DNA of 45,563 bases, from positions 1 through 45,563 of the IMG/VR virus record IMGVR_UViG_3300023223_000534. One strand, given 5' to 3'. The position numbers and the translations under genes are program-made. Shown here one piece after another: positions 1-45,563 of the stretch. The stretch is from a virus. The stretch's first letter is position 1; the number at the start of each line of letters is the position of its first letter. The notes beneath the pieces are model-generated. The model saw only the letters and a list, made by a program, of their open reading frames with translations. It made no database searches and had not been told where the DNA came from.

Positions 1-36
1 TCCCAGATCCAGTAAGTTCGATTCTTGCACCCGCTA
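1..36 (+). tRNA. tRNA, 3' half only (cut by window start)
   Basis: The T arm is clear: stem GTAAG/CTTGC (12-16/24-28) around the loop TTCGATT, then a 7-base acceptor strand ACCCGCT and discriminator A36. The 5' half and anticodon lie outside the window, so the amino acid is unknown. It shows that the window opens inside a tRNA array, presumably the continuation of the array at the right end. Confidence 0.75.
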
Positions 37-132
37 CAAAATATCCTTCACCAGCACAAAGGATTATAAAGCAAGGAACCAGTTAATCTCTGGTCGGTGT
101 CGAGATATTAAAACGTGAAGGTTCAATAGGCA

Positions 133-169
133 AGCCCCAAGTCGAAAGATTTGGGGTTTTGTTTTTTTT
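133..169 (+). terminator. Intrinsic terminator after the tRNA array
   Basis: CCCCAA (135-140) pairs with TTGGGG (151-156) across a 10-base loop, followed by a T-rich tract to 169. It ends the tRNA transcript and lies directly before the capsid promoter. Confidence 0.8.
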
Positions 170-179
170 CATATATTTG
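151..179 (+). promoter_or_regulatory. Bacteroidota-type promoter of the late (capsid) operon
   Basis: The -7 box TATATTTG is at 172-179, with TTG at 151-153 about 18 bases upstream, matching the TTG / TAnnTTTG promoter of Bacteroidota. The leader of about 95 bases contains three small hairpins (GGTC/GACC, GAGGC/GCCTC, GAGA/TCTC) before the ATG at 279. Confidence 0.7.
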
Positions 180-278
180 ACACATCGGTCGTTCTGACCA
201 AGTCTACAGAGGCGTGGCCTCAAAGTCTCCGAGATTCATTCTCAAAACGTATTTTTTTATTCATTTAAAACTTTCAAA

Positions 279-1310
279 ATGGCAAATTTTGCTACTGCTG
301 CATTAGTTAAGGCGCAAGCTAAACTGATTAAGCAATTTCAGGCGGGGGAATTGAGATTTCGCGATCCCGCTATCCATAAATTATTCTTAATGAACACCGA
401 AATCATGATTCCTGATTATGTGGAATTACGTACTCGTGAAGATAGAGTGGTTGAAACGAACTTTTTACTTCGTACAACCAGAGCTCTTGGCACAGGTCGT
501 AGCTTTAATCACACAGGGGATCAAGGTGATTCTGGTATTCTTACTCCAAGTTTTACCACGTTCAACGATAAGTTTGTATCTACGTTGAAAGAGGCAGATA
601 ACAAGGTTTACAGCCTTGAGGAGTTACACCAATCTAAACTTATTAACGTTATCGCAAACTTTGCGGAAGGGCTAGAAACAGTTGCATCCGATTTCTTGTT
701 TGCAAGCCGATCAGGCGTTAACGTATCTACCGCTGATGGTGCTTTCGATGCTGTTGATGATGTATTTGAAATTACAGAATCAACAGAAGGTGAAAGAGCT
801 ATCCAAATTACGGCCAGCAACTTAGGTATTAACAAATGGCAGAATATGCCTTTTGACATTGTGGCTGACACAATTGCTTGGGGTAAATTCATGAAAGATG
901 TTAACCAGGGTACCGGAAACGCAACCAACACATCTTACCAATTCCCTAGTGGAATGAGAATTATCGAGGATCCTAAGCTAACTGCTGATGCAGCTGGGCT
1001 TGTTTCTGGATATGCTGATGGTTTCTGGATTGCTATCCCACGGGGTACAATCGCTGCTTTACCATGGATTCCTATCCAAAACCGTGAAGGTAAGGAGACA
1101 AAGGAAAACAGCTATGGCACAATCAACAATCCAATTGACTTCTTAAACTACGCTATTCACACATACGAAGAGCGTGTTGATGGAACGCCTGATGGTGGTT
1201 TCACTCAGGATTTAAAAACTGAGACTGAAATATCTCTTGATATTGCTTTTGAAATTGCACCGCTTTCTAACGCTGGAGAAACTCCTGTGTTGGCATTTGC
1301 GTTTGTTTAG
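279..1310 (+). CDS. Major capsid protein (probable)
   Basis: 343 residues. First gene of the long rightward virion operon and the first structural gene after portal and scaffold-like protein once the genome is closed through the tRNA array. Length, a helical N-terminus and an alternating beta-rich body fit an HK97-fold capsid subunit, but I recognise no diagnostic motif. It has the best-placed promoter in the virion block, as expected for the most abundant virion protein. The call rests mainly on position and size. Confidence 0.65.
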   Translation: MANFATAALVKAQAKLIKQFQAGELRFRDPAIHKLFLMNTEIMIPDYVELRTREDRVVETNFLLRTTRALGTGRSFNHTGDQGDSGILTPSFTTFNDKFVSTLKEADNKVYSLEELHQSKLINVIANFAEGLETVASDFLFASRSGVNVSTADGAFDAVDDVFEITESTEGERAIQITASNLGINKWQNMPFDIVADTIAWGKFMKDVNQGTGNATNTSYQFPSGMRIIEDPKLTADAAGLVSGYADGFWIAIPRGTIAALPWIPIQNREGKETKENSYGTINNPIDFLNYAIHTYEERVDGTPDGGFTQDLKTETEISLDIAFEIAPLSNAGETPVLAFAFV

Positions 1311-1337
1311 GATTATTAACCCTTAAAAACTGGACAA

Positions 1338-1772
1338 ATGACAGATAAAAAAGCAAAAGCACCTCGCAAGGGGTCAAGCGTTTACAACGTAATGCAGGCC
1401 GAGCAGTTTAATGGTAAGTTCAATAAGAATATGTCGCGTAAAATCGACACAAAAACTTACCCTAACGCATACGCCGATACGGTAAATGCCAATTTTAAAC
1501 GTACTGGAAAGTATCTGGAGCTTAACACGGCTGCTGATGCTAAACGCCAAGCTGCTATCAAGGCCAGAACCGCTGTTAAACCAGCAAAAAAGGCCACGAA
1601 AAAAGTTGATGCACCAACTGAAAAGGTTGACGCAAAACCGTTATTTACTACTTCAGACCTTAAGGATAAAACCTTAAAGGAATTGAGAAAACTCGCTCAG
1701 GGTAAAATCAAAGCATATTCTTCAATGAATACAGCCACAGTTACGGCGGCTTTGCTTGCGCTTAGCGAATAA
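1338..1772 (+). CDS. Basic protein with C-terminal HeH/LEM-like helix-turn-helix
   Basis: 144 residues, very rich in Lys and Ala. A low-complexity Lys/Ala linker (about residues 75-100) leads to a C-terminal stretch with the pattern LKDKTLKELRKLA...TVTAALLAL, typical of the short two-helix HeH/LEM or Rho-N-like fold. A similar C-terminus occurs in the gene at 37992 beside the portal, so two head-region proteins end in the same module. It lies 27 bases after the capsid gene and is probably a head-associated protein. Exact function unknown. Confidence 0.55.
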   Translation: MTDKKAKAPRKGSSVYNVMQAEQFNGKFNKNMSRKIDTKTYPNAYADTVNANFKRTGKYLELNTAADAKRQAAIKARTAVKPAKKATKKVDAPTEKVDAKPLFTTSDLKDKTLKELRKLAQGKIKAYSSMNTATVTAALLALSE

Positions 1773-1797
1773 AGATCAGGACTAGTTTTGTTGATTG

Positions 1798-2883
1798 ATG
1801 TTTGACGTATCTAAAATACAGACAAAGCTATATGGGGTTGTCGGTTTCCGACAGCCCCTTGATCCTGATTTTGCTATACTGGATGCCGCTAACCAAGTGT
1901 CCAGATCCGGGGAGTTTGTTACGGAGAACCCGTATTGCAAAATCAATTACCTCAAGGACAACCAGGATTTCATTGGGATAAGTGATGCTGATTTCAACGA
2001 AAAGCTCAAAGAAATGCAGCAGGCAAGCATTATAAGTGTTTGCCATCAAGTCTTTATTAAGCCGGATTACATTGACCGTCAAGTCTTGTATCCATATCCT
2101 CAGAATAGGGTGGACACTGATACACTACCGAATGGGCTAATTACCCATAAATTTCAACTTGACCTGACCAAAAACGTGGCATTTGAAATCACTCGGATCC
2201 TGCTTGATTTTGATGGTTCTGGAGATTTGGAGTTACGCCTATTTAACACCGCTCAAGATGCGCCGATCTTTTCAGAAACCATAACAATTGCTCCTGGGGA
2301 GACCCATAAGGCTGTTGATTTAAACTGGATTGTGGACAATACTGGCGACACCTATAAGGGGGATTTTTATTTGGGATACCGCAACAACACGGGGGCATTT
2401 GGTACACTAAAGCCGTTTGAACGTAATTACGAAAACAGCGATATTAAGTCCAACATCACGCATTTTCATGTGATAGAGTATTTCTTCCCTAACCATACTA
2501 CGGATACATTGCCTGATTTGGATGATGAAACCAGCTATGACGAATCATCTGGACTTAATCCGGATATAACGGTTTATGATGATTTCACCGATTGGGTAAC
2601 ACAGGGAGAACGATTGTTTGCACGCGCCATACTACTTGATTTACAGATTAAATGCATTGAAATGTACTTGGCAAGTCTTAGATCAAACGCAAACGAAAGG
2701 GATTCTAAGCGTATGATACAGCTTTTGATAGCCACTATTGAGGGAACAACTGATGAGGCTGTTGTAAAAATTACTGGCTTACGGCCACAGCTTAGCCGTT
2801 CAATAAGCCAAATTAGGAAACAGGTCAAAAAACTCCAGGACGGGATGACTCCCCAAAGGGTTATGGTTGGCACATTAGAATAG
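1798..2883 (+). CDS. Virion protein, probable head-tail connector or neck component
   Basis: 361 residues from ATG 1798; a TTG immediately upstream (1795) is in frame but less likely. A helical N-terminus (about 1-95) is followed by a beta-rich central domain (about 110-240) and an alpha-helical C-terminus with many charged residues (about 270-361). It lies between capsid and tail genes and is probably made as part of the late operon. No family motif recognised; connector is inferred from position. Confidence 0.5.
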   Translation: MFDVSKIQTKLYGVVGFRQPLDPDFAILDAANQVSRSGEFVTENPYCKINYLKDNQDFIGISDADFNEKLKEMQQASIISVCHQVFIKPDYIDRQVLYPYPQNRVDTDTLPNGLITHKFQLDLTKNVAFEITRILLDFDGSGDLELRLFNTAQDAPIFSETITIAPGETHKAVDLNWIVDNTGDTYKGDFYLGYRNNTGAFGTLKPFERNYENSDIKSNITHFHVIEYFFPNHTTDTLPDLDDETSYDESSGLNPDITVYDDFTDWVTQGERLFARAILLDLQIKCIEMYLASLRSNANERDSKRMIQLLIATIEGTTDEAVVKITGLRPQLSRSISQIRKQVKKLQDGMTPQRVMVGTLE

Positions 2884-2885
2884 AT

Positions 2886-3227
2886 ATGGCAGTTAAAAGG
2901 ATTACAAAAACATTTGCGTTCGGTGATTTCCCAACAGGAACAGTGTTCATACCTCTTGGTAGTTTAGATGGAAACAGCGTATCAATTGAGCTATTTGCGT
3001 CTGGGCTAGATCAGCCAATTGACGTACAGGTAATAGAATCTAATTTAAAAATCGGTTCGTTTTGGGCTGATGTCGGAACCACACTCGGAACAACTGATCT
3101 AACTGGAACAGCTGATATATTTCTGACAGAATCAGATGTTCATAATGGCTTAAACGTAGGTATTAAGGTGACGGCTGTAACCGGGCCTAGCGTTGGTCAG
3201 TTAATTGTATCAATAGTAAGTAAGTAA
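2886..3227 (+). CDS. Small beta-rich virion protein
   Basis: 113 residues, almost entirely predicted beta strands (Val, Thr, Ile, Gly rich), no cysteine, no membrane segment. Starts 3 bases after the previous stop and ends directly against the next ATG (3228), so translation is probably coupled. It could be a head decoration, head-completion or small tail protein. Not recognised at family level. Confidence 0.5.
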   Translation: MAVKRITKTFAFGDFPTGTVFIPLGSLDGNSVSIELFASGLDQPIDVQVIESNLKIGSFWADVGTTLGTTDLTGTADIFLTESDVHNGLNVGIKVTAVTGPSVGQLIVSIVSK

Positions 3228-4571
3228 ATGGCAATAGTAAGTAAAACGATTAGGAGTGGTATCGATGAGGTGATTAATACACTTCAGGAACGATCATTCC
3301 CTAAACTTTTACCGTTTTGGCTTACTACTGACTATATATCATACCCTAGAGCAAACAAAAATCCTAAAGAACCAGGCGATATCATTGCTGAAATATCCCT
3401 TGATGAGAAAGATTACAAGGAGGTTTTAATGGATGATGAGGTTTCGGTTACATCCTTTTGGCTTGTGGCCGATGATCGTCCCTTGGTGGACGCTACTAAG
3501 CTCATAAAGCACAATATTTCTATTATTTTCCAATGTGACTTGGTTAAACTGTATGGCGATGCGGAGCGTTCTGATGAAAAATTCAATCAGGAAGTACTAT
3601 CCATTTTCAAAGCAGAACAACAGTTTATAGTTGGGGATATTGAAATTTCGACCGGCGTTGATAATGTGTATGAGGATTTAACACTTACATCCGAAACAGC
3701 GGAAAAGGTAAAATTGCACGATATGAGCAATTTGCATGTTGTAAGGCTGTCATTTAATGTGCTGTATAATCCAGATTGTTTTCCTAAAGCCTTTCCGGTC
3801 TGTAGTCCATGCACCCAGACTTTAAATTCAGTTCCAATTTCTCCACAAATATCCGGAACATCCAAAGTAATTATAATTGAGAATGACTTGGCAATACCAG
3901 TACAAACTGGAATAATAACACTAGATACACCAACGGCGTTGACAGTTAAAGTGCCCGCAGCATCCGCTCCAATTTCAACATTACCATTTAGCACAGGACA
4001 AGAGGTGATATTTAGAACAGGCGATGATGGAGATAGGTTTAATAATGGAGATTATGCCAGTGTGAATATTGCTGATATCGTTGATTACTATACACTTAAA
4101 CTGGTAAATGAATTTGGACATTTTAAAAGATTGACGGGTGATACTGGTGGGTTTATGGATGAGGCAACCGGATCATTTTTTGATAAGGATGGGGTTGCCA
4201 CTACCAAAGCACTTGCGTTTCCAAATAACAATTTAAGAGATTATGCGTACAGGCGAAAATGGCATTTGAACAGGTCTGGTTCTAGAATTTGGAATGACGG
4301 TATTGACTTGGCTCAAACAGATATTGTTGGGGGTGAAGGTGGTTGGTTTTTACCAAACAAAGTAGAATATGAAACCTTGTCAAGCAACAATGCTAACTCA
4401 CCAACATATTATGATTCTAGGCTTTTTAATTGGTCGTCACTTAACATGTGGTCAAGCACCACACACAAGATTGATACATTAAGAGCGCATAGAATCACGG
4501 CCGCAAATGATTCATCCAGCCCACAATTAAAAACACAAGTAGTGCCATGTGCATACATAAAATTGTTTTAA
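3228..4571 (+). CDS. Virion protein with C-terminal DUF1566/Lcl-type lectin-like domain
   Basis: 447 residues. The N-terminal part (about 1-190) resembles a tail-completion or neck protein by position and composition. The C-terminal part (about 300-447) has the pattern of the DUF1566/Lcl_C family: GGWFLPNKVEYETL near residue 375, then a WSSTT motif near 405, ending in a VPCAYIKLF strand that replaces the usual VRCVR ending. This fold is C-type-lectin-like and often displays surface-binding loops. The simplest reading is a tail or neck protein carrying an adhesion module. The fusion boundary near residue 200-300 is my estimate. Confidence 0.55.
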   Translation: MAIVSKTIRSGIDEVINTLQERSFPKLLPFWLTTDYISYPRANKNPKEPGDIIAEISLDEKDYKEVLMDDEVSVTSFWLVADDRPLVDATKLIKHNISIIFQCDLVKLYGDAERSDEKFNQEVLSIFKAEQQFIVGDIEISTGVDNVYEDLTLTSETAEKVKLHDMSNLHVVRLSFNVLYNPDCFPKAFPVCSPCTQTLNSVPISPQISGTSKVIIIENDLAIPVQTGIITLDTPTALTVKVPAASAPISTLPFSTGQEVIFRTGDDGDRFNNGDYASVNIADIVDYYTLKLVNEFGHFKRLTGDTGGFMDEATGSFFDKDGVATTKALAFPNNNLRDYAYRRKWHLNRSGSRIWNDGIDLAQTDIVGGEGGWFLPNKVEYETLSSNNANSPTYYDSRLFNWSSLNMWSSTTHKIDTLRAHRITAANDSSSPQLKTQVVPCAYIKLF

Positions 4572-4805
4572 ATGGCAAAGAAATATACCATAGAAGGAGT
4601 AGAGTTTGTTGACCCAACAGTGACGGTTTACAATGTTCACACGGAATATGAAAACGAAGTGCCCGTTAAAACTATTGTTGACGTACTTGTTATGGATGAA
4701 AATGATAGCACCAATTTGCCCTTAAATGGTGCAACAATGCCTGCTACTGGTAAGTATCCGGCAGTTAAAAGTTGGGCTCAGAATGAGTTAAAGAGATTTG
4801 AATAA
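4572..4805 (+). CDS. Small hypothetical virion-operon protein
   Basis: 77 residues, beginning exactly at the stop of the previous gene. Contains a beta-rich middle (VYNVHTEYENEVPVKTIVDVLV) and a short helical end. Not recognised. Sits just ahead of the tail tube gene, so a tail-assembly accessory or tail-fibre-like role is possible. Confidence 0.45.
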   Translation: MAKKYTIEGVEFVDPTVTVYNVHTEYENEVPVKTIVDVLVMDENDSTNLPLNGATMPATGKYPAVKSWAQNELKRFE

Positions 4806-4866
4806 TAAGAATTTACGCCCTAAGTATCCGGGGGCTTGATCGGATGCACAAATTAAATTAATTATT

Positions 4867-5802
4867 ATGTCACTATGCAGTTGTGATTCAGAGGTTAAAA
4901 ACTTTGGACAACCGAATTGCCCGGGAGTCTTAGGATTACCTGGAAAGTTGGCGTTTGTGTTCACGAAAGCCGACGATGGTACCCTTAATACGGTACTTAA
5001 CACGGATACAATTGATGACGCTTTTGTTTCAGGCAAAATCAACGAGACGGATAAGTCTAAAAGATGGTTTGTAACGGGTGAAATCAATGGGGTAAACGAT
5101 ACACGTGCCGATAATAACACGTTTGAACTCGATGGATTTCAAATAAACTCATCGAAAGGTGTGCGAACAATGGCACTTACAGTCGCTGATGGAGCATCTC
5201 CAGAGACGGCAGAGGCTTGGGAATCTCTTGGATGTCGTGATATGTCGTTTTATGATTTTACCATTGATAACCAATTAGGTGGAAATGGTAAAATAAAAAC
5301 GGAATTACGCCCGTTCAGAATCAAGAAAAAAACGATGAGAGCAACTTATCAGCCTTTTAATAAGGAAAATGAGACTCCGCCACTCGTCATGATTTCGTTT
5401 GATTTACATGAGTTCGAAAGTGATGGAGATATCGCATTTATTAGCCCTGGTACAGGCGCTAACGATGTGCAAGTTGACCTATTATCTTTTTCTGGGCTTA
5501 TCGATATTGTAATGGAGCCTGCAACATCAATCACGCTTACATCATTTTCAGTGCCAATTGACTTTATCTATGGTAACCACCTGGATAAAGATTTTGCGCC
5601 TGGACTTGTTGCAGCAGACTTCACATACGAGGAGCTTACCCCAACACCAGGGCCAGTTGTAATTACATCAGTAACAGAGGATACAGTAAATGAGGAGTAT
5701 GATTTCGTAGTTCCATTGGCTGCATCAACTGAAACATTCAGACTTACGTTTAGTAAGATTGGATTTGAGGCTGAGGGCACAATCGATATTCTAATACCAT
5801 AG
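4867..5802 (+). CDS. Probable major tail tube protein with C-terminal Ig-like domain
   Basis: 311 residues. A beta-rich body of about 225 residues with a Cys-containing N-terminus is followed by a Pro-rich hinge (TPTPGP, near residue 260) and a terminal domain of about 50 residues with an Ig-like strand pattern (VNEEYDFVVPL...FRLTFSKIGFEAEG). Tail tube proteins of siphoviruses often carry such C-terminal Ig-like decorations. Position, two genes before the tape-measure region, supports the call. No catalytic motif is present. Confidence 0.6.
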   Translation: MSLCSCDSEVKNFGQPNCPGVLGLPGKLAFVFTKADDGTLNTVLNTDTIDDAFVSGKINETDKSKRWFVTGEINGVNDTRADNNTFELDGFQINSSKGVRTMALTVADGASPETAEAWESLGCRDMSFYDFTIDNQLGGNGKIKTELRPFRIKKKTMRATYQPFNKENETPPLVMISFDLHEFESDGDIAFISPGTGANDVQVDLLSFSGLIDIVMEPATSITLTSFSVPIDFIYGNHLDKDFAPGLVAADFTYEELTPTPGPVVITSVTEDTVNEEYDFVVPLAASTETFRLTFSKIGFEAEGTIDILIP

Positions 5803-5845
5803 TATCGGTCAATTAATTGATTTATAAACCATTAAAAATTTTGAT

Positions 5846-6079
5846 ATGAATAGTTGTATTGAATTAGGTAACGGGATGTCGCTTGGAAACCATGTCTTGG
5901 ATTGGAAAAAAGATGACTTTGTTACTGCGTTTAAGGACGCGAAAAAGAAAGATGCTGACGGCAAATGGCAATTACGCTACAACGCCGAGGACATCTGGAA
6001 AAGAGTTCAGGCTTATAAGACGGCCAACAAAAAGGAGGTTGCGGAAGCTAAAAAAGAGGTCGCAACATCTGAAAAATAA
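5846..6079 (+). CDS. Small Lys-rich protein, possible tail assembly chaperone
   Basis: 77 residues with many Lys, Asp and Ala and a strongly helical C-terminal half. It occupies the slot between tail tube and tape measure where tail assembly chaperones usually lie. A hairpin with weak T tract (6086-6108) follows at once, which could attenuate downstream expression or protect the mRNA. Not recognised from sequence alone; no frameshift site is obvious. Confidence 0.4.
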   Translation: MNSCIELGNGMSLGNHVLDWKKDDFVTAFKDAKKKDADGKWQLRYNAEDIWKRVQAYKTANKKEVAEAKKEVATSEK

Positions 6080-6085
6080 CCTTAC

Positions 6086-6112
6086 TCCCCCGGCCTAGTG
6101 TCGGGGGATCCT
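6086..6112 (+). terminator. Strong hairpin, possible weak terminator or processing site
   Basis: TCCCCCG (6086-6092) pairs perfectly with CGGGGGA (6102-6108) over a 9-base loop. Only a short TCCTTT tract follows, so it may only partly stop transcription within the tail operon. Confidence 0.5.
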
Positions 6113-6114
6113 TT

Positions 6115-6582
6115 ATGTTTCGGGACACAGCTGCATATAAAATGGCTCAAAAAGTTGTTCAACTAGGGCGACAGGAAAAGCAGATTTTTAAGGTAGTGTT
6201 GGATAACCGGTTCATAAAGGGGTTAATTATTGATCTACAGACAGAAGATCAGCTAGGGACGGATCATGTTGACAGTAAGGGTGATGCCCTTTTTAATGAA
6301 TTAACGGGCAGAACAACTTACAGCCTTTTTGACCCAAAAGGCCGAGGGGGTAAGCCATACGAGCTAAGAGATACCGGCGACTTTTGGAGAAGTACGGCGG
6401 TTACAATACTTGAGGGCGAGATACTTATCAAGATGGATCCTATTAAAGATGGCGATAATCTGTTTGAGATTTACGGGGATGCGGTAGAAGGATTAACACA
6501 GGAAAACATTGAGGTATTGATACGTGAAGCGCTCAAACTCCACATCGAATTTTTCAGAAAAGAGCTCACCAGAAGAGCCTAA
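6115..6582 (+). CDS. Virion morphogenesis-like protein (tail/neck completion)
   Basis: 155 residues. The segment ELRDTGDFWRSTAV near residue 82 resembles the region of phage virion-morphogenesis and tail-completion proteins around a conserved L-R-x-T-G-x-[FL] pattern. A helical C-terminus with Lys and Arg ends the protein. Its last 59 bases overlap the next gene in another frame. Assignment to a named family is tentative. Confidence 0.4.
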   Translation: MFRDTAAYKMAQKVVQLGRQEKQIFKVVLDNRFIKGLIIDLQTEDQLGTDHVDSKGDALFNELTGRTTYSLFDPKGRGGKPYELRDTGDFWRSTAVTILEGEILIKMDPIKDGDNLFEIYGDAVEGLTQENIEVLIREALKLHIEFFRKELTRRA

Positions 6583-7048
6583 AGAGGATAATTTCCTTAG
6601 AACGGTTTATACTTCTATTCGTGAGCTCCCTGTTTACTATTGGAACATGATATCCGAAACAGGCGATTTAACATTGCTTTATAAGGATGAGGGAGGCTTA
6701 GAGGCGCGATTAGTTGATCTCTGGGAGGATTTACAGCAACAGCACTTGGATGAGTTTGGCATAAGCCAGCAAATGATTTCCTATGAACGGCTCCTGATCA
6801 AACTGGCCAAGCTCCAGATTAAATATGTTTTATCAAGCCCAAGAGATAGAACATTACTCATACATATTAAAATTGCACGCAACGAGATCGCCCAAAGAAA
6901 CAAAATCAAGGCTATGAAGTTTGGCCGCCTGATGGTGATCGTACAAAAATATTTGGGGTTTCAAATAAACCCGCGCACATACAGCACTTACGATTGGTAT
7001 TATACCCTGAAAATGATCGCAAGTGAAAACAAAAAAACTGACAAGTGA
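6524..7048 (+). CDS. Hypothetical protein before the tape measure
   Basis: 174 residues from a GTG at 6524 that overlaps the previous gene by 59 bases; there is no ATG before 6648, and the segment between looks coding (FLRTVYTSIRELPVYYWNM). Helical, rich in Tyr, Leu and Lys. Its stop overlaps the GTG start of the tape-measure gene. Position suggests a tail-assembly function; not recognised. Confidence 0.5.
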   Translation: MKRSNSTSNFSEKSSPEEPKEDNFLRTVYTSIRELPVYYWNMISETGDLTLLYKDEGGLEARLVDLWEDLQQQHLDEFGISQQMISYERLLIKLAKLQIKYVLSSPRDRTLLIHIKIARNEIAQRNKIKAMKFGRLMVIVQKYLGFQINPRTYSTYDWYYTLKMIASENKKTDK

Positions 7049-10000
7049 CTGCGATAGGCGGAGAAGAAATAATCAAACCGGGGTATCTAAAGCTAGGTAC
7101 AAAGGAGGCTGAGGAGCTTTTAAAGGTTTACGATAAACTGGATAAAAAGGCCATCGATCTTGCTAAAAGTATTAAAGGTGTTACTGATGCCTTTAAGCCT
7201 GGTCAGGGTATAATATCATTCAATAAAATCACGGAGGTCGTAAAAAAGTCGACCAAAGCCCAAGAAGCGGCGATAAAGGTTGGAAAGGAAAGGCAAAGGC
7301 TGGAGGAGAGGCTGAAATCTCTTAATTCAGACAGCATACAGCAAAACGAGGAGCTCAAAGTTCTGCTTACGCAACAACGTAAAATTAACAAAGAGCTTGC
7401 TCGTGAGAAATTAGGGCTAGTTGGTGCATACGAAAAGGAGTCCAAAAAACTGATCGCTCTAAGAACACAGTACAAAAATCTGGCATTATCGGAGGGTGAA
7501 TCAAGTAAGCAGGCTAAGAATTTGCTTAAAACCATTACAGCCTTAGACTCCAAACTCAAGAAAGTTGATGCTACTGTTGGTCAACATGGACGGAGTGTTG
7601 GTAATTATGCTGCAGCACTTGGTAGCGCCGCACAAAGGGCAAAAGGACTATTAACAGCGTTTGGAATTGTTGGTGGTGTACAGCTATTTAGCCGTGTTAT
7701 AAAGGATGCCTTTAATATTGTAAAGAATTTCGACCAAGCTCAGGCCAATTTGTCATCCGTTATGGCTATCACACGTGAGCAAATGGCCCCCCTTACTGCT
7801 CAGGCTAAATTACTAGGATCCACAACGGAATTTACAGCAAGTGCCGTTTCCGGGCTTCAATTGGAGTTCGCGAAATTGGGATTCACCCAGAGCGATATTC
7901 AGAATGTAACTGAGGCCACATTATCCCTTGCCAGTGCCGCGGGCACAGAATTAGCACGTGCAGCTGAGGTTACCGGTGCAACTATACGTGGATTTGGCCT
8001 AGCTACTACCGAAACACAGCGGGTGGTTGATGTTATGGCAAAATCATTTTCAAGTAGTTCACTTGATATGGAGAAATTTGCCACTGCTATGTCGGCTGTT
8101 GCGCCTGTGGCAAATGCGGCCGGGGTTAATATTGAGCGTACAACAGCCTTGCTTGGTACATTAACTGACCGTGGGATCGATGCCTCCAGTGCTGGTACAG
8201 GGCTTAGAAATATGTTCTTATCGGCAACACAAGCTGGAATAACATTTGATGAGGCGCTTGCTCAAGTCAATTCAGCATCCGATAAAACGGCTAAATCACT
8301 TGAATTATTTGGTAAAAAGGGTGCAACTCTTGGTGTTATACTTGCTGAAAACGGGGGAGACATTGATAATCTTGAAAGAGCTTTAAATAATGCTGGGGGT
8401 GCGGCTGAGGAAATGGCCGAGAAACAACTCGACACCCTCGAAGGATCACTTTCTATATTACGATCATCATGGGAAGGATTCATACTTGGGGCTGACGGCG
8501 CCTCTGGGGCAAGTGAAAAACTCAAAGACGTAATTAAATTACTAGCAGACAATTTGCCTGCTGTACTCGACACACTCTTGGCCATCGTGGGTGCATTTGT
8601 CGCATTTAAAGCGATAAAAGGTGCTATTGCATTATTCAAAGGATTTACCGCTGTTATAAAAGGCGTGAGGGTGGCCATGATTGGCCTTAACGTTGTGATG
8701 GCTCTTAATCCAATAGGCTTGATGGTTGTGGCTATTGGGCTCGCGGTGGCTGCGTTTGTCATATTCCGTAAAGAAATTGGTGAGTTTATTGATAAGGCCA
8801 TTGAACTTCTAACAACATGGGAGGGTATAAAAACTATTTTACTTGCCATTATAGCTCCAATGTTAGCCGTGGCGGGTGCGCTTGATGAACAGAAAGAAGA
8901 AACAAAAGAGCTGACCGCCGAACAACAACGATTGAACAAGGTTAATTCTGAGGCACTAAAACAAGGCAAGAAAATACTTGATCAAAAGCGTGAGGAAATT
9001 GCAAGAACACAAGTACTATTGGACGCACTTCGAAGTGAAAATACGAGCCGAGAAGATCGAAATAAAATTATTGATGAGCTTAATAGAAAATACCCTGAAT
9101 TGCTTGAAAACATTGACCTTGAAACTGCCAACACTAGAGAGTTAGCCGAGGTTAGAAGATTACTTACTAAACAGATTTTAGCTAATGCTATTGAAGAGGA
9201 AAAAGCAGCCGCTAAAAAGGAGTTATTCAACCGCGCGATTAAAAAGCAAGTTGATTTTATAATTACTGGAAATAAACAATTAGAAAAAGAGTCTAAACGG
9301 CTTTTAGCCTCAATTACATTGGTTGATGAAATCGCTGCGACAGTATTTAACAATCTTGATTCCGTTGTTGACGGCCTTGATCTTGGCAAACCGCTTCGAG
9401 AATTAGATGAAGATATTGATGCTATTGAACGAAGAATAGCTACAGGAAAAGTGGTTGGGGCAGAGCTTGAAGAACTGCAAAAAAGACTAGACGCCCTTTT
9501 AAAACAAAGAGCAGAAATTTTGGGCTTTGGTCTTGAGGGAGGGGCAGCAGAAGAATTTGATGAAAACGAAAAGAAAAAAACAACCTCTTTAATAGCAGAG
9601 TTAAGAAAAAGAAAAGTTGCGTTTGCTACACTTGGGCCTGATGCAAAAATACAGCCTGAAGATTTACAAGCTGATTTTGATCAATTTGTCAGAGCACAAC
9701 AAAATGAAACTCTCGCGCTTGAAATTGCACTCAGAAAACGTGGTGCCAGTGCTGAAGAAATACGAAAAGCGTTAGCAGATAAAGAACTTGAAGACTTAAA
9801 AAGTAGACGAGATAAGGTTGCAGAATTGTTTGGCGAAAACAACGCTATATTTTTAGCCGCTGATTTAGAGGTAAGACGTGAAATAGATCGTCGAAATGAT
9901 GAGCAAGAAAAGGCGGAGGATCAAAGGCTTGAGGATGAAAAAAAGCGCAATCAAAAGCGAATTGATCTGTTGAAAAAACAAGCCGAGGAACGTCAAAAAG

Positions 10001-10770
10001 ATCAGAAAAAAATGCTCCAGGATTCGCTTAAATTCTTCCAAGACGTTACCAAGGGGCTTGAAAAAAACATTGATAATCGTATAGCTGCCCAGCAGCGTGA
10101 GATTGATGCCAGTGAAACCCGTATTGCAGGACTACAGGCAAGGGCGGACGCCGGTAGTTTAAATGCCCAAGAGTCGATTAAGGCCGAGGAAATACGACTT
10201 GCCAAGGCTAACACCGAGATAGCCGATCTTGAAAAGAAGAAAAACAGGCTACTTGCCCTTACAGCATTCTTACAATTATCAAATCTATTGCTTGAGGCCG
10301 GCGATTCAAACGCCTTTAAAAAGGCCAGCGATGAAATGAATACCGGGGTTAATTCATTGCCTACATTCTTTGAGGGTACTGATACAACCATAGCCGATGC
10401 GCTTGGGGCTACGGGCACAAGGGATGGCCATACGGTGCGGGTACATGATAACGAGCATATTGTGGGCTCTAAGGACTCTGATAGGCTACACGATGCTGGG
10501 CTATGGAAAACATCAGATATTGTTGATAGTGCAATTGCGCATCAGGATAAAGCATTTATGGGTGGGTTAGTAGGTGAAAAACCTGTTGATAAAATGGGCA
10601 TTCTAACCGGAGAAGTGAAGGGGATGCGCCAAGAGCTCAAAGACATGCCTAAAAATATGCCGAAATATGATTGGGAGTGGGATCCGATTGAGCAGGCCAT
10701 CATATTTACCACCACCACACAAAATAAAGAAGAGAAAAAGCACTTCAATGTAGGGGGGGCGTTCAGCTAA
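7045..10770 (+). CDS. Tail tape measure protein
   Basis: 1241 residues from a GTG (7045) overlapping the previous stop. Layout: N-terminal coiled coil (about 1-180); a region of about 250-440 with the pattern of TP901-1-type tape measure domains (TTEFTASAVSGLQLEFAKLG, then repeated Ala/Gly-rich helices ending near GLRNMF); hydrophobic segments near 500-610 that could cross the membrane; long charged coiled coils (about 620-1080); and a short C-terminal domain. Tape measures set siphovirus tail length and can help DNA entry. The largest gene in the window and central to the tail block. Confidence 0.93.
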   Translation: MTAIGGEEIIKPGYLKLGTKEAEELLKVYDKLDKKAIDLAKSIKGVTDAFKPGQGIISFNKITEVVKKSTKAQEAAIKVGKERQRLEERLKSLNSDSIQQNEELKVLLTQQRKINKELAREKLGLVGAYEKESKKLIALRTQYKNLALSEGESSKQAKNLLKTITALDSKLKKVDATVGQHGRSVGNYAAALGSAAQRAKGLLTAFGIVGGVQLFSRVIKDAFNIVKNFDQAQANLSSVMAITREQMAPLTAQAKLLGSTTEFTASAVSGLQLEFAKLGFTQSDIQNVTEATLSLASAAGTELARAAEVTGATIRGFGLATTETQRVVDVMAKSFSSSSLDMEKFATAMSAVAPVANAAGVNIERTTALLGTLTDRGIDASSAGTGLRNMFLSATQAGITFDEALAQVNSASDKTAKSLELFGKKGATLGVILAENGGDIDNLERALNNAGGAAEEMAEKQLDTLEGSLSILRSSWEGFILGADGASGASEKLKDVIKLLADNLPAVLDTLLAIVGAFVAFKAIKGAIALFKGFTAVIKGVRVAMIGLNVVMALNPIGLMVVAIGLAVAAFVIFRKEIGEFIDKAIELLTTWEGIKTILLAIIAPMLAVAGALDEQKEETKELTAEQQRLNKVNSEALKQGKKILDQKREEIARTQVLLDALRSENTSREDRNKIIDELNRKYPELLENIDLETANTRELAEVRRLLTKQILANAIEEEKAAAKKELFNRAIKKQVDFIITGNKQLEKESKRLLASITLVDEIAATVFNNLDSVVDGLDLGKPLRELDEDIDAIERRIATGKVVGAELEELQKRLDALLKQRAEILGFGLEGGAAEEFDENEKKKTTSLIAELRKRKVAFATLGPDAKIQPEDLQADFDQFVRAQQNETLALEIALRKRGASAEEIRKALADKELEDLKSRRDKVAELFGENNAIFLAADLEVRREIDRRNDEQEKAEDQRLEDEKKRNQKRIDLLKKQAEERQKDQKKMLQDSLKFFQDVTKGLEKNIDNRIAAQQREIDASETRIAGLQARADAGSLNAQESIKAEEIRLAKANTEIADLEKKKNRLLALTAFLQLSNLLLEAGDSNAFKKASDEMNTGVNSLPTFFEGTDTTIADALGATGTRDGHTVRVHDNEHIVGSKDSDRLHDAGLWKTSDIVDSAIAHQDKAFMGGLVGEKPVDKMGILTGEVKGMRQELKDMPKNMPKYDWEWDPIEQAIIFTTTTQNKEEKKHFNVGGAFS

Positions 10771-12650
10771 TGTCGACGATAATTAGTGTCATATTAAACG
10801 GTGTTGATTATCCCGGAGCTATTAGGCAAAGGAGAAAATTAAAGGTGACATCAACCTTTGATAATGACAGCGTACAGGCTAATATCACCTTTAGTACCCT
10901 CAATTTCGTGGGCGAGGCCAAAAAAGCGATTGATGATTGGATGGATCCAGAAGGAAACAACAAGGCCACAGAGGGGATGCCTTGCAAAATTGTGATCTCA
11001 AACAACGACGATACATCCCTTGATATTTCGGAGGAATATTATCTAAATCTTAGGGATCACAAGGAGCTTAGCGATGTTGAGTGCGAGGTTACCCTTAATA
11101 AAGATAATGGGCTTAATAGCCTGGACGAAAGGGCTAAGGATATCACAATGCAACTACTCAAGGTTAAGGGTGTTCTTAATGATACTGATTGGGTGCGTAT
11201 GCCATACGTGGTTGAAAACCGTAAAAGGTTGCTCGAATTTGTACAGATGCAAATGCAGCTTTTCATTATTTCAAAAAGCATCAAGGATGAGGTGTTTAAA
11301 TTGCAAAACATTGTATCTGATATTGCCTCTGGATTGTGGTTTACAACAGTTTTTGCGGGTATTCAGGCCATTGTAAACCTGGTGACCACCCTTATAAACC
11401 TTGTTATCCTTACCGTGCGATTGGTTAAGCTGCTAAAGGATATGCAAGAGGCCATTTTCCCAATGGTTAGGTATCACAACTCAATTAACCTTAAAAATTG
11501 GGTTACAAAGGCGCTGGATTATTTGGACTATGAATTTTCAACGAGCACGGAGTTCAGCAACGATCTTGACTTTGTTACAATGTTTGGGTCAAAAGACGAC
11601 CAAGTTGGTACACTAGCTGCTACCGTAGAACTTGGCGACATTATTGGGTTTATTGACGGTGAAATACCGGGAGATGGTATTTTATCTCCAAATGATTTTG
11701 GATACGACTTAAACGAAACGTTTGAGTTAATGAACCGTATATTTTTCACCAAAATAGCGGTAATCGATGGCACTGTACATATACGCCCATTTAACGATCC
11801 TTTCTGGGTTACATCTGCCGGTTATATATTTCCAAATGTCAAAATTGAAACATCAATTACCAATGCAACGGGCACAAAAAGGCGTAATTATGAGGACATG
11901 GTTAATCGCCATACAGTTGAATGGGCAAAAGACGATACCGATTTACACACCCTTACAAACGCCGATAGCCGTATAGCCGAGTATATTTACTCGCCAATTT
12001 CGGTGGATGAACAAAAAAGGGTTCTTTTTGCACCCAGGGATAAGGTGCAGATCGAGTGGGCTCTTGGTTTGCGTAAACAGCCATCAGATAAGTTGTTTGG
12101 TTTCTTTGAAAAATTAAGCGAATTATATGATACGCTACAGGATACAATGCAAGATTTGTATGATACATTCCCTGAGCTTGGCGAGTCTGCCTTGCCAGAT
12201 TTCATTGAGTTCATAGGTTCTGTATTTGTCAGATCGGGTGCAGTTGTTGTTGAAAACCATTTTTTCAAGGTGCCTAAAATGGTGTGGCTCGATCCGGAAA
12301 CAGGACGGATCCCAGAAGATTTTGTAGATCATCTTGGGGCTGATGCATTGTTTACCAAATACCACAGTTATAAGGGATTTGTCAAGGGGGTAAAAAATCC
12401 AGCAAAACCAAACGAAACAAACCAAAAAATTGTGTATGAAAAGGTGAGGATTCCTTTTGGGCCTAATGATCACGAGCAAACGTCCACCAATAGTTACTTC
12501 ACATTTGAGGATGGGGATATTGGAAAATTCACCAATATAGAGTGGGAGCCAGAGGGCGATTTTGCGATAGTTGATTTTTACATATTTAAAAACTGGAATG
12601 ACAACCTACAAGGACAATTGGTTGACTTTGCCGAAAACATAACGGGCTAA
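10770..12650 (+). CDS. Large tail tip / baseplate protein
   Basis: 626 residues, ATG overlapping the last base of the tape-measure stop. Beta-rich N-terminus, a striking hydrophobic stretch around residues 190-225 (GLWFTTVFAGIQAIVNLVTTLINLVILTV), then a beta-rich body. Directly follows the tape measure, where distal tail or baseplate hub proteins are encoded. The hydrophobic segment is unusual for a soluble tail protein and might act in membrane penetration. Confidence 0.55.
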   Translation: MSTIISVILNGVDYPGAIRQRRKLKVTSTFDNDSVQANITFSTLNFVGEAKKAIDDWMDPEGNNKATEGMPCKIVISNNDDTSLDISEEYYLNLRDHKELSDVECEVTLNKDNGLNSLDERAKDITMQLLKVKGVLNDTDWVRMPYVVENRKRLLEFVQMQMQLFIISKSIKDEVFKLQNIVSDIASGLWFTTVFAGIQAIVNLVTTLINLVILTVRLVKLLKDMQEAIFPMVRYHNSINLKNWVTKALDYLDYEFSTSTEFSNDLDFVTMFGSKDDQVGTLAATVELGDIIGFIDGEIPGDGILSPNDFGYDLNETFELMNRIFFTKIAVIDGTVHIRPFNDPFWVTSAGYIFPNVKIETSITNATGTKRRNYEDMVNRHTVEWAKDDTDLHTLTNADSRIAEYIYSPISVDEQKRVLFAPRDKVQIEWALGLRKQPSDKLFGFFEKLSELYDTLQDTMQDLYDTFPELGESALPDFIEFIGSVFVRSGAVVVENHFFKVPKMVWLDPETGRIPEDFVDHLGADALFTKYHSYKGFVKGVKNPAKPNETNQKIVYEKVRIPFGPNDHEQTSTNSYFTFEDGDIGKFTNIEWEPEGDFAIVDFYIFKNWNDNLQGQLVDFAENITG

Positions 12651-12868
12651 TGATAGATATAGATTTAGAAGCGATGATGCTGAGTAATCAGCGCACGATA
12701 TCAGAAACGATAAAAGTAGCGAATGCCATTAAAAGCAACCTTAGCAGCGATCAATATGCTGAGGCGACTGTGGTTATTCGTAAATACAATGAACTTATGA
12801 ATCAAGGAAGAGAGGCCGAGGCTGAGGCGGTAAAACAACAATTCATGGAAAATGGCGGTAACACCTAG
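12650..12868 (+). CDS. Small helical tail-region protein
   Basis: 72 residues, helical and charged, no Cys. Its ATG overlaps the previous stop by one base and its end overlaps the next gene by 17 bases, so it is embedded in a tightly coupled tail operon. Function unknown. Confidence 0.5.
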   Translation: MIDIDLEAMMLSNQRTISETIKVANAIKSNLSSDQYAEATVVIRKYNELMNQGREAEAEAVKQQFMENGGNT

Positions 12869-15215
12869 TATAATAAATAAAGAGTTTAAGACTCAATTCC
12901 GTAACGGGGACGCATTTGGCGCTGGCGGAACAACAGACATACTTCAGTGTAATGTTGGTGATTTGGTGGAGTTTAGGGAAACACTCCAAGTAACAGCTAT
13001 TGTAAACGATTCTCTGGCCGTCAGCATGACATACACAGACCTTGGGGGTGGTGTTGGCCAGTTGGTTTCTCCCGGGTTCAACTTCAAAAACGAAGGACTT
13101 GCATTTGGTCAAACAATAACCGTTTTTAAAGGTGCTGCCGAGTCATTAAGTGGTGATGGTGTGATTTCATTTGTTACCGGCACCCTATTTAATACAATCA
13201 GATTCGGTAACGCGGCCATTGATCTGTTTTTAACTGATGGATATAGTGGTTCGGATATAAAAATTAAGGTCAAAAGCGCACCTAACTCTCTGCGTTATAA
13301 TTACGGCGTAACCCCTGAAACATTTTCAGTGAATAATTACGATTCAACAATTGATGGAACCACACAGGCTTATACTTTAGGGCTTATAACGGGCTCACTG
13401 CAACCACTTGTGGCGTCAGGAACTAACAAAAGCTGGGATTTGACCGTTAGTTTGCAAGCGCGATTTATTCAAACCATAGATGATTATACACATGAGTTTG
13501 AAGTAATTCACGTGTTTAGGCCACATTGGTACATTGAGGCAGAGGATTCAAACCTTGAGGATGCCTTTAATCCATCCAATTTGTTTGGTGTTGCGACACG
13601 TAAGTATGTAAATGGGTGGTTTTTTGGGTTTGATAGCACGGCTGTTACATACAAATTTGAGGACACATTTGGAATATTTGGATCCGGAAATGTTGGGTAC
13701 TATGGTGAGGCACTTAATGGTTTCCCAAGCATTTACAGCCTTACATCTATAGCAATTAGCAATCCGAGTGCTACCGGTAAGATCGAAGTATCGGAGTTAA
13801 ATAGTGTTACGGCCGTAATTACCGCGAGCGATCCCGTATTTACCGTTACTCAAAGGGCAATAGCCCACCACAGTAAGCGCCCAAGGGCTACGGTGTACTC
13901 AAATAAGCCTGAAATAAGCGATGTAATATTTGTGCGGGATTCAAAACTCCAGGATGCGGGTAGTCCAGCTGCGGGATCAACCATTATTACCAATATGGTG
14001 GTTGTGGACACCTCGACAACCGTATTAACCGTGACATTTGATGTTTCCTTTAGTGCAGGACAACAGGCTATACTTAATGAGACCGATAAATACGAGCTTT
14101 GGCTAACAGTTGGGGATCAATCCCTTACAGCTGCTACCGAAAAGCCGGTAAATATAATACTCGATCTTGACAATTACAGTAAAAACACAGACGACACAAG
14201 CCTTGTAAGCAATTTTGGCCTAACAATTACCGATACATTTAACTCGTTTGCATCGGCTAAAATTTCAACGGATATAAATGGCTGGGATGGCGATTGGTAT
14301 GGGGCTGCCTACCGATTTGATCTTAACCAAATAGCCGATAATCAGCCAAACATAATCGAAACGGCTGAACTTAGAATCATTGCAACAGATGGGACTGATG
14401 AGTTTACTGTAAAATTTAAGAGTATTCCGATTGGATTGCCTTCTATTACACCGTTTGCACCATTTCTATACCAACAATTCAATATTTCTGTTGTGGATAC
14501 ATTCAATATACCCATAACAAACGACCTGAATATTATTGATTTCTCGACATTTAATCCCGGTGTCGCTCAGGCATTTCAGGTTGTAAATGGGCGCCTGACC
14601 TTCCGTATTCCTTGGAGGGATTGGATTGTAAATGGTTTAGTGCCGATTGAATTTTTTGATGCTGGCAAACCCAATGACAACCTAAACGAAAAAACCTCAA
14701 ATTATTCAGGGGTACTTGGGTTTGACATATTTATTGAGTTATTCCTTGAAATTGTAAGCCTTGAAACGGGCAATTTAACCGAGTATAAATTACGATCTGA
14801 TCAATGTGAGATAAAAGACTTTGACGTCGATCCGGGCGCTGTTTGGACGGCCTCACCAACATTCTTTGATTTGGATGGCCTGCCTACACTCAACCTATTT
14901 ACAGATGAGGTGGTTCAGATTGATTACATATTTACACACAGCCTTGGGACACTTTCGCCACAGGATTTATGGGGCTTTATTTGGATTGAAAAGGAAAACG
15001 GTAGCGAGGAGCCGTTCTATTTATCCACTTGGGATAACTGGACGAGCCCAACAAATCCGCTTACGCCTACTGATTCCTTGGCCTCCGGCAATGATGAATT
15101 TGTAGAAATTATTTCAACGCTGAACCAGGTTATACTAAGGTGTAGAACCAACACAGATAATTTAATTGATAAGCAGAGCTATTTTGTGCGAGCTCGTTTA
15201 GGAAAACAAAGTTAA
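12852..15215 (+). CDS. Large beta-rich tail tip or receptor-binding protein
   Basis: 787 residues, almost wholly beta-rich with many Thr, Asn and Asp, arranged like a series of Ig-like or fibre domains. Third large gene after the tape measure, the usual position of tail-tip and receptor-binding proteins. No enzymatic motif or collagen-like repeat seen. Receptor binding is inferred from position only. Confidence 0.5.
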   Translation: MAVTPSIINKEFKTQFRNGDAFGAGGTTDILQCNVGDLVEFRETLQVTAIVNDSLAVSMTYTDLGGGVGQLVSPGFNFKNEGLAFGQTITVFKGAAESLSGDGVISFVTGTLFNTIRFGNAAIDLFLTDGYSGSDIKIKVKSAPNSLRYNYGVTPETFSVNNYDSTIDGTTQAYTLGLITGSLQPLVASGTNKSWDLTVSLQARFIQTIDDYTHEFEVIHVFRPHWYIEAEDSNLEDAFNPSNLFGVATRKYVNGWFFGFDSTAVTYKFEDTFGIFGSGNVGYYGEALNGFPSIYSLTSIAISNPSATGKIEVSELNSVTAVITASDPVFTVTQRAIAHHSKRPRATVYSNKPEISDVIFVRDSKLQDAGSPAAGSTIITNMVVVDTSTTVLTVTFDVSFSAGQQAILNETDKYELWLTVGDQSLTAATEKPVNIILDLDNYSKNTDDTSLVSNFGLTITDTFNSFASAKISTDINGWDGDWYGAAYRFDLNQIADNQPNIIETAELRIIATDGTDEFTVKFKSIPIGLPSITPFAPFLYQQFNISVVDTFNIPITNDLNIIDFSTFNPGVAQAFQVVNGRLTFRIPWRDWIVNGLVPIEFFDAGKPNDNLNEKTSNYSGVLGFDIFIELFLEIVSLETGNLTEYKLRSDQCEIKDFDVDPGAVWTASPTFFDLDGLPTLNLFTDEVVQIDYIFTHSLGTLSPQDLWGFIWIEKENGSEEPFYLSTWDNWTSPTNPLTPTDSLASGNDEFVEIISTLNQVILRCRTNTDNLIDKQSYFVRARLGKQS

Positions 15216-15216
15216 G

Positions 15217-16194
15217 ATGGCAGTAATACTTACACCTGGGGTATCGACGGCGGATATTAGAACATATCTCCACAGCGAGCACCAAATAGATTGTATTGAA
15301 AAGGATCCTGATTTAGGCGAGGATTGTGGTATTTGTTTCCTCAATTGTAATATACCTATGCTTCAGTTTATAGATACTGGAGATGTTGATAACCCTTTCA
15401 GTAACGATTTCTTTGCCTTTATTTTAACGGGGTTCACAAATGGGAGTATTGAGGCCACGTTTGAAAACCTAAGTAATGGAGGCACAGAAACCTTAATAGA
15501 TAATTCATTTGGGACATTAAATGAGCAAGGGGATTACCTGGAGCGTCCGCTTGTTTGGTCGTTTACAACCGATTGGCACGCTATACACGCTGCCCACGGC
15601 TTTGGCGAGTATAGATTCAGGTTTAAGCGTAAAAACGGGGCCGGTAACGTTATTACAGATCGTGAGAGTGTATGTTTTAGGCTATGCCCGTGGGATTGTG
15701 AAATGGCTCACGATACGGTGGTAATTGAAACCCTACAAACTGGGATCCGACCACTTATTGAGGGTGGATTTGATTATACAGGCATTAAACCAACGATTAT
15801 TATTAATGGATTCCCTGCCTTGGCTGGCAATGGGTGGAGACAGCGTGTGCGTTGGTACGGTAAATTCACCAAAACAACGCCAGAAACCATTACCGATACC
15901 ACAGAAAACAATCAACGGGGGCAAGACCAACTGCAAACTCAGATTATTGATAAGTATAATTTGCGCCTTGATTTTATTAAAGCGGATGTTTCTGACCAAA
16001 TCATATACGACAATTTCTTGGCTAATAAGATTGAGATAACTGATTACAATGTAGATAATCCTGATCAGCTTATTCGCAAGCGTGTTGTGTTGGAAACAAT
16101 TGACGAGATGGAGCCAATGCACGATAACAGGGAGCGACAAATACTCACCACTTTTGCTATTTACAAACAAAACATCCTAAAACGCAACGTATAA
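15217..16194 (+). CDS. Tail-associated protein with Cys-rich N-terminus
   Basis: 325 residues. The segment from about residue 23 to 47 has several Cys (DCIEKDPDLGEDCGICFLNC), and another Cys pair lies near 150 (CFRLCPWDC), suggesting a metal site or disulfides. Beta-rich centre and a helical C-terminal tail. Ends the large structural genes, right before holin-like genes. Not recognised. Confidence 0.5.
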   Translation: MAVILTPGVSTADIRTYLHSEHQIDCIEKDPDLGEDCGICFLNCNIPMLQFIDTGDVDNPFSNDFFAFILTGFTNGSIEATFENLSNGGTETLIDNSFGTLNEQGDYLERPLVWSFTTDWHAIHAAHGFGEYRFRFKRKNGAGNVITDRESVCFRLCPWDCEMAHDTVVIETLQTGIRPLIEGGFDYTGIKPTIIINGFPALAGNGWRQRVRWYGKFTKTTPETITDTTENNQRGQDQLQTQIIDKYNLRLDFIKADVSDQIIYDNFLANKIEITDYNVDNPDQLIRKRVVLETIDEMEPMHDNRERQILTTFAIYKQNILKRNV

Positions 16195-16382
16195 TGGAGG
16201 GAGCAACTGACAGCGAATTACTACAGGAAATCCACAAATGCTTAATGGGTGATAAACTTGGTGGCCAAGAGGGGCTTATCGATAAGGTGGATAGCAACCA
16301 AAAAAGGATTAAAGCCCTCGAGAAAAAGAAAAAGCCACTCATATTGAGGTGGATTACTCTTCTGTTTAGTATAAAAGGATAA
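16194..16382 (+). CDS. XhlA-like small protein: coiled coil plus C-terminal hydrophobic segment
   Basis: 62 residues, ATG overlapping the previous stop. A charged helix (about 1-45, ending in five Lys) is followed by a hydrophobic tail (LILRWITLLFSI). This coiled-coil-then-membrane layout resembles hemolysin XhlA, which often sits beside holins. The next gene is holin-like, supporting a lysis role. Confidence 0.5.
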   Translation: MEGATDSELLQEIHKCLMGDKLGGQEGLIDKVDSNQKRIKALEKKKKPLILRWITLLFSIKG

Positions 16383-16384
16383 CC

Positions 16385-16621
16385 ATGAAGCATGTTTATT
16401 TAGAGATTAAGGACATTGTAATTTGGTTTGCTGGTTTTTTTGAAACCGATGCTCCTCAGTCAATGACAAGGCTCTGCACCTTTATACTTATCGATAGCGG
16501 TGTGATATACTGCTTTTTTCACCCCATGGAGGCGATGCCTGGGCTTGAAATGATTTTAATAGGGCTAACCGGCAAAATCACTCAAAAACGCCTTACAGAG
16601 CGTAAAAGCATCAAAAAGTAA
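16385..16621 (+). CDS. Holin-like small membrane protein
   Basis: 78 residues with a hydrophobic segment around SMTRLCTFILIDSGVIYCFF and a second weaker one, then a short C-terminal GLTGKITQKR tail. The S-M-x-R-L...G-x-K-x-x-Q-K pattern is common among phage holin-like proteins. It ends the late operon and is followed by an intrinsic terminator. Confidence 0.55.
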   Translation: MKHVYLEIKDIVIWFAGFFETDAPQSMTRLCTFILIDSGVIYCFFHPMEAMPGLEMILIGLTGKITQKRLTERKSIKK

Positions 16622-16667
16622 GCCCCCATAGACGATGGGCTGCCCGTGTCCGTCTTCTGTTGTTTAG

Positions 16668-16695
16668 AGCCGTCCTTTTGGGCGGTTCTTTTTAT
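16668..16695 (+). terminator. Terminator of the structural operon
   Basis: GCCGTCC pairs with GGGCGGT over a TTTT loop, then TCTTTTT. An additional hairpin (AGCCC..AT / ATGGGCT) lies just upstream at about 16621-16642. Confidence 0.8.
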
Positions 16696-16742
16696 TCACA
16701 CCACATTTTTAAATAAAAATGTAAATATTTTCTATTTATTTC

Positions 16743-16771
16743 TTGCATATATGTAAATTATATGTATGTTT
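16743..16771 (+). promoter_or_regulatory. Promoter of the early small-gene block
   Basis: TTG at about 16743 is followed after 19 bases by TATGTTTA, a one-mismatch TAnnTTTG box. The AT-rich flank and spacing fit a Bacteroidota promoter. The first gene starts at 16797. Confidence 0.6.
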
Positions 16772-16796
16772 ACAATATAGAACGAAACAATAAGAC

Positions 16797-17018
16797 ATGG
16801 AAACTTCAACAGAACATCAAGTACACATCAACTTTTCAGGCAAAGAATTTAGAAGTAAAGAGTTCGGAGGCCCAAAAGACTTGCCAACATTTGAAGAGGT
16901 TGCCGAACTAGTAACTGTTAAGGTTAAAAATGGTGATATTATAGAATCAAGCCACGAACTGAGCCGAATCGATAAGATTTTCGTAATGAGTAAACTTAAA
17001 GAATCGAACGAGATATGA
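16797..17018 (+). CDS. Small hypothetical early protein
   Basis: 73 residues, charged, with an alternating strand/helix pattern (EVAELVTVKVKNGDIIESSHEL). First gene of the early block. Its stop overlaps the ATG of the next small gene (ATGA). Unknown function; possibly a host-takeover or regulatory protein. Confidence 0.5.
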   Translation: METSTEHQVHINFSGKEFRSKEFGGPKDLPTFEEVAELVTVKVKNGDIIESSHELSRIDKIFVMSKLKESNEI

Positions 17019-17095
17019 TTTATATTATAATTGGAATAGGATGCTTAACGGCTGGTTGGTCAATTGTTTGGCTAACCCAAAACCAAGAGAGATGA
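17015..17095 (+). CDS. 26-residue single-pass membrane peptide
   Basis: ATG at 17015 overlaps the previous stop (ATGA) and its own TGA overlaps the next ATG at 17092, so it is embedded in a translationally coupled chain. Nearly all hydrophobic (MIYIIIGIGCLTAGWSIVWL), then a polar QNQER tail. Too short for standard gene callers, but the two overlaps support it. Confidence 0.5.
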   Translation: MIYIIIGIGCLTAGWSIVWLTQNQER

Positions 17096-17256
17096 AAAAA
17101 TATAGAGTTTGGGCAGAGAGTAGATGGGGTTATAATACAAGCCTTGATATTTATGCTAATTCACATAAAGATGCAAAAGAAAATGCTAATAAGGAAAATT
17201 CAAAATTAAGCCCCAATAAATATTATTACCCCTACAAATCAAGTCTTATAAATTAA
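17092..17256 (+). CDS. Small hypothetical protein, Tyr/Asn/Lys-rich
   Basis: 54 residues from the ATG at 17092; a longer reading from 17041 exists, but the ATGA overlap with the preceding peptide favours this start. Contains a W/Y-rich N-terminus and ends in a YYYPYKSS stretch. Function unknown. Confidence 0.5.
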   Translation: MKKYRVWAESRWGYNTSLDIYANSHKDAKENANKENSKLSPNKYYYPYKSSLIN

Positions 17257-17301
17257 CCTAACCAATGCCAAAAGAAACAATAACAGTTTAAACTATAAAT
17301 T

Positions 17302-17442
17302 ATGAGTAAAATACCGGTAACATTAACAATGGATTCTGATGTAAAAGATCAAGGTCAGAAAAAAGCTAAAGATGATGATAGATCATTTTCAGCTTACGTT
17401 CAACATCTCATCAAAGAAGACACCAAAAAACGCCAATCATGA
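17302..17442 (+). CDS. Ribbon-helix-helix-type DNA-binding protein
   Basis: 46 residues: a short strand (KIPVTLTM, about 3-10) then two helices (DVKDQGQKKAKDDD and SFSAYVQHLIKED). This strand-helix-helix pattern is that of Arc/MetJ/CopG regulators, which dimerise and bind DNA by the strand. It is probably an early regulator. Stop overlaps the next ATG (ATGA at 17439). Confidence 0.55.
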   Translation: MSKIPVTLTMDSDVKDQGQKKAKDDDRSFSAYVQHLIKEDTKKRQS

Positions 17443-17498
17443 GAAAGCTAATAATAGCACTCAGATTGGCTGGGTTTAAATGGGGCAGAAGAAAATGA
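17439..17498 (+). CDS. 19-residue basic peptide
   Basis: Starts at the ATGA overlap with the ribbon-helix-helix gene and ends in another ATGA overlap with the next gene (17495). Composition is basic and hydrophobic (RKLIIALRLAGFKWGRRK). Supported only by the coupling pattern. Confidence 0.35.
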   Translation: MRKLIIALRLAGFKWGRRK

Positions 17499-17911
17499 AA
17501 CTAGAACTAAACCACGTTTTGCCTTATGCTTCTTATGGGCTGAAAGGATGCTACCCTGATGATACAATTATTTGGACTCTTAATCTTCGGATTCATGAAA
17601 TTCAATATGATACTTACGAATTACCGTTGTTTCATTTCATAGATAAAGGAAATTGCAAGCCAATCGTAAGACCTCTATCAGACCTTACGAAAGCGGTTGA
17701 TTTTAAATTCTTAAACCTAGACTCAGTAATTCCGTTGGAATATATATCAACATCTAACAACGACCAGCGGGACAATGAGCATTATTTAAAAAAGGGTCGA
17801 TACGAAAAATTGTCTTATTGGAAAATAGAACGCCTTTTAGAACTCCACTTTGATTTATTCGGATTAATTGACAAAGGATTGGCGTTTAACATTAACACTT
17901 TGAAAACATGA
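17495..17911 (+). CDS. Hypothetical protein, paralogue of the gene at 35285
   Basis: 138 residues from ATG 17495 (ATGA overlap); an in-frame ATG at 17480 is less likely. Shares with the gene at 35285 the start pattern KLEL-x-H-x-x-PY, an RPLSDLTK motif and a C-terminal HFDLFGLIDKGLAFNINTL motif. I know this ending as recurrent in Bacteroidota phages but not its function. The two copies differ considerably in the middle, so duplication is old or they were acquired separately. Confidence 0.6.
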   Translation: MKLELNHVLPYASYGLKGCYPDDTIIWTLNLRIHEIQYDTYELPLFHFIDKGNCKPIVRPLSDLTKAVDFKFLNLDSVIPLEYISTSNNDQRDNEHYLKKGRYEKLSYWKIERLLELHFDLFGLIDKGLAFNINTLKT

Positions 17912-18126
17912 AAGTCGGGGATAGGGTTGTTGTTACAGATAATAGCATGATGGACGATGATTTCATTTGCCCAAAGTTGCACACTGAGGTCTGTGTTATT
18001 ATTGGATTGGTTGAAGTACATTCAGGAACCCTCTACTTTTTAAAGGGGTATGAGGTTGGCAGGGATGGAATCCGGATGGGCTTTAGTGGTGACCATTTGA
18101 AAAAAGTTGAACCGTTAAAAAACTGA
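17908..18126 (+). CDS. Small beta-rich hypothetical protein
   Basis: 72 residues, ATGA overlap with the previous gene. The N-terminus (MKVGDRVVVTD) and strand pattern resemble SH3/KOW-like small barrels, a resemblance only. It has few charged helices and no Cys pair typical of zinc fingers. Confidence 0.45.
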   Translation: MKVGDRVVVTDNSMMDDDFICPKLHTEVCVIIGLVEVHSGTLYFLKGYEVGRDGIRMGFSGDHLKKVEPLKN

Positions 18127-18128
18127 TT

Positions 18129-18431
18129 ATGAAAAAGATGATTTTTGTTGGAGACTCAAGATATGATGGACATAGTGTTATTTCTCATCCAGAAAAAGGT
18201 CAAATATTGGATTGTTACGATTTTGGCGTGCATGGGGGCATTAAGTCTTGTAGGGTAAAGGGTTATGATTTTACTTCACGTGGGGGCAGTGTCTATACTC
18301 GATTGTCTGCTTTGCGTGAAATCACCAACGCATCCAATGCCTTTAGTAAAAAATTGGCCGAGGGGTTAAAAAATGATCCGGAACAGGACAAAATAAAAGA
18401 AAGAACCTTTACAACTACTGCTGATTTTTAG
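18129..18431 (+). CDS. Hypothetical early protein
   Basis: 100 residues, mixed strand and helix, Gly- and Asp-rich N-terminal half (VGDSRYDGHSVISHPEKGQ) and a helical, Lys-rich C-terminal half. Followed by a small hairpin (CCCTA/TAGGG, 18442-18457). Not recognised. Confidence 0.45.
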   Translation: MKKMIFVGDSRYDGHSVISHPEKGQILDCYDFGVHGGIKSCRVKGYDFTSRGGSVYTRLSALREITNASNAFSKKLAEGLKNDPEQDKIKERTFTTTADF

Positions 18432-18441
18432 CATTTAATCG

Positions 18442-18470
18442 CCCTAATTTACTAGGGATTTTGTACATTT
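18442..18470 (+). promoter_or_regulatory. Hairpin and possible weak promoter
   Basis: CCCTA (18442-18446) pairs with TAGGG (18453-18457), followed by TTTTG and then TACATTTA (one mismatch to TAnnTTTG at most two positions) about 20 bases before the ATG at 18490. It may separate the small early genes from the recombination genes. Confidence 0.35.
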
Positions 18471-18489
18471 AAAAACCAAAACTATTACA

Positions 18490-18810
18490 ATGAATCTACT
18501 TGATTTCTTTAGAAATCCCTCACTCCAAATGGAGGGATATGTTAACCGCGAAAGCAACTCAACAGAACCAATTAACTTCTACATTCCCAATGGCCAGGAA
18601 ACAAAAAACGTCCTAGTTGATGTGAAATTCGAGAACTCATATTGGGATGGGGATCCTGATGCCGGCCTTCCAGATCGTGAGGTTTTTCATGATGCGCCAC
18701 AAATCGAAATTGAAACAGTATATGGTTTCGATGGCGATGAGGTTGACTTCACCGATGATCAGCATTGGGGCTTGGTTGAGCAAATAATAACCGAAAAAAT
18801 CTTTAATTAA
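18490..18810 (+). CDS. Acidic hypothetical protein next to RecT
   Basis: 106 residues, strongly acidic (many Asp and Glu), with a beta-rich centre. It precedes the annealing protein and may work with the recombination genes or inhibit a host nuclease, but no motif supports a specific role. Confidence 0.45.
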   Translation: MNLLDFFRNPSLQMEGYVNRESNSTEPINFYIPNGQETKNVLVDVKFENSYWDGDPDAGLPDREVFHDAPQIEIETVYGFDGDEVDFTDDQHWGLVEQIITEKIFN

Positions 18811-18821
18811 AACACAATAAA

Positions 18822-19490
18822 ATGTCAGAAAAAAATGAATTAAAAGAAGTATCAAGCGACAAGGGATCGATATTCCTTGAGGCTGAAGCATTTGAGCACG
18901 CCCAGCGTGTTTGCCAAATGTTAGCAAAATCTCCATTAGTTCCAACCACATTCCAAGGAAAGGTTGAAAACTGTATGATTGCGCTTGAAATGGCTAGGCG
19001 TATCGGCGCATCTCCGCTTATGGTGATGCAAAACATGTACATAATAAATGGACGGCCTGCTTGGGGCTCACAGTTCTTAATAGCCACATTTAACGCATCG
19101 GGCAAGTTTTCATCCATCCGGTATGAGGAGGATAAGAAAGAGGGCGGTAGGACGCGTGCTATTTGTAAAGACTTGGCAACAGGAGAGGATTTAAGGGGTG
19201 TTTGGGTTAGTATGAATACAGCAAAAGGCGAGGGATGGCTTGCTAAGAATGGCAGTAAATGGAAAACAATGCCTGAACTTATGAGACGATACCGCGCTGC
19301 AGCATTTTTAGTGCGACAATTTGCCCCAGAGTTTTCTATGGGTTTAATGACGCAGGAGGAGGTTGTTGATATTGGTACGGTTGAGGATGTGCCTGCTGTT
19401 GAGGTGGTTGAACAGAAAAAAGCAACCATTAAGAAAAGAGCCTCAAAAGGAAACGGCAAAGGTGGTCAGCAAACAATGGAGATGCCATGA
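18822..19490 (+). CDS. recT: RecT-like single-strand annealing protein
   Basis: 222 residues. The segment MARRIGASPLMVMQNMYIING (about 54-75) and following PAWGSQFLIATFNASGKF are characteristic of RecT-type annealing proteins of phages. Such proteins pair complementary single strands and usually act with an exonuclease encoded next door. That partner is the fused nuclease at 19487, whose start overlaps this stop (ATGA). C-terminal 30 residues are Lys/Gly-rich and probably flexible. Confidence 0.75.
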   Translation: MSEKNELKEVSSDKGSIFLEAEAFEHAQRVCQMLAKSPLVPTTFQGKVENCMIALEMARRIGASPLMVMQNMYIINGRPAWGSQFLIATFNASGKFSSIRYEEDKKEGGRTRAICKDLATGEDLRGVWVSMNTAKGEGWLAKNGSKWKTMPELMRRYRAAAFLVRQFAPEFSMGLMTQEEVVDIGTVEDVPAVEVVEQKKATIKKRASKGNGKGGQQTMEMP

Positions 19491-21565
19491 GTGTATATGA
19501 TAAATATAGCGAGGAGCAGCTGGAGGAGCTTTACGAGGGCTTTCTGGTTGACTCCTGGTCGTACTCCAAAGTATCGCAATTTTCCCGAAATGAAAAGGGG
19601 TTTGAGATGCTGTACATTTACGGCCACAAAACCAAACGCTCGTCCACAACTATCGCTGGGCAAGCCTACCACTTTGCATTAAGCCAATTCTTTGAATCAT
19701 TTAAGGATGGTGAGATGTTGGATTTGGCAACACTGGAGATAATGGGATTTAATTACCTGGATGAGGTGCCGGCATTTGTATGGAAAATACAGAAAACCAC
19801 ACCGACCGTTGAGGATTGCAAAATTAAAGCTACTAAAACCGTTGCCAGTTTGCTTAAAAACTTTGTATCCGAGGTTGATACATACGCCGACGATGTTGCT
19901 GAGATACTAGATGTTGAGGTTCGTTGCGAGGAGTTTCTAACGGTAAATGGTGTTGATATACCGATGCCGTGCCATTGTTACATTGATTTGGTTGTACGAT
20001 TACACTCCGGAAAGGTGGTTGTGATTGACCATAAATCGAGGGTTTCATTCTCAAACGAACAGGAATTGAAGTTTTCAATAGGCACCCAGGCCATGACGTA
20101 TGTTATGTGTTACGAAAAAAAGACGGGTACAAAGGTTGATGCTGTGTGGTTTGTTGAGAACAAGTACAGCCAAAACCGAGACAAATCACCACAACTTAAC
20201 GCCTTCAAAATTGATGTTGATAAGGATGTGCGTAAGCTATATGAAGCTATACTGTATGAGCCACTCAGGCGAATGATATCAGCCGTCCAGGATCCGGACT
20301 ATGTTTACATGATAAATGACAGCGACAACTTTATCGATAAGGCTGAGATATATGATTTCTGGGCTAAAACCATGATTGCTGAGGTTGAGGAGTTCAACGT
20401 GGCCGATAGTAAAAAGAAACTTGTGGCTAAGCGGTTGAAAAAAATAAGGGACGCGTCCATTTCAATTGTTAATCCTGTAATAATCAAAAACTTTAAGGAG
20501 AGCGCCTCCGAGTTTATTCAATACGATCTAAGTAATAAAAACATGACACCAGAACAAAAAATTGAACACGTGCTCAGGACGTTTGCTATAATTGTCCGTG
20601 TTGCCCATAAATTTGATGGGTATTCGAGCAACACCTACCTCCTGGAGATTTCCGCGGGGGTGAAAATAAACTCAATCCATAAGCACCGGCTCGATATTGC
20701 CAACGCTTTGGATGTATCAAATGTCCGGATTACAAAGGATTTGGTCTTGCATGATGGCAAATCTTACATTGGAATTGAGTTTTCTAAACAGCGTGAAAAG
20801 GACTTGCTGTTTGATGCGAGCTACTCGGACGGCTACAAAATACCTATTGGAGTGGACAACTATGGTAATACTGTTACCTGGGACTTGAAAAACCACTCGA
20901 CACCACACATGCTTATATGTGGCGCAACCGGTAGCGGGAAATCAGTGTGTATTAAATCCACCATTGAATACGCCAAGCTGGCCGGGGTGGATGATATTGT
21001 GGTGCTCGATCCAAAGTATGAGTTTTTGGATTATGCCGGCACAGGAAACACTAAGGTTTTCAATGAGATAATTGATATTGAGGAGGAGATGGAGTTTCAG
21101 GTTAAGGAGATGAATGCCTTGGTAAAATCAGGTAAAAAACGCACCACATTGATTGTGTTTGATGAGTTTGCTGATGCTGTTTCTGGAGCCAGGAGTGGGC
21201 ACGATTTGAATGTATATGAGATGGTTCAGGTTGGTGAGTATAAAGGTGGGCGACCAAAAACCAAACGTGAGTTGATTGAGGTTAAGAAATCCCTGGAGGA
21301 AAACCTTAAAATATTACTACAAAAAGGGCGCTCGTCTGGGTTTAGGATTATTTCGGCTACTCAAAGGGCATCTGTTAAGGTTATAACTGGCGATGCAAAG
21401 GTGAATTTCCCTGTGCAAGTTTGCTTTAGAGTACCAAAAGAAACCGACAGCCGTGTTGTTTTGGATGAGGCTGGCGCTGAAAGTTTGGCCGGCAAAGGAG
21501 ATGGTTTGATTCGCTCGCCTGAATATCCTGATTTAGTACGATTTCAAGCGTTTTATACACCTTAA
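19487..21565 (+). CDS. RecE/RecB-like PD-(D/E)XK nuclease fused to FtsK-like ATPase
   Basis: 692 residues, ATGA overlap with recT. N-terminal half: nuclease of the PD-(D/E)XK class, with CHCYIDLVVR then VVIDHKSR near residue 178, as in phage RecE-type exonucleases. C-terminal half: P-loop GATGSGKS near residue 480, VVLDPKYE, a Walker B TLIVFDEFAD near 557 and an FxIISATQR sensor segment near 625, the signature order of FtsK/SpoIIIE-type translocases. The middle (about 320-460) is helical. A single protein that could both move along DNA and cut it is uncommon and could process ends for RecT. Confidence 0.7.
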   Translation: MSVYDKYSEEQLEELYEGFLVDSWSYSKVSQFSRNEKGFEMLYIYGHKTKRSSTTIAGQAYHFALSQFFESFKDGEMLDLATLEIMGFNYLDEVPAFVWKIQKTTPTVEDCKIKATKTVASLLKNFVSEVDTYADDVAEILDVEVRCEEFLTVNGVDIPMPCHCYIDLVVRLHSGKVVVIDHKSRVSFSNEQELKFSIGTQAMTYVMCYEKKTGTKVDAVWFVENKYSQNRDKSPQLNAFKIDVDKDVRKLYEAILYEPLRRMISAVQDPDYVYMINDSDNFIDKAEIYDFWAKTMIAEVEEFNVADSKKKLVAKRLKKIRDASISIVNPVIIKNFKESASEFIQYDLSNKNMTPEQKIEHVLRTFAIIVRVAHKFDGYSSNTYLLEISAGVKINSIHKHRLDIANALDVSNVRITKDLVLHDGKSYIGIEFSKQREKDLLFDASYSDGYKIPIGVDNYGNTVTWDLKNHSTPHMLICGATGSGKSVCIKSTIEYAKLAGVDDIVVLDPKYEFLDYAGTGNTKVFNEIIDIEEEMEFQVKEMNALVKSGKKRTTLIVFDEFADAVSGARSGHDLNVYEMVQVGEYKGGRPKTKRELIEVKKSLEENLKILLQKGRSSGFRIISATQRASVKVITGDAKVNFPVQVCFRVPKETDSRVVLDEAGAESLAGKGDGLIRSPEYPDLVRFQAFYTP

Positions 21566-21574
21566 AAAATTGAC

Positions 21575-21781
21575 ATGGACGAACAAAGACAAAAATGTAT
21601 AGTTGACTATCAGATAGCTACATACTCAGGACAAGAGATTGTTTATTGCGATTCTAATGATGAAAATGAATTTATTATAGCAAAGTGTAAAATACAGTTG
21701 CGCCAATCAAGTGGCCTAGAATTACCTTTCGGATATCAATCTTTTAAGATTATCGAAAGAGAGAATTATTACGGAGATTAA
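21575..21781 (+). CDS. Small hypothetical protein
   Basis: 68 residues, acidic and Tyr-rich with a single Cys pair (QKCIVDYQ...VYCDSND) that might bind metal. Directly follows the fusion gene. Function unknown. Confidence 0.45.
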   Translation: MDEQRQKCIVDYQIATYSGQEIVYCDSNDENEFIIAKCKIQLRQSSGLELPFGYQSFKIIERENYYGD

Positions 21782-21782
21782 T

Positions 21783-21944
21783 ATGAAAAAAGTCAAACAC
21801 ACATATGTCAATTGGCTTACGTCAGAATTAGCCGATAAATTAATTCACCAGGACACGGAAAAAACCGACATTTTGGCTCGTTTTCAAAACCATGCTCTTG
21901 AATTGGAGCGAATACGGCGGGAATGTTTAAACTTCAACTCATGA
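21783..21944 (+). CDS. 53-residue helical protein
   Basis: Begins 2 bases after the previous stop and ends in an ATGA overlap with the gene at 21941. Helical, charged at both ends (TSELADKLIHQD, HALELERIRRE), no Cys pair. Short length explains why it is easily missed; coupling supports it. Confidence 0.5.
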   Translation: MKKVKHTYVNWLTSELADKLIHQDTEKTDILARFQNHALELERIRRECLNFNS

Positions 21945-22153
21945 AAATCGAAACAATTTACGATATCAACCTCTTGCAACATCTTTTAAATGATGCTTTT
22001 GGCGAAATCCCAGAAAATTTAATAATAGTGAGTGATAAGGCGGTTGAGGAATCATACGAACACATGGGAATTGGGAAACACCACATAAAAAATGCTAAAA
22101 ACATTAAAATTCTTGGTGTTCGAGTAATGAAATCAGACGAAAAACTAAACTAA
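21941..22153 (+). CDS. Small hypothetical protein
   Basis: 70 residues from the ATGA-coupled ATG at 21941 (an in-frame ATG at 21923 gives six more residues). Helical N-terminus, His/Lys-rich middle (GIGKHHIKNAKNIKI). Unknown. Confidence 0.45.
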   Translation: MKIETIYDINLLQHLLNDAFGEIPENLIIVSDKAVEESYEHMGIGKHHIKNAKNIKILGVRVMKSDEKLN

Positions 22154-22157
22154 TCCT

Positions 22158-22331
22158 ATGAATGACACAGACAGAATGCCTTTTGGAAAGCACAAAGGGC
22201 GCGAAATGCAGGACGTTCCTGCTGGCTATTTAGTTTGGCTCTATGAAAACAATAAATGTAATTCACAAGTGAGGGCGTATATTGTTGAAAACTTGGAGTA
22301 TTTAAGGTTGGAGGTAAAGCAAAATCTTTAG
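22158..22331 (+). CDS. DUF3820 family protein
   Basis: 57 residues with the hallmark MPFGKHKGREMQDVPAGYLVWL of DUF3820, a short family found in phages and bacteria, sometimes near exonuclease or helicase genes. The family function is not established. It is in the right place, between recombination and replication genes. Confidence 0.7.
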   Translation: MNDTDRMPFGKHKGREMQDVPAGYLVWLYENNKCNSQVRAYIVENLEYLRLEVKQNL

Positions 22332-22338
22332 TAAATTT

Positions 22339-22439
22339 ATTGTCGGTTATCTGTTCTGCATCTTTGGGATAACACTCGACAATATTTAAGGCCTTTTAGG
22401 GGGAGGGAATGCAGACCCAAACTCTAAAGGGTCTTTTTT
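22339..22439 (+). promoter_or_regulatory. Structured leader: pseudoknot competing with a terminator
   Basis: Stem ATTGTCG (22339-22345) with CGACAAT (22377-22383), extended inside by GTTATC/GATAAC (22346-22351/22368-22373). The hairpin loop TCTGCAT (22355-22361) pairs with downstream ATGCAGA (22409-22415). That strand overlaps AGACCC (22413-22418), the 5' arm of an intrinsic terminator AGACCC/GGGTCT plus T tract (22429-22439). The two forms are mutually exclusive. The HNH gene starts at 22443, so this could control its read-through. Confidence 0.6.
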
Positions 22440-22442
22440 ATT

Positions 22443-22904
22443 ATGGCAACAAACGAGCAAATCGAAAACGCATGGGATCAGCTGATTGATATGAAGTGGA
22501 GATTTGCTGAGGGTTACCCCGCATGCTTTTTAAAACCTGATGAAGTAAACAGGTTATTTGTTTTGATTAGTTTTTTACGAAATAATCACGCTATTACTGT
22601 TGATGAAAGGCAAGCAATTTTAAGTATAATTAGGCTTGGTAAAAGGCGTCACGATGAATACCGACGATACATAGATTATGAACCCCGAAGAATTGCACAA
22701 AAATTTATCGGCCGGAAAATTATAAGAGGTTTTATTTTTAAGAGAGACGGTAATAAATGTTTAAAATGTGGATCTAATAAAAAATTAACGGTTGACCATA
22801 TTGTTCCGATTAATAAAGGTGGAGAAAATAAATTATTCAATCTTCAGACTCTATGTAAAAGCTGTAATTCATGGAAGGGTACAAAAATAATTGATTATAG
22901 ATAA
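22443..22904 (+). CDS. HNH homing endonuclease
   Basis: 153 residues. C-terminal HNH core: CLKCGSNKKLTVDHIVPINKGG then NLQTLCKSCNSWKGT, giving the CxxC...DH...N...CxxC zinc and catalytic residues. N-terminal half is helical and not recognised. Start ATG is immediately after the leader terminator. Free-standing HNH genes of this type are typical selfish elements of phages. Confidence 0.75.
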   Translation: MATNEQIENAWDQLIDMKWRFAEGYPACFLKPDEVNRLFVLISFLRNNHAITVDERQAILSIIRLGKRRHDEYRRYIDYEPRRIAQKFIGRKIIRGFIFKRDGNKCLKCGSNKKLTVDHIVPINKGGENKLFNLQTLCKSCNSWKGTKIIDYR

Positions 22905-23788
22905 TGTCTGGGTGGATAAAATTACATAGGAGTTTAAAGGATTGGGAGTGGTATGATGATATACCAGCAACTAGGTTGCTTATTCATTTATTATTAACGG
23001 TTAATTATGAGGATAAGAAATGGAAAGGTTTGCTTATCCATGCAGGCACAAGGGTTACATCGTTTGGAAAGCTGGCGTCTGAGACGGGTTTAACTGTAAA
23101 ACAAGTAAGACTAGCTCTAAATAAATTAGAAAAGTCTGGAGAAATCGCTCGTAAGAGGGCACACGAAGGGCAAGCGATAACCCTTTGTAAATGGGATAAG
23201 CTGCAAAGTCAGCCACCAAAAAGGGCAAGCGAAGGGGTAGATGAAGGGCAAGATGAGGGCACGCAAAGGGCAACAACTAAAGAATCTAAGAATCTTAATA
23301 ATGAAAAGAAGGAAGAAGAAAGTGAGGTTGAAGCGTTTTCGCCTAACGTCGAAACGACATACACTTTTTTAATTGATTTTTTCGAAGATGAATATAAACC
23401 AAAGGATAACATCAAAATTATTCGATGGAAATCTGAAATCGACAAACTCAACAGATTAGATGGTCACGGTTTTTCAACAATTTGTTCGGTAATTCAATGG
23501 GCTTTGACGGATTCGTTCTGGAAAGACCAAGGTAATTTCCTTTCACTTTTAAAAGCACGCAGGCCGGATAAGGATGGGATAAAGTTTTTTGACCGGTTCA
23601 AACACGATATGGAGATCGGTAAAAGCGGATCCGCCAAGTATTACACCTGGGATGAAATGGTGGGTCTGCCAAACTTCAAAGGTAAATGGTCAAATCAGTT
23701 TGGAAAAGTACACGATGATGGAGGCCGAGAAAGGTTTGCGAGCCTAGCCGATATTAAAACATACAACCTTAAAACTATTGAAAAATGA
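22904..23788 (+). CDS. Replication initiator-like protein with N-terminal winged helix
   Basis: 294 residues. The N-terminus (WIKLHRSLKDWEWYDD, then FGKLASETGLTVKQVRLALNKLEKSGEI) is the winged-helix pattern of phage replication initiators. An acidic, low-complexity linker (about 105-145) includes repeated EGQ/EG units. The C-terminal part (about 155-250) is a DnaD-like or helicase-loader-like helical region by position only. The linker DNA is repetitive (see separate feature) and may hold the origin. No partner helicase or primase is visible in the window. Confidence 0.6.
   Translation: MSGWIKLHRSLKDWEWYDDIPATRLLIHLLLTVNYEDKKWKGLLIHAGTRVTSFGKLASETGLTVKQVRLALNKLEKSGEIARKRAHEGQAITLCKWDKLQSQPPKRASEGVDEGQDEGTQRATTKESKNLNNEKKEEESEVEAFSPNVETTYTFLIDFFEDEYKPKDNIKIIRWKSEIDKLNRLDGHGFSTICSVIQWALTDSFWKDQGNFLSLLKARRPDKDGIKFFDRFKHDMEIGKSGSAKYYTWDEMVGLPNFKGKWSNQFGKVHDDGGRERFASLADIKTYNLKTIEK
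23153..23275 (+). repeat. Iteron-like direct repeats inside the initiator gene, candidate origin
   Basis: Units of the form GAAGGGCAAG or close variants (GGGCA core) recur about six times between 23156 and 23272, within the coding linker. In lambda-like phages, repeats inside the initiator gene (as in O) bind the initiator at the origin. The codons encode EGQ-type residues, so a purely protein-level cause is also possible. Confidence 0.45.
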
Positions 23789-24159
23789 GCGATACCAGTA
23801 GAGCAAAAGAATACTTGAAAAGTCACAAAAAAGTTGATCAAATATTATATCACAAAGTCCATAATTTCGGGAAAAAACCAACAGTAATTTGGGTAAGTGA
23901 TGTTTTAACCGACTTTGCATCTGAAGAAACAAAATGGAAGGACAGACTGATTAATAACATTATTAGTAATTCACCTGAAAACCAAAAAAAGTTAATTCGA
24001 GAAATCCAACAACAAAATGAGATTATTGAACACACGAAACTTTTAGTTAAAAACGGCCACTTTTTCACGAGTGCTATTGAAGCAGAAAACCCATGGACGG
24101 GGCTCGCATTTGATGATTGGAAAACAAAATGGGATGAATTATTAAACCAAAACGAATGA
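23785..24159 (+). CDS. Hypothetical protein between initiator and methyltransferase
   Basis: 124 residues, ATGA overlap with the initiator gene and with the methyltransferase gene (24156). Helical, with Lys, Trp and Glu (EETKWKDRLINN, WKTKWDELLNQ). No motif recognised. Tight coupling on both sides suggests a role in replication or modification. Confidence 0.45.
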   Translation: MSDTSRAKEYLKSHKKVDQILYHKVHNFGKKPTVIWVSDVLTDFASEETKWKDRLINNIISNSPENQKKLIREIQQQNEIIEHTKLLVKNGHFFTSAIEAENPWTGLAFDDWKTKWDELLNQNE

Positions 24160-25157
24160 TCCACAAATTCCCATATAAATGGACATTAAAAGATGCAATA
24201 TTTACCAAAGACAAAGGGTCTGTATTCAGTTGTTTTGCTTGTGGTGGCGGCTCTACAATGGGGTATAAATTAGCTGGATTTGATGTAATTGGGTGTAATG
24301 AGATTGATCCCAAAATGATTGAGACTTACAGAGTTAACAATAAACCAAGATTTTTATTTCTAGAAGGTATACAAGCATTTAAAAATCGTCAGAATATACC
24401 GAAAGAGCTATTTAATTTGGATATTCTGGATGGATCTCCACCATGCTCATCGTTTTCAATGGCTGGAAATAGAGAGAAAGATTGGGGTAAAGAAAAGAAA
24501 TTTAGAGAGGGACAAGCCGACCAGATTTTGGATACGCTGTTTTTTGATTTCATAGACCTAGCAAAACGATTACAACCTAAAGTTGTTGTTGTTGAAAACG
24601 TAAAAGGACTAATGATGGGTGAAGCGAAAAGCTATGTCAGACGTATTTACACCGCATTTAATGATGCCGGATATGTTTTAAGAGTTAGACCCTATCTTTT
24701 AGATTCTAGCACAATGGGGGTGCCACAAAGACGCGAGCGAGTGTTTTTCATAGCCATTAGAAAGGACTTATCACATCAATTTATGGAGCAAGTAGACATG
24801 TTTCAAAATGTGCCTAAACTCGACTTGTACTTTAATGAACCAGAAATACCAATAAAAGAATTTGCATCCGGAAAACAAAAGAAATCCACTCAGAATTATT
24901 CAGAAGATCGTTTTGGTGATGTGATGCTCGACTTAAATAGAGCGAGCAACACAATTGCGACCGACATAAACAGATATTGGCTAGATGAGAATACTTTAAT
25001 TGATGAAAAAACAACCTCATTGATTGGATCTTATCCACTCGATTACAATCATTTGAAATTTAATAATCCTCAATATTTAATTGGAATGAGCGTGCCACCA
25101 GTTATGACGGCTCAAATTGCAACAAGAATTTATGATCAATGGTTAAGTAAAATATAA
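24156..25157 (+). CDS. DNA cytosine-5 methyltransferase
   Basis: 333 residues with C5-methyltransferase motifs in order: motif I FACGGGSTMGYKLAGFDVIG near the N-terminus, motif IV PCSSFS near residue 95 (catalytic Cys), motif VI ENVKG near 148, motif VIII QRRERVFF near 190. The target-recognition region follows (about 210-290), and the final motifs (about 300-333) are complete. No restriction endonuclease gene is beside it, so it is probably an orphan phage methylase protecting against host restriction. Confidence 0.85.
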   Translation: MIHKFPYKWTLKDAIFTKDKGSVFSCFACGGGSTMGYKLAGFDVIGCNEIDPKMIETYRVNNKPRFLFLEGIQAFKNRQNIPKELFNLDILDGSPPCSSFSMAGNREKDWGKEKKFREGQADQILDTLFFDFIDLAKRLQPKVVVVENVKGLMMGEAKSYVRRIYTAFNDAGYVLRVRPYLLDSSTMGVPQRRERVFFIAIRKDLSHQFMEQVDMFQNVPKLDLYFNEPEIPIKEFASGKQKKSTQNYSEDRFGDVMLDLNRASNTIATDINRYWLDENTLIDEKTTSLIGSYPLDYNHLKFNNPQYLIGMSVPPVMTAQIATRIYDQWLSKI

Positions 25158-25166
25158 ACCAAAACT

Positions 25167-25460
25167 ATGTCACAAACCAAAATGTATTTTAACACAACTC
25201 GCTTGTCTGGACGCGACTTAAGGCTTGCAATTGCTGCAGCCAAAAGTCAAAACGAAAAAATATTCATGTATTTCAAGAACAGCCCAGGCGATTTGTTTAG
25301 CCCATCTCATATACATAAAGAGATATTTGATGATTCGACCCCGATTGTTTCAATACGAAGAGCAATTACAACACTGACATCTAGGGGTTTACTTGCCAAA
25401 ACCAATAAAATGGTTGAAGGATATTATGGCGCAAAAGAACATTGCTGGAAACTTAATTAA
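25167..25460 (+). CDS. Small winged-helix-like hypothetical protein
   Basis: 97 residues. The segment FSPSHIHKEIF...PIVSIRRAITTLTSRGLLAKTNKMVEG has the helix-turn-helix-wing rhythm of small winged-helix DNA-binding proteins. It sits between two methyltransferase genes and may regulate early genes. Inferred by pattern, not by family. Confidence 0.5.
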   Translation: MSQTKMYFNTTRLSGRDLRLAIAAAKSQNEKIFMYFKNSPGDLFSPSHIHKEIFDDSTPIVSIRRAITTLTSRGLLAKTNKMVEGYYGAKEHCWKLN

Positions 25461-25804
25461 TGGGTAGACCGAAAAAGAAGATATATCGACCAAGGAACAA
25501 AAAACACTCACTTAAATTCCATAATGCCGTTCAAAAGGCTAAAGCCTCTTACAAATATAATAATCAGTTCTGGTTGCGGCAACTTTTTGTTCAATGTGAG
25601 CTCAAGCCGTTCATTAATGCTGAAATAATGATTGAGATTAATTTTCACCTGAAATGTATGTCAAGCCTCAATAGCGATATTGGCACCGACACACTAGAGG
25701 ATGAGCAGGAAATACACGACTTGCGCATTGATTGGCACATGAGGAAAATACAAGGATTGAGCCCAGAATATTACCTAATGATAAAATGCCAGGATGAGGA
25801 TTGA
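25460..25804 (+). CDS. Hypothetical protein, basic N-terminus
   Basis: 114 residues. Begins with a Lys/Arg-rich stretch (GRPKKKIYRPRNKKH), then a helical region with W, Cys and an acidic DTLEDEQEIHDL segment. Starts within a base of the preceding stop and overlaps the N6-methyltransferase start. Not recognised. Confidence 0.45.
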   Translation: MGRPKKKIYRPRNKKHSLKFHNAVQKAKASYKYNNQFWLRQLFVQCELKPFINAEIMIEINFHLKCMSSLNSDIGTDTLEDEQEIHDLRIDWHMRKIQGLSPEYYLMIKCQDED

Positions 25805-26438
25805 AATACGTGAGTTTGAAACCCACACCATTAGATTCATTCATGGTGACTGTATGGATTGGATGAAAGATTGTCCGAAATATTCATTGTCTATTTGCGA
25901 CCCGCCATATGGTTTAGGAGATAAAATTGCTTTGGGCGGTGGATTATTGTCTGATATAAAAACTGAAGGAAAATCTATTGAATGGGATTTTATTCCGTGT
26001 GATCAATATTTTAAAAAATTATTTATGGTTTCTGAAAATCAACTCATTTGGGGCGGAAATTATTTCAATTTACCCCCGACACGTGGTTTTGCAATATGGG
26101 ACAAATATCAAGATCATTGTAATAATTTTTCTGCTACCGAGTTTTGTTGGAGTAGTTTTGATTGTCCTTCAAGATTATTTCGGAAAAGGTATGCCGGCTT
26201 TTTGAAAAAAGACACAATACACCCCACACAAAAGCCAATTGAACTTTATGAATGGCTTTTAATTACATATGCAAAAGAGGGGGATAAGGTTTTAGACACT
26301 CATGGGGGATCGATGAGTCATGCGATTGCGGCACATAATCTTAAATTCAGTCTGGATATTATTGAACTAGATGAAGAGTATTTTAACACAGGAGTAAAGC
26401 GTTTTGATCAAGTAACAGCGCAAAAAACACTATTCTAA
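25794..26438 (+). CDS. DNA adenine N6-methyltransferase (beta-class-like)
   Basis: 214 residues. Motif IV DPPYG near residue 36; later HPTQKPIELYEWLL, typical of beta-class methyltransferases, and GDKVLDTHGGSMSHAIAA, a motif I in which FxGxG is replaced by HGGSMS. Circular motif order (IV before I) fits the beta class. Start overlaps the previous gene by 11 bases. It probably modifies phage DNA together with the C5 enzyme. Confidence 0.8.
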   Translation: MRIEIREFETHTIRFIHGDCMDWMKDCPKYSLSICDPPYGLGDKIALGGGLLSDIKTEGKSIEWDFIPCDQYFKKLFMVSENQLIWGGNYFNLPPTRGFAIWDKYQDHCNNFSATEFCWSSFDCPSRLFRKRYAGFLKKDTIHPTQKPIELYEWLLITYAKEGDKVLDTHGGSMSHAIAAHNLKFSLDIIELDEEYFNTGVKRFDQVTAQKTLF

Positions 26439-26439
26439 T

Positions 26440-26529
26440 TCAAAACAACCAAACGCCAAAGCCGCCCATGATACAACCCAAAAAATAAGCAATGCAGAGA
26501 ACTATGATATCCTTTTTGGTTATATTCAC
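26440..26529 (-). CDS. 29-residue hydrophobic membrane peptide, holin- or spanin-like
   Basis: Reads leftward from a GTG at 26529, overlapping the stop of the DUF5675-like gene (GTGA). Short polar N-terminus (NITKKD), then one long hydrophobic segment (IIVLCIAYFLGCIMGGFGVWLF) to the stop. Coupling to a cell-wall-type gene suggests a lysis role. Confidence 0.5.
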   Translation of the reverse strand: MNITKKDIIVLCIAYFLGCIMGGFGVWLF

Positions 26530-26951
26530 GCCCTTTCAATTACTTCAATCTCATCAATATCATAATTAAGTAGTGCCGTCATTGCCTTTTTGCTCGAGAC
26601 ATTATCGATTAAACCGTCCTTATTCATATCTTTTTGATCAGTCCCAACCAAAATACAACCAAGAGTATGGTAATAATAATTACCGGGATGAATGAGAACA
26701 GCCGATCTGCCAGGAACCATTTTGATCCAAAAACAAATCTTAAATTTCGGGCTGTAATGGGATTTAACTGGATAAATACCCAATGGAATACAAGACTTTC
26801 GAACCTCATTTCCCACAATACCATCATTATTTAGGTCTGGGAGCTCAAGTGTAAAACAGCTAAACACAGCGTTTCCTATTTCATCACAAACATCAAGCTG
26901 CCCAAGAGTTTGCTTTTCGTCTTTTACTGTCCTAGTTAAAAAGGCCTTCAT
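26526..26951 (-). CDS. DUF5675-like protein, probable cell wall / lysis enzyme
   Basis: 141 residues on the minus strand. The pattern of DUF5675 is present: RKSCIPLGIYPV near residue 52, then VLIHPGNYYYHTLGCILVG near 85-103, with the His and Cys arrangement reminiscent of L,D-transpeptidase/YkuD active sites (H...GC). Such proteins are often near phage lysis genes. It is one of only two clusters transcribed leftward in the window. Confidence 0.6.
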   Translation of the reverse strand: MKAFLTRTVKDEKQTLGQLDVCDEIGNAVFSCFTLELPDLNNDGIVGNEVRKSCIPLGIYPVKSHYSPKFKICFWIKMVPGRSAVLIHPGNYYYHTLGCILVGTDQKDMNKDGLIDNVSSKKAMTALLNYDIDEIEVIERA

Positions 26952-26983
26952 ATAGATCAGTTTTTCGCAAGTTACAAATTTTG

Positions 26984-26991
26984 TACTTTTG
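26984..26991 (+). promoter_or_regulatory. Promoter -7 box upstream of 26996
   Basis: TACTTTTG matches TAnnTTTG and ends 4 bases before the ATG at 26996, implying a nearly leaderless mRNA. It lies between divergent genes. Confidence 0.5.
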
Positions 26992-26995
26992 ACTC

Positions 26996-27373
26996 ATGTA
27001 CTCAAATTTGGACATCCCGTTTGGTTTAATTCCAAATTTCATTGGCGAACTAGATCAAAGGATAACCCCATCCAGCGCGATCACAGTTTACAACCCCTTA
27101 AGTGACGTAATCACCAAAATCACCACAATTGTTGTGGCCAACACAGGATCATCTCCGGCTTGGTTTAGTCTTTGGGTTGATCAAACAGGGGTACTCAAAA
27201 CAAACGCTAAAATATTATTTCACGAGGTTAAGGTTGACAAAAACTCATCCAGAGTAATACAACTTGAGGAGTTTTACCTTGATGGAAAAGCAGGAGGCAT
27301 TAGCGCACAAGCACAAAACGCAACAGACATCACAATGACAATAAACGGGATTGAATATCACAATTTTAACTAA
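26996..27373 (+). CDS. Small beta-rich protein, probable virion accessory
   Basis: 125 residues, beta-rich (ITVYNPLSDVITKITTIVVANTGSSPAWFSLWVDQ), a typical jelly-roll or Ig-like small domain. Heads a four-gene block with its own promoter. Similar in character to small head or tail decoration proteins; exact role unknown. Confidence 0.5.
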   Translation: MYSNLDIPFGLIPNFIGELDQRITPSSAITVYNPLSDVITKITTIVVANTGSSPAWFSLWVDQTGVLKTNAKILFHEVKVDKNSSRVIQLEEFYLDGKAGGISAQAQNATDITMTINGIEYHNFN

Positions 27374-27855
27374 TGATTGAGGGGCTTTTCGGAAATATCG
27401 GTCAAGTTGGTATTAATGAGAAAATTTCTCCCGTTGGCCCCGATCAAGTCCCTATTTGGGATAGTGTAAATCAGTTGTTTGTTTATGTACAAGTTAGTAA
27501 TCTGGTATCAAATGTAGTTCCAGTTCAAGAGAATCACACCATAACCGGAGATGAGGATGATTTTGCCTTCGACGATGTTAACACCATAAATCAAGCTCGT
27601 TTTGATCTTGGCGGTAGCGATAGAACATTTACCGGCTTTGTGCCCCCATCGCCTCCCTTTCCCAAGGAAATAACCCTATTAAACGCAGACGGTTCAGGCA
27701 CACTTAAAATACCCCACAATGATGGGGGATCGGTCGCGATAAATCGAGTTCTTTGCCCTGACAATGCAGAATATCAGTACAAAAGAAATTCGAATGACAA
27801 AATCACCTATGATACAACCTCGCTTAGATGGCGAATAATTTCAGCACCACAATAA
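27373..27855 (+). CDS. Probable tail fibre / appendage protein
   Basis: 160 residues, ATG overlapping the previous stop. Starts with a Gly-rich segment followed by repeated beta motifs such as HTITGDEDDFAFDD and TLLNADGSGTLKIPHNDGG, common in phage appendage proteins. Function inferred from composition and context. Confidence 0.5.
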   Translation: MIEGLFGNIGQVGINEKISPVGPDQVPIWDSVNQLFVYVQVSNLVSNVVPVQENHTITGDEDDFAFDDVNTINQARFDLGGSDRTFTGFVPPSPPFPKEITLLNADGSGTLKIPHNDGGSVAINRVLCPDNAEYQYKRNSNDKITYDTTSLRWRIISAPQ

Positions 27856-27856
27856 T

Positions 27857-28249
27857 ATGGCTAGAAAGTTTTATTTAGAAGATGACCCACTTGGGTATGC
27901 TGTTGAATATGCCGCGGATGCCCCAACGGGCTATACTGAAATCACAAACGAGGCAGAGCTAAAGCCGTTGTATGTCACTCAGTATAATTTGAGACGACTT
28001 GACGGAGTTGATTATTACAACGGTTTTCGGGTTGACTTAATGTTAAAAATCTTAGATGAAACCTATACTCATGATCAGGTCTTTGATCTTGAATTACATA
28101 TTCAGTATGTTTTCGATGAGATTTATCGCGGAAGCTGGCTTACAGCCCAAAGCGCAAACATAAAGCTCGGATTAGCAGGAATTTATACTCAAATCATGCA
28201 AGACGCAATAGCAGATTTCATTGAAGATTACATAATAGCAAATTATTAA
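27857..28249 (+). CDS. Hypothetical appendage-block protein
   Basis: 130 residues; N-terminal strands (FYLEDDPLGYAVEYAADAPTGYTEI) and a helical C-terminus. Part of the 26996-28626 block. Not recognised; small accessory proteins like this often accompany fibres. Confidence 0.5.
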   Translation: MARKFYLEDDPLGYAVEYAADAPTGYTEITNEAELKPLYVTQYNLRRLDGVDYYNGFRVDLMLKILDETYTHDQVFDLELHIQYVFDEIYRGSWLTAQSANIKLGLAGIYTQIMQDAIADFIEDYIIANY

Positions 28250-28251
28250 CT

Positions 28252-28626
28252 ATGGCAGGCAGAAAACCAGGATTATCATTTTTTACAGTAGCAGGCGTAA
28301 AGATTGACGGCACATTTACGGCAGCCGCTACTTTTGTCTCCGATTGGATGGACATGACTGAATACGATCAGCCGTGGATTGTGGACGTTGAGAGAGATGG
28401 CACAGATGGGGATCCGCGCTTTACCATTGAGGAATCGCCAGATGGGGTTGAGCCAATACCAGGCCCAGACAGGGGAAAAACCTATAATGCCAGAGCAAAA
28501 AACCTAACCATCCCAAACTCTAGATTTGAAAGCAACTATAGGCCGAATTTTATGCGGATCCTGTATTTTGACAACGGAGCAACCGGCGACATGACAGCTT
28601 CACTAACCCGTACTAACTCCACATAG
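28252..28626 (+). CDS. Small beta-rich protein, possible decoration or fibre-tip
   Basis: 124 residues with strands and a Pro-rich loop (VEPIPGPDRGK). The last gene before the cargo island; no clear terminator follows, only an imperfect hairpin (ATACGA.../TCGTAT). Confidence 0.5.
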   Translation: MAGRKPGLSFFTVAGVKIDGTFTAAATFVSDWMDMTEYDQPWIVDVERDGTDGDPRFTIEESPDGVEPIPGPDRGKTYNARAKNLTIPNSRFESNYRPNFMRILYFDNGATGDMTASLTRTNST

Positions 28627-28849
28627 TATAATATACGAAATTTTCTGCATTTATACAAGGAAAATCGTATAAACCTCAACCATCGATACCCATGGTGTAT
28701 TACCTCAGCAATTGATATCATTGTAGAACATCGGCTGTTTCACAAAGGGGTTCAACGGATATTAAATCAATCCTGTCGTTAATCTCTTACGGATTGATCG
28801 GTATTCGCTACGCTCATGAATTATTATTTGATTATCTTTGTTTTCACAG
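28627..28849 (+). other. Non-coding structured spacer
   Basis: No convincing gene. Two palindromic stems are visible: TATACGA...TCGTATA (28634-28672) and ATCAATCC/GGATTGAT (about 28767-28799). A TATCTTTG box at 28833-28840 might be a promoter. This stretch may be the 3' UTR and boundary of the cargo island. Confidence 0.4.
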
Positions 28850-28990
28850 GCCAAGCTAAGTAGACATAAAATACTGTTATAGTCTACGGCTTAATACCTA
28901 CCTGCAACGGTGGCCCACACCTATAACGTAATTTTATGTTAAATAGCCCCACAGCCAGCCACACTCCTACGCAAGCTATCTGTTATAGGT
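28850..28990 (+). repeat. attC-like palindromic element A (cassette boundary)
   Basis: CATAAAATACTGTTATAG (28865-28882) pairs with CTATAACGTAATTTTATG (28921-28938). Overlapping it, ACCTATAAC (28919-28927) pairs with GTTATAGGT (28982-28990), with inner ATAGC/GCTAT. Flanks (AAGCTAAGTA left, AAATAGCC-CACA right) recur in element B. The nested palindromes with GTTAT...ATAAC ends resemble integron attC sites. Integrase-dependent function is not shown. Confidence 0.5.
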
Positions 28991-29030
28991 TAATCAAAAC
29001 TGCAAATTGAGTGGGAATCTTTGGAAGATG

Positions 29031-29474
29031 TCAAGCCCCTGGTGTTGCCGAGTACCAAATCAGGACAAAAAGAGCCATACAGAATAACAAGTAACAAGCT
29101 TTCTCGGTTGCAACGAAGAATTTATCGACTGGTACGTCGATACTCTTTCCGTCTTGGCTTCCTGCATCGAGTACTTCACGTTTATATTTCTTCAGAGCTT
29201 CAATCTGCTGACCATAAATATACTTTTGACCGAATAGCAAAATTAAACAGCTTAGGGTACATAGTGATAGTGAAATTATTATGAATCGAATAAGCTTTAT
29301 CTCTGAATCTGGTATTCCCTCTTCCCTAATCAACACAGACATGAATCCAATTCCGGCAATACAAACCGTCAATAGCTGTCGTATAAACGCAAAGTGAGAT
29401 TCAATTTGTTTTATCGATCTATCATTAACTTCTGCTGCAATAAACTTTGAAAACTCAAACCTCCACTCCTTCAT
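29031..29474 (-). CDS. Three-pass membrane protein (cargo gene)
   Basis: 147 residues on the minus strand from ATG 29474 (MKEWRFEF); an earlier ATG at 29498 adds 8 residues. Hydrophobic segments at about residues 29-50, 60-86 and 126-147, separated by charged loops (KKYKREVLDAGSQDG). It is flanked by attC-like elements and resembles bacterial rather than phage genes in style. Function unknown; a cell-envelope effector or immunity-type protein is possible. Confidence 0.55.
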   Translation of the reverse strand: MKEWRFEFSKFIAAEVNDRSIKQIESHFAFIRQLLTVCIAGIGFMSVLIREEGIPDSEIKLIRFIIISLSLCTLSCLILLFGQKYIYGQQIEALKKYKREVLDAGSQDGKSIDVPVDKFFVATEKACYLLFCMALFVLIWYSATPGA

Positions 29475-29638
29475 CCTCCCAATATACCAACTACTCACAA
29501 ACGCCTATATCGGGTGTTATGTAAACTAGAATCATTCTAAATTCAACAGTTTCAGGCAGTTACATGTAGGTGTTTTCACCTAATTTATTTAATTTAGAAT
29601 TGTGTAAATTGAGCACTTCATTTATGGAATCGTGCCTC
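29475..29638 (+). other. Non-coding spacer upstream of structured RNA
   Basis: Contains the start region of the leftward membrane gene and a third partly conserved site, CCTATATCGGGTGTTATG (29503-29520), related to the GTTAT/CTATA cores of elements A and B. The rest is AT-rich with TAATTTAG near 29588, a possible weak promoter box for the structured RNA. Confidence 0.35.
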
Positions 29639-29640
29639 TT

Positions 29641-29767
29641 TGTGGTCGAAATCGCTAGTCTAAACAAAGTAACAAGATTCACGAACGCCTTTGGGCGTGG
29701 AGTGTCTCATTGTTACATAGTCTCTAGCGAGCTAGGCCACACATGAGGTCTGCTCCACGCTTTCTTT
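29641..29767 (+). ncRNA. Nested hairpin RNA with pseudoknot and T tract (leader of lipoprotein gene)
   Basis: Nested pairs: TGTGG/CCACA (29641-29645/29737-29741), CGCTAG/CTAGCG (29653-29658/29724-29729), GTAACAA/TTGTTAC (29669-29675/29710-29716), CGCC/GGCG (29686-29689/29694-29697). GCGTGGAG (29695-29702) can instead pair with CTCCACGC (29753-29760), which is followed by TTTCTTTTTTT. This is either a pseudoknot or an alternative terminator hairpin, a switch-like layout upstream of the lipoprotein gene. Confidence 0.6.
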
Positions 29768-29804
29768 TTTTATGACCATCTGAGCAAATGGATAATCAGA
29801 GGTT

Positions 29805-30320
29805 ATGAAAAACATCCCCTTAGCGTTGTTTATAGCGCTCATACTCTATTCGTGTGGCGCCGAAACACAAGCCGACCCCCCGTCAAATGAAGAAACAAGT
29901 GAAGAGACGATTTCTCGAGAAGAGGCCGAAGCCATCGTATATAAAAAATATACCGATTCACTGTTTGTGATACTTGATGAAATCGTTGAAAAAGAAAACG
30001 ACTACAACCCTATTAAGTTTGAATCAAGAGTAAAAAAATTGATAGGATCCACAGTTAGAATACACGACTTTGTTGTAACGGACATATCGGTAGCGAGCAC
30101 TAATATGGAGGCTAATATCTATTGGCAGTATCACCTTTTTGCGGATGGATACGTGCCCCAAACAGTTAGAATTAGAGCATATTTCAAAGACGAATCTCAA
30201 CTATCAGAGTTAGAAATAAATCAAACTACAATCGTCCAGGGGGGTGTTGATTATGGAGCAACAGGCATGGCCGGATATTCAGTTTACTTGGAAGATTGCC
30301 AGATAATAAATCCTCAATAA
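29805..30320 (+). CDS. Secreted lipoprotein (cargo gene)
   Basis: 171 residues. Signal peptide with hydrophobic core IPLALFIALILYS ending in a Cys (residue 17), matching a lipobox; cleavage would leave a lipidated Cys followed by an acidic linker rich in Glu. The mature part (about 50-171) is beta-rich and ends DCQIINPQ. Lipoproteins carried by phages may alter the host surface, e.g. superinfection exclusion. Preceded by the structured RNA at 29641. Confidence 0.65.
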   Translation: MKNIPLALFIALILYSCGAETQADPPSNEETSEETISREEAEAIVYKKYTDSLFVILDEIVEKENDYNPIKFESRVKKLIGSTVRIHDFVVTDISVASTNMEANIYWQYHLFADGYVPQTVRIRAYFKDESQLSELEINQTTIVQGGVDYGATGMAGYSVYLEDCQIINPQ

Positions 30321-30409
30321 AAACACCTCCTAATCCTTACATGCGCCCTGTCGTGACGCGACGAATTATGAGGATGTTTTCATTTTCCACACCCACCACA
30401 CTCCTGGCG

Positions 30410-30490
30410 CAAACCAAAGCTAAGTAACATAATACGTGTTATTGTCTGAAGAGCCAATAACGATATTATGAAAAATAGCCACACATCTAT
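30410..30490 (+). repeat. attC-like palindromic element B (cassette boundary)
   Basis: CATAATACGTGTTATTG (30428-30444) pairs almost perfectly with CAATAACGATATTATG (30455-30470). The left flank AAGCTAAGTA (30417-30426) and right flank AAAATAGCCACACA match element A at 28850-28950. The two sites bracket exactly the lipoprotein and membrane genes. Confidence 0.55.
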
Positions 30491-30563
30491 ACACTCCATT
30501 CCCCCGACCACCCACCCCTACATCCACACACCAACGCGAGGGCCACCACACCCCAAAATGTTA

Positions 30564-30571
30564 TATATTTG
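30564..30571 (+). promoter_or_regulatory. Promoter -7 box of the packaging-side operon
   Basis: TATATTTG is 4 bases before the ATG at 30576, implying a nearly leaderless transcript. The upstream C/A-rich stretch lacks a convincing -33 TTG. Confidence 0.55.
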
Positions 30572-30575
30572 CGAT

Positions 30576-30974
30576 ATGGCAAAAAAACAAAAAGCACGCA
30601 AACCCCAAAAGGACGACATCACCCTAAAAAGATGTGAGTCTGAAGAATGTTTTGATCTGGTTCAACATGCAAAAAAGCATGTCCATGATGCAAACGACCT
30701 TATCAAGGGTGGGCATTGGTGCATCACACCCGAAAAGCAAATCATCAACGGCGAATTTGTGGCCAATATGGCCGGTATTCCCGGTATAGGGTTTATTCAC
30801 GCCGAGAAAGCTGGCTACATTCACAAATTCGGCAAACCGATCCGGAACATTGAAACCATAAAAGGCAAGGAAAAGGCCATTGTCACCCTTGAAATGGATT
30901 GCACAGAGGAAGACATCGACACATACTTTGCATCGCTTAGATTTGTTGATCCCAAGCATTTCGTACATTTGTAA
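30576..30974 (+). CDS. Hypothetical basic protein, His/Lys-rich
   Basis: 132 residues from ATG 30576 right after a promoter box (the longer upstream frame is Pro/His-rich and probably not coding). N-terminus Lys/Arg-rich (KKQKARKPQKDD), then Cys and His (RCESEECFDLVQHAKKHVHD), a possible metal site, then a compact C-terminal domain. Unknown function; first gene of the packaging-side operon. Confidence 0.5.
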   Translation: MAKKQKARKPQKDDITLKRCESEECFDLVQHAKKHVHDANDLIKGGHWCITPEKQIINGEFVANMAGIPGIGFIHAEKAGYIHKFGKPIRNIETIKGKEKAIVTLEMDCTEEDIDTYFASLRFVDPKHFVHL

Positions 30975-30976
30975 AC

Positions 30977-31195
30977 ATGAGGAGAGTATTAACAATTTCC
31001 GCGAGCATCATAGTCCTGATTTGTAGCTCGCCTATCACAATACCATCCGTCCTTATAGGTGCAATCGTTAAGCTAGTGACCAGCTCGTATGCTGTAGGCC
31101 ACGAAAGCGTTAGCATTGCTGTTAAGCCGAGGGTTGAAGAGCCTACACAGGAGGAAATGGATTTGATGCGCGACGATATCATGGGAGATCCATAG
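30977..31195 (+). CDS. Small membrane-anchored protein
   Basis: 72 residues: N-terminal hydrophobic segments (VLTISASIIVLICSSPITIPSVLIGAIV) then a polar, acidic tail (EEPTQEEMDLMRDD). Two bases after the previous stop. May act at the membrane, e.g. in entry or exclusion; not recognised. Confidence 0.5.
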   Translation: MRRVLTISASIIVLICSSPITIPSVLIGAIVKLVTSSYAVGHESVSIAVKPRVEEPTQEEMDLMRDDIMGDP

Positions 31196-31245
31196 CCGCG
31201 ATCCAAAATAAAAATTTTCGCCCTTACGGGCAGTAAAACGGGCAA

Positions 31246-31518
31246 ATGAGAAAATTTGAATATCACGTTGTGACAACAAGTGTCCAAGGAACATCGACAC
31301 CACCAAGGATTAAAAAATGGCTCAATGAAATGGGCGAAGAAGGATGGGAAATTGTCAACACCAAAAACAACCACTCCAATTTTCAGCCAAAACTAACCGT
31401 TCAATCCACGATGTATACTTTCAAAAGAAAAAAGCCGTCATTAATTAAAAGGTTCTTTGGACACATCAAAACAGCAGTCCAAATTGTACGAGAGCATGAT
31501 GAGGTAATAAAAGCATAA
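31246..31518 (+). CDS. DUF4177-like small protein
   Basis: 90 residues. The pattern YHVV...KKWLNEMGEEGWEIVN with an aromatic strand MYTFKRKK matches the DUF4177 family, small proteins of unknown function found in bacteria and phages. The next gene starts on its stop codon. Confidence 0.6.
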   Translation: MRKFEYHVVTTSVQGTSTPPRIKKWLNEMGEEGWEIVNTKNNHSNFQPKLTVQSTMYTFKRKKPSLIKRFFGHIKTAVQIVREHDEVIKA

Positions 31519-31976
31519 TGCCAGCACCCAAAGGAAACGAATTTTACAAAATCCGAAAGAAAGACGGGCGGGATAAAAAGTACACTCCAGAAAAACTAAA
31601 AGACGGAGCAAATAGCTATTTCCAATGGTGTATCAAAAACCCCATGATGGAGGCTGTATTGCATCAAAAAACTGCCAGACTGATAGATGTCCCAAAAATG
31701 AGACCGTTCACTGAGGCAGGCTTATGTGTGTTTTTAGGCATAAGTACGACCACCTTTGATAACTATAAAAACGATAAAGGCTTTGTTGAAGTCATTACAC
31801 ATGTGCAGGCGATAATACGCAATCAAAAGTTCGAAGGAGCTGCAGCTGGATTCTTTAATGCCAACATAATTGCGCGTGATTTAGGGCTTAGGGATGATAA
31901 AAAAGTCGAAGTTGGCGGAAATAGCGGTGAGCCCATTTCAATCGTTTTTAGTACCTTTGATCACGACGACGATTGA
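31518..31976 (+). CDS. terS: Terminase small subunit (probable)
   Basis: 152 residues, helical, with a helix-turn-helix-like middle (FTEAGLCVFLGISTTTFDNYKND) and an acidic tail. The arrangement AQAIIRNQKFEGAAAGFFNANIIARDLGL is typical of small terminases in phages of Bacteroidota. It would recognise pac DNA and stimulate the large subunit at 33826, from which it is separated by seven or more small genes, an unusual gap. Confidence 0.65.
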   Translation: MPAPKGNEFYKIRKKDGRDKKYTPEKLKDGANSYFQWCIKNPMMEAVLHQKTARLIDVPKMRPFTEAGLCVFLGISTTTFDNYKNDKGFVEVITHVQAIIRNQKFEGAAAGFFNANIIARDLGLRDDKKVEVGGNSGEPISIVFSTFDHDDD

Positions 31977-32034
31977 CACCCTATATTCAGGGGACATTCT
32001 TCGTACACAGTATTAACGTCAAACATCAATCAAA

Positions 32035-32256
32035 ATGCAAATCAAAAATCTGAGCGATTTACAAAAATTCCTTGGCACGCTTAACGAGGATCAGCTTAAA
32101 AAACCAGTAAAATATTGGGGAGAAGGTAAGGCGGGAGAGTTAGGATTCGCCGAAATATTGGATGAGGACTATTATAGTAGCCCGTCAGGCGAGGGGTGTG
32201 AGCCCAAATCAACGCACGTAAACCAAAGAATAAGAGATGATAGTTTTAAATTTTGA
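32035..32256 (+). CDS. Small hypothetical protein
   Basis: 73 residues, acidic C-terminal half with Tyr/Ser (DEDYYSSPSGEGCEPKSTH) and a Leu-rich helix at the N-terminus (LSDLQKFLGTLNEDQL). Follows the TerS gene by about 60 bases. Unknown. Confidence 0.45.
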   Translation: MQIKNLSDLQKFLGTLNEDQLKKPVKYWGEGKAGELGFAEILDEDYYSSPSGEGCEPKSTHVNQRIRDDSFKF

Positions 32257-32372
32257 AAAATGGAGTCGCCATTGTAAGGGCGGGAAACCTCGTAGAATTT
32301 ACAAACGGATTTATTTGTTCGGATGGAGATGGACACCATTTGTTAAACTTAGTTTTAAACGATGATAATTGA
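32253..32372 (+). CDS. 39-residue hypothetical protein (TTG start)
   Basis: Starts at a TTG overlapping the previous stop and ends overlapping the next gene start, so it fits the coupled chain. Strand-rich (GVAIVRAGNLVEFTNGFICS). Short and from a rare start; moderate doubt. Confidence 0.35.
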   Translation: MKNGVAIVRAGNLVEFTNGFICSDGDGHHLLNLVLNDDN

Positions 32373-32610
32373 GGACTTAATTGCAGGATTACAGGCCATC
32401 CAGAAAAACAACCCAGGCATCCGCGTCTGTACATACGATTGGAAACAAAACATACACCACGGCACCTCTAACGGCACACCTATAGGGATACATGACTTTA
32501 CATCAGTTACCTTAATATCGGGTGATAATAAACCAGACAGCTCAATTGATTGGGTTGCATTGGATCATGATAACCACACTGATTATGATGAGGACGGTAA
32601 AAGGCTATGA
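32362..32610 (+). CDS. Small hypothetical protein
   Basis: 82 residues with a His/Asp-rich C-terminus (DHDNHTDYDEDGK). Helical start (IIEDLIAGLQAIQKNN), then strands. Ends with an overlap to the gene at 32607. Unknown. Confidence 0.45.
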   Translation: MIIEDLIAGLQAIQKNNPGIRVCTYDWKQNIHHGTSNGTPIGIHDFTSVTLISGDNKPDSSIDWVALDHDNHTDYDEDGKRL

Positions 32611-32792
32611 CTAGGTGTAAACAGGGCATATTAAACACCAACATTGGATCGCCAAACAAAATAACCCAAGAGGATGTATTTGATGATGGTTGGGATGTCG
32701 GGTATAGTTTTTTAATGATTGACGCTAAAATGCTTAGTATAACATTTAAAATGATTGAGCTTAAGCATCTACATGAATTTGCAAATCGATAA
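32607..32792 (+). CDS. Small hypothetical protein
   Basis: 61 residues; one Cys near the N-terminus, hydrophobic middle (GYSFLMIDAKMLSITFKMI). ATGA-type overlap with the preceding gene. Unknown. Confidence 0.4.
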   Translation: MTRCKQGILNTNIGSPNKITQEDVFDDGWDVGYSFLMIDAKMLSITFKMIELKHLHEFANR

Positions 32793-32797
32793 TAATA

Positions 32798-32935
32798 ATG
32801 GAATTAGACCACCACAAACCCAAGGCCAAAACTGAACAATCGGTTAAGGAGAAGAAAAACCAAGAAACCGGTGTACGCAAGATCGGCACAATTAAGCCTC
32901 ACAAAGGCCATAGCATATTTGAGCTCGATTACTAG
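32798..32935 (+). CDS. 45-residue basic/His-rich protein
   Basis: Lys- and His-rich throughout (HHKPKAKTEQSVKEKKNQE, RKIGTIKPHKGHS). Short, between coupled genes, 5 bases after the previous stop and 3 before the next ATG. Could bind nucleic acid; not recognised. Confidence 0.45.
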   Translation: MELDHHKPKAKTEQSVKEKKNQETGVRKIGTIKPHKGHSIFELDY

Positions 32936-32938
32936 GAC

Positions 32939-33157
32939 ATGCTTGTTCGCAGGCTTTACCCAGAAATCATCACGGAAACAGTTGGCTTTAAAGCTGCCCG
33001 TGATGGTAAAAAGGAGGGTATTAAAAAGAGGCTCCAGACACGGGACAACTGCACTTATATAAGTAAATTAAACATGAAATCAGCCCTCAAGTCGTTCAGG
33101 AAACACTTTGGGGATGTTGTACAACCAGCACCAAAAGATGAGATTTCTAAAGAATAG
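32939..33157 (+). CDS. Small basic hypothetical protein
   Basis: 72 residues, Lys/Arg-rich (ARDGKKEGIKKRLQTRD), possibly nucleic-acid binding. Overlaps the next gene by 20 bases. Unknown. Confidence 0.45.
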   Translation: MLVRRLYPEIITETVGFKAARDGKKEGIKKRLQTRDNCTYISKLNMKSALKSFRKHFGDVVQPAPKDEISKE

Positions 33158-33296
33158 GCGAGCTCGTAAAGCCAAAGAGGTACAGGATACCAAGCAAATG
33201 CTAATCGACGCGCAAAAGGAGCGTATCTTAGCACTTGAAGAACAGCGGGATATACTAAAAGACCAACTGGAAAAATTCAAAAAGTATGAGCAATAG
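33138..33296 (+). CDS. Small coiled-coil protein
   Basis: 52 residues from ATG 33138 (an in-frame ATG at 33108 would add 10). Arg/Lys-rich start (FLKNRRARKAKE), then a heptad-rich helix with Leu/Ile and charged residues (LIDAQKERILALEEQRDILK), i.e. a short coiled coil. Unknown; perhaps an assembly or terminase accessory protein. Confidence 0.45.
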   Translation: MRFLKNRRARKAKEVQDTKQMLIDAQKERILALEEQRDILKDQLEKFKKYEQ

Positions 33297-33684
33297 ACGT
33301 AATCTCCGGGTAGCAAGGAAAACAATATTAGGTAAATTGGACATGATATACCGTACATCAGAAAGGGTTGCGCGTGAGTTTGATGCAAGGAGTTTGCCTT
33401 TCAATGCATTCAGAAAGATTGTGAGTAAGGCCAAATTTGACATTGACCAAAAGGATGTCCCAGTTTACCTTAATGATTTCTTTCATAATTACAACAACAC
33501 AATTGAGGAAATTTATCTTACTGGGGTTAGGGCGCCCAATGAAAACGGGTATAAAACCGTTCCACTCATATACATCAAACAGATGGTTGATAACACCAAA
33601 AATGTGTTTACCGGGCATTTCAAGACAATTAGGAAAAATGAAAAGAAAGGGAATCCACAAGAGCAACCGAAAGCCGAGGGCTAA
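33286..33684 (+). CDS. Hypothetical protein upstream of TerL
   Basis: 132 residues, basic N-terminal half (RRNLRVARKTILGKLD), helical, with an Asp-rich centre. Overlaps its neighbours on both sides. Not recognised; in a string of small genes between TerS and TerL. Confidence 0.45.
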   Translation: MSNRRNLRVARKTILGKLDMIYRTSERVAREFDARSLPFNAFRKIVSKAKFDIDQKDVPVYLNDFFHNYNNTIEEIYLTGVRAPNENGYKTVPLIYIKQMVDNTKNVFTGHFKTIRKNEKKGNPQEQPKAEG

Positions 33685-33823
33685 GGTACTCGCTGAGATT
33701 GCGCTTGACAGTTGTACATGCCAAATGGAGCTTATTGACCATGTATGGGTAAAAACCGGTATCTGTAATAACTGTGTTAGAAAAATGACAAATGAAACCC
33801 TCAAATTGGCTCACCCTGAATAA
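33638..33823 (+). CDS. Small Cys-containing protein, possible zinc finger
   Basis: 61 residues from ATG 33638. Cys pairs CTCQ and CNNC (about residues 26-46) could form a zinc site; N-terminus basic (KRKGIHKSNRKPRAK). It overlaps the preceding gene by 47 bases and ends 2 bases before the TerL start. Confidence 0.5.
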   Translation: MKRKGIHKSNRKPRAKVLAEIALDSCTCQMELIDHVWVKTGICNNCVRKMTNETLKLAHPE

Positions 33824-33825
33824 CA

Positions 33826-35178
33826 TTGCTACAGTTATCCAATAAATACGAGCCCTTATTCCAAATCCCTCATGCTAGGGACACGATAAACAGCCCCAAA
33901 TTTACCGACATATACTCAAAAGCCGAGTGCGCTTACTGGAAAGCATTGGCCGGCGTTAACACAATTGTCATTACTGGAGGCCGTTACAGCGTTAAATCAT
34001 TCGCCGTAGCCACGGCAAGCTGTGTATGGGCTAAGGATTTCAACCACAGGATCCTATTTACCCGGTACACCATGGTATCGGCTGGAGATTCAATTATACC
34101 TGAGTTTACCGAAAAGATCGGTATGCTTAACTGTTCTGGAGAATTTGACCAGACCAAAGAGCGCATCCTGGGTAGGCGAAATAAGTCCAAAATCATATTT
34201 AAGGGCATTAAAACCTCACAAGGCAACATGACGGCCAACCTCAAATCCCTTAAAGATTTCAGCTGCTTTATCCTGGATGAGGCCGAGGAGATGCCCAGCT
34301 TTGAGGATTGGGAGAAAATTATGCTGTCAATACGGGCTACAGATGTACAAAATCTCAACGTAATCATCATGAATCCAGCCGTCAGAGAGCATTGGGTGTA
34401 TAAGGAGTTCTTTGAAGAGGCTGAGGTTGAGGAGGGATGGAACGGCATTAAGGGGAGCACCATGTACATACACACCACATACAAAGATTGCCCACGTGAG
34501 TATATCCCTGATTCGGTGTACAACAAAATCAAAAAGGCCGAGATATCGTATAACATCTACCGCGAAACACCCAAAGATCAGCGCGATAGCCTACGTCATA
34601 AAATCAAAAAGGAGCACAGGTGGTACAAAAACGTCATACTTGGAGGTTGGCTAGACGCAGCTGAGGGGGTTATTTATGAGGATTGGAAAGTTGGTGAGTT
34701 TGATGAGTCACTATCATACGTACATGGGATCGACTTTGGTAGTAACGATCCGGACGCATTGGTTAAGATCGCCGTGGACAGAAAGAACATGCTAATATAC
34801 GTTGAGGAAAAGTATTTTAAAAATAATACAGGAACCGCGCAACTAATGGAAATATTGCACGACAGAGTCGGCACTGTTGACCTAATTATTGGCGATTCGG
34901 CCTCACGGCGTATCATAAAGGATTTCAGGGTGGGCACGTATGGCACAGATGGCAAATGGCTGGCCGGCCTAAACATTAAGCCAGTTAAAAAAAAGGAGGT
35001 TGCAACGGGTATAAAAACCCTCCAAGGCTACACATTTATTGTACATCCAAAGAGCAAAAACATCAAAAAAGCATTGCGTAACTACGTATGGAAAGACTCA
35101 AAAGCTGGTGTGCCCGATCATAACTGGTCTGATCTTCCTGATGCTATCAGGTATGGTGCTTTGCGTTTGATTATTTAG
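33826..35178 (+). CDS. terL: Terminase large subunit
   Basis: 450 residues from a TTG at 33826. ATPase: adenine-side VITGGRYSVKS near residue 48 (a GGRxSxKS P-loop) and Walker B FILDEAEEM near 150. Nuclease of the RNase H fold: HGIDFGSNDP near 300, IIGDSASRR near 355 and DHNWSDLPDAIRYGA near 430, supplying the acidic residues. It packages and cuts concatemeric DNA with TerS and the portal, which lies downstream at 36302. Confidence 0.9.
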   Translation: MLQLSNKYEPLFQIPHARDTINSPKFTDIYSKAECAYWKALAGVNTIVITGGRYSVKSFAVATASCVWAKDFNHRILFTRYTMVSAGDSIIPEFTEKIGMLNCSGEFDQTKERILGRRNKSKIIFKGIKTSQGNMTANLKSLKDFSCFILDEAEEMPSFEDWEKIMLSIRATDVQNLNVIIMNPAVREHWVYKEFFEEAEVEEGWNGIKGSTMYIHTTYKDCPREYIPDSVYNKIKKAEISYNIYRETPKDQRDSLRHKIKKEHRWYKNVILGGWLDAAEGVIYEDWKVGEFDESLSYVHGIDFGSNDPDALVKIAVDRKNMLIYVEEKYFKNNTGTAQLMEILHDRVGTVDLIIGDSASRRIIKDFRVGTYGTDGKWLAGLNIKPVKKKEVATGIKTLQGYTFIVHPKSKNIKKALRNYVWKDSKAGVPDHNWSDLPDAIRYGALRLII

Positions 35179-35186
35179 TATATTTG
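35179..35186 (+). promoter_or_regulatory. Promoter -7 box downstream of terL
   Basis: TATATTTG starts 1 base after the terL stop. The pseudoknot leader begins 6 bases later, so it is transcribed from this promoter. Confidence 0.6.
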
Positions 35187-35192
35187 TCTCAT

Positions 35193-35271
35193 GCTTGGAC
35201 GCAACTCACAAACGAAATTTAGATTACCATTAGGCTACGTCAAAGCGTCCAAGCTGTGTGGCCTTTTGGTA
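35193..35271 (+). promoter_or_regulatory. Pseudoknot leader of gene 35285
   Basis: Stem GCTTGGACGC (35193-35202) with GCGTCCAAGC (35245-35254), 10 perfect pairs. Within the loop TACCA and AGGC (35225-35235) pair with GCCT and TGGTA (35261-35271) downstream of the stem, forming an H-type pseudoknot. Same topology as at 39588 and 40775 but unrelated sequence. Confidence 0.6.
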
Positions 35272-35284
35272 GTCGCTTGAAATT

Positions 35285-35800
35285 ATGGAAAAATTAGAAC
35301 TAAAACACCTTGTACCTTATTTGTTGTATGAATTGAAGGCAGTGAGCGAGAGGTCTAAATATTTACTAAGTCATTCCAATTTGGACGAAAATGGAGTTGT
35401 TACAATTGATTCTATAATGGCAACAAAAAGCGGATATAAGAGTATTGGTTATTCTTGGGAGAATGCACACGAATCCAATGACGGTGCCTCAAACTCCCAA
35501 ACATGGAATGCACACGATCTTAAACCAATCCTCAGACCTATGTCAGACCTTACTAAAGAAATTGAGTTTGATAATGCGAGTGGCAAAATTACAATGCTCG
35601 AAGAATTTCAGAAGCATGAAGATGTTTATTTAGATGAAGAAAACAACTTATGCCGAAAACCTGATGGATCTCAAAAGGTGTGGTGTATCGATCATTTGCC
35701 CTATTCATCAATTCAAAAACTATTCGAATGGCACTTCGACGTATTCGGCTTAATTGACAAAGGGTTGGCAAGCGATATTAATACTCTGAATAGTGACTGA
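35285..35800 (+). CDS. Hypothetical protein, paralogue of the gene at 17495
   Basis: 171 residues with the start pattern EKLELKHLVPY, LKPILRPMSDLTKEIEF near residue 80 and the C-terminal HFDVFGLIDKGLASDINTL motif shared with 17495. It has an extra insertion (about 100-140). Preceded by a pseudoknot leader. The function of this phage family is unknown to me. Confidence 0.6.
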   Translation: MEKLELKHLVPYLLYELKAVSERSKYLLSHSNLDENGVVTIDSIMATKSGYKSIGYSWENAHESNDGASNSQTWNAHDLKPILRPMSDLTKEIEFDNASGKITMLEEFQKHEDVYLDEENNLCRKPDGSQKVWCIDHLPYSSIQKLFEWHFDVFGLIDKGLASDINTLNSD

Positions 35801-36269
35801 GATTTGGCGAGACATTATCAGATACGAAGGCCACTATCGAGTATCCAATCTTGGTGGTATTCTCAGCTTGAAAAAGGAGCCCAGATTATTAAAGCCGGTT
35901 AAAAATAGTAGGGGATATTATATCGTCACCCTACATCTAAACGGCAATCAAATATCAATGAGGATTCATAAACTGGTCGCACAATCCTTTCTAAATCATA
36001 CACCATGCGGTCATAAAATAATTGTTGATCACATTGATAATGATACATCTAATAATCGATTGGATAATTTGCAATTAATATCTGTTAGGGAAAACAATTC
36101 TAAAGATCAAAAAAATAGAACCAGCAAATATGTTGGGGTTACATGGCATAAACTATGTAAAAAATGGGCTTCTCAAATTAAAATCAACTACAGAAACCAT
36201 CACCTTGGATTGTTTGATTGTGAACTAGAGGCGGCAAAAGCATATCAAGATAAATTGGCAGAATTATAG
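35793..36269 (+). CDS. HNH homing endonuclease (NUMOD4-HNH-AP2)
   Basis: 158 residues from a GTG (35793). NUMOD4-type start (IWRDIIRYEGHYRVSNLG), HNH core KIIVDHIDNDTSNNRLDNLQLIS near 85-108, and an AP2-like C-terminus (YVGVTWHKLCKKWASQIKIN...AAKAYQDKL). This is the standard layout of phage homing endonucleases. It sits between gene 35285 and the portal. Confidence 0.8.
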   Translation: MTEIWRDIIRYEGHYRVSNLGGILSLKKEPRLLKPVKNSRGYYIVTLHLNGNQISMRIHKLVAQSFLNHTPCGHKIIVDHIDNDTSNNRLDNLQLISVRENNSKDQKNRTSKYVGVTWHKLCKKWASQIKINYRNHHLGLFDCELEAAKAYQDKLAEL

Positions 36270-36286
36270 GTATTAAATTTTTTACC

Positions 36287-36294
36287 TAATTTTG
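36287..36294 (+). promoter_or_regulatory. Promoter -7 box of the portal gene
   Basis: TAATTTTG matches TAnnTTTG, 7 bases before the ATG at 36302. No good -33 TTG at the ideal spacing. Confidence 0.5.
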
Positions 36295-36301
36295 GCAGTA
36301 T

Positions 36302-37972
36302 ATGCCACACATCCACAATCTCCCATTTAAAGATGAGAAGGAAGTAATCCAGTTCATCAGGGACAATATGACCGTTAAGCCGTGGCTGGTACAAGCAAGA
36401 AAGGACAGCAAACTCCTTAGAGCTCTTGTATTAGGGGAGGATTTCAAAAATGTACTTATTAAGAAAATTGAGCAACTGGAAAGCCAACCCAGATCAATTG
36501 CCCGTAAGCGTTACTCAAAGGATATAAGGGACATGTTTGAGCGTGTTATGCAACCACGTGATAACATATTCAGTGCATCGGGAGGATCCGTACATATTAA
36601 GGTTGATAGCACCAAGCAGAAGGAGAGGTTTATTGAAACTCTAGCCAAGTTTAAGGGGCAAAAAGGCATCAAAAAGTACTTGGCGGACAACTATTTCGAA
36701 ATGGTTGACACCGATCCCAACGGGCTTATATTCCTTGAATACATTGATGATCAGAAGATTTTCCCTACTTACAAATCCATACACGATATACGGTACTATG
36801 TGTCAGATGGCCAACTGCTAAAAGTGCTCTTATTTGAGCCTAAAAATGTTACTATGCAGGGCAATGCCACGACATTTAAGCGTTGGCGAGTGGTAGACCA
36901 GGAGAAGGATTGGTCAATATTACAAAGCGGGGATACGTTTAGGTTGGAAGAGGAAAGAACATTTGAGCACCCATTTGGTGAAATACCAGGCGTGATCCTA
37001 AGCGACCGAACCAAAACAGGTAGCGAATTAAGATATTCGCCGCTATTCTCGATAACACCTCTATCTGAGGATTATGCACGGGATAAGTCGATTAAAACCA
37101 TATACAAATTTCAACACGGTTTCCCGCTACATTGGAGGTACTCACAACCTTGTAGACATTGTCATGGATCGGGTAAAACAGGTGAGGATACGTGTGAGGT
37201 ATGTGATGGAAAGGGGCGAATATTGCGCAAAGATGTCACCGATATTATTGAGGTTGACTTACCAGAGGATAAGGAGGATGCAATTGTAGCGCCTAACCTG
37301 GGCGGGTTTATACAGCCTGATTTGGAAACATGGAGGCAATACAACACGGACATGGTTCAGGATGAGCAACGTATGGAGGATACCATGTGGGGTACTCACC
37401 GAGTTCGTGAGGGATCCGGAAGAGAAACGGCCACGGGGCGCTTTATCGATATACAGCCAGTTAAAAACAGGCTCGATAAAATGTCAGATACCGTGGAGTT
37501 AATCCACAATCAACTAGGAGATTGGGTTATTAATTGGTTATTTGGAGCCCCACAAGAGGAGGACATGTATCATTTTGCCTACGGACGCCGGTTCATTATT
37601 GAATCAGCCGACACAGCAATGGAGCGATACATTGAGGCCATGAAAGATGGGGCAAATAATACCGTATTGGATAAGTTACTGGATGAATACTTGGAGACTA
37701 ATTTCCAAAATGATCCTATTATGTTGGCCAAGGTTACGAAAAAACGTAACGTTGAGCCATATTTACACCAAACTATTGATCAAGTAAACATCATTTTTGG
37801 AGCCAAAGAGGCATCTAAAAAGGTGTTATTTGAAAAGTTTTGGGAACGGGCAGACAAATCTAAATCACTCGAAGAACTTGAGACCGACTGGGAGAAATTC
37901 CTTGAGGATAATATGCCTGAAATCCCAGAGCCAGAACCATCACCAGGCGGATCAGGACACTTAGACGAGTAA
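36302..37972 (+). CDS. Portal protein with DnaJ-type zinc motif
   Basis: 556 residues, a plausible portal length. Contains a motif of the form CxxCxGxG (N5-6) CxxCxGxG near residues 284-308 (CRHCHGSG, CEVCDGKG), as in the DnaJ zinc-binding domain, unusual in portals. Charged helical regions follow, and it ends in an acidic Pro-rich tail (EIPEPEPSPGG). Position after TerL and before the scaffold-like gene makes portal the natural call. Zinc motif role unknown. Confidence 0.7.
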   Translation: MPHIHNLPFKDEKEVIQFIRDNMTVKPWLVQARKDSKLLRALVLGEDFKNVLIKKIEQLESQPRSIARKRYSKDIRDMFERVMQPRDNIFSASGGSVHIKVDSTKQKERFIETLAKFKGQKGIKKYLADNYFEMVDTDPNGLIFLEYIDDQKIFPTYKSIHDIRYYVSDGQLLKVLLFEPKNVTMQGNATTFKRWRVVDQEKDWSILQSGDTFRLEEERTFEHPFGEIPGVILSDRTKTGSELRYSPLFSITPLSEDYARDKSIKTIYKFQHGFPLHWRYSQPCRHCHGSGKTGEDTCEVCDGKGRILRKDVTDIIEVDLPEDKEDAIVAPNLGGFIQPDLETWRQYNTDMVQDEQRMEDTMWGTHRVREGSGRETATGRFIDIQPVKNRLDKMSDTVELIHNQLGDWVINWLFGAPQEEDMYHFAYGRRFIIESADTAMERYIEAMKDGANNTVLDKLLDEYLETNFQNDPIMLAKVTKKRNVEPYLHQTIDQVNIIFGAKEASKKVLFEKFWERADKSKSLEELETDWEKFLEDNMPEIPEPEPSPGGSGHLDE

Positions 37973-37991
37973 TCAATCAACAAATCAATAT

Positions 37992-38675
37992 ATGGAAACT
38001 GAATCACTAATGGTGATTGCCAGTAAGTACCGTCTTGAGGTACCCTTACCTGGCAAGAACGGAGCTTTTGACACCAATGGTCAAAAAGTACTCCTATTGG
38101 AAGACAAGGTTGTCAGTAGGGTTTATGTTGAGGCGCGTAATGAGCACCCCAACAATGAACACTGGATAATCAACGAAGCAGAAACGGCCCTATTGCCGGA
38201 AAAATCTAAAGCCAAGCGTAAGCTGTTAGCCGATAAAAAGCGCATTGCCAACATGGATGCTGGTAAGGTGGTCGGTGCTTTAGTACAACAACTATCTGGA
38301 GGTGCTGTAAAGGCTGAGGATGTGGATGCCCCGGCTGTTAAGGCTAAGAAAACAACAAAGAAGGCTGAAAAATTACCTCCTGCTGATGATACGAAAAAGG
38401 AAGCGGGCGGTACGGAGGATGAGGTGGTCAAGGAACCAGGCAATGAAGTAAAAGCCGATACAGGCGGTACCGGATCCGAAGAGGCCGATCCACCGGTAGA
38501 TGAAAAAACAGACGGCCAAGCCACGGAAGAATCCCCAAAGGAAAAGCCGATAAAACGGATGAATCTAACCGAGCTAAGAGCTAAATGCGAGGATAATGGA
38601 TACCCGTATGACTCCGAGGCAACCAAGGCTAAGCTAATCGAAATAATCACCGAAAAAGAGGAGGATAAATCATGA
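37992..38675 (+). CDS. Acidic head-region protein with C-terminal HeH/LEM-like module
   Basis: 227 residues. Structured N-terminus (about 1-85), then a low-complexity linker rich in Lys, Glu, Asp, Gly and Pro, and a final MNLTELRAKCEDNGYPYDSE...LIEIITEKE segment matching the HeH/LEM-like two-helix fold. The gene at 1338 ends in a similar module. Stop overlaps the next gene start (ATGA). Confidence 0.5.
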   Translation: METESLMVIASKYRLEVPLPGKNGAFDTNGQKVLLLEDKVVSRVYVEARNEHPNNEHWIINEAETALLPEKSKAKRKLLADKKRIANMDAGKVVGALVQQLSGGAVKAEDVDAPAVKAKKTTKKAEKLPPADDTKKEAGGTEDEVVKEPGNEVKADTGGTGSEEADPPVDEKTDGQATEESPKEKPIKRMNLTELRAKCEDNGYPYDSEATKAKLIEIITEKEEDKS

Positions 38676-39520
38676 AAATCAAAGTAGGTACACAAGAATT
38701 TGATATCGACGACGACAAAGTTCTCGTTGATGGTAAGGTGAGTGAATCAGTTGAAATTGAGTCTGATCTTGTTATGCGCACACCTGACGAGGATACTACA
38801 TTTAAGAAAAATGCCGCCGATGAGGGATTTAAGGATGGCGCTGAAATAGGCCGTAAAAACCTTCTAAAAGGCATACTTGGTGAGGACGATGTTAATGGCC
38901 AACACAAAAATGATGAGACTGCCATCAAGGCAATCAACACATTTAAGGATGGGGCTGTTACTAAAGCCCTGGAGGACGCTAAGGTTGCACCAGATGAGCA
39001 AATAACAGCTTTAAAACTGGAGCATGGTAAGGATATCGAAACGCTTAAAACATCCCTAGCAACCGAAACAAAGGCCAAAGAGGATGCTTTGGGTGGGCTT
39101 ACATCGTTTAAGCAAACCAACGCTAAGACTACTGAGCTACGTAAACACCTCCCAGAGGGGTTAATTATCAGCCAGGATCAAGCCATTAAGCTAATGTCAA
39201 GCGATATCAACCTTGACTTTACCGAGGAGGGCAGCATGGTATTAAAAGATGCCCAAGGCAATGTGCGTAAAGACACCAAAACCCTTGAACCAATACCTAT
39301 AAAAACCGGCGTTGAGGAATGGTTTGCTGACAACAACGATCTCGTTAAGGGATCCACTGGAGGTGGCGGTGGTGATGGTGGTGACTCTGGTGGCGATGGC
39401 AAAGAGACCATGAAAGCGTTTACAGAGGAGATGATAACGGCTGGCCATAGGCCAAACGACCCTAAGTTTGTAGCCGAGATGAATGAACGGATTAAAAATG
39501 GTACATTGACGGTAGATTAA
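38672..39520 (+). CDS. Scaffold-like capsid assembly protein
   Basis: 282 residues: acidic N-terminus, long alpha-helical, coiled-coil centre (about 90-170, rich in Ala, Lys, Glu), and a Gly-rich linker near 230 with a charged C-terminus. Such low-complexity helical proteins after the portal usually serve as capsid scaffold. The capsid gene itself is on the far side of the tRNA array. No protease gene is evident. Confidence 0.6.
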   Translation: MKIKVGTQEFDIDDDKVLVDGKVSESVEIESDLVMRTPDEDTTFKKNAADEGFKDGAEIGRKNLLKGILGEDDVNGQHKNDETAIKAINTFKDGAVTKALEDAKVAPDEQITALKLEHGKDIETLKTSLATETKAKEDALGGLTSFKQTNAKTTELRKHLPEGLIISQDQAIKLMSSDINLDFTEEGSMVLKDAQGNVRKDTKTLEPIPIKTGVEEWFADNNDLVKGSTGGGGGDGGDSGGDGKETMKAFTEEMITAGHRPNDPKFVAEMNERIKNGTLTVD

Positions 39521-39546
39521 TTCAAATTTTAGTTCATAGATTGGAT

Positions 39547-39576
39547 GACCGCATCAGAAATGGTGCGGTTTTTTTG
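39547..39576 (+). terminator. Terminator after the head-assembly operon
   Basis: ACCGCA pairs with TGCGGT, followed by TTTTTTTG. It ends 1-2 bases before the next promoter box (39578), a terminator-promoter tandem that recurs in this genome. Confidence 0.8.
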
Positions 39577-39577
39577 T

Positions 39578-39585
39578 TATATTTG
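39578..39585 (+). promoter_or_regulatory. Promoter -7 box upstream of pseudoknot leader
   Basis: TATATTTG, directly after the terminator; the structured leader begins 3 bases downstream, near the predicted start point. Confidence 0.65.
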
Positions 39586-39587
39586 CA

Positions 39588-39670
39588 CCGACGATTAGCA
39601 AAAAGTCAAAGATTTTTATTAATGGAGTTTAAAGGTGGCCTGTCAACGCTAATCGTCGGGCTACCCTCCA
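39588..39670 (+). promoter_or_regulatory. Pseudoknot leader of gene 39684
   Basis: Stem CCGACGATTAGC (39588-39599) with GCTAATCGTCGG (39648-39659). Loop segments TGGAG (39623-39627) and GGTGGC (39634-39639) pair with downstream CTCCA (39666-39670) and GCTACC (39660-39665). Same topology as at 35193 and 40775, different sequence: compensatory support for a structure. Confidence 0.6.
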
Positions 39671-39683
39671 CCAACATATTATT

Positions 39684-40301
39684 ATGGACAAAATGACAAT
39701 TCATAGGGGATTATCTGAACTTAAGATTATTGATTCTAGGATCGAAAGGGCAATTTCAGAAATAGAACCTGTTGGACTTCAACAAAAGGACAAACTTGTA
39801 AACGGTAGGTTTGAGAAAAATGAGTTTGAAGAATCCGCGAAATCAAAATACCAATCAATTATAGACCTTATAGGCCGAAAAAATAAAATAAAATCAGCCA
39901 TAGTTAAGGTGAATGGCGAAACAATGGTTGAAATTAATGAGCAGGAAATGAGTATTGCAGATGCAATTACCTTTCGCTCTATTATTGAAATGAAAAAATC
40001 TTTGATTAGCCATTTAAAATCAAGCAATACTCAGAATATTGGCCAAATGAACAAGGGCAACGAGGAGGTTAGACAAAATGCAGATAGGCTTGCAGAGGCG
40101 GCCTTAGGAAAAGATGGGTCTAAAACAGAAGACGCCACCACAATTACGGAGCCTTATATTGAAAAAAACGAACTTAAATTGGTTGATCCTTTAGGTGTTG
40201 ATAAATTGGTTGAAAAACTACAAGATGAAGTTGATAGTTTCGAATCAGAAATAGATGCTACTTTATCCGAAATCAATGCAACAACATTTATAGAGGTTTA
40301 A
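39684..40301 (+). CDS. Coiled-coil hypothetical protein
   Basis: 205 residues, largely helical with heptad-like repeats and charged residues; a short basic segment near residue 65 (GRKNKIKSAIVKV) and an acidic C-terminus (EVDSFESEIDATL). No motif recognised. Driven by its own promoter and pseudoknot leader, so probably regulated apart from the head genes. Confidence 0.5.
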   Translation: MDKMTIHRGLSELKIIDSRIERAISEIEPVGLQQKDKLVNGRFEKNEFEESAKSKYQSIIDLIGRKNKIKSAIVKVNGETMVEINEQEMSIADAITFRSIIEMKKSLISHLKSSNTQNIGQMNKGNEEVRQNADRLAEAALGKDGSKTEDATTITEPYIEKNELKLVDPLGVDKLVEKLQDEVDSFESEIDATLSEINATTFIEV

Positions 40302-40344
40302 AGGAAAGGGAAGCTATACGAAAAACACAGATTTTTGCCCCCTC

Positions 40345-40414
40345 GCTTTAGGTGATAAGCAATACGATGCTAACGTATAAACAACAGGTGCGGGTTCGAT
40401 TCCCGTCACGCTCG
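40345..40414 (+). tRNA. tRNA-like fragment A, Ser(GCU)-like, acceptor 5' strand not matching
   Basis: D stem GCTT/AAGC (40345-40348/40357-40360), anticodon stem ATACG/CGTAT (40362-40366/40374-40378) with loop ATGCTAA (anticodon GCT), and T arm GCGGG-TTCGATT-CCCGT followed by CACGCTC G. The variable loop is short for Ser. The bases before 40345 do not pair with CACGCTC, so it is degenerate or part of a rearranged tRNA. Confidence 0.4.
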
Positions 40415-40420
40415 ACATTA

Positions 40421-40462
40421 GGACGTGTAGTTCAATGGCAGAACAGTAGCTTGAGGAGCTAT
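40421..40462 (+). tRNA. tRNA-like fragment B, 5' half with anticodon GAG (Leu)
   Basis: Acceptor 5' strand GGACGTG, D stem GTTC/GAAC, anticodon stem GTAGC/GCTAT with loop TTGAGGA (anticodon GAG, Leu CUC/CUU). No matching 3' half downstream. Fragment A, 6 bases upstream, ends in CACGCTC, which pairs with GGACGTG at 6 of 7 positions (one G-U). The order 3' half then 5' half would be a permuted tRNA. Confidence 0.35.
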
Positions 40463-40668
40463 GATGGATTTATCGGCCATACCGATAGAACCGGAAAGTT
40501 CAAGGCTTAAAGTTAAAAGAGGAAATGTCAAGATTTAAAGTTCTTAACGGTCAATGATTAAACAACAACGATCAAAGTTCTTTCAAATCCGACCTAAAAG
40601 TTTTAAGGTATTGGGCAATTGACCGGAATGTTTTGTAGTCGGCTGTATAGTTCTCCCTATTTTTTTAA

Positions 40669-40676
40669 TATATTTG
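40669..40676 (+). promoter_or_regulatory. Promoter -7 box of a small RNA
   Basis: TATATTTG; the short transcript from here ends at the terminator at 40738-40760 without a gene. Confidence 0.5.
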
Positions 40677-40682
40677 GTATAA

Positions 40683-40760
40683 CGTTAAATAATTGATTCG
40701 CTTAGGCGAATGGTTTTTAATAGTTTTGGTTAGAAAGCCCGGTCATGTACCGGGTTTTTT
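40683..40760 (+). ncRNA. Candidate small RNA with two hairpins
   Basis: Between the promoter at 40669 and a terminator. First hairpin TTCGC-TTAG-GCGAA (about 40697-40710), then the terminator hairpin. About 80 bases, no ORF. Independent promoter and terminator argue for a real small RNA rather than spacer. Confidence 0.5.
40738..40760 (+). terminator. Terminator of the small RNA
   Basis: CCCGG (40738-40742) pairs with CCGGG (40750-40754) across TCATGTA, then six Ts. Immediately followed by the next promoter-like box (40762). Confidence 0.8.
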
Positions 40761-40761
40761 A

Positions 40762-40769
40762 TATCTTAG
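40762..40769 (+). promoter_or_regulatory. Weak promoter box upstream of pseudoknot leader
   Basis: TATCTTAG, one mismatch to TAnnTTTG, in the same position relative to the structured leader as at 39578 and 35179. Confidence 0.4.
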
Positions 40770-40774
40770 CGCCT

Positions 40775-40854
40775 GACGATTGCATTTACAAAAACTTATA
40801 TGAGTACCAGCCGGCCACATCCAGGCAATCGTCGCCGTGGTCGGTTGTGTACTC
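40775..40854 (+). promoter_or_regulatory. Pseudoknot leader of gene 40870
   Basis: Stem GACGATTGC (40775-40783) with GCAATCGTC (40825-40833). In the loop, GAGTAC (40802-40807) and CCGGCCAC (40811-40818) pair with downstream GTACTC (40849-40854) and GTGGTCGG (40837-40844), 13 Watson-Crick pairs plus one G-U. The longest pseudoknot helix of the set. Confidence 0.65.
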
Positions 40855-40869
40855 GCCAAAACTGTTATT

Positions 40870-41079
40870 ATGGAATTAACACTTAATTTGACGCTTGTCA
40901 TGCCCAAACACCCCAATTTTTTAAGAATTAAACAAACAACAGGAGGTGATGTCGATGGCGTTGTTGTTGATATAGGGGCTCTTGACGACGATGTTTATAC
41001 ACAATTCGAGCATCAATACATAGAGTCAATGAGACAACACTGGCTTAAAAGGAAAAAATCAATTGACGGAAAACCGTGA
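40870..41079 (+). CDS. Small hypothetical protein
   Basis: 69 residues from ATG 40870 after the pseudoknot leader; a longer frame from 40837 overlaps the leader and is unlikely. Beta-rich N-terminus (MELTLNLTLVMPKHPNFLRIKQ), acidic middle, basic C-terminus. GTGA overlap with the next gene. Confidence 0.5.
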   Translation: MELTLNLTLVMPKHPNFLRIKQTTGGDVDGVVVDIGALDDDVYTQFEHQYIESMRQHWLKRKKSIDGKP

Positions 41080-41252
41080 AAATCACGATACCAGAACAAC
41101 CGGAATGGTCAAAGAAAATAGTTGAGCAGAGGATGAATCTGTTCTTCCAAACACGCAACATTGAGCGCTTGGAGGGGCTTATGTGCTATGCGTTTGACCG
41201 ACATTTCAACATTAAGCTGGACTTATCAACAATGCAAATCAGGATCCTATGA
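41076..41252 (+). CDS. 58-residue hypothetical protein (GTG start)
   Basis: Starts on GTGA overlap and ends on ATGA overlap (41249), so tightly coupled. Helical (EWSKKIVEQRMNLFFQTRNIERL). Too short for common callers. Confidence 0.5.
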   Translation: MKITIPEQPEWSKKIVEQRMNLFFQTRNIERLEGLMCYAFDRHFNIKLDLSTMQIRIL

Positions 41253-41470
41253 AAAATCAACCTTCAAGAAGCGATTTACTAAGAGCAGTAAAAATAATCA
41301 ACCAGTGGCATGACATAACCGACCCTGATCCTGACCCAGAAATATTCAAAATTTATTACGAAAAATCACCCGAAATGAAAACGATTCGGGCAGTATTAGG
41401 CCCGTATGACGAAATGAAAGATGAGGTTATTGAGGCAACATCGATTTCCGTTTCTAACAAAAACAAATGA
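41249..41470 (+). CDS. Small hypothetical protein
   Basis: 73 residues, Asp/Glu- and Lys-rich with an HDITDPDPDPEIF stretch. Coupled on both sides by ATGA overlaps. Unknown. Confidence 0.45.
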   Translation: MKNQPSRSDLLRAVKIINQWHDITDPDPDPEIFKIYYEKSPEMKTIRAVLGPYDEMKDEVIEATSISVSNKNK

Positions 41471-41715
41471 GGCAACCAAAGAAACGCACATCAACTAAGG
41501 GCGATCACATGACTAGCAAGTACAAGTACGTCATGTTCTACAATAAAGGAGCAAACTCCAACCGTAAAAAGCCCTGGAAAATGAACATCTTGTTCGGCAA
41601 ACTAAACGCCACAGCATCTTTTGCAACCGAAAGGGAGGCCGCATTGGCCGTGGATAAGAAACTGATTCAGATGGGTGAGGAGCCCGTCAATATACTAAAA
41701 CGAAAAACCGATTGA
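41467..41715 (+). CDS. AP2-like DNA-binding protein
   Basis: 82 residues. The segment YKYVMFYNKGAN...KPWKMNILFGKLNATASFATEREAALAVDKKLI follows the AP2/integrase-like pattern (strands, then an Ala-rich helix with A-x-D). Basic N-terminus. Related domains occur in homing endonucleases; no nuclease core here. Confidence 0.55.
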   Translation: MRQPKKRTSTKGDHMTSKYKYVMFYNKGANSNRKKPWKMNILFGKLNATASFATEREAALAVDKKLIQMGEEPVNILKRKTD

Positions 41716-41716
41716 T

Positions 41717-41929
41717 ATGAAAAAAATGGAATTAAAAAATGCTAGGTTCGGCCCTGAAGCTAAATCTTTAGTTGACCTATTGTTTGATAAGGGGCTTTTA
41801 CATCCTGATTTGTCAAGAGATGATATTAATGCAGTAGAGGAATTGGTAAGATTCAACATGGATTCTAAATTAGTTGGAGAATGGAACGCTTTACGTATCT
41901 CGGAAATTATTAAAAATAAAGCCGATTGA
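41717..41929 (+). CDS. Small hypothetical protein
   Basis: 70 residues, helical, with a DLLFDKGLLHPDLSRDDINAVEELVRF stretch. Starts just after the AP2-like gene. Unknown. Confidence 0.45.
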   Translation: MKKMELKNARFGPEAKSLVDLLFDKGLLHPDLSRDDINAVEELVRFNMDSKLVGEWNALRISEIIKNKAD

Positions 41930-41930
41930 C

Positions 41931-42152
41931 ATGCCAACGCCAAATGAAATAAAAAAGGATTTGTATAAACACAAACCTCATGCAAAATTATTGCGTATTG
42001 AGGGGGGTAAAATCCATTACAGTACAACATTATCAAAAGACCATCTTTGGGAAAGGATATATTTTGAAATACCGCTACCTGAAATAGGCGATACGTGTTT
42101 TGGGCGATTAATGGAGGCACAGCTATTAATCAGGTGGCTTAAACATGAATGA
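41931..42152 (+). CDS. Small hypothetical protein
   Basis: 73 residues from ATG 41931 (the longer frame from 41874 overlaps its neighbour by 56 bases and is unlikely). Strand-rich centre (GGKIHYSTTL), C-terminal helix. Its end overlaps the next tiny gene by 8 bases. Confidence 0.45.
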   Translation: MPTPNEIKKDLYKHKPHAKLLRIEGGKIHYSTTLSKDHLWERIYFEIPLPEIGDTCFGRLMEAQLLIRWLKHE

Positions 42153-42243
42153 AAACTGGCAAGAACGGATTATGTGTATTTGTCTTGGCGTGGCGATCGG
42201 GCTATTTTCCATATTAGTTTGGTTTTTTTCACTATATTTGTAA
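42145..42243 (+). CDS. 32-residue membrane peptide
   Basis: ATG at 42145 overlaps the previous stop region. Polar start (NENWQERI), then one hydrophobic segment (CICLGVAIGLFSILVWFFSLYL) to the stop. The next promoter box (42233-42240) is inside its last codons. Confidence 0.5.
   Translation: MNENWQERIMCICLGVAIGLFSILVWFFSLYL
42233..42240 (+). promoter_or_regulatory. Promoter -7 box of tRNA unit 1
   Basis: TATATTTG. The leader ORF begins at 42251, about 10 bases downstream; transcription should start at or just before it. Confidence 0.65.
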
Positions 42244-42250
42244 TATGACA

Positions 42251-42313
42251 ATGAGACTCTATAGTTTATGTTCCTCGCTGTGGTTTAGATACCACTGCCT
42301 GAGCTTTCTATAG
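42251..42313 (+). CDS. Leader peptide 1 (20 residues), tRNA-operon attenuator
   Basis: ORF of 20 codons plus TAG: MRLYSLCSSLWFRYHCLSFL (an ATG 2 codons upstream, at 42245, coincides with the start of transcription and is less likely). Apart from Met and one His, every residue (Leu, Ser, Tyr, Cys, Phe, Trp, Arg) is an amino acid whose tRNA is in the following unit (Phe, Tyr, Ser, Trp, Cys, Ser, Leu, Leu, Arg), and each of these appears. Codons are varied: CTC, TTA, CTG, CTG, CTA for Leu; AGT, TCC, TCG, AGC for Ser; both Tyr and both Cys codons. The codon end overlaps the antiterminator strand. Confidence 0.65.
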   Translation: MRLYSLCSSLWFRYHCLSFL

Positions 42314-42342
42314 ACTGATATTTTATTAGTTAAAGACTTTTG

Positions 42343-42369
42343 CCCAGGCTACCCCAGCTTGGGTTTTTT
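42343..42369 (+). terminator. Intrinsic terminator (attenuator) before tRNA-Phe
   Basis: CCCAGGCT (42343-42350) pairs with AGCTTGGG (42356-42363), one G-U, then six Ts (42364-42369). tRNA-Phe begins 8 bases later, so read-through is needed for the tRNAs. Confidence 0.8.
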
Positions 42370-42376
42370 GTTTTAT

Positions 42377-42449
42377 GGAACTATTGCCAACGTGGTCAAG
42401 GCATTGGATTGAAGCCCCGACAATCTAGGTTCGATTCCTAGTAGTTCCA
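42377..42449 (+). tRNA. tRNA-Phe(GAA)
   Basis: Acceptor GGAACTA/TAGTTCC, D stem GCC/GGC, anticodon loop TTGAAGC (GAA), T arm CTAGG-TTCGATT-CCTAG. One mismatch in the anticodon stem. No encoded CCA. Confidence 0.85.
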
Positions 42450-42454
42450 CAAAT

Positions 42455-42536
42455 GGGTATGCTGCAGAGGCGGTGATCTGTGACCGGTTGTAACCCGGTT
42501 GCCTACGGCTAGGAGGTTCGAATCCTTACATACCCA
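42455..42536 (+). tRNA. tRNA-Tyr(GTA)
   Basis: Acceptor GGGTATG/CATACCC, D stem GCAGA/TCTGT, anticodon stem ACCGG/CCGGT with loop TTGTAAC (GTA), long variable arm as expected for bacterial Tyr. Confidence 0.88.
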
Positions 42537-42541
42537 CAACT

Positions 42542-42629
42542 GGAAGATAAAGCAGTGCCATGGAGGCGCGACTAGTCTTGAAAACTAGGCTACGTGAAAG
42601 CGTACGGGGGTCGGTTCCTCTGTCTTCCG
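42542..42629 (+). tRNA. tRNA-Ser(TGA)
   Basis: 88 bases with long variable arm (TACG/CGTA); acceptor GGAAGAT/GTCTTCC; anticodon stem CTAGT/ACTAG, loop CTTGAAA (TGA). The T loop (TCGGTTC) is slightly irregular. Confidence 0.85.
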
Positions 42630-42634
42630 CATAA

Positions 42635-42703
42635 GCATCTCAGGTCATGGTGACCAAACGGATTCCAAACCCGTAGGCCAGAGTTCGAATCTTTGGGGAT
42701 GCG
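42635..42703 (+). tRNA. tRNA-Trp(CCA)
   Basis: Acceptor GCATCTC/GGGATGC, D stem GGTC/GACC, anticodon loop TTCCAAA (CCA), T arm CAGAG-TTCGAAT-CTTTG. Confidence 0.87.
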
Positions 42704-42708
42704 CAAAT

Positions 42709-42779
42709 GCCTCTTTGTCTGATTGGCTAAGTCCGTGGTTGCAACCCATGTTAGGTAGGTTCGATTCCTACAGGAGGCT
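42709..42779 (+). tRNA. tRNA-Cys(GCA)
   Basis: Acceptor GCCTCTT/AGGAGGC, anticodon stem CGTGG/CCATG with loop TTGCAAC (GCA), T arm GTAGG-TTCGATT-CCTAC. Confidence 0.87.
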
Positions 42780-42783
42780 CAAA

Positions 42784-42866
42784 GGAGAATAAACCCTATT
42801 GGATAGGGGCTGGCCTGCTAAGCCATGCGTCCGGCAACGTTTATGGTTCGATTCCATTGTTCTCCG
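42784..42866 (+). tRNA. tRNA-Ser(GCT)
   Basis: Acceptor GGAGAAT/GTTCTCC, D stem CCCTA/TAGGG, anticodon loop CTGCTAA (GCT), long variable arm, T loop TTCGATT. Confidence 0.83.
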
Positions 42867-42870
42867 CTAT

Positions 42871-42913
42871 GCCGGTGTGGGCAAATTGGTAAAGTCACCT
42901 GTTTGCTGTTAAA
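42871..42913 (+). tRNA. Truncated tRNA 5' half, interrupted by HNH gene
   Basis: GCCGGTG acceptor strand, Leu-like D arm (GGCAAATTGGTAAAGTC) and the start of an anticodon arm (CCTGTTTG), then the sequence leaves tRNA homology and the HNH promoter begins (42929). No 3' half follows the HNH gene, which is 1 base from the next tRNA. The broken tRNA's identity is uncertain. Confidence 0.6.
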
Positions 42914-42928
42914 TAGCTTTACTATGTG

Positions 42929-42936
42929 TATATTTG
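42929..42936 (+). promoter_or_regulatory. Promoter -7 box of HNH gene within the tRNA array
   Basis: TATATTTG, 5 bases before ATG 42942; nearly leaderless. Confidence 0.55.
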
Positions 42937-42941
42937 TTTTT

Positions 42942-43409
42942 ATGAGAAAACGAAAGTACACAAAGGAGTTTTTAGAGCCAATAGTTGAAAAGTGTTACAC
43001 TGTTTCGGCTGTTATGAGGATTCTTGGAGTGAGATTAAGTGGGGGCACTCATAGTTTAATATCCAAGCGGATAAAAGAATATGAGATCGATACTAGCCAT
43101 TTTTTAGGCCAGAGACATAATACAGGAAAGCCATCAATGTATAAGCACACCAAAGAGAGCTTCACAAAAGAGGTGTTGTGTGTTGATGGGAAAAGATGGA
43201 ATAGTCACGCAATTAAATTGAGGTTATTTGAATATGAGATGAAAGAAAATATTTGTGAGGGATGTAAGCAGTGTCCAACTTGGAATGGGGCTGAGTTAAA
43301 AATGCAGTTGGAACACATCAACGGAAATCATGAGGATAATAGAATTGAAAATTTGAAAATCCTATGCCCAAACTGCCACTCACAAACATCTACGTTTTGT
43401 AGAAAATAA
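42942..43409 (+). CDS. HNH homing endonuclease inside the tRNA array
   Basis: 155 residues from ATG 42942 (the frame is open upstream, but it runs through tRNA). N-terminal helix-turn-helix-like part (EKCYTVSAVMRILGVRLSGGTHSLISKRI), C-terminal HNH core: CEGCKQCPTWNG...LEHINGNHEDNRIENLKILCPNCHSQTSTF, with CxxC, EH and CxxC residues. It has invaded a tRNA and lies inside tRNA unit 1. Such enzymes cut intron-less or unoccupied sites to spread. Confidence 0.8.
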   Translation: MRKRKYTKEFLEPIVEKCYTVSAVMRILGVRLSGGTHSLISKRIKEYEIDTSHFLGQRHNTGKPSMYKHTKESFTKEVLCVDGKRWNSHAIKLRLFEYEMKENICEGCKQCPTWNGAELKMQLEHINGNHEDNRIENLKILCPNCHSQTSTFCRK

Positions 43410-43410
43410 T

Positions 43411-43495
43411 GCCGGAATGGCGAAATTGGCAATACGCGATAGATTTAGAATCTATTGTCTTAAATGACGTGTGAGTTCGAGTCTCACTTCCGGTA
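43411..43495 (+). tRNA. tRNA-Leu(TAG)
   Basis: Acceptor GCCGGAA/TTCCGGT, anticodon stem ATAGA/TCTAT, loop TTTAGAA (TAG), long variable arm, T arm GTGAG-TTCGAGT-CTCAC. Confidence 0.88.
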
Positions 43496-43500
43496 CAAAT

Positions 43501-43586
43501 GCCCCTGTGGTGAAATAGGTAGACGCGCAGCACTTAAAATGCTGTAATCAGTAATGGTTGTATCGGTTCGATTCCGGTCTGGGGCA
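43501..43586 (+). tRNA. tRNA-Leu(TAA)
   Basis: Acceptor GCCCCTG/CTGGGGC, anticodon stem CAGCA/TGCTG, loop CTTAAAA (TAA), long variable arm, T loop TTCGATT. Confidence 0.9.
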
Positions 43587-43591
43587 CACAA

Positions 43592-43662
43592 GGCTGTATA
43601 GTTTAAGGGAAAAACAAGGGGTTTCTACCCTCTCGATCTAGGTTCGAATCCTGGTATGGCCT
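43592..43662 (+). tRNA. tRNA-Arg(TCT)
   Basis: Acceptor GGCTGTA/TATGGCC, D stem GTTT/AAAC, anticodon stem AGGGG/CCTCT, loop TTTCTAC (TCT), T arm CTAGG-TTCGAAT-CCTGG. Last tRNA of unit 1. Confidence 0.87.
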
Positions 43663-43668
43663 CAATAT

Positions 43669-43698
43669 TTGCTTAATTGCCAACTATTACTAACTTTG
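43669..43698 (+). promoter_or_regulatory. Promoter of tRNA unit 2
   Basis: TTG at 43669-43671 followed after 19 bases by TAACTTTG (43691-43698), the best match to the Bacteroidota promoter consensus in the window. The leader ORF starts at 43717. Confidence 0.75.
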
Positions 43699-43716
43699 TA
43701 CGTCTATTATTACACA

Positions 43717-43803
43717 ATGAGAACACGTAAACATATCATGCCTATAACGACCCAAGCGGAGGGGATTAATGATCCTGACCCGAATGGAGGCACTATGTTT
43801 TAG
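43717..43803 (+). CDS. Leader peptide 2 (28 residues), tRNA-operon attenuator
   Basis: 28 codons plus TAG. Residues after Met: Thr4, Ile3, Pro3, Gly3, Met2, Arg2, Asn2, Asp2, and one each of Lys, His, Gln, Ala, Glu and Phe. All but the final Phe are amino acids whose tRNAs lie in the following unit (Pro, Ala, Gly, Asp, Asn, Ile, Val, Met, Lys, Glu, Thr, Gln, Arg, His); only Val is not represented. All four Thr codons, all three Ile codons, three Gly codons and both Asp codons occur. None of the unit 1 amino acids (Tyr, Ser, Trp, Cys, Leu) occurs except Phe and the shared Arg. Confidence 0.7.
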   Translation: MRTRKHIMPITTQAEGINDPDPNGGTMF

Positions 43804-43837
43804 CGATTATTGAATAAGCACTATAACAAAAACTTAA

Positions 43838-43866
43838 AGCCTCCACCACACATGGGGGCTTTTTTA
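43838..43866 (+). terminator. Intrinsic terminator (attenuator) before tRNA-Pro
   Basis: AGCCTCC (43838-43844) pairs with GGGGGCT (43854-43860), one G-U, then a T tract. tRNA-Pro starts at 43870. Confidence 0.82.
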
Positions 43867-43869
43867 TTT

Positions 43870-43943
43870 CGGGGTTTGGCGCAGCACGGTAGCGCGGGTG
43901 CTTTGGGAGCATCAGGTCGTTGGTTCGAATCCAGCAATCCCGA
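43870..43943 (+). tRNA. tRNA-Pro(TGG)
   Basis: Acceptor CGGGGTT/AATCCCG, anticodon stem GGTGC/GCATC, loop TTTGGGA (TGG), T loop TTCGAAT. Confidence 0.88.
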
Positions 43944-43997
43944 CTAGCAGGAGTAGTTGTCGCGTCCCACCTGAAAATTAAAAGGAAAGACAACAAA

Positions 43998-44072
43998 GGG
44001 GGGTACATGTACCAAGGCCGGCGAGTTTGCTTTGCAAGCAGACTGTGATGAGTTCGATTCTCATTTCCTCCA
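43998..44072 (+). tRNA. tRNA-Ala(TGC)
   Basis: Acceptor GGGGGGT/TTCCTCC (two G-U pairs and a T-T), anticodon loop TTTGCAA (TGC), T arm ATGAG-TTCGATT-CTCAT. D arm irregular. The 54-base spacer before it contains GTTGTC/GACAAC, an unexplained hairpin. Confidence 0.75.
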
Positions 44073-44078
44073 CTATTA

Positions 44079-44149
44079 GCGAGATGTAGCTTAATGATAA
44101 AGCACTTGGCTTCCAACCAAGGGACGGGGTTTGATTCCCACGTTTCGCT
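44079..44149 (+). tRNA. tRNA-Gly(TCC)
   Basis: Acceptor GCGAGAT/GTTTCGC, anticodon stem CTTGG/CCAAG, loop CTTCCAA (TCC). Confidence 0.86.
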
Positions 44150-44153
44150 CTAC

Positions 44154-44225
44154 GGGTTTCGTGGTGTAACGGTAACATCTTGCCCTGTCACGGCAAAGTT
44201 AGGGGTTCGAATCCCCCGGGATCCG
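44154..44225 (+). tRNA. tRNA-Asp(GTC)
   Basis: Acceptor GGGTTTC/GGGATCC, anticodon stem TTGCC/GGCAA, loop CTGTCAC (GTC), discriminator G as in other Asp tRNAs. Confidence 0.86.
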
Positions 44226-44230
44226 CATAA

Positions 44231-44302
44231 TGCTAGGTAGCTCAGAGGCAGAGCACGCGACTGTTAATCGCAAGGTCGAGATTTCGAAATTCTCCCTGGC
44301 AG
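44231..44302 (+). tRNA. tRNA-Asn(GTT)
   Basis: Acceptor TGCTAGG/CCTGGCA, D stem GCTC/GAGC, anticodon loop CTGTTAA (GTT), T loop TTCGAAA, discriminator G. Confidence 0.87.
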
Positions 44303-44305
44303 CAA

Positions 44306-44380
44306 GAGTGGGTTCCAACGAATAAGTTGAATAAGTTGGCATGCGGGTATTAATCATAGTCACAGGCACTTGACCCACTC
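44306..44380 (+). ncRNA. tRNA-length structured RNA without canonical T loop
   Basis: 75 bases closed by GAGTGGG(T)/(A)CCCACTC, with CCAAC/GTTGG over a 15-base loop and GTCA/TGAC near the 3' side. No TTCRANN T loop and no 5-pair anticodon stem. Occupies a tRNA slot between Asn and Ile. It could be a decayed tRNA or a distinct RNA. Confidence 0.45.
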
Positions 44381-44384
44381 AAAT

Positions 44385-44456
44385 TGGAATATGGCGCAGC
44401 GGTAGCGCAGCACCCTGATACGGTGAAGGTCAAAGGTTCGAATCCTTTTATTCCAA
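44385..44456 (+). tRNA. tRNA-Ile(GAT)
   Basis: Acceptor TGGAATA/TATTCCA, D stem GCGC/GCGC, anticodon loop CTGATAC (GAT), T arm AAAGG-TTCGAAT-CCTTT. Confidence 0.88.
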
Positions 44457-44461
44457 CATAT

Positions 44462-44534
44462 AGGGGGGTAGCTTAGCGGCCAAAGCCGTACTCTTACAAA
44501 GTACTTATCGTGGGTTCGAGTCCCACCTCCTCTA
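44462..44534 (+). tRNA. tRNA-Val(TAC)
   Basis: Acceptor AGGGGGG/CTCCTCT, anticodon stem GTACT/AGTAC, loop CTTACAA (TAC), T arm GTGGG-TTCGAGT-CCCAC. Confidence 0.88.
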
Positions 44535-44573
44535 CTGAAATTATGATACGAAAGGTGAAGATAAAACCCTAAT

Positions 44574-44646
44574 GGGTCTTTAGCTCAGCAGGCAGAGCAG
44601 CGATCTCATACGTCGAAGGCCGTAGGTTCGAAACCTACAAGACCCA
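44574..44646 (+). tRNA. tRNA-Met(CAT), elongator type
   Basis: Acceptor GGGTCTT/AAGACCC with a full G1-C72 pair, D stem GCTC/GAGC, anticodon loop CTCATAC (CAT), T loop TTCGAAA. The intact terminal pair fits an elongator; an Ile-lysidine type (CAT) is also possible. Confidence 0.85.
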
Positions 44647-44652
44647 CACAAT

Positions 44653-44726
44653 GCGTTCGTAGCTCAGCTGAATAGAGCACCCGCCTTTTAAGCGGGGGGT
44701 CGTGAGTTTGATCCTCACCGGGCGTA
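44653..44726 (+). tRNA. tRNA-Lys(TTT)
   Basis: Acceptor GCGTTCG/CGGGCGT, D stem GCTC/GAGC, anticodon stem CCCGC/GCGGG, loop CTTTTAA (TTT), T loop TTTGATC. Confidence 0.87.
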
Positions 44727-44732
44727 CAATAT

Positions 44733-44802
44733 TGTGATGAGATCAGGTGATCAGATCGGGCTCATATCCTGATTTAGGCGGGTTCAACTCCCCCCATCGC
44801 AA
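44733..44802 (+). tRNA. tRNA-fMet(CAT), initiator-like
   Basis: Acceptor TGTGATG/CATCGCA, anticodon stem TCGGG/CCTGA with loop CTCATAT (CAT). The G-rich run GGG at 29-31 and T loop TTCAACT resemble bacterial initiators, and 1-72 is T-A rather than G-C. A phage-encoded initiator tRNA is unusual. Confidence 0.75.
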
Positions 44803-44862
44803 CAAAAAGTAAGGTTATGAAAACTGTAGTTAACATATCTGAGGACGAATACGAGGAGAAAT

Positions 44863-44936
44863 GCTCGATTCGTCTAGTTCGGTTAGGACATCAGGTTTTC
44901 AACCTGAAAAAGCGGGTTCGACGCCCGCATCGAGTA
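44863..44936 (+). tRNA. tRNA-Glu(TTC)
   Basis: Acceptor GCTCGAT/ATCGAGT, D stem GTC/GAC, anticodon stem TCAGG/CCTGA, loop TTTTCAA (TTC), T arm GCGGG-TTCGACG-CCCGC. Its 3' half is part of the 69-base inverted repeat. Confidence 0.88.
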
Positions 44937-44968
44937 CTACAATAACCATAAGCCTTTGAAGCATTGCT
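44900..44968 (+). repeat. Left arm of 69-base inverted repeat
   Basis: Identical in reverse complement to 45495-45563. It spans the 3' half of tRNA-Glu, the spacer and the first 17 bases of tRNA-Thr. Confidence 0.95.
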
Positions 44969-45024
44969 GGCGATGCAACTGATTTGTAACCAGAAGATAG
45001 CGAGTTCGATTCTCGCCGAAGGCT
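44952..45024 (+). tRNA. tRNA-Thr(TGT)
   Basis: Acceptor GCCTTTG/CGAAGGC, D stem GCAT/ATGC, anticodon loop TTTGTAA (TGT), T arm GCGAG-TTCGATT-CTCGC. Anticodon stem has mismatches. Confidence 0.83.
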
Positions 45025-45030
45025 CTATAT

Positions 45031-45102
45031 TCCCGGATCGTCTAACTGGCAGGACAGATGGTTTTGAGCCATCTAATGTAGGTTCGAGCCCTACTCTGGG
45101 AT
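45031..45102 (+). tRNA. tRNA-Gln(TTG)
   Basis: Acceptor TCCCGGA/TCTGGGA, D stem GTC/GAC, anticodon stem GATGG/CCATC, loop TTTTGAG (TTG). Confidence 0.88.
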
Positions 45103-45108
45103 CAATAA

Positions 45109-45180
45109 GGGCGTGTAGTTTAATTGGAAAAACCCGTGGTTACGAACCATGAAACGCGAGTTCGATCCTTGCCATGCCCT
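45109..45180 (+). tRNA. tRNA-Arg(ACG)
   Basis: Acceptor GGGCGTG/CATGCCC, D stem GTTT/AAAC, anticodon stem CGTGG/CCATG, loop TTACGAA (ACG, needing deamination to inosine for full reading), T loop TTCGATC. Confidence 0.88.
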
Positions 45181-45185
45181 CGTAT

Positions 45186-45257
45186 GGTGTTTGAAGCATT
45201 AAGGTGATGTGCTAGACTGTGAATCTAGAGAAGACGGGTCGCTACCGTCCTTACACC
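45186..45257 (+). tRNA. tRNA-His(GTG)
   Basis: Acceptor GTGTTTG/CTTACAC preceded by the His-specific G-1 that would pair with C73; D stem GCAT/ATGT; anticodon stem CTAGA/TCTAG, loop CTGTGAA (GTG). T loop GTCGCTA is atypical. Confidence 0.8.
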
Positions 45258-45266
45258 CAAAATTTG

Positions 45267-45274
45267 TATATTTG
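45267..45274 (+). promoter_or_regulatory. Promoter -7 box of the tmRNA
   Basis: TATATTTG, 10 bases before the proposed 5' end region of the tmRNA acceptor piece (about 45284). Confidence 0.65.
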
Positions 45275-45283
45275 CAATGATGA

Positions 45284-45338
45284 TCATTGACTTTTAAATC
45301 AACTTTGTTGGACAGGGGTTCGACCCCCCTCATCTCCA
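45284..45338 (+). ncRNA. ssrA: tmRNA acceptor piece (permuted, two-piece tmRNA)
   Basis: Ends like the 3' part of tmRNA: GGAC (45310-45313), T arm AGGGG-TTCGACC-CCCCT, acceptor CATCTCC (45331-45337), discriminator A. CATCTCC pairs with GGGGATG at 45402-45408, which lies downstream. TCATT, AAATC and TTTGTT in this piece pair in order with AATGA, GATTT and AACGAA in the coding piece, rebuilding helix P2. Gene order acceptor-then-coding equals a circularly permuted tmRNA. Confidence 0.75.
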
Positions 45339-45401
45339 CAGCCAATTACAGCGGGCAGATAAGGCTACCCAAGAGGATAATAGCAAACTCTGTTGTATTA
45401 T
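45339..45401 (+). other. Intervening segment between tmRNA pieces
   Basis: 63 bases linking the acceptor 3' end to the coding 5' end. In permuted tmRNAs such a segment is removed by processing. No tRNA or ORF is visible in it. Confidence 0.55.
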
Positions 45402-45494
45402 GGGGATGACTTGGATTTGACAACGAATGAGCGATTTTTAATGAGATTGTCAACAAATAACTGAAAAGTTAAACGAATACTCACAGCTACGCCA
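45402..45494 (+). ncRNA. ssrA: tmRNA coding piece (truncated by contig end)
   Basis: Starts with the tmRNA 5' signature (GGGGATGACTTGGATTTGAC, 45402-45421). It then has the P2 strands AACGAA, GATTT and AATGA, the hairpin TAACT-GAAA-AGTTA, and a tag-like frame ACG AAT ACT CAC AGC TAC GCC (T-N-T-H-S-Y-A), resembling the ends of Bacteroidota tags before the final AA. The sequence then switches into the inverted repeat, so the end of the tag is missing. Confidence 0.7.
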
Positions 45495-45563
45495 AGCAAT
45501 GCTTCAAAGGCTTATGGTTATTGTAGTACTCGATGCGGGCGTCGAACCCGCTTTTTCAGGTTG
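45495..45563 (-). repeat. Right arm of 69-base inverted repeat at the window end
   Basis: Exact reverse complement of 44900-44968, cutting the tmRNA after its tag codons. Perfect identity and contig-end position suggest a foldback assembly or library artefact rather than biology. Confidence 0.95.

Follow-up and report, generated by a model that had tools for sequence, protein, structure and literature searches.

Candidate tRNA-sensing leader peptides before the tRNA genes of phages

The trp, his, leu and ilv operons of enterobacteria are typically controlled by leader-peptide attenuators: a short leader ORF with control codons, an intrinsic terminator before the first structural gene, and a strand at the end of the ORF that can pair with the terminator arm, so that the position of the ribosome acts as the switch (modeled for sensitivity in PMC1183508). 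The control codons of these leaders generally represent one to three amino acids, and the genes controlled encode biosynthetic enzymes. Certain aminoacyl-tRNA synthetase operons—pheST, with its pheM leader, and thrS—respond likewise to the supply of charged tRNA, but for a single cognate amino acid and for host enzymes. T-box riboswitches also sense tRNA charging to control antitermination, but do so by binding tRNA directly, without translation. Why phages carry tRNAs has been debated for decades, between codon compensation and replacement of tRNAs destroyed by host defenses. Phage tRNA arrays have been described as counter-defenses of the latter kind (PMC10264068, PMC11555353); searches within these two papers for operon, terminator or attenuation found no regulated transcription of the tRNAs, although PMC11555353 reports a strong phage tRNA promoter. 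Here we describe phage tRNA operons preceded by what look like attenuators of the trp type, but whose control codons cover 2 to 20 amino acids, and in which the molecule apparently sensed is the product of the operon. We found no description of leader-peptide attenuation of phage tRNA operons in a literature search confined to open-licence PMC papers, without preprints.

The window analyzed is a flavobacterial phage contig of 45,563 nucleotides (IMG/VR record IMGVR_UViG_3300023223_000534, positions 1 to 45,563). It contains two tRNA operons, each preceded by a short ORF and an intrinsic terminator, and organized as follows:

42233..42240 (+), Bacteroidota-type -7 promoter element TATATTTG of unit 1, resembling the consensus TAnnTTTG, with no matching -33 element at the usual spacing
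42251..42313 (+), leader ORF 1, MRLYSLCSSLWFRYHCLSFL, followed by a stop codon; an alternative in-frame ATG lies at 42245
42297..42304 (+), antiterminator strand 2 of unit 1, GCCTGAGC, 7-14 nt before the stop codon, pairing with 42342-42349
42342..42374 (+), intrinsic terminator 1 (stem 42342-42364 plus T tract)
42377..43663 (+), tRNA operon 1: Phe, Tyr, Ser(TGA), Trp, Cys, Ser(GCT), [HNH insertion], Leu(TAG), Leu(TAA), Arg(TCT)
42942..43409 (+), HNH endonuclease gene inside operon 1
43668..43698 (+), promoter of unit 2, of apparent Bacteroidota type: TTTG (43668-43671), 19 nt, TAACTTTG (43691-43698)
43717..43803 (+), leader ORF 2, MRTRKHIMPITTQAEGINDPDPNGGTMF, followed by a stop codon
43785..43791 (+), antiterminator strand 2 of unit 2, TGGAGGC, pairing with 43839-43845
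43836..43869 (+), intrinsic terminator 2 (stem 43836-43862 plus T tract)
43870..45258 (+), tRNA operon 2: Pro, Ala, Gly, Asp, Asn, Ile, Val, Met, Lys, Met, Glu, Thr, Gln, Arg, His
45282..45448 (+), permuted tmRNA at the end of the array

The initial annotation had proposed that the leaders match the downstream tRNAs, and every element of that observation is present in the sequence. Of the 19 post-Met residues of leader 1, 18 are amino acids of its own block (the exception is His), and of the 27 of leader 2, 26 are (the exception is Phe). Within the control regions the own-block match is 0.96, against 0.15 when the two leaders are swapped. The end of each ORF is complementary to the 5' arm of its terminator, GCCTGAGC/GCCCAGGC in unit 1 (7 of 8 pairs) and TGGAGGC/GCCTCCA in unit 2 (7 of 7). 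Each of these matches is, by itself, only modestly better than those of codon-shuffled leaders (p 0.09 and 0.035), but over 17 units that were not chosen by this criterion the combined p is 1e-7. Block 1 also holds Ser(GCT), and Ser(TGA) at about 42542-42628, the latter missed by ARAGORN but seen as an Rfam tRNA-Sec-type hit, and block 2 runs well past position 43943, where the initial annotation ended, to His at 45187-45258. The synonymous codons were counted correctly—four Thr, three Ile, three Gly and two Asp codons in leader 2, and four Leu and four Ser codons in leader 1—but the suggestion that leaders deliberately sample synonymous codons is only weakly supported: across units there are 313 distinct codons against 299 expected (p about 0.01). 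Codon-level matching in split boxes is weak overall, too (Arg 16 own against 7 other; Ser and Leu near even).

The arrangement recurs in many unrelated phages, among them Callevirus, Lightbulbvirus, Maribacter Panino, Tenacibaculum Gundel, Stenotrophomonas Moby, the 634-kb phage LR745206, and many IMG/VR contigs. Over 31 curated units, 204 of the 215 amino acids served by a block occur in its leader (odds ratio 50). The own-block match of the control regions is 0.716, against 0.357 (sd 0.031) when pairs are shuffled (0 of 100,000); with one unit per lineage (n=19) the median z is 9, and frames +1 and +2 give no enrichment. Automatic choice of the ORF gives the same result (z 10), as does a hold-out scan (n=19, z 4.9, 0 of 50,000), which also revealed leaders that sample 18–20 amino acids before arrays of up to about 30 tRNAs. 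When a tRNA sits in a different operon in another phage, its codon does too: Asn and Leu differ in operon between the window and Callevirus, and so do their codons. In Moby, the Arg, Ile and His tRNAs lie upstream of the terminator, and these residues are absent from the control region.

A generic antiterminator-terminator pattern hit 18 viral loci, all of them carrying tRNA genes and 15 with the terminator directly before a tRNA; the same pattern in 84,980 genomes hit 54 loci, one of them beside a tRNA array, which looks like phage. Two tRNA-specific patterns returned only Callevirus contigs, and a portal-protein scan of IMG/VR found no close relatives. Nor do tRNA genes always come with such units. 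Cebadecemvirus phi10:1 and Sphingomonas phage PAU have tRNAs but no unit; Mycobacterium Myrna, Klebsiella Metamorpho (T4-like), Salmonella PS5, Pseudomonas PA5oct, Gordonia Phendrix and Synechococcus S-SZBM1 have arrays without one; and Vibrio VspSw_1 and PG07 have a terminator before tRNA-Leu but no matching leader.

Folding predicts mutually exclusive structures, an antiterminator (2:3) and a terminator (3:4), that are switched by the position of the ribosome. In constrained folding of 29 units, P(2:3) is 0.84 with a ribosome stalled in the control region, 0.23 with the ribosome at the stop codon, and 0.58 without a ribosome; Calle unit C, to which a wrong terminator had been assigned, was excluded from the folding and complementarity tests. 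The result for the stop state is partly built in, because the footprint mask covers strand 2. In most units strand 2 ends 2–15 nt before the stop, but in a few (for example LR745206 35141 and Lightbulbvirus 6421) it lies too far from the stop codon to be covered by a ribosome there. At equilibrium the complete terminator usually still wins over the antiterminator, so the switch must be kinetic. A protecting 1:2 hairpin is clear in unit 2 of the window but not in every unit—P(2:3) without a ribosome is 0.05 in window unit 2 and 0.96 in window unit 1—so that untranslated transcripts of some units might read through.

Because the downstream genes are tRNAs, a leader ORF cannot act on their translation, and control of read-through is the natural role. 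It seems very likely to us that each unit is a ribosome-mediated transcription attenuator of the trp/ilv type whose structural genes are tRNAs, although regulation itself, including translation of the leader, stalling, read-through and the trigger, is inferred rather than measured. RNA polymerase would start at a promoter just upstream of the leader ORF, and a ribosome would translate the ORF behind it, the first part of which is a control region holding at least one codon for almost every tRNA in the operon. If all those charged tRNAs are plentiful, the ribosome reaches the stop codon and covers strand 2, the terminator then forms, and the tRNA genes stay off. If any one of them is scarce, the ribosome stalls in the control region, strand 2 pairs with the 5' arm of the terminator, and polymerase reads into the tRNA operon. 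Such a circuit is an OR gate with negative feedback: the phage makes a set of tRNAs when a member is limiting, for example after host tRNAs are cleaved by a defense nuclease or decay during infection. The initial annotation had suggested that expression is switched on when the matching charged tRNAs are short, and of the three tests it named, the two that could be run, recurrence of the leader ORFs and the match of composition to block, both came out in its favor.

Classical leader peptides respond to charging, and the anatomy cannot tell charging from tRNA abundance; it is possible, though unlikely in our view, that the leaders mainly sense amino-acid starvation and tune tRNA output to cell nutrition rather than to tRNA loss. 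Making more tRNA does not relieve amino-acid starvation, however, and the controlled genes are tRNAs only, with leaders that track the exact tRNA set of each operon, including all but Val of a 15-member block. Stalled ribosomes can also stabilize RNA, and might protect the tRNA precursor from RNases without antitermination, a reading with which the stability of the terminator at equilibrium would agree. We think this improbable, since canonical U-tracted terminators, and complementary ORF ends placed mostly within one ribosome footprint of the stop codon, are what an antitermination switch needs.

That the terminators merely insulate the tRNA operons from upstream transcription, and that the ORFs are ordinary small genes or chance occurrences, is harder still to sustain. 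Terminators are common in phage genomes, several of these ORFs are annotated as hypothetical proteins, and tRNA-rich phages without leaders exist, but the permutation and frame controls contradict this interpretation, as does the complementarity of the ORF ends to the terminator arm. T-box-like control, in which uncharged tRNA binds the leader RNA directly, might be suspected because the target genes are tRNA-related, but it is contradicted as well: there is no T-box family match in Rfam at E up to 1, and the signal sits in one reading frame and covers many amino acids, which a single specifier loop cannot do. Window unit 2 gives only a sub-threshold Rfam Phe_leader hit (27.6 bits, gathering 55).

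More broadly, and somewhat more likely than not, phages of many lineages may carry autonomous tRNA-pool sensors, in which a single leader of roughly 25–40 codons makes transcription of a complete phage tRNA set conditional on shortage of any one tRNA. In the extreme form the leader holds all 20 amino acids, as in leader L285, MLPSLIHADYTKQSTLCGWINTRPVFLE... Such sensors would act as an on-demand translation back-up, for example against tRNA-cleaving defenses. If so, leader-peptide attenuation would extend from one to three amino acids to whole tRNA sets, tRNA transcription would be feedback-controlled by decoding itself, and the control codons would state, in the phage's own sequence, which shortage switches those tRNAs on—a hypothesis open to test in cultured phages (phi38:1, Calle, Moby, Panino, Gundel). 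The leaders could also serve as ready-made biosensors of tRNA depletion, and their signature gives a simple way to find and annotate them.

Two further features of the window's arrays deserve mention. The HNH endonuclease gene inside operon 1 (phrog_10822, E 1.9e-47) lies beside a truncated tRNA-Leu 5' part, at about 42869-42892. The permuted tmRNA (RF04321, 48.3 bits, gathering 47) has a TATATTTG element just upstream, and so is possibly its own unit.

This IMG/VR virus record carries siphovirus genes, and its terminase is closest to those of flavobacterial phages (Nonlabens P12024L and Riemerella phages, about 40% identity). Near its right end lie two tRNA operons, both on the + strand, each of them a unit in which a short leader ORF and a terminator precede the tRNA genes:

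42233-42240 (+), TATATTTG element of unit 1
42251-42313 (+), leader ORF of unit 1
42342-42364 (+), terminator of unit 1, followed by the genes for Phe, Tyr, Ser, Trp, Cys, Ser, an inserted HNH gene, Leu, Leu and Arg
43668-43698 (+), TTTG-19 nt-TAACTTTG of unit 2
43717-43803 (+), leader ORF of unit 2
43836-43862 (+), terminator of unit 2, followed by the genes for Pro, Ala, Gly, Asp, Asn, Ile, Val, Met, Lys, Met, Glu, Thr, Gln, Arg and His

The counts in the initial annotation are right: 18/19 and 26/27 post-Met residues of the two leaders come from the leader's own tRNA block, and the ORF ends pair 7/8 and 7/7 with the 5' arms of the terminators. The HNH endonuclease gene in operon 1 is inserted next to a truncated copy of the 5' part of tRNA-Leu (together 42869-43410) and has its own TATATTTG-like element; this looks like a homing insertion. 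Between Asn and Ile of operon 2, at 44303-44384, is a possible further tRNA-like sequence with a GAGTGGG/CCCACTC acceptor-like stem, called by neither ARAGORN nor Rfam. A permuted tmRNA (45282-45448; RF04321, 48.3 bits) closes the tRNA array, preceded by its own TATATTTG element at about 45266-45273. The last 69 bases, 45495-45563, are an exact inverted copy of 44900-44968, probably an assembly artefact, and so the right end of the contig is not reliable.

Within the window, the control regions of the leaders match their own block at 0.96 and the other block at 0.15. The same architecture was then found, by homology of tRNA arrays or proteins rather than of leaders, in Cellulophaga phage Calle_1 (three units), phi38:1, Maribacter Panino (two units), Cellulophaga phi4:1 and phi17:2 (three units each), Tenacibaculum Gundel, the 634-kb phage LR745206 (four units) and Stenotrophomonas Moby. 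For example, MKTQRLHQELEQP... precedes Pro Glu Gln His Leu Leu Arg in Panino; MKTNMTYNNFSWYSNCSFSSY... precedes Tyr Ser Ser Asn Trp Phe Cys in Calle; and MNNMYSQNQFCKWSVED... precedes Trp Cys Lys Asn Ala Val Met Glu Leu Ser Tyr Phe Asp Gln Ser Gly in Moby. Not every phage with a tRNA array is organized this way: of nine other array-bearing phages checked, one (Moby) had a clear unit. Certain of these leader ORFs have already been deposited as hypothetical proteins, with start codons placed too far upstream: gp066 of phi38:1 (locus L005, 3034-3141), CDS0063 of Panino (locus L006, 7389-7484) and gp075 of phi4:1 (locus L007, 4521-4640). In five flavophage units (loci L002, at 4222 and 5462; L006, at 7404; L007, at 3597; and L010, at 6607) the leader ATG lies 4 nt after the -7 box, which would make these transcripts leaderless.

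A pattern that describes any attenuator, without reference to tRNAs (GGGAGG, gap, CCCTCC, gap, GGAGGGTTTTTT), was run over 2.9 million viral contigs and hit 18 stretches. All 18 carry tRNA genes, and in 15 the terminator directly precedes a tRNA, although several of the 18 are near-identical and together they amount to about 11 distinct loci. In 84,980 bacterial and archaeal genomes, the same pattern hit 54 stretches, only one of which lies beside a tRNA array: a phage-like contig in a Lacinutrix MAG, with leaders like those of Panino. The first pattern also yielded, for example, MFATSYSYCYYGSSSSSVSYGYESEEGS... before a Glu/Ser/Tyr/Gly/Cys array (locus L027), and two further patterns added more units, such as MNMFTQGTPKPQTRTYQRYCGRYVQ... 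before Lys Pro Arg Tyr Gln Thr Cys Gln Gly Gly Gly Asn Thr (locus L201).

When ORFs were chosen by rule, in 30 representative units, the own-block match was 0.62 compared with 0.32 for shuffled pairs (z 10, 0 of 100,000). In 31 curated units it was 0.716 compared with 0.357 (sd 0.031; 0 of 100,000), and one unit per lineage (n=19) gave a median z of 9. The same nucleotides read in frames +1 and +2 gave 0.277 and 0.300, no enrichment. Of 215 unit-amino-acid pairs with a tRNA in the block, 204 have that amino acid in the leader, whereas without the tRNA 110 of 405 do (odds ratio 50), with the reservation that units of related phages are not fully independent. tRNA blocks in metagenomic loci are cut by locus ends, and ARAGORN misses odd tRNAs; both of these lower the observed match. 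Synonymous-codon sampling, to which the initial annotation drew attention, is weak, and so is split-box matching. A fourth pattern served as a hold-out with unchanged rules, and returned 120 loci, 51 with two or more tRNAs and 19 new representative units, for which the own match was 0.703 compared with 0.640 (sd 0.013; 0 of 50,000). These new leaders mostly stand before near-complete tRNA sets. In 16 of them, the control regions of 25-41 residues hold 18-20 different amino acids, where 14-16.6 are expected (combined p about 1e-21, related leaders included). In the extreme cases (loci L257, L285, L265, L267, L269 and L316), control regions of 28-40 residues hold all 20 amino acids; the tRNA blocks seen behind them range from 12 to 27 genes, some cut by the locus end.

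How do these leaders work? Because the genes downstream are tRNAs, the leader cannot act on their translation, and control of transcription past the terminator is what remains. In 17 units not selected for this property, the ORF end is complementary to the terminator arm beyond the expectation from codon-shuffled leaders (combined p 1e-7), and the complementary stretch usually ends 2-15 nt before the stop codon, where a terminating ribosome would cover it. When the transcript was folded up to the 3' arm of the terminator with a ribosome footprint masked, the mean antiterminator probability in 29 units was 0.84 with the ribosome stalled in the control region, 0.23 with the ribosome at the stop codon and 0.58 without a ribosome, although the stop-state result is partly built in by the footprint mask. 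Unit 2 of the window is a textbook case (0.96, 0.00 and 0.05, respectively). In the full-length leader 1 of the window, the predicted minimum-energy fold shows a 1:2 hairpin plus the terminator; with the 5' half removed, the antiterminator is the best fold instead. The anatomy, the composition match and the predicted structures suggest that the most likely mechanism is an OR gate, in which shortage of any listed charged tRNA stalls the ribosome, frees strand 2 (the ORF-end strand), prevents termination and switches on the whole operon, and adequate supply closes it again; translation, stalling, read-through and the trigger are inferred.

The units would work like attenuators of the trp/his/ilv type, and they satisfy the sequence-level criteria that we tested, save that the evidence for a 1:2 protector is inconclusive overall. 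They differ from these attenuators in target (phage tRNA genes), in breadth (2 to 20 amino acids) and in that the molecule sensed is the product. They are not T-boxes (no T-box match in Rfam). Papers on phage tRNAs as counter-defence (PMC10264068, PMC11555353) give a reason why such a switch would pay, but the terms searched in them turned up no regulated tRNA transcription, and no prior description was found among the open-licence papers, preprints excluded, that we searched. Terminators lie directly before tRNA arrays at L241 (2929), L343 (372), L219 (9087) and L226 (13441), loci for which no matching leader ORF was found. At locus L152 (3016-3174), a leader ending ...ANNQNQQTS stands before just Gln(CTG), Asn and Gln(TTG): a two-amino-acid version, in which strand 2 comes after the ORF.
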